A model generated the notes under the pieces. The model was not told the origin of the DNA. It did not search any database and saw nothing but the letters and a program-made list of their open reading frames with translations. Positions 1 through 40,399 of a stretch of DNA of 40,399 nucleotides are shown one piece after another; positions within the stretch are counted from its first letter, which is position 1; each line of letters begins with the position of its first letter. This DNA is from Cytophagales bacterium (GTDB lineage: Bacteria > Bacteroidota > Bacteroidia > Cytophagales > UBA9547). The stretch is from contig JACMRH010000021.1 of NCBI GenBank assembly GCA_014376535.1, forward strand, positions 1 through 40,399, given 5' to 3'. A program made the translations under genes and the position numbers.

Positions 1-763
1 GTGTTGCCAGTAATTTTCCATGTTCGTCAATCCTTACAAAATATCCATAGGGAAGTATTAGTTTCTGCATCCATTCCATTTTCTCTTTATTGAACTTAAA
101 AGACACACTTCTGTGATGGGATATGGTAAACTTGGGATTAATAACCACTGTTTTCTTAAGTTTTTGAGCTTGCTTGCCTAAATAATATTCTTCCCAGAAC
201 AAAAAAGTATCTTCAGGATATAGCTTGCCATTATTTAATAACAGCCTATCAAGAATAATTCCCGTACCAAATACAAAATTTACTTCTTTTGGCTTATCAT
301 CCACTTTTACTGATGAAAATTTATCAGCAAAAAACCTCAAGGTAGAAGATGGTTCAAAAGTATTAAGGTTGTAATTAGGGTAATGCATTGACCCATTTGA
401 ACTTGTTATAACGGGTGCCATTAATGCTACATCCTTATTTGCCTTGAAATAATTAAGAGCATTTTCAATAGCATTCATGCTCAGTTCAGCATCAGGATTA
501 AATGTAAGAATATAATTTCCACTGGCTTTTAGTACTGACTGGTTCATGGCTCTTGCAAAACCATAATTATAGTTATTAACTAAGAGGATTATTTGACCTT
601 CATAGGAAGTTAAGATTTCTACACTTTTATCTGAAGAATGATTATCAACAACTATAATTTCAAACCGGTAATTGGTCCTGGAATTTAAAATGCTTTCGAT
701 ACATGCTTTAAGATAGTTTTCGCTGTTGTATGAAACTATCAGAATTGAAATATCCACACTCAT
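1..763 (-). CDS. Glycosyltransferase family 2, 3'-truncated by window edge
   Basis: Partial gene: the 5' end (ATG at 763-761) is inside the window and the C-terminus runs off position 1. About 254 residues are visible. The N-terminus has the GT-A fold pattern of family 2: ISILIVSYN near residues 5-12, VVDN near 38-41, then NYGFARAMN and the metal-site region FNPDAEL near 88-94. The NPDxxL form is typical of rhamnosyltransferase-like GT2 enzymes of O-antigen and capsule clusters. It would transfer a sugar from a nucleotide donor at the cytoplasmic face of the inner membrane; donor and acceptor cannot be read. Its ATG overlaps the TGA of the upstream GT2 gene by 4 bp (ATGA), so the two are translationally coupled. 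The gene is frame-intact as far as seen. Confidence 0.9.
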   Translation of the reverse strand, partial: MSVDISILIVSYNSENYLKACIESILNSRTNYRFEIIVVDNHSSDKSVEILTSYEGQIILLVNNYNYGFARAMNQSVLKASGNYILTFNPDAELSMNAIENALNYFKANKDVALMAPVITSSNGSMHYPNYNLNTFEPSSTLRFFADKFSSVKVDDKPKEVNFVFGTGIILDRLLLNNGKLYPEDTFLFWEEYYLGKQAQKLKKTVVINPKFTISHHRSVSFKFNKEKMEWMQKLILPYGYFVRIDEHGKLLAT

Positions 764-1704
764 TTAAAAAATCGTTTTATTCCAATATAAATCCAACTAA
801 AGAAAAATAACTTTAACAAATCCAAAATTTTACCTTGTATGATTTTGGTTCTAAATGAGTTATATAAATACTTATAGACCAACTTTACTGATAAAAGATT
901 AAACGCTTCGTATGACATTACAATATATTTTGAAGCAATGAAGGTTCTTTTCTGATCTTCATTTATACAGGATGCGATTTCAGGATATTTACCCTCATAA
1001 AAAAGATCATTTACGGCCTGCATATATTTTTTAGTTTTTTTATCCAGGTCTTCAGCTGAATAATTAAGGCTGCGGTTTGAATGTTCTATGACAATATTGG
1101 TTACTTCTTCCGCAATTATCAGTTGCGATTGACATATAATTCTGATCCATAAATGGTTATCTTCAAAAATAGAAAGATGGACCGGGAATTTATTATTCTC
1201 CAATAGTGAAGCAGTAACACAAACACTATTGGTCAACAAAAGACCTTTGTTTAGTACATTATATATTCCATTCCCAACTACTTTACCCATTGGTTTAATA
1301 TTAGTCCTCTTGCCATCTTTCTCAAATTGACATAAACTATAATAAACCCCTTCCTTTTGATTATAAGCAGCAATTATATTATGCAATACTTCTAAATGAT
1401 TTGGTAAGTAATAATCATCACTATCCAAAAAGCAGATATAGCGGCCTTTAGCTATTTCAATACCGTGGTTGCGTGCTGCACTTCTTTCCTGGTTAGTTTG
1501 ATAATTGTAATTTATTCTCGTGTCTGAAAGAAAAGGAGCAAGTATTTGTCTTGTATTATCGGTAGATCCATCGTCAATAATAATCAATTCCCAATCTTCA
1601 AATTTCTGGTGCACAACACTTTGTATTGCTGTTACCACCATATGACCGCGATTGTAAGTGGGTAAAATGATACTAAAAAAAGGCAAAGGATTTTGAATTG
1701 TCAT
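760..1704 (-). CDS. Glycosyltransferase family 2
   Basis: A 314-residue GT2 enzyme, probably building a cell-surface glycan. The N-terminal GT-A domain shows FSIILPTYNRG (residues 10-20), the nucleotide-binding IIDDGSTDN (42-50), RSAARNHGI (74-82) and the DxD-type metal site FLDSDDYY (92-99), all expected for an active family member. The last ~60 residues are Lys/aromatic-rich and may contact the membrane. It is the first gene of the minus-strand unit that continues into the next GT2 through an ATGA overlap. It is divergent from the epimerase/WecA-like pair starting at 1851, which suggests a split polysaccharide locus. Sugar specificity cannot be assigned from sequence alone. Confidence 0.92.
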   Translation of the reverse strand: MTIQNPLPFFSIILPTYNRGHMVVTAIQSVVHQKFEDWELIIIDDGSTDNTRQILAPFLSDTRINYNYQTNQERSAARNHGIEIAKGRYICFLDSDDYYLPNHLEVLHNIIAAYNQKEGVYYSLCQFEKDGKRTNIKPMGKVVGNGIYNVLNKGLLLTNSVCVTASLLENNKFPVHLSIFEDNHLWIRIICQSQLIIAEEVTNIVIEHSNRSLNYSAEDLDKKTKKYMQAVNDLFYEGKYPEIASCINEDQKRTFIASKYIVMSYEAFNLLSVKLVYKYLYNSFRTKIIQGKILDLLKLFFFSWIYIGIKRFFK

Positions 1705-1729
1705 TCAATACATTATTGGAAAAACATTG

Positions 1730-1737
1730 CAAAACTA
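1730..1737 (-). promoter_or_regulatory. Candidate -7 promoter element (TAnnTTTG)
   Basis: On the minus strand these bases read TAGTTTTG, an exact match to the Bacteroidetes -7 consensus TAnnTTTG, ending 25 nt before the GT2 ATG at 1704. No TTG -33 element lies at the normal 17-23 nt spacing; the nearest TTTG is 14 nt away. The call rests on the -7 box and its position. Confidence 0.35.
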
Positions 1738-1850
1738 GATAAATAGATTGGCAAAGTCCTCAGTTGAAACCGGTATATATTCTTTTACTGTATAATAGAT
1801 TAAAATGATGCTAATTTTACCGCACAAACATATCCTGATAAGAAGTCCTG

Positions 1851-2789
1851 ATGAATATTCTTTTAACTGGTGCTACTGGTTTTGTAGGTCAGAATTTTAT
1901 TAATTATTTTAGTACACGCAAAACCAACTTTCACATATTTGCACTTAGCCGGGAATCTTCTCAAACAAATTCAGGTTTTATAACCTGGCTTTATAACCAG
2001 ACTGATTTTAATAAAGTCCTGTCAGACAACGACATATATGCTGTAATACACCTTGCAGGGAAAGCCCATGATATAAAAAACACTTCGCAAGCTGAAGAAT
2101 ATTTTGATGTAAATTATGGCATTACTAAAAACCTGTTCGATGCCTTTGCGAACTCTCAAGCATCAAAATTTATATTTTTAAGTTCAATAAAAGCTGTTGG
2201 GGATGATCAATCTTATATTTCCAATGCATTAGACTTAAGCGAACCCCAAACTCCTTATGCTAAATCAAAACGAGAAGCAGAAAAGTATATTCAAAATTAT
2301 GTTTTAAGCAATGGGAAATCATATTATATTCTAAGGCCCACACTTATTTATGGAGCCGGTGTTAAAGGTAATTTAGCAACACTTATAAAGTTTGCTAACA
2401 AAGGCCTACCCTATCCTTTCGAGTCTTTTGAAAACAAAAGGTCTTATTTGTCTGTAAATAATCTAAGTTTTATTTTTATTAAACTTATTGAAAATGAATA
2501 TGAGTCTATGACTTTGAATATTGCTAATGAAGATGCAATAAGTACGAAAGAATTGATATCAATCATTTATAAAGCATTAGGAAAAAAACCTTCCTCTTTG
2601 AGTTTTCCACAGGGACTTATAAAGACTTTAGCGAAAATGGGTGATATTATTCCTTTGCCTATAAATTCTGAAAAGCTAAATAAAATTACCAGCTCATTTG
2701 TGGTTGACACTGCTGAAATGATCAAAAAACTGGGATTTAGTTTACCGGAAACAACCAGAGGGACTATTTCTTCAATAACAAAAAAGTAA
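1851..2789 (+). CDS. NAD-dependent nucleotide-sugar epimerase/4-ketoreductase (extended SDR)
   Basis: A 312-residue extended short-chain dehydrogenase. The Rossmann glycine motif GATGFVG is at residues 7-13, the catalytic Ser pair in FLSSIKAVG at 111-112, and the YxxxK pair at Y136/K140 (PYAKSKREAEKY). Length and order match UDP-hexose 4-epimerases and the WbpV/FnlB-type reductases that make UDP-GalNAc- or UDP-FucNAc-like precursors. The next gene, 24 bp downstream, is a WecA/WbpL-type transferase. A WbpV-WbpL-like pairing is a known arrangement for supplying and loading the first sugar of an O-antigen, so reduction of a 4-keto-6-deoxy UDP-sugar is the favoured inference. UDP-glucose 4-epimerase is the alternative. 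All catalytic residues are present. Confidence 0.85.
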   Translation: MNILLTGATGFVGQNFINYFSTRKTNFHIFALSRESSQTNSGFITWLYNQTDFNKVLSDNDIYAVIHLAGKAHDIKNTSQAEEYFDVNYGITKNLFDAFANSQASKFIFLSSIKAVGDDQSYISNALDLSEPQTPYAKSKREAEKYIQNYVLSNGKSYYILRPTLIYGAGVKGNLATLIKFANKGLPYPFESFENKRSYLSVNNLSFIFIKLIENEYESMTLNIANEDAISTKELISIIYKALGKKPSSLSFPQGLIKTLAKMGDIIPLPINSEKLNKITSSFVVDTAEMIKKLGFSLPETTRGTISSITKK

Positions 2790-2813
2790 ATTGCGCACTC
2801 AAGCAGCCTAACA

Positions 2814-3836
2814 ATGTCTTCATTCTTGCTCAATCTCACAATAACAGGTCTGGTAAGTATTTCCGTAACTTGTTTGACATTGTATTATTTGATTCCTTAC
2901 CTAACCAGAAAGGCATTCTTAGACATTCCAAACAGCAGGTCATCTCATGCAAAAGTGACTCCACGTGGTGGTGGACTTGCAGTAGTAGTTGGAATTTTGA
3001 CGGGTTCTTGTGTTGCTTTTTTTCTTGGTCTTACCATTCCACATTATACATTTTATATAGGTTTGGTTTTAATGGCGATAACCAGCTTTCTGGACGATAA
3101 GAAAAGTTTACCTGTCTACATCAGGCTTTCTGCACATATTATAGCAATGGGACTAGTCATTGGATTTACGGGAGGTTTAAAATCCCTCCCATTTGCTTCA
3201 CCACTTAATTTTGAGCTTGGCTACTTTGGATATGTGATCTCTGCAGTGTGGATTATTTCCGTTATAAACTTTTTTAATTTCTTAGATGGTATTGATGGTT
3301 TTGCTGGTTCTCAGGCAATGATTGCTGGTATTTCTGCATGCACAGTTTTTTGGAATGATGCCAGTTCTGTGGTTGGTATTATCATAGCTTTATCTGCGCT
3401 TGGCTTTTTGTTTTATAACTGGCACCCAGCTAAAGTTTTTATGGGAGATGTTGGTTCTGTTTCACTGGGATTTGCATTTGCAACGTTGCCATTTTACAGC
3501 ACAACTTTAAAAATTGAAGAAGGAGTTTTTTCAATCGCAATATTTCTTTGGTTTTTTCTGGCAGATGGAGCGTTCACCTTGATTAGAAGATTGTTAAACA
3601 AAGAAAAAATTTGGGAAGCTCACAGAAGCCATTTATATCAAAGATTAAATAAGTCTGGCTGGGCTCATGATAAAATTGTTATTATGGTAATCTTCCTTTC
3701 TGTAATACTTTCCTCAGTTCAAATTTATTGCGTAAAGGACGGAATGGCTATAAATTGGTATACTCCAGGTTTTGGAATTTTTCTATTTAGTTTTTATGTT
3801 CTTTTTGTTTTTAAGGTTGAATCCACCAAAAAATAA
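2814..3836 (+). CDS. Undecaprenyl-phosphate sugar-1-phosphate transferase, WecA/WbpL-type (MraY superfamily)
   Basis: A 340-residue polytopic inner-membrane enzyme that should load the first sugar phosphate onto undecaprenyl phosphate, starting surface glycan assembly. Diagnostic motifs are all present: DIPNSRSSHAKVTPRGGG (residues 37-54), the metal site FLDDKKSLP (92-100), NFLDGIDGFAGSQ (155-167), MGDVGSVSLGF (210-220) and the late cytoplasmic loop HRSHLYQRL. About ten hydrophobic segments separate them. The DGIDG and HRSHLYQR patterns fit the WecA/WbpL branch rather than MraY. It follows the epimerase/reductase by 24 bp, so a shared transcript is likely. The next gene is 150 bp away and unrelated, so this appears to be the operon end, although no clear terminator hairpin is seen. 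Confidence 0.9.
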   Translation: MSSFLLNLTITGLVSISVTCLTLYYLIPYLTRKAFLDIPNSRSSHAKVTPRGGGLAVVVGILTGSCVAFFLGLTIPHYTFYIGLVLMAITSFLDDKKSLPVYIRLSAHIIAMGLVIGFTGGLKSLPFASPLNFELGYFGYVISAVWIISVINFFNFLDGIDGFAGSQAMIAGISACTVFWNDASSVVGIIIALSALGFLFYNWHPAKVFMGDVGSVSLGFAFATLPFYSTTLKIEEGVFSIAIFLWFFLADGAFTLIRRLLNKEKIWEAHRSHLYQRLNKSGWAHDKIVIMVIFLSVILSSVQIYCVKDGMAINWYTPGFGIFLFSFYVLFVFKVESTKK

Positions 3837-3988
3837 TTTTCTGCCCTCTCAAATCAAGAAACGATTTTGAAGTAATATTTTTACGGTTATAATCAATTTT
3901 TCACCCCGAACATCTCAAAAGCCATAGGGTAAAGATTTTATGATCTTTGAACTTTTTGTGGACAATTGGCATTATTAGTTGATCCACT

Positions 3989-6900
3989 ATGAAAAAACTA
4001 ATAATAACATATATATTCAGCTTACTTTACATTTTTGAAGGCTTCTCTCAAACAGCTTTTTTCAATGTAAGTAAAAGTGCTGATTGCAACATTTTGAAGA
4101 TTAGCATAGATGCTTCATCTTCAAAAGGCAAAGCTCCACTTACCTATTTCTGGGATTTTGGAAATGGAAATACTACTTCAGGTTCTGATAAAGCTGTTGT
4201 TGACGCTATATATGTTCAACCAGGTGAGCCTGTTATTAGTTTATATGTGAAAGACGCAAATGGCATTAAAAGCGATGTCTTCAATAAAACAGTTTATATA
4301 CACTCTGGCCCAAAAATAGATTTTGATGTAAGCGGAACACAAACATGTTTAGGTCAAACTGTTCAGTTTAAAAATAAAACAATTGCTGGTAGTTCTAAAA
4401 TTACTGGATACATATGGAATATTGGAAACAATATTTCCTTAAATGAAAAAGATCCATCATATACTTTCACAAATACAGGTAATTACGATGTTTCACTGGT
4501 TGTAACAGATGAAAATGGTTGTAACGTAAACCTAAAGAAATCAAATCTTGTATCGGTTTCAAATTCATTTAAAACAGAATTTAAAGCTGTAAATACTTCT
4601 GCTTGTTCCCTACCCTTTGAAACTGAGTATAAAGACTTAACTGATTATCAATCTCTTTCGGGACATAAATTCTCGTACAATTGGAACTTTGGTGACGGCT
4701 CAACTTCTACTGAACAAAACCCTAAAAAAACCTATTCAAATCCTGGTTCAATGGATGTACAATTGACCGTAACTGATTTAAATTCAAAATGTTATTCTAC
4801 AGAAAAAGTTGATAATTATATAAATCTCGATTTTAGAAAACCTCTTTTAAATATTCAATTTAAATCAAAGAATTGTACTGAATATATCTACAAGTTTAGT
4901 CCAAATGTTAAAGATTTGCCAATAGGGACTATAAAGACTTTCGATTATGGTGATGGCACAAATTATAACCTGAATGATACAGAGTCTGAGGTAATGCATT
5001 CTTACTTTAGTTCTGGCAAAAAATATATAAAACTCACCTTTAGCAATCCTAAAAATGCGAATTGTTCCCAAAGCAGTGTTGATAGTATAATTGTCCCTGA
5101 TAATGGACTTGATTTTAAAGCAAGCAATCCAAATGGATGTAAAATCCCATTTTCTACTTCATTTTCCACTTTAAATATTAATGATGCTGAATCTTACACC
5201 TGGGATTTTGGCGATGGAACAAGTTCTGCTGAAGCAAATCCATCTAAAACTTTCGTTCAAAATGGAAATTTTACAATCAAGCTGAAAGTTAAAAGTAAAT
5301 CTGGCTGCACCTATAATTTTGAAAAACCAGAATATATTAAAGTTGGCCCGTTAAAAGCTTCATTTACCTCTGATGCTAAGAGGATCCAAAGCTTGCCAAA
5401 TGAATTTGAGAAACATCCCATTGCAGATCAGTCTGTTTTATATGGAGGTTGCGTCCCTTTTGAAGTGAATTTTGTTAATACTTCTCCAGCAGGAAGCAAC
5501 ACTACTTCGAGTTGGGATTTTGGTGATGGCACAAAATCATCTTCTTCTAGTGCCAATATCAGTCATACTTATTTAAAACAGGGTATTTACTCTCCAACCT
5601 TATCAATAAAGGATGATCAGAATTGTGAGGCAATTTTTACTTGTAAAGATTGTGTAAAAGCCGGTGAGCCACCTGTTGCATCAATAGAACTTTCTGGTCC
5701 TGACACAGTTTGTTGTCTTTACGAAAAAAGTTTTGCTGCTAAAATTAAACCTGATCATTTTGATTTTCTTTGGTATAACATAGTATTAAATGACGGGGGA
5801 CCATCACCTGGAATAACCCAGGCCTATTATAAAAATTCTGCTGGAAATTGGAATTTCGAAGATAACACAGGCACTATTTTACCTTTTGCGCCTGCTGGAT
5901 TAGGTTTGAATTATCAGCAGTCAACATTTGCGCTACCTTCTGGAAATCAGCCAGACTTCTACTTTTATGCCTATAAAAATGGTTGCGCAACTAAAATAGA
6001 AAAACCTAAATACCAAACACATTTGTTGCCTTGGGGAACGTTTAAACCCCTGCCTTGCAATGAAGAAGAAGAATTAAAAGGTGGAGACATTCTTGATTTT
6101 AACAAAGTTGGAGGAAATTGGATCTTAGGCAAAGACACCAAAGGAAATCCTATGAAGTTGTCGAAAGCTACAGTAACATTTGAGTTTAACAGTAAAAGTG
6201 GTTGTAAAATGGCAAAAGTCAGTAAAACTTTTACTGCTGCTGAATTAGGCTTTGATATTGAAGCTGGTTCTTTTCAGAAAATACAGCAATTAGGATTATT
6301 TCCTAAAGTTAAAATACCTGAATGCGCAGGAAAAGGTGATGAATTATTAAGCACAACATATTTATATACACATGATGATGCTACGAAAAGTTACCAAAAT
6401 GGAAAATGTGAATGCGAAGAACATTGGCCTTATAAAATCGGTGCAAAGAAAAAACCATCCTATACCTTAAATAACAGGAAGGGCTGTGCTCCGCTTGAAG
6501 TTGAATTCAGTTCTAAATCTGATACTTCAGAAATAATTTATGTGTTTGAAAATGGATTAACTTTTCAAGGAACTAAGTTCAAAAAGAGTTTCTCAGATGC
6601 TGGTGTTTATAGGTTTAAAACTGTCTCAAGCCATTGTTCAGAAGGAAAATGGACAGACTCAATCATTGTTTCCAATCCAAAAGCCAAATTTTCCATAAAC
6701 CAGTCAGCTTTCTGTTTAAAACCCAATTCTTCAAGTAATGAAAACAAGCAATTGATAGTTACGGACCATTCCGATGGTGGTGCCTACCTCATTAGTAAAT
6801 GGAATTGGGACTTAGGGAATGGGAAAGTGATTACAAAAAGCGACAGTAGTAAATTAGATATAACTCTAACTGAGAAAGATGTTGCAGCAGATACAAAAAA

Positions 6901-8980
6901 ACCTAGATTTATTAAACTCACAGTTTCAGATTTAAACAACTGTAAATCAACCGATTCTATTCAGGTATTTTTCAGAAAGACAACATCAAAACTGGACATT
7001 GTTAAAACCACTGGTTGCTATGATAGTTTAAAAGTTTCCTTAGCAGAATTAAACAAAGGTGGATTCCCTCCATACACCGGAAATTTCTCATTATCAAGGA
7101 TAAATGGCAACGAACAAATAAAAATGACAGAGGCTGATATCAATACAATTAACCAAAAAGCACTCTTACTTGATACTAATGGGATTTATAAACTAAGTGT
7201 AAATATTACAAGTGATGCATTAGGAACATGCATGAGCCAATTTGATACTGTTATCGCAGTAAAATATCAGTCGTTAGCTCCCAACTTCAAAATAAAAGGA
7301 AAAACTCAATTCAGTTGTGTTCCATCCCTGGTAGAAGCATTTGATGCATCTGCCAAATTTGCAGGACGGGAAATCAAATCCTGGAATTGGAAGTTTATAA
7401 ATCAATCAACCAACCAGGAAGTAAATGGTACAGGCGAGAAACCAGTTCCTTTTGCCCTGACTGATTCAGGGTATTACAGCTTAAATCTTACCATCATTGA
7501 TGAATCTGGTTGCAAAAAATCAATAAATAAGGATTCAGTAATTTTTATAAATGATTTAAGAGGAAAAATTACCGAGATACCAAAGGCACTTTGCCCTGAT
7601 GAAATGGGCCAGTTTACAGGATTATCAACCAATGCTCAAAATTACTTTTGGGATTTTGGTGATGGTATAGTTGGATCCGGATTAAATGTAAAACACAGTT
7701 ACAAATCTACAGGAGAGAAAAACATTTCATTCATTGTCACAGACACCTCTAATTGTAAAAGATCTTATACAGGCAAATTACTGGTTAAAAAAGCTCCGGT
7801 TTTTGAATTGGGAAATGACACATTAATCTGCGAGAAAGAACAAATAATATATAGCGTCCCAAAAGATTTAGGGTATGTATATAAATGGAATAATGGCAAT
7901 CTAACCTCTTCCATAACAATAAATTCGGAAGGTTTATACACACTTTTGATTCAGGATACTATTATAAAATGTAATTACAAAGATTCTGTGAAAGTATCTA
8001 TATCTAAACTTCCAACAGTTTCTATTGACTCTGTACCTCCAGTTTGTAAAGGAGAAGACCTTGTACTATCAGGCCATACAAATGGCCTTGGAAAGAAATT
8101 TGAATGGATACGAAATAATCTGGTTGTATTTAAAACTACTTTAAAATATAATATGGTTGTTGAAGACAATCCACTGATCACCTTAAATATCATCAATGCA
8201 GATGGTTGTAATATCAAAGACAGCATTCGTTTAAACATTTTACAACGACCAGTAGTGACACTTTCTAATCAAAGTGTTTGCCCTGAAGATTCGATTATAC
8301 TAAAACCTCAGGTGCAAAACCTCAATCCATTGTTTAAGTGGCACTGGACATTTAACTCCCAAAGAGTGCAGGGAGATACATTTAATTTCAAATCAGCTAA
8401 AGTAGGTGGTTTATATGGAGTTACTTATGGAAAAGAAAATTGCCTATCAAATGCCGTAGCATTGTTAAATATTCATCCTCTACCGGATACAAAAACCAAT
8501 CCCGAAAAAGTAAATTATTGTGAAGAGTTTGGCTCAATTTATTTGGATGGAGGAAAAGCCCACTCCTATTTATGGTTTCATGAAGGAGAAACTCAAAAGG
8601 ATATTTCTATTTCAAAACCAGGCCTTTATATTCTTAAACTTGGTACAGAACATAACTGCTATAAATTAGATACAGTTGAAGTAGAAAGCCGATGTGCTCC
8701 TCAGATTTTTGTTCCAACTGCCTTTACGCCGGAGCTTGCCGGAGAAAACAAAATCCACAAAATATTTGGATACAACATTGGTTCTTTTTCAATAGTAATC
8801 TTCAACAGATGGGGTGAAATTATTTATGAATCAAAAGATATAAAACAACCCTGGGATGGATATTATAGAAATGAATTAATGCCATCAGGCGTATATCCCT
8901 GGATCATAAAATATACAGGAAACAACCCAGACCACACCGAAATAAAGCAATTAGAAGGTAAAGTAGTTTTAGAAAGATGA
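3989..8980 (+). CDS. Giant secreted PKD-repeat protein with gliding/T9SS C-terminal domain
   Basis: A 1663-residue exported protein. A signal peptide covers residues 1-20 (MKKLIITYIF start, FSQ before cleavage). PKD-type beta-sandwich repeats follow, seen as WDFGDG-like motifs near residues 55, 143, 232, 320, 405, 510, about 940 and about 1220. A Cys-containing stretch at about 560-850 lacks the PKD motif and contains CKDC, VCCLY and CECEEHW. The last 96 residues (1568-1663: IFVPTAFTP, FNRWGE, WDGYY, MPSGVYPW) match the gliding-motility-associated C-terminal domain, a type B sorting signal for T9SS. The inferred role is a large surface adhesin or motility filament of the SprB/CHU class. The stop overlaps the PorP/SprF start by 4 bp, the usual pairing for such cargo. 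Ligand unknown. Confidence 0.9.
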   Translation: MKKLIITYIFSLLYIFEGFSQTAFFNVSKSADCNILKISIDASSSKGKAPLTYFWDFGNGNTTSGSDKAVVDAIYVQPGEPVISLYVKDANGIKSDVFNKTVYIHSGPKIDFDVSGTQTCLGQTVQFKNKTIAGSSKITGYIWNIGNNISLNEKDPSYTFTNTGNYDVSLVVTDENGCNVNLKKSNLVSVSNSFKTEFKAVNTSACSLPFETEYKDLTDYQSLSGHKFSYNWNFGDGSTSTEQNPKKTYSNPGSMDVQLTVTDLNSKCYSTEKVDNYINLDFRKPLLNIQFKSKNCTEYIYKFSPNVKDLPIGTIKTFDYGDGTNYNLNDTESEVMHSYFSSGKKYIKLTFSNPKNANCSQSSVDSIIVPDNGLDFKASNPNGCKIPFSTSFSTLNINDAESYTWDFGDGTSSAEANPSKTFVQNGNFTIKLKVKSKSGCTYNFEKPEYIKVGPLKASFTSDAKRIQSLPNEFEKHPIADQSVLYGGCVPFEVNFVNTSPAGSNTTSSWDFGDGTKSSSSSANISHTYLKQGIYSPTLSIKDDQNCEAIFTCKDCVKAGEPPVASIELSGPDTVCCLYEKSFAAKIKPDHFDFLWYNIVLNDGGPSPGITQAYYKNSAGNWNFEDNTGTILPFAPAGLGLNYQQSTFALPSGNQPDFYFYAYKNGCATKIEKPKYQTHLLPWGTFKPLPCNEEEELKGGDILDFNKVGGNWILGKDTKGNPMKLSKATVTFEFNSKSGCKMAKVSKTFTAAELGFDIEAGSFQKIQQLGLFPKVKIPECAGKGDELLSTTYLYTHDDATKSYQNGKCECEEHWPYKIGAKKKPSYTLNNRKGCAPLEVEFSSKSDTSEIIYVFENGLTFQGTKFKKSFSDAGVYRFKTVSSHCSEGKWTDSIIVSNPKAKFSINQSAFCLKPNSSSNENKQLIVTDHSDGGAYLISKWNWDLGNGKVITKSDSSKLDITLTEKDVAADTKKPRFIKLTVSDLNNCKSTDSIQVFFRKTTSKLDIVKTTGCYDSLKVSLAELNKGGFPPYTGNFSLSRINGNEQIKMTEADINTINQKALLLDTNGIYKLSVNITSDALGTCMSQFDTVIAVKYQSLAPNFKIKGKTQFSCVPSLVEAFDASAKFAGREIKSWNWKFINQSTNQEVNGTGEKPVPFALTDSGYYSLNLTIIDESGCKKSINKDSVIFINDLRGKITEIPKALCPDEMGQFTGLSTNAQNYFWDFGDGIVGSGLNVKHSYKSTGEKNISFIVTDTSNCKRSYTGKLLVKKAPVFELGNDTLICEKEQIIYSVPKDLGYVYKWNNGNLTSSITINSEGLYTLLIQDTIIKCNYKDSVKVSISKLPTVSIDSVPPVCKGEDLVLSGHTNGLGKKFEWIRNNLVVFKTTLKYNMVVEDNPLITLNIINADGCNIKDSIRLNILQRPVVTLSNQSVCPEDSIILKPQVQNLNPLFKWHWTFNSQRVQGDTFNFKSAKVGGLYGVTYGKENCLSNAVALLNIHPLPDTKTNPEKVNYCEEFGSIYLDGGKAHSYLWFHEGETQKDISISKPGLYILKLGTEHNCYKLDTVEVESRCAPQIFVPTAFTPELAGENKIHKIFGYNIGSFSIVIFNRWGEIIYESKDIKQPWDGYYRNELMPSGVYPWIIKYTGNNPDHTEIKQLEGKVVLER

Positions 8981-10005
8981 TAAAATATAAAGCAATCCTT
9001 TTGTCGTGGTTTATATTCATGACCATATTCATTCCGCATGTAAATGCACAGGATGTACAGTTTTCACAATATTATAACCTGATTCAATATCAGAATCCTG
9101 CCTTTGTAGGAACTTCTATCGGTTGGAGGGCCAACCTGCATTCCAGAATACAATGGCCGGGCTTGGATGCAAAATATATTACATCTGTTGCCGCTGTCGA
9201 TTACAATTTGTCCAAATACAATAGCGGAATTGGACTGATGATAGTATCTGATGACCAGGGTTCAGCCTTAAAAACCTATAAAGGAATTGCTCAATATGCT
9301 TATCAGGCTGAATTATCTTCAAATACTATATTGAGGGCAGGATTAAGTGCTGGTATGGTAAGAAGGCAACTTAACAATGCTAACCTTTATTATCCTGAAC
9401 AATTTAATGGTTCAGGTTTTGACAATCAAAACAATGCTCCTTCCCTATCCAAAAACTATCTTGATTTAACTGGTGGTCTTCTTTTATATACAAATCAATT
9501 TTGGATCGGCCTTTCTGGGGGGCATTTAAATAGACCAAATCAATCATTAACAGGTGGTAAAGAAATAATTCCTGTGAAATTTGATTTGCTTACAGGCTTC
9601 AAAATCAACCTAAAAACAAATCAGAATATGAGATATTTATCTCAAACTGATGATGATATTTGGGCACTTTATCCCACAATTTTATATAAATGGCAAGGAA
9701 AATCAGACCAGCTTGATATCGGGATGTATTCAATTTACAACATCTTCAAATTAGGTTTTTGGTACAGGGGAATTCCTGTTAAAAATTATGAAAGAACAAG
9801 TTCAAACAATGAATCTATTATTGCTTTATTTGGAATAAAACTTCACAATGTTTCAGTAAATTATTCTTATGATTTTGGAGTTTCAAAACTAGCACCTTAT
9901 TCAAGAGGATCACACGAACTAAATCTTACATTTTTATTTCCAGACATTAAACACAATAAGCAAAAGTACAAAACGCTACCTTGTCCTGATTTCTATGGGT
10001 TTTAA
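8977..10005 (+). CDS. PorP/SprF-family T9SS outer-membrane protein
   Basis: A 342-residue outer-membrane beta-barrel. The signal peptide is residues 1-24 (ending VNAQ). The mature start QDVQFSQYYNLIQYQNPAFVG is the classic PorP/SprF opening, followed by glycine/aromatic strand patterns to the end. Family members work with the T9SS to attach or export type B-signal proteins such as SprB; several Bacteroidetes encode a dedicated SprF beside each large cargo. Here the ATG sits inside the ATGA overlap with the 1663-residue cargo gene, which strongly suggests coupled translation and that this copy serves that cargo. A strong bidirectional hairpin follows 5 bp after the stop. Confidence 0.93.
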   Translation: MIKYKAILLSWFIFMTIFIPHVNAQDVQFSQYYNLIQYQNPAFVGTSIGWRANLHSRIQWPGLDAKYITSVAAVDYNLSKYNSGIGLMIVSDDQGSALKTYKGIAQYAYQAELSSNTILRAGLSAGMVRRQLNNANLYYPEQFNGSGFDNQNNAPSLSKNYLDLTGGLLLYTNQFWIGLSGGHLNRPNQSLTGGKEIIPVKFDLLTGFKINLKTNQNMRYLSQTDDDIWALYPTILYKWQGKSDQLDIGMYSIYNIFKLGFWYRGIPVKNYERTSSNNESIIALFGIKLHNVSVNYSYDFGVSKLAPYSRGSHELNLTFLFPDIKHNKQKYKTLPCPDFYGF

Positions 10006-10010
10006 ACATA

Positions 10011-10043
10011 AAAAAAGGCATCGCATTAAGCGATGCCTTTTTT
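10011..10043. terminator. Bidirectional Rho-independent terminator
   Basis: A perfect 14-bp stem, AAAAAAGGCATCGC / GCGATGCCTTTTTT, encloses an ATTAA loop. It gives a U-tract on both strands. It separates the convergent PorP/SprF gene and the 164-residue unknown gene. Confidence 0.93.
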
Positions 10044-10061
10044 GTAAAGAGCATTATAAAG

Positions 10062-10556
10062 CTATTTTTTAGATTTTCCAGTATTCGTATAATCCGATTT
10101 CTTAATCATTTCATCAAAAAACATAATAGACCAAATAATATTTGACTTTTCAGAGTAAGGAATTACGTCGTCCAGAGTTTGACTTAGCGATTTAACAAAG
10201 GCTTGTTTGTTTTTAGTTTCTTTATCCAAATGAGCAATGTTTGCTTCAGTCTCTGGTATAGCCATATCATGAAAGGTAGAACCTGGCTCCGGGTGTAACG
10301 AAATGAATGGCAATACTTCAATTAAATAAGTTAGCCTTGATTTGTAAACTGCTATTAAATCAAGCTTAGGAAGTTTATTAAGTTCTTCCTTTGTATAAAA
10401 TTTATCAATCTTTTCGATTTTAACGAAAGAATGAGAAGCAGAATCGGAATGAGTTTTATGGGTCGTTTCACTTATTTGTGAGAAAGAATCGAACGCAATA
10501 AAACTTGTAAAGCAATAAACTAAAACTACCGAAATTTTCATAAGCTTCTTCCCCAT
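10062..10556 (-). CDS. Exported protein of unknown function (164 aa)
   Basis: Not recognised. The product begins with a signal peptide (hydrophobic run ISVVLVYCFTSFIAF, likely cleavage after FSQ near residue 27). A Ser/His/Thr-rich linker follows, then a compact acidic/lysine-rich helical-looking domain with LNKLPKLDLIAVYKSRLTYL. It has no cysteines in the mature part and no lipobox, so a periplasmic location is likely. Two starts are possible: ATG at 10556 or the sixth-codon ATG at 10541, which would place the positively charged n-region closer to the hydrophobic core. The downstream end is bounded by the shared terminator at 10011-10043. Upstream, 108 bp separate it from the TonB-dependent receptor stop, so cotranscription with that receptor is possible but unproven. 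Confidence 0.7.
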   Translation of the reverse strand: MGKKLMKISVVLVYCFTSFIAFDSFSQISETTHKTHSDSASHSFVKIEKIDKFYTKEELNKLPKLDLIAVYKSRLTYLIEVLPFISLHPEPGSTFHDMAIPETEANIAHLDKETKNKQAFVKSLSQTLDDVIPYSEKSNIIWSIMFFDEMIKKSDYTNTGKSKK

Positions 10557-10664
10557 TTCTTTATTCTAAATTTGATCTTAAAATTATGTAATAATTAACT
10601 AAAACAAAATATTATACATTCATCAAGGTCTTGATAACCTATTTTTAATCGTTTTATAATTGAT

Positions 10665-13100
10665 TTATTGATTGTCTTCTCCTTGCGTTTCAGTATTTAA
10701 TCCTTTCTTTCTTTCTTGTCTTTTCTGTGAATCTTCACTTCCAAATTTCCAGGCAAATGTTATGAATACATTTCGACTCTCTCTTTTTCGTGTAAAATTG
10801 TCTTTGAACTGTGGCGTATCCATTTGCATCCTGAACATCCTGGTATTAAATACATCGCTTACGCGTACTGCAATTGAAGCTCGTTTTTGGAAAAGATCCT
10901 TTTTTACACTCACATCAAGTGATTGAATAGACAAAATCCGACCTTGAGGAGTGATGTTTGGGGAATCGTAATTATAGGTTATTGAAACATCAGTTCCTTT
11001 AAAAAGTTTAAAGTTGCTTAAAACTTTTAAGTTCCAACTTTGTGTTTTCTGACTGCTTAGACCAAAAAAGTTATCAGAAACAAATATCTGCCTGTCGAAT
11101 AAATTTGCACTGTTGTTCAGTGACCACCATTTAAATATTTGCCAATTATGTATGAGCTCCAGGCCCTTAGTTTCGGATCCTGAAATATTCTGAAAACTAA
11201 TTATAGAAACTCCCTGTTCACCTAACTGCCGAACCCTTGAAATAATATCTTTTGATTGCCTATAGTATATTACAGAATTAAATGTCATTTTCTTTAATGA
11301 AAGAACATGTCCAAATTCATAAGAATTAACATACTCGGGCCTGATATAAGGATTTCCTCTCCTTAAATTGAAACGGTCAGCATAATTAGTAAAAGGGTTG
11401 AGGTTCTGAATATCAGGCCTCACAATTCTTCTGGAATACGTTACTTTAAACTCACTAATTGGCTTTAGTTTATATGTCAAATAAGCTGAAGGGAAAATAT
11501 TAAAATAGTCATATTGAAATTGTTGATTGTTAGTCTTTTGGTTTGAAAAGGTATAAGCCTGTTCAGCCCTCGCTCCTGCTTGGTAGGCAAATTTCCCTTT
11601 TCTTCCATTGTAAATACCATAGAGAGAAAACAATCGCTCATCATAATTGAAATGATTACTTTGCTTAGTGTTTTTTACATATTCAAATGAATATGGATTG
11701 TAATCCAAAACAGTAAAATCCCTATCTACATTTCTGAAGGAAGCTTTTCCACCAGCATCAAATCTGTTTTGGTTGTTAAATGGTAACGAGTAATCGCTTT
11801 GAAAAGCAACTAAATAGTTATTTCCTATTTCTGGCATTTTGCTGGCATAAGCAGTATCACCATCTTTTTGCTGGGCAAGTATAGAAGTAGAAGGGGATTG
11901 CCTGATGTCATATTGTATATTTTCTATGCCTTTCGAAAAGTTTGCATCAAAACTGATGTAGCTTCCTTTTTTGGCTAAATTACGAGTATAGTTATTGGCC
12001 CATTCGATAGCTGCGGCGTTGGTTCTTCTATTAGTTGTTCTTTCAAAATAAGAAGTTTCGATTAAGTTAGAATCCAATCTTGAATTGGTAAATACTTCAT
12101 TTACCAATCTGTTGTCACGGTAATTAAAAGTTACAGAACTGGTCAATGTATTATCATTATTGAACAAATAATCTATTCCAGTCTTTAACATATGTACATC
12201 TGAAATATTATCATTAGTCTGGTACTGTTTTATGTAATAAAGTGTATCAGGGTATAAATTTTTCCTGTCAGAACTACCTCTGCCAAAGTACTTTCCATGG
12301 TTAAACGAGTAATTGGTAAACCAATTCGTTTTCTTTTTTTTATAGTTAAAACTTAAGTTCAGGTTGTATTTATCCCGGTTTCCAATCGTCAAAGCAACAT
12401 TACCATTATATCCAGCTTTGAGATTTTTTTTTAAGATAACATTTATTATTCCACTCATCCCGTCAGGATCATACCTTGCAGATGGATTGCTTACCACTTC
12501 AACCCTATCAATGCTGCTGGCAGGTATTTGCTCTAAAGCGGCACTCCTGCTTGATCCTGAAATTCCGGTTGGTCTTCCGTCAATAAGTACTATGACATTC
12601 GTTCCCCTCATACTTGGAGTACCATCCTGGTCTATGGTAATGGATGGTATATTTTGTAGAACATCGGTTGCAGTTCCACCAGTAGTAGTGCCAAGTTTAT
12701 CAGTATTATATACTTGTTTCTCTATGCTATTCTGAACAAATTCCTTTTCTCCTTCAACTATTACCTCATTAAGTACTTTAGCATATTCTTCTATCAAAAT
12801 TTCCGGAACTTTAACTTTTTCTTCATTAGGAACTTCCAGAGAAAGATATTTCTTTTTGTAACCAATAAAATCTGCAGCAATAAGGTAAGAGCCGGTTTGT
12901 TTGACAGATAAATTATATCTGCCACTGCTGTCTGTAACAGTTCCAGATACAAAACTGGAATCTTTCACATTCAAAATAGAAACCGTGGCATATTCAACCG
13001 GAATTGAATTGCCAGAATCTTTTATTTTACCTGATATTTCAATTTTGATGTTTTGGGCTGAAAGGCCTATAGGGAGTAGAAATAAAAAAAAGAATCGCAT
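10665..13100 (-). CDS. TonB-dependent receptor / outer-membrane beta-barrel family protein
   Basis: An 811-residue outer-membrane protein. Residues 1-15 are a signal peptide (LPIGLSAQ). Residues ~18-105 form a carboxypeptidase-regulatory-like beta-sandwich (ISGKIKDSGNSIPVEYATV, GSYLIAADFIGYKKK). A plug domain follows at ~115-225 with TATDVLQNIPSITIDQDG, VLIDGRPTG and VEVVSNPSARYDPDGMSG. The rest is a long beta-barrel with many alternating aromatic strands, and the C-terminal ~35 residues are a charged tail. This architecture matches the Bacteroidetes outer-membrane beta-barrel receptor family. No SusD partner, sigma/anti-sigma pair or substrate enzyme lies nearby, so the ligand cannot be inferred. 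The next minus gene is 108 bp downstream. The reading frame is intact through an A9 tract near the plug/barrel junction. Confidence 0.9.
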   Translation of the reverse strand: MRFFFLFLLPIGLSAQNIKIEISGKIKDSGNSIPVEYATVSILNVKDSSFVSGTVTDSSGRYNLSVKQTGSYLIAADFIGYKKKYLSLEVPNEEKVKVPEILIEEYAKVLNEVIVEGEKEFVQNSIEKQVYNTDKLGTTTGGTATDVLQNIPSITIDQDGTPSMRGTNVIVLIDGRPTGISGSSRSAALEQIPASSIDRVEVVSNPSARYDPDGMSGIINVILKKNLKAGYNGNVALTIGNRDKYNLNLSFNYKKKKTNWFTNYSFNHGKYFGRGSSDRKNLYPDTLYYIKQYQTNDNISDVHMLKTGIDYLFNNDNTLTSSVTFNYRDNRLVNEVFTNSRLDSNLIETSYFERTTNRRTNAAAIEWANNYTRNLAKKGSYISFDANFSKGIENIQYDIRQSPSTSILAQQKDGDTAYASKMPEIGNNYLVAFQSDYSLPFNNQNRFDAGGKASFRNVDRDFTVLDYNPYSFEYVKNTKQSNHFNYDERLFSLYGIYNGRKGKFAYQAGARAEQAYTFSNQKTNNQQFQYDYFNIFPSAYLTYKLKPISEFKVTYSRRIVRPDIQNLNPFTNYADRFNLRRGNPYIRPEYVNSYEFGHVLSLKKMTFNSVIYYRQSKDIISRVRQLGEQGVSIISFQNISGSETKGLELIHNWQIFKWWSLNNSANLFDRQIFVSDNFFGLSSQKTQSWNLKVLSNFKLFKGTDVSITYNYDSPNITPQGRILSIQSLDVSVKKDLFQKRASIAVRVSDVFNTRMFRMQMDTPQFKDNFTRKRESRNVFITFAWKFGSEDSQKRQERKKGLNTETQGEDNQ

Positions 13101-13193
13101 TACAAGTACTAGATTATAATCTTTGAGATTTAAACATAAACCTTATAATCAATAGTTCAAATAACACGTGTAGGTAATTACTGAGCTTATAAT

Positions 13194-13201
13194 TATATTT
13201 G
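13194..13201 (+). promoter_or_regulatory. Candidate -7 promoter element (TAnnTTTG)
   Basis: TATATTTG is an exact match to TAnnTTTG, ending 16 nt before the ATG of the hemerythrin-like gene at 13218. A consensus TTG -33 element is not seen at the right spacing. Confidence 0.4.
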
Positions 13202-13217
13202 TGAAACCACCTCTTAC

Positions 13218-13961
13218 ATGCATAAACGCAAAATCCAGGATATAATTGGGGAAAATTACATATTTGCCTCAGTCCTGCATTATTTCGGTTTAAAGTTTTA
13301 TGATTACTCTGACAAGACCCTTGAGCAGGTATGTAAATTGAAAGGTTTGTCAGTTGAAAAAATCTCACAAAGTTTTGAAAGGGCAGTAAACGAAGATGCC
13401 ACCCCAGATTTTGAGCAGCTTAATTATCCTGTAGAATTATTGGTTGAATATTTAAAACATGCTCACCATAAATTTGTAAAGCAAAGACTGCCATATATTG
13501 TAGACTTAATACAAGCTTGCAAGTCTCAGGACCCTTATTACGATCAGGTTCTGAAGGACTTAAAATTTGTACTTCCATTGTTTATTGAAGACTTTATCAA
13601 GCATATGTATGAAGAAGAAGATGAACTTTTTCACTATATATTATTATTGAACAAGGCCACAAGCGGTGATGTTAAAATGTTCAACCTATTTCAAAGCATG
13701 GACAAATACCGTTTGCAGGAGCATGCACTTGAACATCATATACACGAAGATGAGATGGCTGGAATCAGAAGAATTACAGCTAATTATAACCTGATAAACT
13801 GTAATGACCTGCATATTAAAGTAGTATACTCTGAATTATTAAGGTTTGAGCAGGAATTAAAAACTCACGCTAAAATAGAAAATGAATTGCTATTTCCTCT
13901 TGCCCTTCAGCTGGAAGCAAAAGTAAAAACGATTTTTAAAGAAAGGGTCAATTTAAATTAA
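13218..13961 (+). CDS. Hemerythrin-domain protein related to RIC/ScdA di-iron repair proteins
   Basis: A 247-residue cytoplasmic protein. The N-terminal ~60 residues resemble the ScdA_N domain (VLHYFGLKFYDYSDKTLEQVCKL). The remainder is a four-helix hemerythrin-like domain with candidate di-iron ligands H83/H84, H129, E133, the EHHIHEDE cluster at 172-179, H217 and E221. Family members repair iron-sulfur clusters damaged by nitrosative or oxidative stress. The usual Cys-Cys of the ScdA_N 'DFCCGG' motif is absent; the aligned segment reads FYDYSD. It starts a plus-strand run (hemerythrin, ruvX, folK) with an 11-bp gap to ruvX. Iron binding looks intact, while the redox function of the missing cysteines must be lost or replaced. 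Function is inferred from the family only. Confidence 0.8.
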   Translation: MHKRKIQDIIGENYIFASVLHYFGLKFYDYSDKTLEQVCKLKGLSVEKISQSFERAVNEDATPDFEQLNYPVELLVEYLKHAHHKFVKQRLPYIVDLIQACKSQDPYYDQVLKDLKFVLPLFIEDFIKHMYEEEDELFHYILLLNKATSGDVKMFNLFQSMDKYRLQEHALEHHIHEDEMAGIRRITANYNLINCNDLHIKVVYSELLRFEQELKTHAKIENELLFPLALQLEAKVKTIFKERVNLN

Positions 13962-13972
13962 CGCAATCAAAT

Positions 13973-14398
13973 TTGCCACGTATACTCGCAATAGATTACG
14001 GTAACAAGCGATGTGGAATTGCCGTTACTGATCCGCTTCAAATCATTGCCACACCTTTGGATATGGTCAGATCTCATTTATTAATAGACTTTTTGAAAGC
14101 CTATTTTTTAAAAGAGAACGTTGAATGTGTAGTACTTGGTTTTCCGACTGATACTCTCAACCGAGATACTGATTCAACAGCAAACGTCAAGGCATTTGCC
14201 AAGCATTTTGTAAAAACTTTCCCGGAAATGCGCTTAATCTTCGAAGATGAAAAATTCACTTCAAAAATGGCCTTACAATCCATGATTGCAGCAGGTACAA
14301 CAAAGGCGTTCAGAAAAGAAAAAGGAAACATTGACAAAGTAAGTGCAACCATCATTTTACAATCTTATCTCGAAAGAAAATCAAATGGATTTGGCTAG
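13973..14398 (+). CDS. ruvX: Holliday junction resolvase-like YqgF/RuvX nuclease
   Basis: A 141-residue RNase H-fold protein of the YqgF family, implicated in pre-16S rRNA processing and formerly called a putative Holliday junction resolvase. The opening MPRILAIDYGNKRCGIAVTD carries the first catalytic Asp (D7) and the YGxKRxG signature. VVLGFPTD and FEDEKFTS supply the later conserved acidic region, and the length is normal. The start codon is TTG at 13973, chosen because the family begins a few residues before the DxG motif and no ATG lies there. It follows the hemerythrin gene by 11 bp, and its 3' end overlaps folK by 14 bp, so the three are probably one transcript. Confidence 0.92.
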   Translation: MPRILAIDYGNKRCGIAVTDPLQIIATPLDMVRSHLLIDFLKAYFLKENVECVVLGFPTDTLNRDTDSTANVKAFAKHFVKTFPEMRLIFEDEKFTSKMALQSMIAAGTTKAFRKEKGNIDKVSATIILQSYLERKSNGFG

Positions 14399-14876
14399 GT
14401 CGTTGTTACTATTAGGAAGTAATTTAGGAGAAAAAGAACTTAATTTAAGTTCAACTATCCAATATATTGTAGAGGGTAATACCTGCAAAATTCTATCAAG
14501 TTCATCTGTTTATGAAACTGAACCCTGGGGAATTCAAAGCAAAAACAATTATCTAAACCAGGCTATTGTGATAGAAACCAGCTTAAACCCATTTAATCTA
14601 TTAACTTTTCTACAGGAAACCGAAGCAAAATTTGGTCGCACCAGATCTATAAAGTGGGAAGATCGAATTATTGACATTGACATTCTTTTGTATAATGATT
14701 TCGTTTTGGATTCTCTTGAACTTAAAATTCCTCATCCAGAATTGCCAAACAGGCGTTTTGCTTTAATTCCAGCAGTGGAGATTGCATCTGAATGGAAACA
14801 TCCGCTTTATCATCAGGATTTAAAGTCGCTATTAGATGTTTGTCAGGACTTCACAAAAGTTTGGTTAAAGCCTTAG
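14385..14876 (+). CDS. folK: 2-amino-4-hydroxy-6-hydroxymethyldihydropteridine pyrophosphokinase
   Basis: HPPK transfers pyrophosphate from ATP to 6-hydroxymethyl-dihydropterin in folate synthesis. The 163-residue product from the ATG at 14385 shows LLLLGSNLGEKE, SSVYETEPWG, FLNQA-like NNYLNQAIVIET, and the family signature WEDRIIDIDILLYND with its Mg-binding Asp pair, then LKIPHPELPNRRFALIPAVEI. An in-frame GTG at 14343 would add 14 residues without family support, so the ATG, which overlaps the ruvX end by 14 bp, is preferred. The 3' end overlaps the convergent AtpZ gene by 4 bp, so opposing transcripts meet with no spacer. All expected motifs are intact. Confidence 0.93.
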   Translation: MDLARSLLLLGSNLGEKELNLSSTIQYIVEGNTCKILSSSSVYETEPWGIQSKNNYLNQAIVIETSLNPFNLLTFLQETEAKFGRTRSIKWEDRIIDIDILLYNDFVLDSLELKIPHPELPNRRFALIPAVEIASEWKHPLYHQDLKSLLDVCQDFTKVWLKP

Positions 14877-15079
14877 TTATCCTTTTTGAGTAACTGCCTA
14901 ACCAAGTAAAAAATGCCAATTACCACCGATGTAAATCCAAAAGTTATTGAAAAAACAGGCTTTTGGTTATTATAATGCTCGTCAATCCAAAAGCCCGCAT
15001 AAGTTCCTCCCACCACAATTACCAATAATTGAAGGCCAATACCAGAATATTTGAGGTAATTATTAGACTGCTTTAGCAA
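14873..15079 (-). CDS. AtpZ/AtpI-family small membrane protein
   Basis: A 68-residue protein with two transmembrane helices (about residues 12-32 and 42-62), the first carrying GIGLQLLVIVVGGTYAGFWIDE, typical of the AtpZ/AtpI family found beside F-type ATP synthase operons and linked to Mg uptake or c-ring assembly. Its start overlaps the bactofilin 3' end by 17 bp, so it is the last gene of an M23-bactofilin-AtpZ operon. No ATP synthase subunit follows; folK converges immediately. The family call is good; its link to the ATP synthase is by family only. Confidence 0.85.
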   Translation of the reverse strand: MLKQSNNYLKYSGIGLQLLVIVVGGTYAGFWIDEHYNNQKPVFSITFGFTSVVIGIFYLVRQLLKKDN

Positions 15080-15485
15080 GAGTTGGCTCTTTATCTTCTG
15101 AAAGTTTAATTTCTTTCACCATTGCACTCATTTTGGTAGTTCCATTTATTGTACCACCCTGTTCTACGGTTAGCTTTTGAGCAATTATATCTCCAATAAC
15201 ATGACCAGTAGGCTTTATAATAACAAGCTCACTCACTTCCAAAATACCTTTAATTTCTCCAGCGATTTCAACATTTACCGCTAAAATATTACCTTGAATT
15301 AATCCTGAATCTCCTATTACAATTTTAGACTTAGCTTTCACATTGCCAATTACTTTCCCTTCAATTCTAATATTTCCTGAGCTTTCTATATCGCCATGAA
15401 TTACAGTACCTTTACCTATAATTGTACTTACCTGAGTAAGATTTTCGACTTCTTTTTTTGATTCTTTGTTAGCAAACATTGCCAT
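15063..15485 (-). CDS. Bactofilin, polymer-forming cytoskeletal protein
   Basis: A 140-residue protein with the bactofilin right-handed beta-helix: short hydrophobic/glycine turns repeat from about residue 20 to 118 (IGKGTVIHGDIESSGNIRIE, IVIGDSGLIQGNI, IIKPTGHVIGDI), flanked by flexible charged tails. Bactofilins self-assemble into membrane-associated filaments without nucleotides and recruit cell-wall enzymes. The gene directly follows an M23 peptidase gene (27-bp gap), a recurring bactofilin/M23 pairing that controls cell shape in other bacteria. An alternative start at Met3 would shorten it by two residues. Confidence 0.92.
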   Translation of the reverse strand: MAMFANKESKKEVENLTQVSTIIGKGTVIHGDIESSGNIRIEGKVIGNVKAKSKIVIGDSGLIQGNILAVNVEIAGEIKGILEVSELVIIKPTGHVIGDIIAQKLTVEQGGTINGTTKMSAMVKEIKLSEDKEPTLAKAV

Positions 15486-15512
15486 AAGATTGAGATTTTT
15501 TAGTACGAAGTT

Positions 15513-16391
15513 TTAAAAATAAATTAATTCTTTTGGATTAACAGGCCTTCCTTTATACCATAATTCGAAATGCAAATGTGGTTCACTCGTCAATTCTCCC
15601 CAGTTTCCGATCAAAGATATAATCTCACCAGCCTGAACCTGGTCACCTATTGATTTGTATAACACAGAATTATGTTTATAAAAAGAAACGAGATTGTTGT
15701 TGTGTTGAATGCCAATAACATATCCTGTTTCATCAGTCCATGAAGAAAATATTATAATTCCTTCACTTGTTGCTTTTACCGGTTCATCTTTCTTGGCGAC
15801 AATATCAATCCCATAATGATTTTTACGGCTGTTATAATTTTCGGTTACAATTCCGTTGACAGGATTTAATAAAACTGGAGAATATATATCAGATATGGCT
15901 GAAAAACTTACATTGTCTGTTATCTGATTTTGTTCAAATTCGTTTCTGATAACTGAATCAATACTAGGTAAAACATCAAGATCAACAGGTTTAGTATTTT
16001 TATTATCTATCACTGAACCCTTTTCTGCGTGTCTATTAAGAGATCCAATGTCATTAACCTCACCATGTTCAACAATACTTTTAATATCTGAAATAAATTT
16101 ATCCTTTTCTTTTATTTGTTGTTCTAATGAGTCTACAGATAATGCAAGTCTGATTACTTTTCTTTTAGTATTAAAATAGTCTTCTCTTGGGTTGTACCAG
16201 ATGCCAATTACTTTTGTGGCAGCCCAAAGTGTAATACCACTAAAGATTATTATAAAAAGTGTTCCTCCCAAAAATGCCTGTGAATAAGAGAACCGGAAGT
16301 TTCTTTTAAGGGCATAATTCTCCTCATTTCTTATCGTCAGGCTAACACGGGTGGAAAGCCATTCATATATTGTCTTTTTTTTGGAAGCCAA
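15513..16391 (-). CDS. Membrane-anchored M23 (LytM) metallopeptidase
   Basis: A 292-residue cell-wall endopeptidase. A cytoplasmic N-terminus is followed by one transmembrane helix (about 39-61), a coiled-coil-like segment (about 75-110) and a C-terminal LytM domain (about 175-290). Zinc and catalytic residues are complete: H192xxxD196 in NHYGIDI, H240 in SFYKHNS, and H272/H274 in PHLHFEL. It should cut peptidoglycan cross-links or stem peptides in the periplasm. The downstream bactofilin probably positions it on the inner face of the membrane, affecting cell shape. It is the first gene of the three-gene operon. Confidence 0.92.
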   Translation of the reverse strand: MASKKKTIYEWLSTRVSLTIRNEENYALKRNFRFSYSQAFLGGTLFIIIFSGITLWAATKVIGIWYNPREDYFNTKRKVIRLALSVDSLEQQIKEKDKFISDIKSIVEHGEVNDIGSLNRHAEKGSVIDNKNTKPVDLDVLPSIDSVIRNEFEQNQITDNVSFSAISDIYSPVLLNPVNGIVTENYNSRKNHYGIDIVAKKDEPVKATSEGIIIFSSWTDETGYVIGIQHNNNLVSFYKHNSVLYKSIGDQVQAGEIISLIGNWGELTSEPHLHFELWYKGRPVNPKELIYF

Positions 16392-16410
16392 AATATCACT
16401 TGTTAATAGC

Positions 16411-16418
16411 CAAAATTA
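16411..16418 (-). promoter_or_regulatory. Candidate -7 promoter element (TAnnTTTG)
   Basis: The minus strand reads TAATTTTG, ending 19 nt before the M23 gene start. A TTTG lies 24 nt upstream (16443-16446), one base beyond the accepted 17-23 nt spacing. That TTTG is itself the end of a second exact match, TACTTTTG, at 16443-16450, so two start sites are possible. Confidence 0.4.
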
Positions 16419-16489
16419 AGCTACATTAGTACTCTTATTACTCAAAAGTAGTTAAATCATTTCTATTCCCCTTTAATTTTTAGGCTCAT

Positions 16490-16921
16490 TTGGAAATTTC
16501 TCTTCAATATAAATTAGAAAATACCAGAGAAATCTCAGAACGAATATTAGATGATCTTGCCCATGTCAAATTAATACTTTTTCATGGGGAAATAGGATCA
16601 GGAAAAACAACTTTAATTAAAGAAATTTGCAAAGGATTGTTAATTGAAGAAGAAATTTCAAGTCCGACGTTTTCTATAGTTAATGAATATCAAAACAAAA
16701 GAGGGGAAATTATTTATCACTTTGATTTATATCGCTTGAAGAATATAGAAGAACTGGAAGGAATTGGTTTTATTGAATACTTAAACAGCCAAAACCTTTG
16801 TCTTATAGAATGGCCCGAAATTGCCATGGATTATTTCAATGACAGAAAAGTATTAATTGTTAATCTAGTCCATAATAATCCAGATTCAAGAAAAATTACG
16901 CTTTCAAATAAAATCCTATGA
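16490..16921 (+). CDS. tsaE: tRNA threonylcarbamoyladenosine biosynthesis ATPase TsaE
   Basis: A 143-residue P-loop protein with Walker A GEIGSGKT at residues 33-40, SSPTFSIVNEY, and the Walker B-like region FDLYRLKNIEELEGIGF, then LIEWPE, all diagnostic for TsaE. It powers the TsaB-TsaD complex that makes t6A37 on ANN-decoding tRNAs. The start is TTG at 16490; no upstream ATG keeps the frame and the length is normal. Its TGA overlaps the ATG of the alanine dehydrogenase gene (ATGA), so the two are translationally coupled. Confidence 0.93.
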   Translation: MEISLQYKLENTREISERILDDLAHVKLILFHGEIGSGKTTLIKEICKGLLIEEEISSPTFSIVNEYQNKRGEIIYHFDLYRLKNIEELEGIGFIEYLNSQNLCLIEWPEIAMDYFNDRKVLIVNLVHNNPDSRKITLSNKIL

Positions 16922-18135
16922 AGCCAAAAGGTTTTAAAGAATTAGCCCAGGAGTTTGCATTATATCCACAGGAATCACTTCAAAAAGTGAAGGAAGGCCA
17001 AAGTTCGTTAACTATCGGATTGCCTAAAGAGATTGAATCTCTTGAAAACCGAATAGCTTTAACACCTGGTGCGGTTGCCATATTGGTAAACAATGGTCAT
17101 TCAATATTAGTTGAAGCCAATGCTGGGAAACCTTCCAAATATGCTGACAAAGAATATAGCGAAGCAGGTGCAAAAATTTGTTATTCAAGCAAAGAAGTAT
17201 TGCAATCTGATATTATTCTCAAAGTAGAACCACCTACTCTAAATGAAATAACAGACATGAAAATGGGGGCTACTCTTATTTCAGCCTTACAGATTGCCAA
17301 GCAAAACAATGAATATATGGAAGCATTGGCCGAAAAGAAAATTACTGCTATTGCATATGAGTTCATAGAAGACAAGGTTGGTGGTAGACCAGTTATAAGA
17401 GCGATGAGTGAGATAGCAGGAAGTACGGTTATGCTTATTGCTTCAGAATACCTGAACAGTGTTAATAATGGAAAAGGAATAATATTGGGTGGAATAACCG
17501 GTGTCCCCCCATCAAAAGTAGTGATAATTGGAGCTGGTACTGTTGCGGAATACGCAGCAAGAGCTGCATTTGGATTAGGAGCAGAAGTAAAAATATTTGA
17601 CAACCATATATATAAATTAAGACGACTTAAAAGGACTTTAAGTTCTTTTATTTATACCTCTACTATTGATACTGAAACACTTTCTGAAGCTTTAAAAGAA
17701 GCAGATGTGGTCATTGGAGCTTTAGGAACAGAAGAAAACATTAGTCCTTGTGTGGTTACAGAACAAATGGTAATGAAAATGCCACAGAATTCGATTATTA
17801 TAGATGTAAGCATCGATCAGGGCGGTTGCTTTGAAACATCCCAAATAACTAATCATAAGAACCCAATATATAAAAAGCATGATGTTCTGCATTATTGCGT
17901 TCCAAATATACCATCTCGTGTAGCAAGGACGGCAACAACTGCCTTAAGCAATATCTTCACGCCTATTTTGTTACAGATTGGAAAATACGGTGGTGTAGAA
18001 GACCTGATGTTTACCAAAGAATGGTTTGAAAAAGGTGTTTATGCCTATAAAGGTTGCGTAACTAAACAGGCGCTTGCAAGAAGATTTAACATGAAATTTA
18101 CTGATCTGGGTTTGATCAAACCTTCGAGACAATAA
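16918..18135 (+). CDS. ald: Alanine dehydrogenase (AlaDH/PNT family)
   Basis: A 405-residue NAD enzyme interconverting L-alanine with pyruvate and ammonia. After a ~30-residue N-terminal extension not found in shorter family members, the core starts LTIGLPKEIESLENRIALTP with substrate-binding R45, then K102 in LKVEPP, the nucleotide motif IIGAGTVAEYAARAA (203-217), D228 in KIFDNH, and the active-site region DVSIDQGGCFETS with D300. The position of the catalytic His in the canonical 'YLHLA' motif appears as Gln125 (ISALQIAKQ). The gene is coupled to tsaE by an ATGA overlap. The family is certain; the exact substrate could differ given the His replacement. Confidence 0.85.
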   Translation: MKPKGFKELAQEFALYPQESLQKVKEGQSSLTIGLPKEIESLENRIALTPGAVAILVNNGHSILVEANAGKPSKYADKEYSEAGAKICYSSKEVLQSDIILKVEPPTLNEITDMKMGATLISALQIAKQNNEYMEALAEKKITAIAYEFIEDKVGGRPVIRAMSEIAGSTVMLIASEYLNSVNNGKGIILGGITGVPPSKVVIIGAGTVAEYAARAAFGLGAEVKIFDNHIYKLRRLKRTLSSFIYTSTIDTETLSEALKEADVVIGALGTEENISPCVVTEQMVMKMPQNSIIIDVSIDQGGCFETSQITNHKNPIYKKHDVLHYCVPNIPSRVARTATTALSNIFTPILLQIGKYGGVEDLMFTKEWFEKGVYAYKGCVTKQALARRFNMKFTDLGLIKPSRQ

Positions 18136-18140
18136 ATTAT

Positions 18141-18329
18141 CTATTTAGGAGGCTGATCCAAAGGGTATAATCTTCTTAGAGGATTAATTAAAAACTTTTT
18201 TTGTTGTGTAAAACTTTCAGGATGTACTTGCTCAAAGTATACTGAAAGTTCATTATACAATGCAGGATCAATTGTACTAAATTTTTCCAGAGATATCTTT
18301 TTTTTAATACAGAATTCAGCGAATGTCAT
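18141..18329 (-). CDS. Small conserved-looking protein, unknown function (62 aa)
   Basis: A short minus-strand reading frame whose product (MTFAEFCIKKKIS start; SFTQQKKFLINPLRRLYPL near the end) has balanced composition, regular amphipathic helices and a basic C-terminus. It resembles small uncharacterised Bacteroidetes proteins ending in a 'KK(Y/F)..N.LRR.YPL' pattern, from memory only. It has no signal peptide or membrane helix. It lies 5 bp from the convergent ald stop. Upstream are 42 bp and then the terminator of the porin gene, so it would need its own promoter, and none is clear. Nucleotide binding by the basic tail is possible but speculative. Confidence 0.6.
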   Translation of the reverse strand: MTFAEFCIKKKISLEKFSTIDPALYNELSVYFEQVHPESFTQQKKFLINPLRRLYPLDQPPK

Positions 18330-18365
18330 TTACAATATTAAATAATCCATTTCAAAATTTACTTC

Positions 18366-18397
18366 AAAAACAAAAAGTCCCGACATTATCGGGACTG
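18366..18397 (-). terminator. Rho-independent terminator of the porin gene
   Basis: On the minus strand an 8-bp perfect stem AGTCCCGA/TCGGGACT with a 5-nt loop is followed by TTTTTGTTTTTG. It lies about 50 nt past the porin stop. On the plus strand the tail is only GTTTG, so the hairpin is directional. Confidence 0.88.
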
Positions 18398-18445
18398 TTT
18401 GAAACAATTAACACTTTAACTTATCACCGGGTATCAGTAATAATT

Positions 18446-19969
18446 TTAATATTTATAGATAAAAGCTAGACCTATAGTCGATTGACCAGAAGTTTGAGCT
18501 ACACCTTTCGGTACTGCATTTCCATTTCCATCCTTTCCACGGGCTTCGTATAAACCACCACCTGTAGTGTATTTTTTTCCGTCAGTATCTTTGGCGTTTG
18601 GATCTAACCCAGCTGCTGCATAACCAAGAACTCCTTCATCAAACCTAAACTCAGGTTTGATGATCAAGTGACCATCAGCTAAAGTAATAGGCATAGTAAT
18701 AGTAAGGGCATTATTTACGCCTCCTAAATAACGAAGTCCATTTCTGTCATCGAAGTGCTCATAACGTAATCCAATTCCAAACATATCGTTGAGTTTGTAG
18801 TTAGCATACAAGGCGATCCCCCCCCAGGTTTGAAATCTTGAAGAGTCCCCAAAAATTGAGCTACCCCAGGCTTTATTTCCATAGGAAATATTATTTTTCC
18901 CATTTCCATCAGGATCCACACCCATTACTGAAGTAGAATCTGTATTAGCACCAATAGTTCCTGAAGCACTTCCACCATTTTTATTAAATTCCTCAGTTTT
19001 AGTATCAATTTGCCAAGCATACCATCCCAAAGCAGCGTTTATTCCAAAATAAAGCTTATCTGTTATTTGGTAACCCGCAGTAAGGTCTAACATTTGACGG
19101 ATATAACCTCTTCCTCCTCCATTTGGATAAGCAGCATTTGAAACTTTTGTGCCTGGTAAATTATTGTAAACTTTGAATCCATCGTCATGATAACCTCCTA
19201 TGTAGTTAACATAAATATTCATTCCTTCTACCGGACTTACGAATAGTTGTCCAATGACAGATTTTTGAGTTTTCCAATCAGTCATTGCATCCCAGTTATT
19301 TACAACACCACCCATCAAACCAAATTTAGGACTAAACATGTATTGTGTTTTTGCTCCAACATGGTAAAAGGGACCGTTATTGAATAAATTGGAAAGGGAA
19401 TAGTGGTAATTGACCGGTGCATCAATAACTTCATACCCAATATGGGTACCAAACTGACCAATTGTGAAATTCCATTTATCAGTAAATTTGTATGTAAAAT
19501 ATGCTTGTTTGATAGCAGCACCTGTTCCGTACAAAGCTTGCTGATTTCCATTAGACGGAGCAAATCCAGTAACATATCCACCTGCGGCAGTCCCGTTAAA
19601 CCTTTGATTTCCAAAGTTTCCTAATTCAGCATTTGGCCCAAATGTAAGGTCAATTACCATATCAGATTTAGCATTTGAATAAGCAAACTTTGTCTGAACA
19701 AGACCTAATGCGAATTGATCAGTCAAACGGTCAAAAGCTCTTGCATATCCAGTTCCATTTGCAGTTCCATAGTTTGCACCGTAACCCATAGAATTTCCAG
19801 ACTGTGGGTGATTGAAATTGGTAATGTAATAGGAATCCAGATATCCGCTGATGGTCAATTTTCCTGCATCAGCAGCTGGAGCAGCTGCGGCAGTGGAGTC
19901 TTGGGCGTAAACACTAGAAAATGGGGATGCCATTGCTGCTAGTGCAAATAGGTAAAGTGTTTTTCTCAT
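18446..19969 (-). CDS. Outer-membrane beta-barrel porin (BBP2/OmpL-like)
   Basis: A 507-residue protein with a signal peptide (residues 1-22, ending SVYAQ), an Ala/Pro-rich spacer, then LTISGYLDSYYITNFNHP, the usual first strand of the Bacteroidetes porin-2 family. Alternating aromatic strands and Gly/Asn-rich loops follow, and the chain ends in IGLAFIYKY with the terminal aromatic signal for outer-membrane insertion. It probably passes small hydrophilic solutes. Codon use is less AT-rich than most neighbours, suggesting high expression. The gene has its own promoter about 200 nt upstream, a repeat-bearing leader and a strong terminator, so it is monocistronic. A run of eight G on the coding strand (18818-18825, residues ~382-384) is a possible slippage site; the frame is intact here. 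Confidence 0.87.
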   Translation of the reverse strand: MRKTLYLFALAAMASPFSSVYAQDSTAAAAPAADAGKLTISGYLDSYYITNFNHPQSGNSMGYGANYGTANGTGYARAFDRLTDQFALGLVQTKFAYSNAKSDMVIDLTFGPNAELGNFGNQRFNGTAAGGYVTGFAPSNGNQQALYGTGAAIKQAYFTYKFTDKWNFTIGQFGTHIGYEVIDAPVNYHYSLSNLFNNGPFYHVGAKTQYMFSPKFGLMGGVVNNWDAMTDWKTQKSVIGQLFVSPVEGMNIYVNYIGGYHDDGFKVYNNLPGTKVSNAAYPNGGGRGYIRQMLDLTAGYQITDKLYFGINAALGWYAWQIDTKTEEFNKNGGSASGTIGANTDSTSVMGVDPDGNGKNNISYGNKAWGSSIFGDSSRFQTWGGIALYANYKLNDMFGIGLRYEHFDDRNGLRYLGGVNNALTITMPITLADGHLIIKPEFRFDEGVLGYAAAGLDPNAKDTDGKKYTTGGGLYEARGKDGNGNAVPKGVAQTSGQSTIGLAFIYKY

Positions 19970-19974
19970 GGTTA

Positions 19975-20113
19975 TTTAGGCTTAGGTTGAATTTAAATTA
20001 AGGTTTAGGTAGACTTTAAGTTTTGCTTATTGTAACTAATAATTTCCGGCTGATGTCATAGGCTGAATAAAGTTGTGATTTAAGTTCTTATTAAGGTTTA
20101 GATAAAATTTAAG
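19975..20113. repeat. Three related TTAGG(T/A)-type repeats in the porin leader
   Basis: Three copies of a ~15-bp element: TTAGGTTGAATTTAA (19982-19996), TTAGGTAGACTTTAA (20005-20019) and TTAGATAAAATTTAA (20098-20112). Copies 1 and 2 are 23 bp apart. The 17-mer ATTAAGGTTTAGGTAGA at 19997-20013 recurs exactly, inverted, at 28268-28284 in the porX trailer. All lie inside the predicted transcribed leader. Confidence 0.75.
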
Positions 20114-20168
20114 AAAGACAATTATCAAGATTAACAGCAATCTTTTGTTATCACTTTTTTAATACATT

Positions 20169-20199
20169 CAAAAGTAAAACAAATTTTTATAATTACAAA
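20169..20199 (-). promoter_or_regulatory. Promoter of the porin gene (-33 TTTG / -7 TACTTTTG)
   Basis: On the minus strand TTTG (20199-20196), 19 nt of spacer and TACTTTTG (20176-20169) fit the Bacteroidetes consensus TTTG-N19-TAnnTTTG exactly. Initiation just downstream would give a ~190-nt untranslated leader before the ATG at 19969, unusually long for this window. Confidence 0.7.
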
Positions 20200-20443
20200 T
20201 AGAGGTTCGAAAATATAAGACTATTTTTGAAAAAACATTAAATAACTCCAAGTCTACCTCTTAAAAACATCTATTTTTAAATAAAATCATACATTTTAAG
20301 TTTTATAGGCTAAAATTGAATACTTATCTAATTTAGAAATGCCACTATTTTAAATTCAAATCTGTAGTATTTTTATAACAAAAGTAATATCCACCTCATA
20401 TTTGAATTGTTTATCTTAATTTTATTGATTGTTAATCCTATCT

Positions 20444-21601
20444 ATGCAGTTTCCACGTTTAAAGATCAAAAAAGGTAAAGAAAAATCGCTATACAGGTTT
20501 CATCCCTGGATATTTAGTGGCGCTGTGGATTCAATAGAGGAATTAAACAATGATTGTATCGCTGAAGTAACTGATTTTCAAGGAAGTATTATCGGTTATG
20601 GATTTGTAGAATTAAAAAGTCAGATTATTTGCAGGGTATTTGAGTTTTGTAAAGACCCTTTTGAAATTGATGGAGAATATTGGAGAAATAAGCTTTTGGC
20701 CTCGCATAAGTTTAAACTCTCATTACTTAACCTCGAGGAAACGAATTGTTTCAGGTTGGTACATGCAGAAGGTGACTATTTCCCAGGACTCATTGTAGAT
20801 ATATATGATAAGGTTGCCGTAATTCAATTCCGGACAAATGGAGTTTGGAAACTTCAGGGCATAATTGTTCAAATATTAAATTCACTGGGTTATAAATATG
20901 TATTCAGCAAAAGCCCAGCCTATTCCGATTGGCAACAAGGATGGTTAGGGGAACCCGGGCCAGACCATGTTGTAGTAAAAGAAAACAATATTCTATTCTC
21001 AATAGATATTTTGAAAGGCCAAAAAACAGGTTTCTTCCTTGACCAAAGGGAAAACAGGAAACTTCTTGCAGAGTATTCAAAAGGAAAAAAAGTTCTTAAT
21101 TGTTTTTCGTATACAGGAGGATTTTCTATGTATGCTATCAAAGGTGAGGCAGTTAGTGTTGATTCTGTTGATATTTCAAAAGATGCGACTGAAAATGCCA
21201 GAAAAAATGCAGAATTAAATGATTACAGTAAAAATCATAACCCAATTGCTGCAGATTGCTTTGAGTATTTACGAAAAGCTGATAAAGATTATGATGTTAT
21301 TATTTTAGATCCTCCTGCTTTTTGTAAAGATATCAGGAGCGTTCCTCAGGCCTCCAGGGGATACAAAGACATAAATCTATCAGCTATGAAAATAATAAAA
21401 TCTGGGAGTTTATTATTCACTTTTTCATGCTCTCAGCATATCAGTAAAGATTTATTTCAAAAAATAGTTTTTGGTGCTGCCAATGATTCCGGTCGTAAAG
21501 TAAGAATTATACACCAATTAGGTCAAGGCCCCGACCATCCAATCAACATTTACCATCCAGAGGGTGATTATTTGAAGGGGTTGGTTTTGGAAGTTAGTTG
21601 A
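20444..21601 (+). CDS. Class I SAM-dependent rRNA methyltransferase, RlmI/YccW-type
   Basis: A 385-residue enzyme predicted to make m5C in 23S rRNA. An N-terminal PUA domain (KKGKEKSLYRFHPWIFSGAV, residues ~9-28) precedes the central RlmI-type domain (EGDYFPGLIVDIYD). The catalytic SAM-binding fold has LNCFSYTGGFSMYA (motif I, about 220-235), VDSVDIS and DPPAFCK (motif IV), and LFTFSCSQHIS carries the Cys of motif VI. The first in-frame codon is TTG at 20429. The ATG at 20444 is preferred because MQFPRLKIKKG matches the family start. It is convergent with the YcxB/nadC operon, and a 7-bp-periodic repeat begins at its stop codon. RlmI is favoured over RlmK or RlmO by length and PUA position. 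Confidence 0.88.
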   Translation: MQFPRLKIKKGKEKSLYRFHPWIFSGAVDSIEELNNDCIAEVTDFQGSIIGYGFVELKSQIICRVFEFCKDPFEIDGEYWRNKLLASHKFKLSLLNLEETNCFRLVHAEGDYFPGLIVDIYDKVAVIQFRTNGVWKLQGIIVQILNSLGYKYVFSKSPAYSDWQQGWLGEPGPDHVVVKENNILFSIDILKGQKTGFFLDQRENRKLLAEYSKGKKVLNCFSYTGGFSMYAIKGEAVSVDSVDISKDATENARKNAELNDYSKNHNPIAADCFEYLRKADKDYDVIILDPPAFCKDIRSVPQASRGYKDINLSAMKIIKSGSLLFTFSCSQHISKDLFQKIVFGAANDSGRKVRIIHQLGQGPDHPINIYHPEGDYLKGLVLEVS

Positions 21602-21797
21602 CAGTTATTGGTGTACGGTTGACAGTAAACAGTTGAAGAGTAAACCGTTAGCTGGAAAAGTTGAACTGTGATATAGGGAAATTAGTGGTCAAATGACAAA
21701 TTACAGCAGCGATCTCAAATATTGTGAAATCCCACTGTCAACTGTCAACTGTTCACTGTCAACCAATCACAGTCAACCGTATACTGAAAACCTATCT
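21598..21797. repeat. Opposed arrays of imperfect heptanucleotide repeats filling a convergent spacer
   Basis: The left arm (21598-21646) reads as consecutive heptads TTGACAG, TTATTGG, TGTACGG, TTGACAG, TAAACAG, TTGAAGA, GTAAACC. The right arm (21735-21797) reads CTGTCAA, CTGTCAA, CTGTTCA, CTGTCAA, CCAATCA, CAGTCAA, CCGTATA, CTGAAAA, CCTATCT. The arms are inverted relative to each other and share CAACTGTT(T/C)ACTGTCAACC. The left arm starts in the rlmI-type stop codon; the right arm ends in the stop of the convergent YcxB gene. About 88 bp of unique DNA lies between. Confidence 0.85.
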
Positions 21798-22278
21798 AGG
21801 CTACAGAAATCAAATTTTTACGCTTCAAAAGAGCTTCAAAGAATTTAATATCGCTTTCAGAATTAAACATACTGAAAGGAAAATGTAAGAACTGAGCTTT
21901 GTTAACTATCAGCAAAAAGGCGTTTGCTTGCTTTTCAGCTTTTTGAATTGTGTCCCAATTCATTTGCATTCCTTGTTTTGTGTTTAGTTTTATTACAATA
22001 AAACGTGAATCTATTTCATAAGCAAGTTTTTCAAACATTACCTTGTTTTGTTCCATTTGGGTAACTCCAACAAATTGAATAGCCCAAAATGCTACAAATA
22101 ATAAAGCTGCAATTATTCCAAACCCTATATACCAGCCACCATATGGTACAAAAAAGCCCAGGATTATAAATGCCAAAGGACCAAAGCCATACCACCAGGT
22201 TTTTTTCAGAACCATCAATAAGGCCATTTTTATATATTCATTCTTCTTTAACTGGTACTTTTTTGTCTTAATTGTCAT
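21796..22278 (-). CDS. YcxB-like membrane protein
   Basis: A 160-residue protein with a cytosolic N-terminus, two adjacent transmembrane helices (about residues 30-48 and 50-72) and a C-terminal soluble beta-rich domain with QMNWDTIQKAEKQANAFLLI and FLHFPFSMF. This order matches the YcxB-like family (two helices plus a PH-like cytosolic domain), of unknown biochemical role. It is the second gene of an operon with nadC (17-bp gap), which gives no direct functional hint. The family assignment rests on the helix-pair layout and the W..I / F.L pattern. Confidence 0.75.
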   Translation of the reverse strand: MTIKTKKYQLKKNEYIKMALLMVLKKTWWYGFGPLAFIILGFFVPYGGWYIGFGIIAALLFVAFWAIQFVGVTQMEQNKVMFEKLAYEIDSRFIVIKLNTKQGMQMNWDTIQKAEKQANAFLLIVNKAQFLHFPFSMFNSESDIKFFEALLKRKNLISVA

Positions 22279-22295
22279 TACAGAATCCTATTTAT

Positions 22296-23153
22296 TTATT
22301 TAATCGCTTTTAAACTTAAGTCTAAACTTCTTATTGAATGTGTAAGTTTACCAATGGAGATGTAATCTACACCTGTTTCTGCCAATTGAACTATTGTTTC
22401 TTCAGATACTCCACCAGAAATTTCAGTTTCAAACTGACCATTAATTATTTCCAGTCCTTTACAAATTTCCTGAACGGCCATATTATCAAACATTATTCTT
22501 TTAACTCCGCCAAATTCAACTACTTGAGATAATTCCTGAATGTTTCTGACTTCAATTTCAATGTCAAGCTTTAAACCAGTTCTCTCCAGATAATTTTTCG
22601 TATTTGTTAAGGCATTAAATATTCCTCCAGCAACATCTACATGATTGTCTTTTAGAAGAATCATATCAAATAATCCAAACCTATGATTAACACCACCTCC
22701 TATTTGAACAGCCCATTTTTCAAAAATTCTGAAGTTGGGTGTAGTTTTCCTGGTATCGAGTAATCGTACATTTGTATGTGCCACTTTCTGAACTAAGAAA
22801 TTGGTATAAGTTGCTATACCACTCATTCTTTGCATAATATTGAGCAGCAATCTTTCTGCAGCAAGAATTGATCTTGAGTTCCCCTCTACTGTAAAGGCAA
22901 TGTCCCCATATTTAACATTGGAGCCATCTGATATTAGTTCATTAAAAATTAAGTTACTATCAACTGCTTCGCATACCCATTTGGCTGATTCAACACCAGC
23001 AAGAATCCCTTCATCTTTCACTATTAGTTTGGAGGAATTAATTTTGTCGGCAGGAATACTTGCCAATGAGGTATGATCTCCATCACCAATATCCTCTAAT
23101 AAAGCCAATTTGATCAGGCTTAATACGCTTTCTTTGTTCAAATAATTATACAC
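22296..23153 (-). CDS. nadC: Nicotinate-nucleotide pyrophosphorylase (carboxylating)
   Basis: Quinolinate phosphoribosyltransferase of de novo NAD synthesis. It converts quinolinate and PRPP to nicotinate mononucleotide and CO2. The product shows ALLEDIGDGDHTSLASIP, AERLLLNIMQRMSGIATYT, the PRPP/quinolinate site LDTRKTTPNFR, KWAVQIGGGVNHRFGLFDMILLKDNH, and the C-terminal EISGGVSEETI and ISIGKLTHS. The start is uncertain: an ATG at 23210 would add 19 unsupported residues and lie upstream of a TAnnTTTG box at 23167-23160. A GTG at 23153 gives 285 residues starting (M)YNYLNKESV and is preferred; TTG at 23141 is the alternative. nadA and nadB are not in the window. Confidence 0.93.
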   Translation of the reverse strand: MYNYLNKESVLSLIKLALLEDIGDGDHTSLASIPADKINSSKLIVKDEGILAGVESAKWVCEAVDSNLIFNELISDGSNVKYGDIAFTVEGNSRSILAAERLLLNIMQRMSGIATYTNFLVQKVAHTNVRLLDTRKTTPNFRIFEKWAVQIGGGVNHRFGLFDMILLKDNHVDVAGGIFNALTNTKNYLERTGLKLDIEIEVRNIQELSQVVEFGGVKRIMFDNMAVQEICKGLEIINGQFETEISGGVSEETIVQLAETGVDYISIGKLTHSIRSLDLSLKAIK

Positions 23154-23159
23154 GGACAG

Positions 23160-23167
23160 CAAAGGTA
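23160..23167 (-). promoter_or_regulatory. Candidate -7 promoter element of nadC (TACCTTTG)
   Basis: The minus strand reads TACCTTTG, an exact TAnnTTTG match, ending 6 nt before the GTG at 23153 and 18 nt before the TTG at 23141. It argues against the upstream ATG at 23210. No consensus -33 box is seen. Confidence 0.45.
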
Positions 23168-23215
23168 TAAAAACTCCAAAAGTTTTTCCGAATATTGACA
23201 GATTCCACAAAAATA

Positions 23216-24427
23216 ATGGCTGTTAATATTTTATATATAAGTTATGATGGGCTTACAGATGCCTTGGGTCAATCGCAAATCCTGGCATATCAGAAGCAAA
23301 TTAGTTCTGAATTATTCAAGGTAACTATTATTTCTTTTGAAAAATTATCAGTTTATAAAAAGGATAAGGATTCAGTTTTTAACCAATGTAATCTGGCTGG
23401 AATTGTGTGGATTCCACTCATTTATACCAAAAAGCCTCCTATTTTATCAACCATTAAAGATTTATATAACGGATGGATAACAATAAAAAATATTTTAACA
23501 ACTAATTCGTTCGATATTATCCATTGCAGAGGATATATACCAGCGTTATTAGGTCAAAGAGCAAGTATAAAATTTAAAGTCCCTTTTATATTCGACATGA
23601 GAGGATGGTGGCCAGATGAGAAATTAGAAAGTGGCTCATGGTCGTCTTTATTATTCAGACCAGTTTATCACTATTTTAAAAAGAAAGAGGATTCATTTTT
23701 TAAGGATTCTATAGTAACAGTATCATTAACTGATTCTGGCAAAAAAGAAATTAACAAACTTGGATATAAAAATGTTAAGCAAATACCTACATGCACAGAT
23801 TTGACTCTATTCAGAAGAAATGATGATAAAACTATATTAGATAATAAAATGAGTATTGGATTTCCATCAGATTCCAAAGTTTTAATATACAGCGGTGCTT
23901 TAGGAGGGAACTATCCAATTGAGGAAATATTTTTATTTCTTAATGCCTTTTTGAGGAAGTCAATTAATCATTATTGCCTTATATTATCAAAGGAAACTCT
24001 ACCAGAAAATTTACAACTTCCTGAGAAGACGGTTATAAAGTCAGTAAACTACACTGAAGTAAATAAGTATCTGTCTATTGGAGATTATGGGCTTATATAT
24101 TATAAAAAAGCATTTTCAAATATTGGCAGGTGTCCTACAAAACTCGGGGAATATTGGGCATGTGGATTGCAAGTATTATGTCCTTCAAAAATAGGAGATC
24201 TTGATAATTTGTTTACAAAATATCCTAACGCAGGATTTAGTATTCGAAATTGGAACGAAGCGGAAATAAATGACGTATTAGAAATAGCAATAAATTCTAA
24301 TAAAAATTCAGACGAATTAAAACATGCTGCTTTTGACTATTTTGATTTAAAGAAAGGAGTAGAATTTTATAAAAATCTTTACATGGGAATTTCAAAGGTC
24401 AATAAAAAAAAATCACAAGAATATTAA
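23216..24427 (+). CDS. Glycosyltransferase family 4 (GT-B)
   Basis: A 403-residue GT-B enzyme. The N-terminus MAVNILYISYDGLTDALGQS resembles a common Bacteroidetes GT4 opening with the glycine-rich donor/acceptor loop. A mid-chain LIYSGALGGNYPIEEI starts the second Rossmann domain, and the C-terminal part has SNIGRCPTKLGEYWACGLQV, where the E of the usual E-x7-E motif region lies. It probably adds a sugar to a surface glycan. The earliest in-frame codon is TTG at 23195; the ATG at 23216 fits the family start. It is divergent from nadC (62-bp spacer) and lies 1 bp before aroK, suggesting a shared transcript, although the pathways differ. Confidence 0.87.
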   Translation: MAVNILYISYDGLTDALGQSQILAYQKQISSELFKVTIISFEKLSVYKKDKDSVFNQCNLAGIVWIPLIYTKKPPILSTIKDLYNGWITIKNILTTNSFDIIHCRGYIPALLGQRASIKFKVPFIFDMRGWWPDEKLESGSWSSLLFRPVYHYFKKKEDSFFKDSIVTVSLTDSGKKEINKLGYKNVKQIPTCTDLTLFRRNDDKTILDNKMSIGFPSDSKVLIYSGALGGNYPIEEIFLFLNAFLRKSINHYCLILSKETLPENLQLPEKTVIKSVNYTEVNKYLSIGDYGLIYYKKAFSNIGRCPTKLGEYWACGLQVLCPSKIGDLDNLFTKYPNAGFSIRNWNEAEINDVLEIAINSNKNSDELKHAAFDYFDLKKGVEFYKNLYMGISKVNKKKSQEY

Positions 24428-24428
24428 G

Positions 24429-24995
24429 ATGAATATTTTTTTACTAGGATTAACCGGTGCGGGTAAAAGCACAATAGGAAAATTATTAGCTAATAAATTA
24501 TCCTATCCATTTGTTGATCTGGATGATGTAATCAAATTTGAAACGCGTAAAAGCATTGAAGATATATTTGAAACTGAAGGTGAAGCAAAATTCAGAAAAA
24601 TTGAAAGTGATTATTTGCGGAAGGTTGCCACATCAGATAGACGTGTAATTGCTACTGGTGGCGGTACACCTTGCTACCACGATGGGATGGCTTTCATCAA
24701 AAAATCTGGATTGAGTCTATTTCTATACACTCCTATTGAATTGGTAACTGACAGACTTTTTGGTTCAGGTACTTCCCAAAGACCAATGCTAAAGGGCAAA
24801 ACAAAAGATGGATTGCAGGAATTCCTCCAAAACAAGTTTAATGAACGTTTACCTGTTTACGCCCAGGCTGATTTTTCTATAGATACAAATCTAGGTGAAA
24901 CTCCCGAGAAGGTTGCCGCTATGTTATTTGTTTTGGTAAAGTTGATAGAGCAGGAGAAAAACATGCACCCACAACACAAAGCAAATCAGCAGTAA
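24429..24995 (+). CDS. aroK: Shikimate kinase
   Basis: A 188-residue kinase that phosphorylates shikimate at the 3-OH in the chorismate pathway. It has Walker A GLTGAGKS at residues 7-14, the shikimate/Mg site FVDLDD (28-33), FRKIE, ATGGGTP (the glycine-rich shikimate loop) and the lid SQRPML with its catalytic Arg. The last ~20 residues are a polar His/Gln-rich tail beyond the usual end. The gene follows the GT4 gene after one base, and its stop abuts the stop of the convergent FadL-type gene with no spacer. Confidence 0.95.
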   Translation: MNIFLLGLTGAGKSTIGKLLANKLSYPFVDLDDVIKFETRKSIEDIFETEGEAKFRKIESDYLRKVATSDRRVIATGGGTPCYHDGMAFIKKSGLSLFLYTPIELVTDRLFGSGTSQRPMLKGKTKDGLQEFLQNKFNERLPVYAQADFSIDTNLGETPEKVAAMLFVLVKLIEQEKNMHPQHKANQQ

Positions 24996-26564
24996 CTAAA
25001 AGAAAATACCACCACCAATTGTAATATTATTTAAAACATTGGTGGTGGATATTTGTAAATCATCTTTTGGATCAGGATTTATATATGGGCTGTAGTTACT
25101 TTTAAAATACGTTATACCCAGAGCTGCATCCAAGAAGAATTCATTGGTCCTTACTCCAAGCCCGGTTGTAAATGTTTGCATACCGCCAGTGCGTATCCTT
25201 CTGTCATAATCTGGGATTTGATTAATATAAGGAGATGCGTATAGAGCATATCCAAATCTAAATCTCATGATACTAGCCCTGAATTCCGCACCAAAACGAA
25301 GATTTACTACACTTTGGTAAGTAGTTTTTATCTGTTGGTTTGATAAAATATATTGAGTCTTGTCTTTACCACCTATAAAAGAACTTGAGTAATCCAAGTA
25401 TTCAATATCTCCTGTTAAAAATCCAACCTTACCTAAAAACACTGCCAAGCCTCCGTTCAATGTTAATGGAGATGAAAGGGTATATTTGTTTAAAGAAGTA
25501 TTTGAAGATTTTTGGCCGCTGGTTGGTTGGCCATCTAAAGTAATATTAGCATATTTTGCTGTCATTGATGCATTGTAAGTCTCATTTATACCCATATATG
25601 TAGGGCTTTTTATAGATGCTCCTACCCTAACCACATCACTGAAAACATAATTAACTCCAATACCAATATTCACCCCGGTTCCCCTTACTTTCAGGGTTTC
25701 ATTAAGCGTAATGTCCGTAGTTATGTTACTTACATTCAAGTTATTAAACGCTGTTTCATGATAAGAATTTATCCGATCATAACGCATTTTAACTAAAGCC
25801 AGGTTAGCTCCGAAATAGAATTTATTATTGTAATTACCACCATATGCAGCTGTCCACTCATTAATTCCACCTTTTTCTTCAATTGTCTCCTGTTTTCCAT
25901 ACTGAGTTTCTCCATAAATTTCAGCCGGAGGTAATAGGCTATAATATTTGGAAGTGCTATAAATCGGTTTTTGATTATTGTCATACCCATTTACAATTGG
26001 TGAAAATAAATATGACCCATAGGCAATATCAAGCAAACCATGTGGATTGTTTTTATCATATGTACTTCCATTAAAGCCTTCAGTATTTGCTCTTCTGGTA
26101 ATATAATCGGCTAAAGAATTATTAGTAGTTCCGCGATATGTAGTAGAATTTTGAAAATTTGTAGTTCTTGTTAAACCAAAGGCAAAAGTTCCGCCTCTCC
26201 ATTTCGATTCTACAATATCATCTTTTAAGCCACAAAAGGCTACACCAAGATTATTGACATTAAAAACTACCTTTCTGTCAGGAATTGAATATCCGGATGC
26301 TGTACTATTTGTATTCATTATTGACAAATTTGGAGCAAACGAAAATTCCGATTTTCTGTAAAAACCCAAACCAGCAGGATTCGAAGAAAGTGAACCTAGA
26401 TCTGCCCCTAAAGCTGTTTGAGCCCCAGCAAAACCCAATGTTCTCGCACTTCCATGTACTTGGGACTGAGAAAACCTAAATGAATTCAAATAATATGGAT
26501 CACCCTGACTGTAACAAATGAAATAAGATCCAATAAGACTTACCAATAAAACTGATCTAAGCAT
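24996..26564 (-). CDS. OmpP1/FadL-family outer-membrane transport protein
   Basis: A 522-residue outer-membrane barrel. A signal peptide (1-19, FICYSQ) is followed by YYLNSFRFSQSQVHGSARTLGFAG and ALGADLGSLSSNPAGLGFYR. The NPAGLG motif is the hatch signature of the OmpP1/FadL/TodX family, which takes up hydrophobic molecules. The remainder is a series of alternating barrel strands with Asn/Thr-rich loops, ending NNITIGGGIFF with a terminal aromatic. Bacteroidetes members are sometimes called hemin receptors, without proof. It lies 18 bp downstream of the gene for a secreted glycine-rich protein, so both probably share a transcript. Substrate unknown. Confidence 0.85.
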   Translation of the reverse strand: MLRSVLLVSLIGSYFICYSQGDPYYLNSFRFSQSQVHGSARTLGFAGAQTALGADLGSLSSNPAGLGFYRKSEFSFAPNLSIMNTNSTASGYSIPDRKVVFNVNNLGVAFCGLKDDIVESKWRGGTFAFGLTRTTNFQNSTTYRGTTNNSLADYITRRANTEGFNGSTYDKNNPHGLLDIAYGSYLFSPIVNGYDNNQKPIYSTSKYYSLLPPAEIYGETQYGKQETIEEKGGINEWTAAYGGNYNNKFYFGANLALVKMRYDRINSYHETAFNNLNVSNITTDITLNETLKVRGTGVNIGIGVNYVFSDVVRVGASIKSPTYMGINETYNASMTAKYANITLDGQPTSGQKSSNTSLNKYTLSSPLTLNGGLAVFLGKVGFLTGDIEYLDYSSSFIGGKDKTQYILSNQQIKTTYQSVVNLRFGAEFRASIMRFRFGYALYASPYINQIPDYDRRIRTGGMQTFTTGLGVRTNEFFLDAALGITYFKSNYSPYINPDPKDDLQISTTNVLNNITIGGGIFF

Positions 26565-26582
26565 TTTTAAAGTGATTAAAAT

Positions 26583-27977
26583 TTATCTTCCTCCAGGAAC
26601 ACTACCGCCACCACCTCCACTAGAATTACCTCCACCACCGGAGTTGCCTCCGCCACCAGAACCACCACCACCACTCATTCTGTTACTTCCACCTGAATTT
26701 CCTCCACCAAAATCACCTCCGCCACGTTGACCACCGCCATTACCTCCCTGGTTATTATTCCATGAATTAGATGGCCTCGAGAAGACGTCATTTGATCTAT
26801 CCCTGCTTGGAACTGAAAAATTTCTATCAGCAGCAGGAGTGTCCTGATTTCTTTGATTTTGGTCAGATTGATAAGTGTTGTTTGACTGATTAGAAGGTTG
26901 AGGATTTGAGTATCCATCCCGTGAAGGGACAGAGTGACCATATTGTTCACCCCCACCTCTGCTGTTACTATTTGGATTTGTCGGATAAGATCCTCCACCT
27001 CTTGAACCTCCAATGTTTGAATTGTCTATGCTTGCTGGTCTTGAACCATTGTTAAAATTTGAGTTGTGGTCAGAATAATTATTATTTCTTCCAGAGGGTG
27101 AAGATCTGTCATTTAAAGGTCCATAATTAACTGTTGATCCGGCACCATTGTTGTTGGAATAAGAATTTACTGGTACATAAACAGCTGGTCTCCAACCATA
27201 ATAAGGGTTACCCCAGGCACCCCATGAATATGGATTATATCCATAACCTCCGTATCCTCCAAAACCAGAACCCCAGCCAGAATAACTGTTATAGCCTACG
27301 AACCAACCTGGTGAATAATAATTTCCGAAAGAATATGGATTATAAAATCCGTTTCCAAAACCATAATTGTTGAAACCATAGCCTCCACCAAAACCACCAT
27401 ATCCGCTGTAGCCATAGTTATTCCATCCATTATAGGACGAATTGTTCCAGCCGTAACCTGTATTCCATCCAGAATTATAACCAAATCCTACACTTGTGTT
27501 CCAACCACCATAATTATTAAAACCAATAGAAGGTGCGATTGAGTATTGGGAACCGTATGCTTTTCTTCGAAGATTTCTTTTGTTGCTCCTGTACCATCGA
27601 ACATCTTCTGTTTGATTGTCAGTAACATTATAGGTTTTGTTATTCGACTGCGTTGTTACTGAACCAGAGTTTGTTGAATTTGAAATCTTCTCATTTTTTT
27701 CTGCCTCTATATATTTATTAGTATAGCCAGGTTCGTTAAACCTATTAATTTCCTGATTAGAAGTATTAGTATTGGATTGAGGATTAGCCTGTCCTGCCTG
27801 TGGATAAGAATAATATGTTTTTTCACCAGCAGATTTTTCCTTAGCCTTTTCTTTGCGTTTGGCTATATCTCTTGAGTTAATATATAAATCGTCTGTCTCG
27901 TCCTGTGCTTGAAGTGGCGAAACCAATATGGCTAATGAAAAGCCTAGAATTGCGGAAATTGCAGCTATTGATTTCAT
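26583..27977 (-). CDS. Secreted Gly/Asn/Ser/aromatic-rich low-complexity protein
   Basis: A 464-residue protein of unknown function. A signal peptide (1-24, SPLQAQ) is followed by a charged Lys/Glu segment (about 25-60), a Ser/Asn/Thr linker (60-120), and a basic patch WYRSNKRNLRRKAYGS near 127-142. A ~130-residue run of GYGW, NNYG, GGYG and GFY repeats follows, then a polar Asn/Ser/Arg region, and a C-terminus that is almost pure Gly/Ser with Asn. There are no cysteines. The composition resembles prion-like or structural matrix proteins, so surface or matrix association is inferred. It heads an operon with the FadL-type barrel gene 18 bp downstream. Although repetitive, the frame is open throughout with a proper signal peptide, so it is a real gene. 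Confidence 0.8.
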   Translation of the reverse strand: MKSIAAISAILGFSLAILVSPLQAQDETDDLYINSRDIAKRKEKAKEKSAGEKTYYSYPQAGQANPQSNTNTSNQEINRFNEPGYTNKYIEAEKNEKISNSTNSGSVTTQSNNKTYNVTDNQTEDVRWYRSNKRNLRRKAYGSQYSIAPSIGFNNYGGWNTSVGFGYNSGWNTGYGWNNSSYNGWNNYGYSGYGGFGGGYGFNNYGFGNGFYNPYSFGNYYSPGWFVGYNSYSGWGSGFGGYGGYGYNPYSWGAWGNPYYGWRPAVYVPVNSYSNNNGAGSTVNYGPLNDRSSPSGRNNNYSDHNSNFNNGSRPASIDNSNIGGSRGGGSYPTNPNSNSRGGGEQYGHSVPSRDGYSNPQPSNQSNNTYQSDQNQRNQDTPAADRNFSVPSRDRSNDVFSRPSNSWNNNQGGNGGGQRGGGDFGGGNSGGSNRMSGGGGSGGGGNSGGGGNSSGGGGGSVPGGR

Positions 27978-28229
27978 TTTAATTGGGTTTATAAATCTAA
28001 AACGAAATATAAAAGGTTTCAGTTTGTAAAGGAGTAAAAATATTATACCAAACCGGCTTATTGATTTAAAATTAATTGTGTTTTAATAATCCTCCCAATT
28101 GAATAAAGTTAATTTATCACTTAATTAGAAATATTGAATCCTATATTTAAATCCATCTAAAGTATAAGTTCAAAATAAATTTTCAAATAACCTTCAGTTA
28201 AAAATCGTTTATTTTGAAATCAGCTAAAA

Positions 28230-28256
28230 CAAAAAACCCCAGCCATGAGCCAGGGT
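28230..28256 (-). terminator. Probable Rho-independent terminator of porX
   Basis: On the minus strand ACCCTGGC-TCATG-GCTGGGGT forms an 8-bp stem (two G-U pairs) followed by six T and TTTT after one G. It lies ~90 nt past the porX stop. Confidence 0.7.
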
Positions 28257-28267
28257 CTTTCATAAAA

Positions 28268-28310
28268 TCTACCTAAACCTTAATCTATTAACTTAAACCT
28301 AACCGATTTA
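28268..28310. repeat. Second copy of the porin-leader repeat, in the porX trailer
   Basis: The plus strand reads TCTACCTAAACCTTAAT (28268-28284), the exact reverse complement of 19997-20013. It is followed by a related unit, TTAACTTAAACCTAACC (28288-28304). The element lies between the porX stop and its terminator. Confidence 0.75.
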
Positions 28311-28343
28311 ACGATGTGGATTGTTAAAAGGTTTGCAAAAATC

Positions 28344-29900
28344 TTATATTTTTTTTGATTTTGCACTAATAAAGGGAATAATAATTTCTTCAAGGGATAC
28401 CCCACCATGCTGAAAGGTATCTTTATAGAAATTAACGAAATAGTTATAGTTGTTTGGGTAAGCAAAGAAGTGGTCTTCGTAAGCAAAAACAAATGCTGTA
28501 GAAACATTTTTCTTAGGTAAAAAGAATTTTTCTGGTTTTCTGGTCATAAACACTTCTTTCTCTTCTACAGCTAGATTCCTTCCTTGTTTGTATCGTAAAT
28601 TGCTATTTGTGTCCCTTTCGCCTACAATTTTAACCGGCCTTTTAACTCTTATTGTGCCGTGGTCGGTGGTAATAACTACCTTCACTTTTTTCTCAGCCAA
28701 CCATTTTAAACTTTCATAAAAAGCTGAATGTACAAACCAGGAGGTAGTAATACTTCTATAGGCAGATTCGTCTGAAGCTAATTCTTTTATGACAGCTGCA
28801 TCGGTTCTTGCATGTGATAACATATCTACAAAGTTAAAAACCACAGCATTAAGCTGGTTTTTCATCAAGTTTGGAAGTTGCTCAACAAAGTTTTTTCCAG
28901 CCTGCTGGTTCAGAATTTTTGTATAAGAGCTTTTGATATCCTGCTTGTTCCTTTTTAACTGTGCTTCAAGGAGCTCGCCTTCATGGTTATTCTTTCCATC
29001 TTCCTCATCGTCTCCAACCCAATATTGAGGATATTGTTTTTCGATTTCTGCAGGCAATAAGCCTGAGAAAATAGCATTTCTAGCATAAGCTGTAGTTGTC
29101 GGCAGAATAGAAAAATAGGTTGTATTCTCTTCCTGGTTAAAAAGCTCCATTACATATGGTTCAATCGTTTTCCATTGGTCCAGGCGTAGATTGTCAATTA
29201 AAAAAAAGAATACAGGAATTTGTGGTTCCAATAACGGCAACACTTTTTTCTTAATTAATTGATGTGACATCAATGGCTTATCAGATTTTGGATCATTTAG
29301 CCAGTCCTCATAATTTTCTTTGATAAATCTGGTAAAGTATGAATTGGCTTCAGTTTTTTGGTTGTCGAAAACCTCAATCATTCCCTTTGACTCCGATTTA
29401 TCAATTTCAAGTTCCCAGAAAACCAGTTTTTGGTAAATGTCTGCCCATTCAGCGTGGTTTAAGTTATCGCTATAAGCCAGGCTAAGGTTTCTGAAATCCT
29501 GCTGATAGCTTAATGTTGTTTTCTCAGAAACGAGTCTTTTATTATCCAGTATTTTTTTAAGGGACGAAAGAACCTGGTTAGGATTAATAGGTTTAATAAG
29601 GTAATCGGCAATTTTAGATCCAATCGCCTCTTCCATTATATGCTCTTCCTCACTTTTTGTGATCATCACAACAGGAAGGTTGGGCCATTGAGTTTTTATT
29701 GCACTTAAAGCTTCCAGGCCTGACATACCAGGCATGTTTTCATCCAGAAAGACAACATCAAAAAAATTGGTTTTGCATTTTTCTATTGCATCGTGGCCAC
29801 TTAAAACAGGAATAACCTCGTAACCTTTACTTTCGAGAAATAGAATATGGGGTTTCAATAAATCAATTTCGTCGTCAGCCCAAAGAATAGAGTATTTCAT
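28344..29900 (-). CDS. porX: PorX: response regulator with PglZ-type phosphatase domain (T9SS regulator)
   Basis: A 518-residue two-domain regulator. Residues 1-120 are a CheY-like receiver with acidic D9/D10, phosphoacceptor D53 (VVFLDENMPG), T81 and K103. A helical linker is followed by a PglZ/alkaline-phosphatase-fold domain (about 215-515) with metal-site elements FLIDNLRLDQW (D226), PTTTAYARNA (T258-T260), NFVDMLSHAR, TTDHGTIRV and a late QHGG. This architecture is that of PorX, which works with the kinase PorY and sigma factor SigP to control T9SS genes in Porphyromonas and is reported to act on oligonucleotides. It is monocistronic here, divergent from purQ. All receiver and metal-binding motifs seem intact, and the presence of T9SS cargo and PorP in the same window fits its role. 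Confidence 0.93.
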   Translation of the reverse strand: MKYSILWADDEIDLLKPHILFLESKGYEVIPVLSGHDAIEKCKTNFFDVVFLDENMPGMSGLEALSAIKTQWPNLPVVMITKSEEEHIMEEAIGSKIADYLIKPINPNQVLSSLKKILDNKRLVSEKTTLSYQQDFRNLSLAYSDNLNHAEWADIYQKLVFWELEIDKSESKGMIEVFDNQKTEANSYFTRFIKENYEDWLNDPKSDKPLMSHQLIKKKVLPLLEPQIPVFFFLIDNLRLDQWKTIEPYVMELFNQEENTTYFSILPTTTAYARNAIFSGLLPAEIEKQYPQYWVGDDEEDGKNNHEGELLEAQLKRNKQDIKSSYTKILNQQAGKNFVEQLPNLMKNQLNAVVFNFVDMLSHARTDAAVIKELASDESAYRSITTSWFVHSAFYESLKWLAEKKVKVVITTDHGTIRVKRPVKIVGERDTNSNLRYKQGRNLAVEEKEVFMTRKPEKFFLPKKNVSTAFVFAYEDHFFAYPNNYNYFVNFYKDTFQHGGVSLEEIIIPFISAKSKKI

Positions 29901-29938
29901 AAAGAAGTAGATACGTTAAAAGAGAAAAGATTAAAGGT

Positions 29939-29946
29939 CAAATATA
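29939..29946 (-). promoter_or_regulatory. Candidate -7 promoter element of porX (TATATTTG)
   Basis: The minus strand reads TATATTTG, an exact TAnnTTTG match, 38 nt before the porX ATG. A TTTTG lies 15 nt further upstream, slightly short of the normal -33 spacing. Confidence 0.45.
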
Positions 29947-29990
29947 TTTACAAACTTTTGGCAAAACATTCATGCCTTGCTACATTTTCG

Positions 29991-29998
29991 TATTTTTG
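29991..29998 (+). promoter_or_regulatory. Candidate -7 promoter element of purQ (TATTTTTG)
   Basis: An exact TAnnTTTG match ending 20 nt before the purQ ATG at 30019. Because it overlaps the longest open frame, it supports the later start. Confidence 0.45.
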
Positions 29999-30018
29999 TC
30001 AATTCAATATATAGAACG

Positions 30019-30711
30019 ATGAAATTTGGTGTGATAGTATTTCCAGGTTCAAATTGCGATGAAGACATGGTGCATGCATTGGAGCATAGTACAGGTTCTG
30101 AAGTGGTTAAACTCTGGCATAAAGAAGCAGACTTGAAAAGCTGCGATTTTATCATTGTACCCGGTGGCTTCTCTTATGGGGATTATTTAAGAACAGGTGC
30201 TATAGCAAGATTTTCTCCGGTAATGGACAAAGTGGTAGACCATGCAGAAAAAGGCGGGTATGTTTTTGGAGTTTGCAATGGTTTTCAGATTCTGACTGAA
30301 GCAGGATTATTACCAGGAGTGTTGTTGAGAAATGACAATATGAAATTCACTTGTAAAAATGTTTACTTAAAACCGGAGTCCAAGTCATCTATTATAACCT
30401 CCAAACTTGACAGAAGTAAGGCCTACATGATACCTATAGCACATGGCGAAGGGAAATATTATGCCAATGAAGATACCATAAAGGAGTTAGAGAAAAACGA
30501 TAATATTTTATTCAGATATTGTAATGAATATGGAATTGTTGATTCAGCTTCAAATCCAAATGGTTCATGCAATAATATTGCAGGTGTTAGCAACAATAGA
30601 AAAAACGTGTTTGGCATGATGCCACATCCAGAAAGAGCTGCAAACGCAATATTGGGTAATGAAGACGGAAAAGCAATATTTCAATCCTTGCTAGCAGAAG
30701 TTCTTGCCTGA
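30019..30711 (+). CDS. purQ: Phosphoribosylformylglycinamidine synthase subunit PurQ
   Basis: The glutaminase subunit of FGAM synthase (purine synthesis step 4), 230 residues. It shows MKFGVIVFPGSNCDEDM, the oxyanion segment IVPGGFSYGDYLRTGAIARF, the nucleophile elbow GVCNGFQIL with catalytic Cys, and C-terminal MMPHPERA with the His-Glu of the triad. The frame opens at 29977, but the ATG at 30019 matches PurQ starts and lies just past a promoter-like box. A stand-alone PurQ implies the small-subunit (PurQLS) system, with PurL and PurS elsewhere. The stop overlaps the nuoA ATG by one base (TGATG). Confidence 0.95.
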   Translation: MKFGVIVFPGSNCDEDMVHALEHSTGSEVVKLWHKEADLKSCDFIIVPGGFSYGDYLRTGAIARFSPVMDKVVDHAEKGGYVFGVCNGFQILTEAGLLPGVLLRNDNMKFTCKNVYLKPESKSSIITSKLDRSKAYMIPIAHGEGKYYANEDTIKELEKNDNILFRYCNEYGIVDSASNPNGSCNNIAGVSNNRKNVFGMMPHPERAANAILGNEDGKAIFQSLLAEVLA

Positions 30712-31211
30712 TGAATGGTGAAGCATACTTAGGCATTCTTACATTTTTAGGAACAGGTGGACTGTTTTTATTCCTTACATTTTCAATTTCGAAAGCGTTA
30801 AGGCCTGATCAGCCTGATCCAGAAAAACTAAGTATTTATGAATGTGGTGAAGAGGCCGTCGGAAACGGACAAATTTCTTTTAACTCAAGATTTTTTGTAA
30901 TTGCTTTAATATTTGTCCTTTTTGAAATCGAATTAATATTTCTTTTTCCATGGGCGGTTGTGTTTTCAGATTCAAAAATGATAGTTGAAAATGGAAATGT
31001 CTGGACAGGATTAGCATTAGTGGAAATGCTGGCATTTGTGTTTATTCTTTTTATAGGGCTAATTTATGCCTGGGCAAAGGGACATTTAGACTGGATAAAA
31101 CCTCTCACTATTCCTACTAAAATAGACAATACGATACCAGAAGAACTTTACAAAGACTTCAACATAAAGTATTCAGAATCAATTAATAAAGAGAATAATA
31201 TTTTAGTATAG
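30711..31211 (+). CDS. nuoA: NADH-quinone oxidoreductase subunit A
   Basis: A 166-residue inner-membrane subunit of complex I with three transmembrane helices (about 5-27, 60-88, 100-122). The loop YECGEEAVGNGQISFNSRFF contains the conserved Cys and acidic residues near the quinone channel, and FEIELIFLFPWAVV is the second-helix signature. The C-terminal ~40-residue polar tail is longer than in many bacteria. Complex I subunits usually form one operon starting nuoA-nuoB, but no nuoB follows; the next gene is a phosphohexomutase after 129 bp. It is translationally linked to purQ by the TGATG junction. Confidence 0.93.
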   Translation: MNGEAYLGILTFLGTGGLFLFLTFSISKALRPDQPDPEKLSIYECGEEAVGNGQISFNSRFFVIALIFVLFEIELIFLFPWAVVFSDSKMIVENGNVWTGLALVEMLAFVFILFIGLIYAWAKGHLDWIKPLTIPTKIDNTIPEELYKDFNIKYSESINKENNILV

Positions 31212-31340
31212 ATAAAAGATTAGTAAATTTTTCTGGCATTATTTTTTAGAACTCTGTTTGTTTCATTTTATCAGAACAATTGCCCTGATTTACCGTAAAA
31301 ACTCTAAATATTTTAAGCATACAAATTTTCAATCTGTAAC

Positions 31341-33092
31341 ATGGATTTAGCTACCTCTTCAAAAATTGACAAGGCAACTCAAGAAAGAATAAATACCTGG
31401 CTTAGTGGGAATTACGACGAACAAACTAAAAGTGAGATCAGGCTTATGATTGCCGAAAACAGGGATGATGACCTTGTTGATTCATTTTACAAACAACTGG
31501 AATTTGGAACTGGTGGACTTAGAGGTGTAATGGGTGTTGGTTCAAACAAAATGAACAAATACACCATAGGGGCAGCCACACAAGGGCTTGCTAATTACCT
31601 GAAAAAGAATTTTGTAGAAGATTCTATAAAAGTGGCCATTGCATTTGATTCACGAAACAATTCAGATGTATTTGCACAGATTACAGCCGATGTTTTTTCT
31701 GCGAACGGAATCCATGTATATCTCTTTAAATCACTGAGGCCTACACCTTTGTTGTCATTTACTATCAGGCATTTAAATTGTCAGAGCGGTGTTGTTGTCA
31801 CGGCTTCCCATAATCCAAAAGAATACAATGGCTATAAAGCTTATTGGAATGATGGCGGACAAATGATTGCCCCTCATGATACCAACGTAATCAATGAGGT
31901 AATGGCTATTAAAGATATTAGCCATGTCAAATTTGATCGTAACAACTCACTTATCACTATTTTAGATACTGAAATTGACAATGTTTATATTGAAAAAGTA
32001 AAAGCATTGTCAGTAAATCCTGATGCTATTCAAAGGCAAAAGGATATGAAAATTGTGTACACTCCTATTCATGGAACTGGTATAACGCTGGTTCCTGAAT
32101 TGCTAAAGCGATTCGGTTTTGACAACGTAACTGTTGTAAAAGAACAAAGTGAACCAAACGGAAATTTTCCTACAGTAGTTTATCCAAACCCGGAAGAAGG
32201 AGATGCATTGTCTTTAGCCATACAAAAAGCAAAAGAAATCAATGCAGATCTTGTAATGGCCACAGATCCGGATGCTGACAGGGTTGGAATCGCCGTTAAG
32301 GACAATAAAGGCGAGTGGATCTTGCTTAACGGAAACCAAACTGCTAGTCTTTTACTTTATTATTTAATTAATGCCTGGAAAGATGCAGGCAAAATAAATG
32401 GCAAACAATTTATTTGTAAAACCATTGTTACTTCTTATATCCTTGATGCTATCGCAGAGGACAACGGCGTGAAATGCTACAATGTATTAACCGGTTTTAA
32501 GTTTATAGCTGACCTTATTAAGGAATTAGAAGGCAAAGAAACTTTCATAGCAGGAGGTGAAGAGAGTTACGGTTACCTGGTTGGTGATTTTGTAAGGGAT
32601 AAAGATGCTGTATCTTCTTGCGCATTTATTGCAGAAATGTCGGCTTTTTATAAAGATAAAGGACAATCACTTTACGATACACTTCTGGAAATATATACCA
32701 AGCATGGTTTGTATAGAGAACGATTGATTTCAATCACGAAAAAAGGAAAATCAGGTGCTGAAGAAATTAAAGAAATGATGCATAACCTGAGATCTAAACC
32801 AGCATCACACTTAGGAGGTTCCAGCCTTGTAAGTTTGATGGATTATGATAATCAGGAAGCAACAGATATTGCTACTGGCAATAAATCGGCTATTAAACTT
32901 CCTAAATCTGATGTGCTCCAATTTATTACTGAAGACGGAAGCCAAATTTCTGCCAGGCCATCAGGTACTGAACCAAAGATCAAATTCTATTTTAGTGTAA
33001 AAGAACCACTTTCATCAAAAAATGACTATGAAGGTGTATTGAAGAAGTGCGATGCTAAAATTGATCAGATTATCAAAGATCTGAACTTATAA
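31341..33092 (+). CDS. Phosphohexomutase (phosphoglucomutase/phosphomannomutase)
   Basis: A 583-residue alpha-D-phosphohexomutase shuttling phosphate between C1 and C6 of a sugar. The four domain signatures are present: FGTGGLRGVMGVG (55-67), active Ser156 in VVVTASHNPKEYNGYK, the metal loop ATDPDADRVGIAV, the sugar-binding GGEESYGY, and the phosphate-binding RPSGTEPKIKFYF near the C-terminus. Length and the GEESYGY form match the PgcA-like phospho-sugar mutase of Firmicutes/Bacteroidetes. It likely makes glucose-1-phosphate for glycogen and nucleotide sugars that feed the surface-glycan genes. It is probably monocistronic, ending in the terminator at 33099-33126. Confidence 0.92.
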   Translation: MDLATSSKIDKATQERINTWLSGNYDEQTKSEIRLMIAENRDDDLVDSFYKQLEFGTGGLRGVMGVGSNKMNKYTIGAATQGLANYLKKNFVEDSIKVAIAFDSRNNSDVFAQITADVFSANGIHVYLFKSLRPTPLLSFTIRHLNCQSGVVVTASHNPKEYNGYKAYWNDGGQMIAPHDTNVINEVMAIKDISHVKFDRNNSLITILDTEIDNVYIEKVKALSVNPDAIQRQKDMKIVYTPIHGTGITLVPELLKRFGFDNVTVVKEQSEPNGNFPTVVYPNPEEGDALSLAIQKAKEINADLVMATDPDADRVGIAVKDNKGEWILLNGNQTASLLLYYLINAWKDAGKINGKQFICKTIVTSYILDAIAEDNGVKCYNVLTGFKFIADLIKELEGKETFIAGGEESYGYLVGDFVRDKDAVSSCAFIAEMSAFYKDKGQSLYDTLLEIYTKHGLYRERLISITKKGKSGAEEIKEMMHNLRSKPASHLGGSSLVSLMDYDNQEATDIATGNKSAIKLPKSDVLQFITEDGSQISARPSGTEPKIKFYFSVKEPLSSKNDYEGVLKKCDAKIDQIIKDLNL

Positions 33093-33098
33093 AATTTT

Positions 33099-33126
33099 AT
33101 AGCCCCTCCCTAAAATGAGGGGCTAT
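33099..33126. terminator. Terminator hairpin overlapping the 3' end of the convergent GT39 gene
   Basis: A 10-bp perfect stem ATAGCCCCTC/GAGGGGCTAT with an 8-nt loop, followed by TTATTAAA on the plus strand and AAAATTTTAT-derived T/A on the minus. The TAG of the minus-strand gene at 33110 sits inside the loop, so the hairpin serves both convergent genes while coding the last codons of one. Confidence 0.75.
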
Positions 33127-34798
33127 TTATTAAAGCAGGTAATTCAGGCTTATCCCTTTTTAAGAATACAAAACCATTTTTTTTATATAATTCCTTAAGG
33201 TTCGCCTTGTTTTCATAATCTTCGGGTCTATCAATTTTACTTACAAAATAAGCCGGTTTATCAATTGCCCCATTAAGGAGCCATTCATTGTCAAAACTGT
33301 TTAAATTATCAGGTTTTTGTTTTTGGGTATAAAAAATGTGTGCATAACTTTTAAACCCCAGTACTTGAACATAACAGTCCTCACCTACTTTACTCTTGTA
33401 AAAATCTATCGCTGCTCCCTGAGAATATCTTTCAATTTTTGGAGCAATTAGGGCAGCGGCAAAAAAAATGGTCAATCCAGTTCCTGAGAAAAGTGCAATG
33501 GCAGCCTGAACGGATTTACCTTCTTTAAACCATTTCAGACTAAAAAATACTAAAGTGGCAAGAAACACTCCGATTAAGCATTCAAATCCGGTCCAATTTA
33601 CATTTGCTTCCATATTTCCCTGGGCAAATCTGTCCTTTACATAAGGAATTAATTGTTTGATATTGATTGCCAAGAAAGGAAAGGCAATAAAAAGAAAAGC
33701 AATAAAGTAGCCAATGGTTCCAACAACTAAACTCAAATACATTTTCCATTTTAATCTGTTTTCTAACAGATTATGAATAAAATATGCTCCCATAAAGGTT
33801 ACAGGAAACCAGGCCATGGAAGAATAATGGATGATTTTAGTATGTACAATGGAAAATAGAATCAAAACTACCCAAAATAAGATCAGCATCCAGATTTTGA
33901 AATCTTTTTCGAATTTTCCTGTGACCTCATTTTTAAAAAAGGATGGTATTGCCAAAACTGAAGAAGGAAAACAACCTATCAAAATAACTACAAAATGATA
34001 ACCTAAGAAACCTTCCTGGCCAGCATCGTGTGTAGAAAACAATCGAATCTGATAAACCACGAATTCAGTAATAAACCAGGGCCCATTTCTTATAGTTTCA
34101 ATGCCATACCAAAATAAGGTGACAATAAAAGCAGAAATTAGAAATACAATTACATGAGTAATAGAAAAATAGAATTTGAAACGATTATAAACAAAATATG
34201 CACCAGCGGTTAAGGCAAAAATTAAAAATGCTACCGGTCCTTTTGTCAAAATTGCCAAACCCATAAACACTCCTGAAATTAACGCATAAAGTAATTTGCT
34301 TTTGTTCAGTTGGATATCATAAGCATTTCGCTTCCAATGATATAGAATGAAAAAATAAAGGCTTAAAAAGATAAACAAATTAAACCACGGGTCTATAATT
34401 CCAGATTTGAAATACATGTTAGGAAATAAGGAGCCTGCAAATGCAAGCACCCATAGCATGCCAAACCTTTCTCCAAACAATTTTTTACCTATTGCAAAAA
34501 CGGTTAAGAGCGTTACCATACCGCATATAGCATTAGGAAACCTTGCTGCAAATTCATTGATCCCAAAAATTTTCATTGATGCAATCTGCATCCAAAAGAA
34601 TAATGGAGGTTTTTCCCAAAAGGGTTGAAAATCCATATAAGCACGCAGGTAATCGCCGGTAAGCATCATTTCCCTCGCACACTCTGCAAAATTTATCTCA
34701 TCCCAATCAAACAGGTGGACATTCCCCAGAAATGGAACAAATAATATTGCTCCTAACAAAACAATAGAGAAATTTCTATTTCTTAAAAAAATGTCCAT
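33110..34798 (-). CDS. Glycosyltransferase family 39 / ArnT-like membrane transferase
   Basis: A 562-residue polytopic inner-membrane protein with roughly ten transmembrane helices and a short C-terminal soluble domain. The first periplasmic loop carries HLFDWDEINFAECAREM (catalytic-type acidic D31/D33/E34) and PFWEKPPLFFW, the GT-C signature shared by ArnT and PMT enzymes that use polyprenyl-phosphate sugars. A later periplasmic KPPL-like element and SGIIDPWFNLF also fit. It likely modifies lipid A or a surface glycan or protein in the periplasm. The acceptor cannot be inferred. The final codons form part of the terminator hairpin. The gene stands apart from its minus-strand neighbour by 104 bp. 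Confidence 0.88.
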   Translation of the reverse strand: MDIFLRNRNFSIVLLGAILFVPFLGNVHLFDWDEINFAECAREMMLTGDYLRAYMDFQPFWEKPPLFFWMQIASMKIFGINEFAARFPNAICGMVTLLTVFAIGKKLFGERFGMLWVLAFAGSLFPNMYFKSGIIDPWFNLFIFLSLYFFILYHWKRNAYDIQLNKSKLLYALISGVFMGLAILTKGPVAFLIFALTAGAYFVYNRFKFYFSITHVIVFLISAFIVTLFWYGIETIRNGPWFITEFVVYQIRLFSTHDAGQEGFLGYHFVVILIGCFPSSVLAIPSFFKNEVTGKFEKDFKIWMLILFWVVLILFSIVHTKIIHYSSMAWFPVTFMGAYFIHNLLENRLKWKMYLSLVVGTIGYFIAFLFIAFPFLAINIKQLIPYVKDRFAQGNMEANVNWTGFECLIGVFLATLVFFSLKWFKEGKSVQAAIALFSGTGLTIFFAAALIAPKIERYSQGAAIDFYKSKVGEDCYVQVLGFKSYAHIFYTQKQKPDNLNSFDNEWLLNGAIDKPAYFVSKIDRPEDYENKANLKELYKKNGFVFLKRDKPELPALINSPSF

Positions 34799-34902
34799 AG
34801 ATAACTGGTGGGCAAATAATTGATTATTTGATTTAAATAAAGCAATATGTGCTTTACTCTTTATAACAGATTATTTAGTTCCCTAAAATATGCTAATCCT
34901 AA

Positions 34903-37206
34903 CTATTCTACCAAACCTAAGATGACCTTTTGATAGCTATATGTTTTTTTAATAGTCTCGTACTTGCCTTCTTCTACTACTTCGCCCTCTTTCAAAAACA
35001 TTGTTCTAGTAGTCATTTGCATTACTACCGGGTCGTTAGATACTATAATTAAAGTCCAAATAGCATCCTCACCGGTAAGGAAGTTAATAATTTCTCTTTT
35101 CTCAACCCTGTCAGGATAAAAGAAATCGTCCATTACAAGCAGACGTGGTTTTTCTACTATACTTCGAGCCAGGATTATCTTCTTACAAATGTACATTGGG
35201 AGCTCATGTCCACCCGCAGTTAAATTTGTTTTGAGACCATTGTCTAGCTTATTAACAAACTCATTCAAACCTACTTTTTTAATTGCCCAAAGTAAATCAC
35301 TCAAAGATATCATACTCTTACCCAGTGTTATATTTTCTTCCAGAGTGCCCTCGAAAATATCCTGGTAAGATAGGTTGTCGCCAATTAAATCTCTATAACT
35401 ATTTAAGTTAATGTCTTTTAAAGGCATCCCATTGATAGTAAGCGAACCACTGTATTGGTGCAGAAGCCCACTTATAATCTTCATAAATGTACTTTTGCCA
35501 GATCCATTATAACCAGCAATGCAAATGGACTCATTTGGCTCTATATGAATTGAAACATTTTTAATTACATACTTTTCTGTTTCAGGATACTTATAGGTGA
35601 GGTTTTTTATATCTATTTCAACACCTTTATCTTCGCTGAATTCCATAATATCCACACCCCTGGTGTCCTCTAAAGGGATATCTGTAATGTGACCAACTTT
35701 GTCAAGTGCAGTCAGCAAATCATAAAATACTTCAATAGTAGAAATAAGTTTTTCAACAGATGAAATAACCAAAAGGATAATGATCTCTGCTGCAACGAAT
35801 TGGCCAAGGTTTATTTGCCTTTCTATCACAAGGATACTTCCCAAAATAAGTAATCCTGCAGTTATTAGCACCTTAAAGACAATAATTGAAATAAATTGTG
35901 TTTTTAGAGTTTTGAAATGTGACTGTCTTGATTTTAAATATCCTGTCAGGTAATGATCAGTTTTGCTGATGGGTAAATTGGTAAAACCTGCGAGTTTAAA
36001 AGTGGACAGAGTTCTTGCCATTTCCTCGAGCCACTGCACTACTTTATATTTGAAGATAGACTCTTTTATACTTGTCCGCAGTCCTCTGGGGCCAGTAAAA
36101 TAAAATATGATAAAAAGCAAAACGATAAGCAACATCCCAAACAACACAAATAAGGGATGGTAAAAGGATATCAGGATAAGGCCGAAAATGATTTGAAGGG
36201 TTGCAGTAGTTAAGTCAATCAGAATTTTCGGAAGTGATTTTTGAATGTTCAGCACATCAAAAAACCTGTTTATAAGTTCTGGGGCGTAATGCTTGCTGAT
36301 AGATTCCATTTTAATTTTAGGGATCCTGAAACAAAACTCTAAAGCAGCCTTTGTAAATACTCTTTGCTGCAAAACCTCTACTGTACTTAATTGTAAAACC
36401 TGCAGCCACCCTGCCAAAATGGTGGCCAGCACAACCATTGTGATTAAAACAACAACAGAGTTGATAAGCAAACCGCCTGATATTAAACCAATAATAGCCT
36501 GAATACCAAGGGGAACAACAAGATTTATTAAACCAATTAGAATAGCAAAAAAGTAAATTTGAGAGATTTCTCTTCTTTCAGATTTTAAGAGATTTAAAAG
36601 TCTGGCAAAGGGTGTAATATGTTTTTGAGAATGATTAGAATACAAATGTTCTTCTTCGTCCTCAATACCATCATGGTGATGTAGGCCTTCATCATTTACA
36701 CTTTTCGCTAATGAAGTGATAGGAAAACCGCTTATAAAATAAATCTGGTCTTTATGAATTTCATCGTTTTTAGGGTCAAGATCTATACTTTGACCTGATA
36801 TTTGTACCAGTGAACCAATATTATGGATGTTGGCTAATAGTTCTTCAACATTTTTATAAGTATAAGAAAGAACCCGATGGCTTTCAATTTTTTCTACCAC
36901 TATTTTCCCCTCCCGAACTGGTGAAATAATGATAGGAACAAGTTTTTGTGTATTTTCAAAAACAATTACAGGAAAACTATTTGCTTTTAATATCCTGATA
37001 AATTCATGTTGAGTAGCTTTGTGTTGAAGAAATGCAAAATGTACATAATGTGCCAGGTCGTTTAGTTCCGGCAACATTGATTTTACATCGAAATAAGTTA
37101 TGCTCTTGTGCCTGGCTTTTTCGTGTACCAGATCAAAAAAATCAACTTTTATATCAGAATAGTGGGTATACTTTTCTAAAAGATTGATAAGATCTTTAAT
37201 GTCCAT
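34903..37206 (-). CDS. ABC exporter with C39-like N-terminal domain and degenerate nucleotide-binding domain
   Basis: A 767-residue fused exporter. Residues 1-165 resemble a C39-like domain without any Cys, so it is non-proteolytic. A His/acid-rich loop (HHHDGIEDEEEH, 176-187) precedes a six-helix type I exporter domain (about 215-500) and a C-terminal ATPase domain (about 530-765). The Walker A GYNGSGKST (565-573) and Q-loop Q615 are intact, but the signature reads TAGGHELP instead of LSGGQ, the Walker B ends VMDD (D693-D694, Asp in place of catalytic Glu) and the switch His is Asn (VSND, N724). ATP binding is likely but hydrolysis may be weak. No HlyD-type or TolC-type partner is adjacent. 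Substrate unknown. Confidence 0.85.
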   Translation of the reverse strand: MDIKDLINLLEKYTHYSDIKVDFFDLVHEKARHKSITYFDVKSMLPELNDLAHYVHFAFLQHKATQHEFIRILKANSFPVIVFENTQKLVPIIISPVREGKIVVEKIESHRVLSYTYKNVEELLANIHNIGSLVQISGQSIDLDPKNDEIHKDQIYFISGFPITSLAKSVNDEGLHHHDGIEDEEEHLYSNHSQKHITPFARLLNLLKSERREISQIYFFAILIGLINLVVPLGIQAIIGLISGGLLINSVVVLITMVVLATILAGWLQVLQLSTVEVLQQRVFTKAALEFCFRIPKIKMESISKHYAPELINRFFDVLNIQKSLPKILIDLTTATLQIIFGLILISFYHPLFVLFGMLLIVLLFIIFYFTGPRGLRTSIKESIFKYKVVQWLEEMARTLSTFKLAGFTNLPISKTDHYLTGYLKSRQSHFKTLKTQFISIIVFKVLITAGLLILGSILVIERQINLGQFVAAEIIILLVISSVEKLISTIEVFYDLLTALDKVGHITDIPLEDTRGVDIMEFSEDKGVEIDIKNLTYKYPETEKYVIKNVSIHIEPNESICIAGYNGSGKSTFMKIISGLLHQYSGSLTINGMPLKDINLNSYRDLIGDNLSYQDIFEGTLEENITLGKSMISLSDLLWAIKKVGLNEFVNKLDNGLKTNLTAGGHELPMYICKKIILARSIVEKPRLLVMDDFFYPDRVEKREIINFLTGEDAIWTLIIVSNDPVVMQMTTRTMFLKEGEVVEEGKYETIKKTYSYQKVILGLVE

Positions 37207-37237
37207 GATTTTTTATGATTCGTTTGCTTACCAATCT

Positions 37238-37245
37238 CAAAAATA
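37238..37245 (-). promoter_or_regulatory. Candidate -7 promoter element of the ABC exporter (TATTTTTG)
   Basis: The minus strand reads TATTTTTG, an exact TAnnTTTG match, 31 nt before the ATG at 37206. No TTG at ideal -33 spacing. Confidence 0.4.
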
Positions 37246-37298
37246 CAAAGGAAATTTTTATTGAAAGTTTATTATTTTAGTCTTAACTAATCATTACC

Positions 37299-37664
37299 CT
37301 AGTCCTTTTCTTCTTTTGGAATATTAAGGTCATTAATTAGTTTTTCCATGTCGCTGGCATATTCGGCCCCATCATCTAACAAAAAAACGAGTTCGGGAAC
37401 AATTCTTAATTGATGTCTTACACGGGCGCCAAGTTGTTGCCTGATATTTTTTTTCTGCTTTTGAATCTCCAAAAGAGTCTCTTCTTTGTTTTTTGACAAT
37501 AAGAAACTTAAATGAAGTTTTACAACACTTAAATCAGGTGATATCTCACTTCTAGTAACGGTAACGAAAGCACCGTTAAGCAAATGTTTACTATCTCTTT
37601 GAAAAATATCCCCCATTTCCTTCTGGATCATGCGGGCAACTTTTAATTGTCTTGTGGAAGGCAT
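37299..37664 (-). CDS. rbfA: 30S ribosome-binding factor A
   Basis: A 121-residue KH-like protein that helps mature the 16S 5' end and supports cold adaptation. The sequence STRQLKVARMIQKEMGDIF at the N-terminus, ISPDLSVVKLHLSFL in the middle, and IRQQLGARVRHQLRIVPELVF with LDDGAEYASDMEKLI at the end are diagnostic of RbfA. Length is normal and all motifs are intact. It stands alone between the unknown acidic protein gene and the ABC exporter; the 87-bp upstream spacer carries heptad repeats. Confidence 0.94.
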   Translation of the reverse strand: MPSTRQLKVARMIQKEMGDIFQRDSKHLLNGAFVTVTRSEISPDLSVVKLHLSFLLSKNKEETLLEIQKQKKNIRQQLGARVRHQLRIVPELVFLLDDGAEYASDMEKLINDLNIPKEEKD

Positions 37665-37670
37665 TTTTTT

Positions 37671-37756
37671 AGTTAAGAGTTAACAGTCTATAGTTGTTGC
37701 ACATGCAAATTTCTGAATTCAATCTTGATACTCAATACTAAGTACTCAATACTAGG
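37671..37756. repeat. Opposed heptanucleotide repeats between rbfA and the 173-aa gene
   Basis: The left arm (37671-37698) reads AGTTAAG, AGTTAAC, AGTCTAT, AGTTGTT. The right arm (37729-37756) reads TACTCAA, TACTAAG, TACTCAA, TACTAGG. AGT recurs every 7 bp on the left and ACT every 7 bp on the right, so the arms are inverted in type. The right arm includes the stop codon of the minus-strand gene at 37752. Confidence 0.8.
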
Positions 37757-38273
37757 AAGGGAACATTAATTGCAAATTGAGCCAAAGCTCGGTTTTAAGA
37801 TCTTTGTTTCCAGCTATCCTGTCCATTGAATCTGCAAGCAATATCAACTTCTCGCTTACAGTTTGAAGTTTATATTTTTGTTGAAATCCTGAAAAGCTGG
37901 TTCCAAAAAGAATTATTTTTTTACTGTTTATTTCATCCGCTTTAGAAAACGTAATGTCATCCTGGTTTAAAACAGTAAAATCAGTATCCTTTAATTTTAA
38001 TGCATTAAAAACCAATTTGTTAAATGTTTCAAGAGCTATGCCAGCCAACGGTTTGTCGGTAATGAACAAGACATTGTTGAAAGTCTGACTTTTTGGTATT
38101 TCTTTGACAGGTTCCAGAATTTTTACTTCTTCCTGTTCTTCTATTAAAAACTCTTCCGATTCTTCAGCTTGTTCAATTTCAGATGTTGCTTCTTCTATTG
38201 GCTTAAGCACATCATTAGCAAGAAGATAAAGTTCTTCATTGATAAACATGCTTAATTCACCAAGAGTCATCAT
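37752..38273 (-). CDS. Acidic protein of unknown function (173 aa)
   Basis: Not recognised with certainty. Residues 1-20 form a helix, and residues ~26-58 are strongly Glu-rich (EATSEIEQAEESEEFLIEEQ). The rest is an alpha/beta domain with VLFITDKPLAG, KIILFGTSFSGFQ and a C-terminal helix DLKTELWLNLQLMF. The layout (acidic linker, then a Rossmann-like small domain ending in a KxxLW helix) recalls small Bacteroidetes proteins sometimes compared with the DNA polymerase III psi subunit; this is a weak, memory-based suggestion. It lies directly downstream of the IscA gene with no spacer (ATG adjacent to the iscA TAA), so it is cotranscribed. The second codon is also ATG, giving an alternative start. 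Confidence 0.75.
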   Translation of the reverse strand: MMTLGELSMFINEELYLLANDVLKPIEEATSEIEQAEESEEFLIEEQEEVKILEPVKEIPKSQTFNNVLFITDKPLAGIALETFNKLVFNALKLKDTDFTVLNQDDITFSKADEINSKKIILFGTSFSGFQQKYKLQTVSEKLILLADSMDRIAGNKDLKTELWLNLQLMFPS

Positions 38274-38600
38274 TTACACAGCAAAACTTTCACCACACCC
38301 ACAAGTGCGGCTTGCATTAGGGTTTACAAATTGAAAGCCTTTGCCATTTAAACCATCAGAAAAATCCAGAACAGTTCCGGCCAGATACAAGAGGCTTTTT
38401 TTATCAACCAGGATCTTTATTCCTTTATCTTCAAATACCTGGTCTTTTTCCTGCAATTGCTCATCAAATTTAAGGTTATACATTAATCCGGAACAACCTC
38501 CTCCTTCAACTGCAACACGAATATTATGGTAGTTGGTATGTCCTTCTTTTTCCCTTAATTCAATAATTTTTTCTTTGGCTTTATCTGTGATAGTGACCAT
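38274..38600 (-). CDS. A-type iron-sulfur carrier / HesB-IscA family protein
   Basis: A 108-residue carrier for Fe-S cluster assembly. It shows the three ligand cysteines C36 (EGGGCSGLMY), C100 and C102 (SRTCGCGESF) and the family signature DPNASRTCGCG, here NPNASRTCGCG. Length is standard. It probably delivers clusters to apo-proteins in the cytosol. The isc or suf core genes are not in the window. It is the first gene of a pair with the 173-residue unknown, with stop and start adjacent. Confidence 0.93.
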   Translation of the reverse strand: MVTITDKAKEKIIELREKEGHTNYHNIRVAVEGGGCSGLMYNLKFDEQLQEKDQVFEDKGIKILVDKKSLLYLAGTVLDFSDGLNGKGFQFVNPNASRTCGCGESFAV

Positions 38601-38626
38601 GTTTTATGCTTTGTATACTTCGACAA

Positions 38627-38634
38627 CAAATTTA
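38627..38634 (-). promoter_or_regulatory. Candidate -7 promoter element (TAAATTTG)
   Basis: The minus strand reads TAAATTTG, an exact TAnnTTTG match, 26 nt before the ATG of the IscA-type gene. The -33 region lacks a clear TTG. Confidence 0.4.
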
Positions 38635-38740
38635 AGGTTTTAAAAGTTTTAACACTAGCATATCATTTTTTTATCATTACTTAGGTCATAACATAAAATA
38701 GAACCAAATTCTCTCTATTTTTAAAATCAGATCGATCCAC

Positions 38741-38768
38741 ACTATTAACTCTTCACTATTAACTAGAT
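38741..38768. repeat. Heptanucleotide repeat block
   Basis: Four consecutive heptads: ACTATTA, ACTCTTC, ACTATTA, ACTAGAT. ACT recurs every 7 bp, the same register as the right arms of the other two heptad loci. It directly precedes the palindromic element. Confidence 0.75.
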
Positions 38769-38773
38769 ACAGG

Positions 38774-38874
38774 GCGCCGTTTCCGGCTATTCATTACAAT
38801 CTTTTTGCGGGAACATTTAGCTTTGATTTGCAAAAGCTTAAAGCAAAAAGGATTTGCATTTCTATCCGGGGCGC
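38774..38874. repeat. Palindromic intergenic element (~100 bp)
   Basis: Nested inverted repeats: outer GCGCC (38774-38778) with GGCGC (38870-38874); CCGG on both sides; perfect CTTTTTGC (38801-38808) with GCAAAAAG (38843-38850); an inner AGCTTT (38819-38824) with AAAGCT (38833-38838). Outer and inner parts are markedly more GC-rich than the surrounding spacer. It has no coding potential. Confidence 0.75.
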
Positions 38875-38971
38875 TTATTAACTTGCCAATTGATTTTTAT
38901 CATTCCAGCAAGTACTGAAAACCTTGTCTATTAATTAGCGTTATTCGCAATTCCAAAATCGTAAATACAAA

Positions 38972-40078
38972 ATGCGCTATTATTTCATTGCCGGCGAAAA
39001 ATCAGGGGACTTGCATGGATCCAATCTTATCAAAGCTATAAAGCAAAATGACCCCCAGGCCATGTTAAGAGGTATTGGCGGTGACTTGATGGAGCAAGAG
39101 AATTGTAATTTATTTTTTCATTTTAGTAAGATCAATTTTTTTGGATTCTGGGAAGTATTTGTCAATCTCACTACAGTATTCAAATACCTTAGTGTGACTA
39201 AAAAAGACATTTTAGAATACAAACCTGATGTAATAATCCTGATAGATTTTTCAGGATATAACATGAAAATTGCAAAGTTTGCCAAGGAACATTCAATTAA
39301 GATATTCTATTATATTTCACCCAAAGTTTGGGCCTGGAACACAGGAAGAGCATATAATATCAAAAAACTTGTTGACAGGATGTTTGTCATTCTTCCATTT
39401 GAAGTTGACTTTTATAAACAGTTCGATTATAAAGTGGATTATGTGGGCAATCCTATTATGGATGCAATAGGCAACTTCGTACCCAATGATAATTTCAAGG
39501 TTCAAAATCAATTAGAGGGCAAACCCATTATTGCTTTGCTGCCTGGAAGTAGGCCATCTGAGGTTTCAAAACTGCTTCCACTGATGGCTGAAATTAATAC
39601 TGACTTTCCTGCTTATCGGTTTGTAGTAGCAGGTGTGAGCTCATTACCTGAAGATTTCTATGATTTAGCAAAATCAAAAGGATTAAAAGTTATTTATGAT
39701 CAAACTTACGATTTGCTTAAGGTTGCCGAAGCTGCTATAGTCGCTTCAGGGACAGCTACACTTGAGACAGGGTTATTTAACGTTCCTCAAGTGGTAGTTT
39801 ACAAAGTAAGCGCCCTTTCTTACCAAATAGCAAAAAGGCTAATTAGAGTCAGGGATATAGCCCTGGTAAACCTTATTACAGACAAGGTTATTGTCAAAAC
39901 TCTTTTGCAGGATGAGCTAACGAAATCTCATTTAACTAAAGAATTGAGTAAAGTAATTAAAGGAGGAATAATCAGAGAAATAATACTGAAAGATTACGAA
40001 GATCTGGCTGTAGCTATCGGGCTTCCCGGAGCCTCATTTAAGGCAGGTAGTTTAATGGTAAATTATTTAAAGAAATAA
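38972..40078 (+). CDS. lpxB: Lipid A disaccharide synthase
   Basis: A 368-residue GT19 enzyme that joins UDP-2,3-diacylglucosamine and lipid X to form the lipid A disaccharide at the inner membrane. Motifs: YFIAGEKSGDLHGSNLI (4-20), GIGGDLM, FFGFWEV, ILIDFSGYNMKIA, YYISPKVWAW, the UDP-binding LLPGSRPSEVSKLLP, and ASGTATLETGLFNVPQVVVYK. Length and all motifs are normal. Its presence confirms a lipid-A-bearing outer membrane. The gene stands alone; in many Bacteroidetes surE precedes it, but here an unrelated repeat-rich spacer does. Confidence 0.95.
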   Translation: MRYYFIAGEKSGDLHGSNLIKAIKQNDPQAMLRGIGGDLMEQENCNLFFHFSKINFFGFWEVFVNLTTVFKYLSVTKKDILEYKPDVIILIDFSGYNMKIAKFAKEHSIKIFYYISPKVWAWNTGRAYNIKKLVDRMFVILPFEVDFYKQFDYKVDYVGNPIMDAIGNFVPNDNFKVQNQLEGKPIIALLPGSRPSEVSKLLPLMAEINTDFPAYRFVVAGVSSLPEDFYDLAKSKGLKVIYDQTYDLLKVAEAAIVASGTATLETGLFNVPQVVVYKVSALSYQIAKRLIRVRDIALVNLITDKVIVKTLLQDELTKSHLTKELSKVIKGGIIREIILKDYEDLAVAIGLPGASFKAGSLMVNYLKK

Positions 40079-40079
40079 A

Positions 40080-40109
40080 TTGCAGAAATGCATTTAATGC
40101 TTACCTTTG
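40080..40109 (+). promoter_or_regulatory. Promoter of tRNA-fMet (TTG-N19-TACCTTTG)
   Basis: TTG at 40080-40082, a 19-nt spacer and TACCTTTG at 40102-40109 match the Bacteroidetes -33/-7 consensus. It lies 15 nt before the tRNA 5' end and overlaps the last bases after the lpxB stop. Confidence 0.75.
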
Positions 40110-40124
40110 CATCCCAATTATGAT

Positions 40125-40197
<73 letters not shown>

Positions 40198-40201
40198 CTA
40201 C

Positions 40202-40230
40202 AAACCTCAAGGAAACTTGAGGTTTTTTTT
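40202..40230 (+). terminator. Rho-independent terminator of tRNA-fMet
   Basis: A 10-bp perfect stem AAACCTCAAG/CTTGAGGTTT with a GAAA tetraloop is followed directly by a T8 run. It starts 5 nt past the mature tRNA end. Confidence 0.95.
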
Positions 40231-40262
40231 GTTTTTTATAAGTTCTAATACTCATATCTTTG
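40228..40262 (+). promoter_or_regulatory. Promoter of the DUF433 gene (TTTG-N23-TATCTTTG)
   Basis: TTTG at 40228-40231 and TATCTTTG at 40255-40262 are 23 nt apart, at the upper limit of the consensus spacing. The -33 box overlaps the T-run of the tRNA terminator. The -7 box ends only 4 nt before the ATG at 40267, implying a leaderless or nearly leaderless message. Confidence 0.6.
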
Positions 40263-40266
40263 TATT

Positions 40267-40399
40267 ATGTATATCTACAAAAACATTATCACGGTTGAAT
40301 CGGGCAAGCGTAATGGCAAAGCCTGCATTCGTGGTATGCGTATTACTGTAGAGGACATTTTGCGTTGGCTTGCTTCAGGAATGACTTTTGAACAAATCA
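40267..40399 (+). CDS. DUF433-family protein (antitoxin-like), 3'-truncated by window edge
   Basis: Only the first 44 residues are visible; the gene runs past the right edge. The sequence ITVESGKRNGKACIRGMRIT followed by VEDILRWLASGMTFEQI is the N-terminal signature of DUF433, a small helix-turn-helix-like family often encoded next to a PIN-like (DUF5615) toxin. The antitoxin role is inferred from the family; the partner would lie outside the window. The start is the ATG at 40267, 4 nt after a -7 box. Confidence 0.85.
   Translation, partial: MYIYKNIITVESGKRNGKACIRGMRITVEDILRWLASGMTFEQI

What the first reader, a model, noticed from the sequence alone, without database searches (positions are those of the whole stretch)
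21598..21797. Stop-to-stop heptanucleotide repeats between convergent genes
The whole convergent spacer begins and ends with imperfect repeats of exact 7-bp period (TTGACAG-type on the left, CTGTCAA-type on the right), in inverted orientation, with arms that reach into the stop codons of both flanking genes. The shared core CAACTGTT(T/C)ACTGTCAACC would fold into a long hairpin in either transcript. Ordinary Rho-independent terminators, REP elements and CRISPRs do not have this 7-bp phase. The repeats could be a transcription-end or mRNA-stability device, a protein-binding array, or a replication-slippage product confined to gene ends.
Basis: seen in the sequence. Interest (0 to 1): 0.68.

Follow-up and report, generated by a model that had tools for sequence, protein, structure and literature searches.

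The report
Paired seven-base repeats filling gene gaps
The gap between two genes in this Bacteroidota bacterium is a pair of degenerate seven-base repeat tracts facing each other, one of an estimated 330 such tracts in its genome; similar tracts are known from cyanobacteria, Xanthomonas and Beggiatoa, but how they arise is still unexplained.

Summary
The 194-bp gap between two convergent stop codons carries a TTGACAG-type tract on the left and a CTGTCAA-type tract on the right, in 7-bp phase and inverted orientation. A same-genus genome has only 2 bp between the same stops. It is not a one-off and not specific to stop codons: the genome has about 330 such tracts in several heptad families with a shared grammar (roughly AYTNNNW), abutting starts as well as stops, a few inside genes. 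The strongest rule is polarity: the AGT (G-rich) strand runs away from each gene edge towards the middle of the gap. Neighbouring tracts of opposite polarity face each other in 69 of 72 cases, here and in cyanobacteria and other bacteria. The two arms often carry different heptads, and about half the pairs do not fold unusually well, so a hairpin or terminator is not the general purpose. Reverse transcriptase, RAYT transposase, Ku and XisH do not account for the tracts. Best reading: products of iterative 7-nt copying of 3' ends at gaps or breaks, tolerated between genes, with incidental hairpins. Heptamer arrays, including facing pairs, are already described in Xanthomonas; this is a new variant.

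The parts
20429..21601 (+). Left flanking gene: 23S rRNA methyltransferase, RlmI-like (PUA + SAM methyltransferase); its TGA stop lies in the first TTGACAG unit
   Evidence: Pfam PF10672, PF17785; NCBIfam RlmI models below their cut-offs; translation
21592..21633 (-). Left arm: AGT-type heptads on the + strand (AGTTGAC units), beginning in the end of the left gene
   Evidence: Grammar scan; lag-7 identity 0.43-0.54
21634..21733 (.). Middle of the gap, with only traces of 7-bp phase (lag-7 identity 0.29-0.46, not always the highest lag)
   Evidence: Windowed lag identity
21734..21796 (+). Right arm: ACT-type heptads on the + strand (ACTGTCA units), ending at the right gene
   Evidence: Tandem repeat period 7; grammar scan
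21796..22278 (-). Right flanking gene: YcxB-like membrane protein; its stop is native, not made by the repeat
   Evidence: Pfam PF14317; alignment with relative
37667..37694 (-). Second element in the window, left arm (AGTTAAG/AGTTAAC units), abutting a gene start
37709..37757 (+). Second element, right arm (ACTCAAT/ACTAAGT units, a different heptad family), running into the neighbouring gene's stop
   Evidence: orthologous sites in two relatives
38741..38782 (+). Single ACT-type tract (ACTATTA units) in a divergent gap

Best explanation
The gap is a paired heptanucleotide element. Two largely independent 7-bp tracts each start at a gene edge and run inward with the AGT-rich strand 5'->3' towards the middle, so that they face each other. 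Shown: the 7-bp phase, the polarity, the abutment to gene edges, the frequent mismatch of the two arms' heptads, the decay of unit similarity with distance, and absence of the element from one relative. Inferred: each tract grew by repeated 7-nt copying of the neighbouring unit on a 3'-ending strand at a gap or break in non-coding DNA, and the two extended ends were then joined; this would leave a telomere-like polarity without a telomerase. Such filler is tolerated between genes. Where the two arms carry the same heptad, as here, the gap can also form a hairpin in both transcripts and may incidentally end or protect them. The enzyme is unknown.
For: Polarity: opposite-strand neighbours within 250 bp face each other 20:0 in this genome, 2:0 in G005 and 47:3 in public loci; grammar-free version oriented by G-C skew 10:0, 3:0, 20:3, and almost no such pairs at lags 6, 8 and 9. 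Single tracts follow the same rule at gene edges: minus type at left edges 8 of 9, plus type at right edges 13 of 14, at starts as well as stops. Arms are mostly unrelated: mean rank of own partner 0.39 and 0.43 where 0.5 is random. Identity at variable positions falls from 0.54 (adjacent units) to about 0.3 (four to six units apart) in own tracts and 0.74 to 0.59 in public ones. Relative G001 has 2 bp where this genome has 194. At the thioredoxin-like gene's end G001 has an ordinary terminator hairpin that is gone where the tracts stand.
Against: No break or joining event was seen. Nothing tested tracks with the tracts: Ku only in G000, G002, G024 and G028, no reverse transcriptase found in this genome, XisH only in two tract-poor relatives. 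At site D both arms switched heptad together between species, which fits hairpin upkeep or conversion between arms better than independent ends. Some tracts are length-stable over long times (purM). Gene calls are simple ORF calls and the grammar was derived from this genome.
Confidence: 0.4

Rival explanations
1. A selected nucleic-acid device: heptads act as an RNA or DNA signal (hairpin, transcript end, mRNA stabiliser, or protein-binding array), with ACT-type on the sense strand before starts and AGT-type on the sense strand after stops.
For: Architecture is kept while units change at orthologous sites D and F; at D the arms match each other in every species. The window element folds with z -3.45/-4.51. 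Half of 20 elements have z below -2. TAACTGA sets in Beggiatoaceae sit just before start codons (PMC4679880).
Against: Half the elements do not fold well; arms usually differ; convergent gaps are only mildly favoured; no terminator-like site or Rfam family inside the element; single tracts and tracts inside genes exist.
Confidence: 0.25
2. Ordinary replication slippage from chance seeds, with selection removing tracts from genes; polarity a by-product of sequence preferences at gene edges (C/A-rich before starts, G/T-rich after stops).
For: Unit similarity decays with distance. Heptamers are the commonest long simple repeats in many bacteria according to Mrazek 2007, as cited in PMC4679880. 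Site A arm lengths differ by two whole units between G000 and G002.
Against: Shared unit grammar across the genome and across phyla; polarity also at left starts and right starts and in an intragenic pair; lag 7 exceeds other lags strongly; the purM stretch is length-stable.
Confidence: 0.22
3. A mobile miniature element (MITE, or REP/BIME moved by a RAYT transposase) whose terminal inverted repeats are the heptad arms.
For: Dispersed, inverted arms, about 75-205 bp, element-free site in a relative. RAYT-like genes are multicopy in this genome.
Against: No shared interior was noticed, arms can meet within 1-15 bp, and arms can differ in sequence. None of 25 RAYT-like genes checked has a heptad tract in its 200-bp flanks; many have their own hairpin repeats. 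No target duplication seen at the window site.
Confidence: 0.05

Closest known systems
GGGAATC heptamer repeats of Xanthomonas (and GGGGA(T/C)T of Nostoc), Rehm et al. 2015, PMC4692102
   Same: 7-bp units, mostly intergenic; 70 and 75 cases of two repeats in convergent orientation on opposite strands; repeats lie nearer to the ORF on their 5' side whatever its direction - the same polarity as here; locations conserved between species
   Different: One G-rich unit able to form G-quadruplexes there; here many A/T-rich degenerate units in one genome, different units in the two arms; few pairs reported in Nostoc
TAACTGA direct repeats of Beggiatoaceae, Cyanobacteria and five Bacteroidetes, MacGregor 2015, PMC4679880
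   Same: 7-bp unit of the same grammar (ACTGATA in register), intergenic, just before start codons on the sense strand, some inside ORFs; longer sets in some Bacteroidetes and Cyanobacteria
   Different: One fixed unit, related heptamers rare there; one indirect repeat reported among 169 sets; proposed as RNA-protein binding sites
STRR heptanucleotides of cyanobacteria
   Same: Tandem heptanucleotides dispersed between genes; the AACHGTC unit itself is found mostly in cyanobacteria in the public scan
   Different: Original description not read here; classed from general knowledge and from citations in PMC4692102
Interstitial telomere fusions of eukaryotes
   Same: G-rich strand runs 5'->3' towards the junction from both sides (analogy from general knowledge)
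   Different: Many unit sequences in one genome, no reverse transcriptase found in the genome

Membership tests
Bacterial heptameric intergenic repeat arrays (STRR / Xanthomonas / TAACTGA kind) | Direct repeats with a 7-bp period, in excess of other periods | tested here: met
Bacterial heptameric intergenic repeat arrays (STRR / Xanthomonas / TAACTGA kind) | Many dispersed, mostly intergenic loci | tested here: met
Xanthomonas-type paired heptamers | Facing pairs; each repeat nearest to the ORF on its 5' (G-strand) side | tested here: met
   against PMC4692102
Xanthomonas-type paired heptamers | G-tracts able to form G-quadruplexes | tested here: not met
   Units such as TTGACAG have no run of three G
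REP/BIME moved by RAYT | Repeats flank the RAYT gene | tested here: not met
   0 of 25 genes flanked by heptad tracts within 200 bp
Intrinsic (Rho-independent) terminator | GC-rich stem followed by a T run | tested here: not met
   No site inside 21592-21796
Telomerase-made repeats | Reverse transcriptase with a template RNA | tested here: not met
   No RVT_1 match in this genome of about 94% completeness; template RNA not searched
Known RNA family (Rfam) | Score above gathering threshold | tested here: not met
   Only a chance-level miRNA hit, 18.7 bits against 70

The most novel reading that the evidence does not exclude
An unrecognised DNA-end process shared by Bacteroidota, Cyanobacteria and other bacteria extends 3' ends in 7-nt steps with C-poor, AGT-containing units and then joins the ends, leaving telomere-fusion-like scars between genes, without a reverse transcriptase.
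Probability: 0.2. Interest if true: 0.88.

Novelty: new variant of a known kind. Interest (0 to 1): 0.5.

Why it matters
Heptamer arrays have been noticed piecemeal in several bacterial groups without a cause. One polarity rule that holds across many unit sequences and several phyla, with arms that are largely independent in sequence, narrows the possible causes and makes them testable: a mechanism has to account for tracts that run from gene edges inward with one fixed strand, in 7-nt steps. The tracts also fill about 10% of gene gaps here, so they shape gene ends, including stop codons.

Tried and rejected
Reverse transcriptase as the maker: no RVT_1 match in this genome or in tract-bearing G008, G035, G038 and G040. 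RAYT transposases: multicopy, but not flanked by heptad tracts. Ku-type end joining as a requirement: no link to tract number. XisH, suggested by co-occurrence remarks in PMC4679880: found only in two tract-poor relatives. Universal hairpin or terminator: rejected as the general purpose. The tool's reversed-pattern control was uninformative for ACTGTCA units, because reversed (not complemented) they give the same heptad in another register. Comparing related cyanobacterial loci for sites with and without tracts gave no clean case. In G005 and G044 many tracts are AATT-type, whose orientation is hard to call, so they add little to the polarity count.

Full report
Observation. The gap between the RlmI-like gene (stop TGA 21599-21601) and the convergent YcxB-like gene (stop 21796-21798) is 194 bp and shows 7-bp phase (lag-7 identity 0.45, with peaks at 14, 21 and 28), carried mainly by the two arms 21592-21633 and 21734-21796. 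The arms are inverted, 78% complementary over 40 nt. The gap folds better than shuffles in both directions (z -3.45 and -4.51). The host is a Bacteroidota bacterium, judged from type IX secretion proteins in the window.

A same-genus relative, G001, has the same gene pair with 2 bp between the two stops, while the nearer relative G002 carries TTGACAGTAAA shortly after the left gene's stop before its contig ends. The 194 bp is therefore extra sequence relative to G001. The direction of change (gain here or loss there) is inferred, not proven.

Genome-wide. In 538 kb taken without regard to repeats, lag 7 is the dominant long-repeat period, and four-copy trinucleotide chains at spacing 7 are led by AAC, ACT and GTA, whereas AAA leads at spacings 6, 8, 9 and 11. 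Units include ACHGTCA, ACTNTTA, ACTNRRT (ACTCAAT, ACTAAGT, ACTTGAT), ACTC[AG]CA and ATTCATA. The pattern ACTNNNWACTNNNWACTNNNWACT has about 70 exact places in the genome. A scan with this grammar gives 36 tracts of score >=16 against 2 in shuffled sequence, about 330 per genome. The scan was tuned on this genome, so the count is an estimate. In 231 gaps of at least 20 bp, 24 carry a tract.

Architecture. When two tracts of opposite polarity are neighbours they face each other with the AGT strand running inward: 20 of 20 in this genome (a mixture of unbiased contigs and loci fetched because they hold a tract), 2 of 2 in G005, 47 of 50 in loci from cyanobacteria, Bacteroidota, Desulfobacterales and others. 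The result stands when tracts are found by lag alone and oriented by G-C skew (10:0, 3:0, 20:3), and lags 6, 8 and 9 give almost no pairs. Tracts obey the same rule relative to the nearest gene edge, at starts and at stops. So the finding's stop-to-stop emphasis is a special case.

Arms and folding. Own-partner complementarity is only modestly above that of re-paired arms (mean rank 0.39 in this genome, p = 0.06; 0.43 in public loci, p = 0.0002, driven by a minority of long matched pairs). About half the paired elements fold unusually well and half do not. Hairpins are therefore a property of some elements, including this one.

Change over time. At the orthologous sites that could be read, G002 shares the G000 site. 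At sites D and F all three species carry a facing pair with different heptads; at D the two arms match each other in each species; at E only the right arm changed; at A the outgroup has a normal terminator instead; in MetRS the right arm is shared and the left arm is in G000 only; the stretch inside the purM-like gene is present in all three without length change. Tracts can thus be old and length-stable while their units turn over, by a route not resolved here.

Cause. Unit similarity falls with distance along a tract, as expected if each unit was copied from its neighbour. Combined with inward polarity and loosely related arms, the picture is most simply one of two 3' ends extended in 7-nt steps and then joined. 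This is inference. No enzyme candidate survived: RVT_1 is absent from several tract-bearing genomes, Y1/RAYT genes have other neighbours, and Ku and XisH do not track with tract number.

Relation to what is known. Xanthomonas GGGAATC heptamers show the same facing pairs and the same nearness to the ORF on their 5' side (PMC4692102), and TAACTGA sets in Beggiatoaceae and some Bacteroidetes fit the same grammar (PMC4679880). This is the same kind of thing with a different, more varied set of units. What is added is the polarity rule over many units and phyla, the loose coupling of the arms, and the weakening of four candidate makers within one order.

Noticed in passing
L300, L301, L303, L304, L305, L069, L063 (own genome); L306-L319 (relatives): Many RAYT-like Y1 transposase genes in this order, many beside hairpin repeats of their own (for example AGCTAGCGCGAGTTTGCAACTCGTGC around L301).
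   Followed up: partly
L327 around 1640-1720 against L057:520-612: Behind a thioredoxin-like gene a relative has an ordinary terminator hairpin (CCCCAAGATAATCTTGGGGTTTTTTT) where this genome has a facing heptad pair.
   Followed up: partly
G000:C474:6840-6863: A heptad tract lies about 30 bp before the domain match of the genome's only detected Ku gene (6894-7385).
   Followed up: no
L133:4857-5127 and 5813-6107: A Desulfobacterales contig has two very long facing heptad pairs (GGTTTAC / ACCGTAA units) with only 8-12 bp between the arms.
   Followed up: no
L379-L398: Twenty stretches of viral-collection contigs contain the AACHGTC array; whether these are true viral genomes or host DNA was not checked.
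   Followed up: no
window 26590-26739: 18-bp period repeat (CCACCAGAATTACCTCCA) inside a coding region.
   Followed up: no
window 19974-20022: 23-bp direct repeat, two copies, between genes.
   Followed up: no
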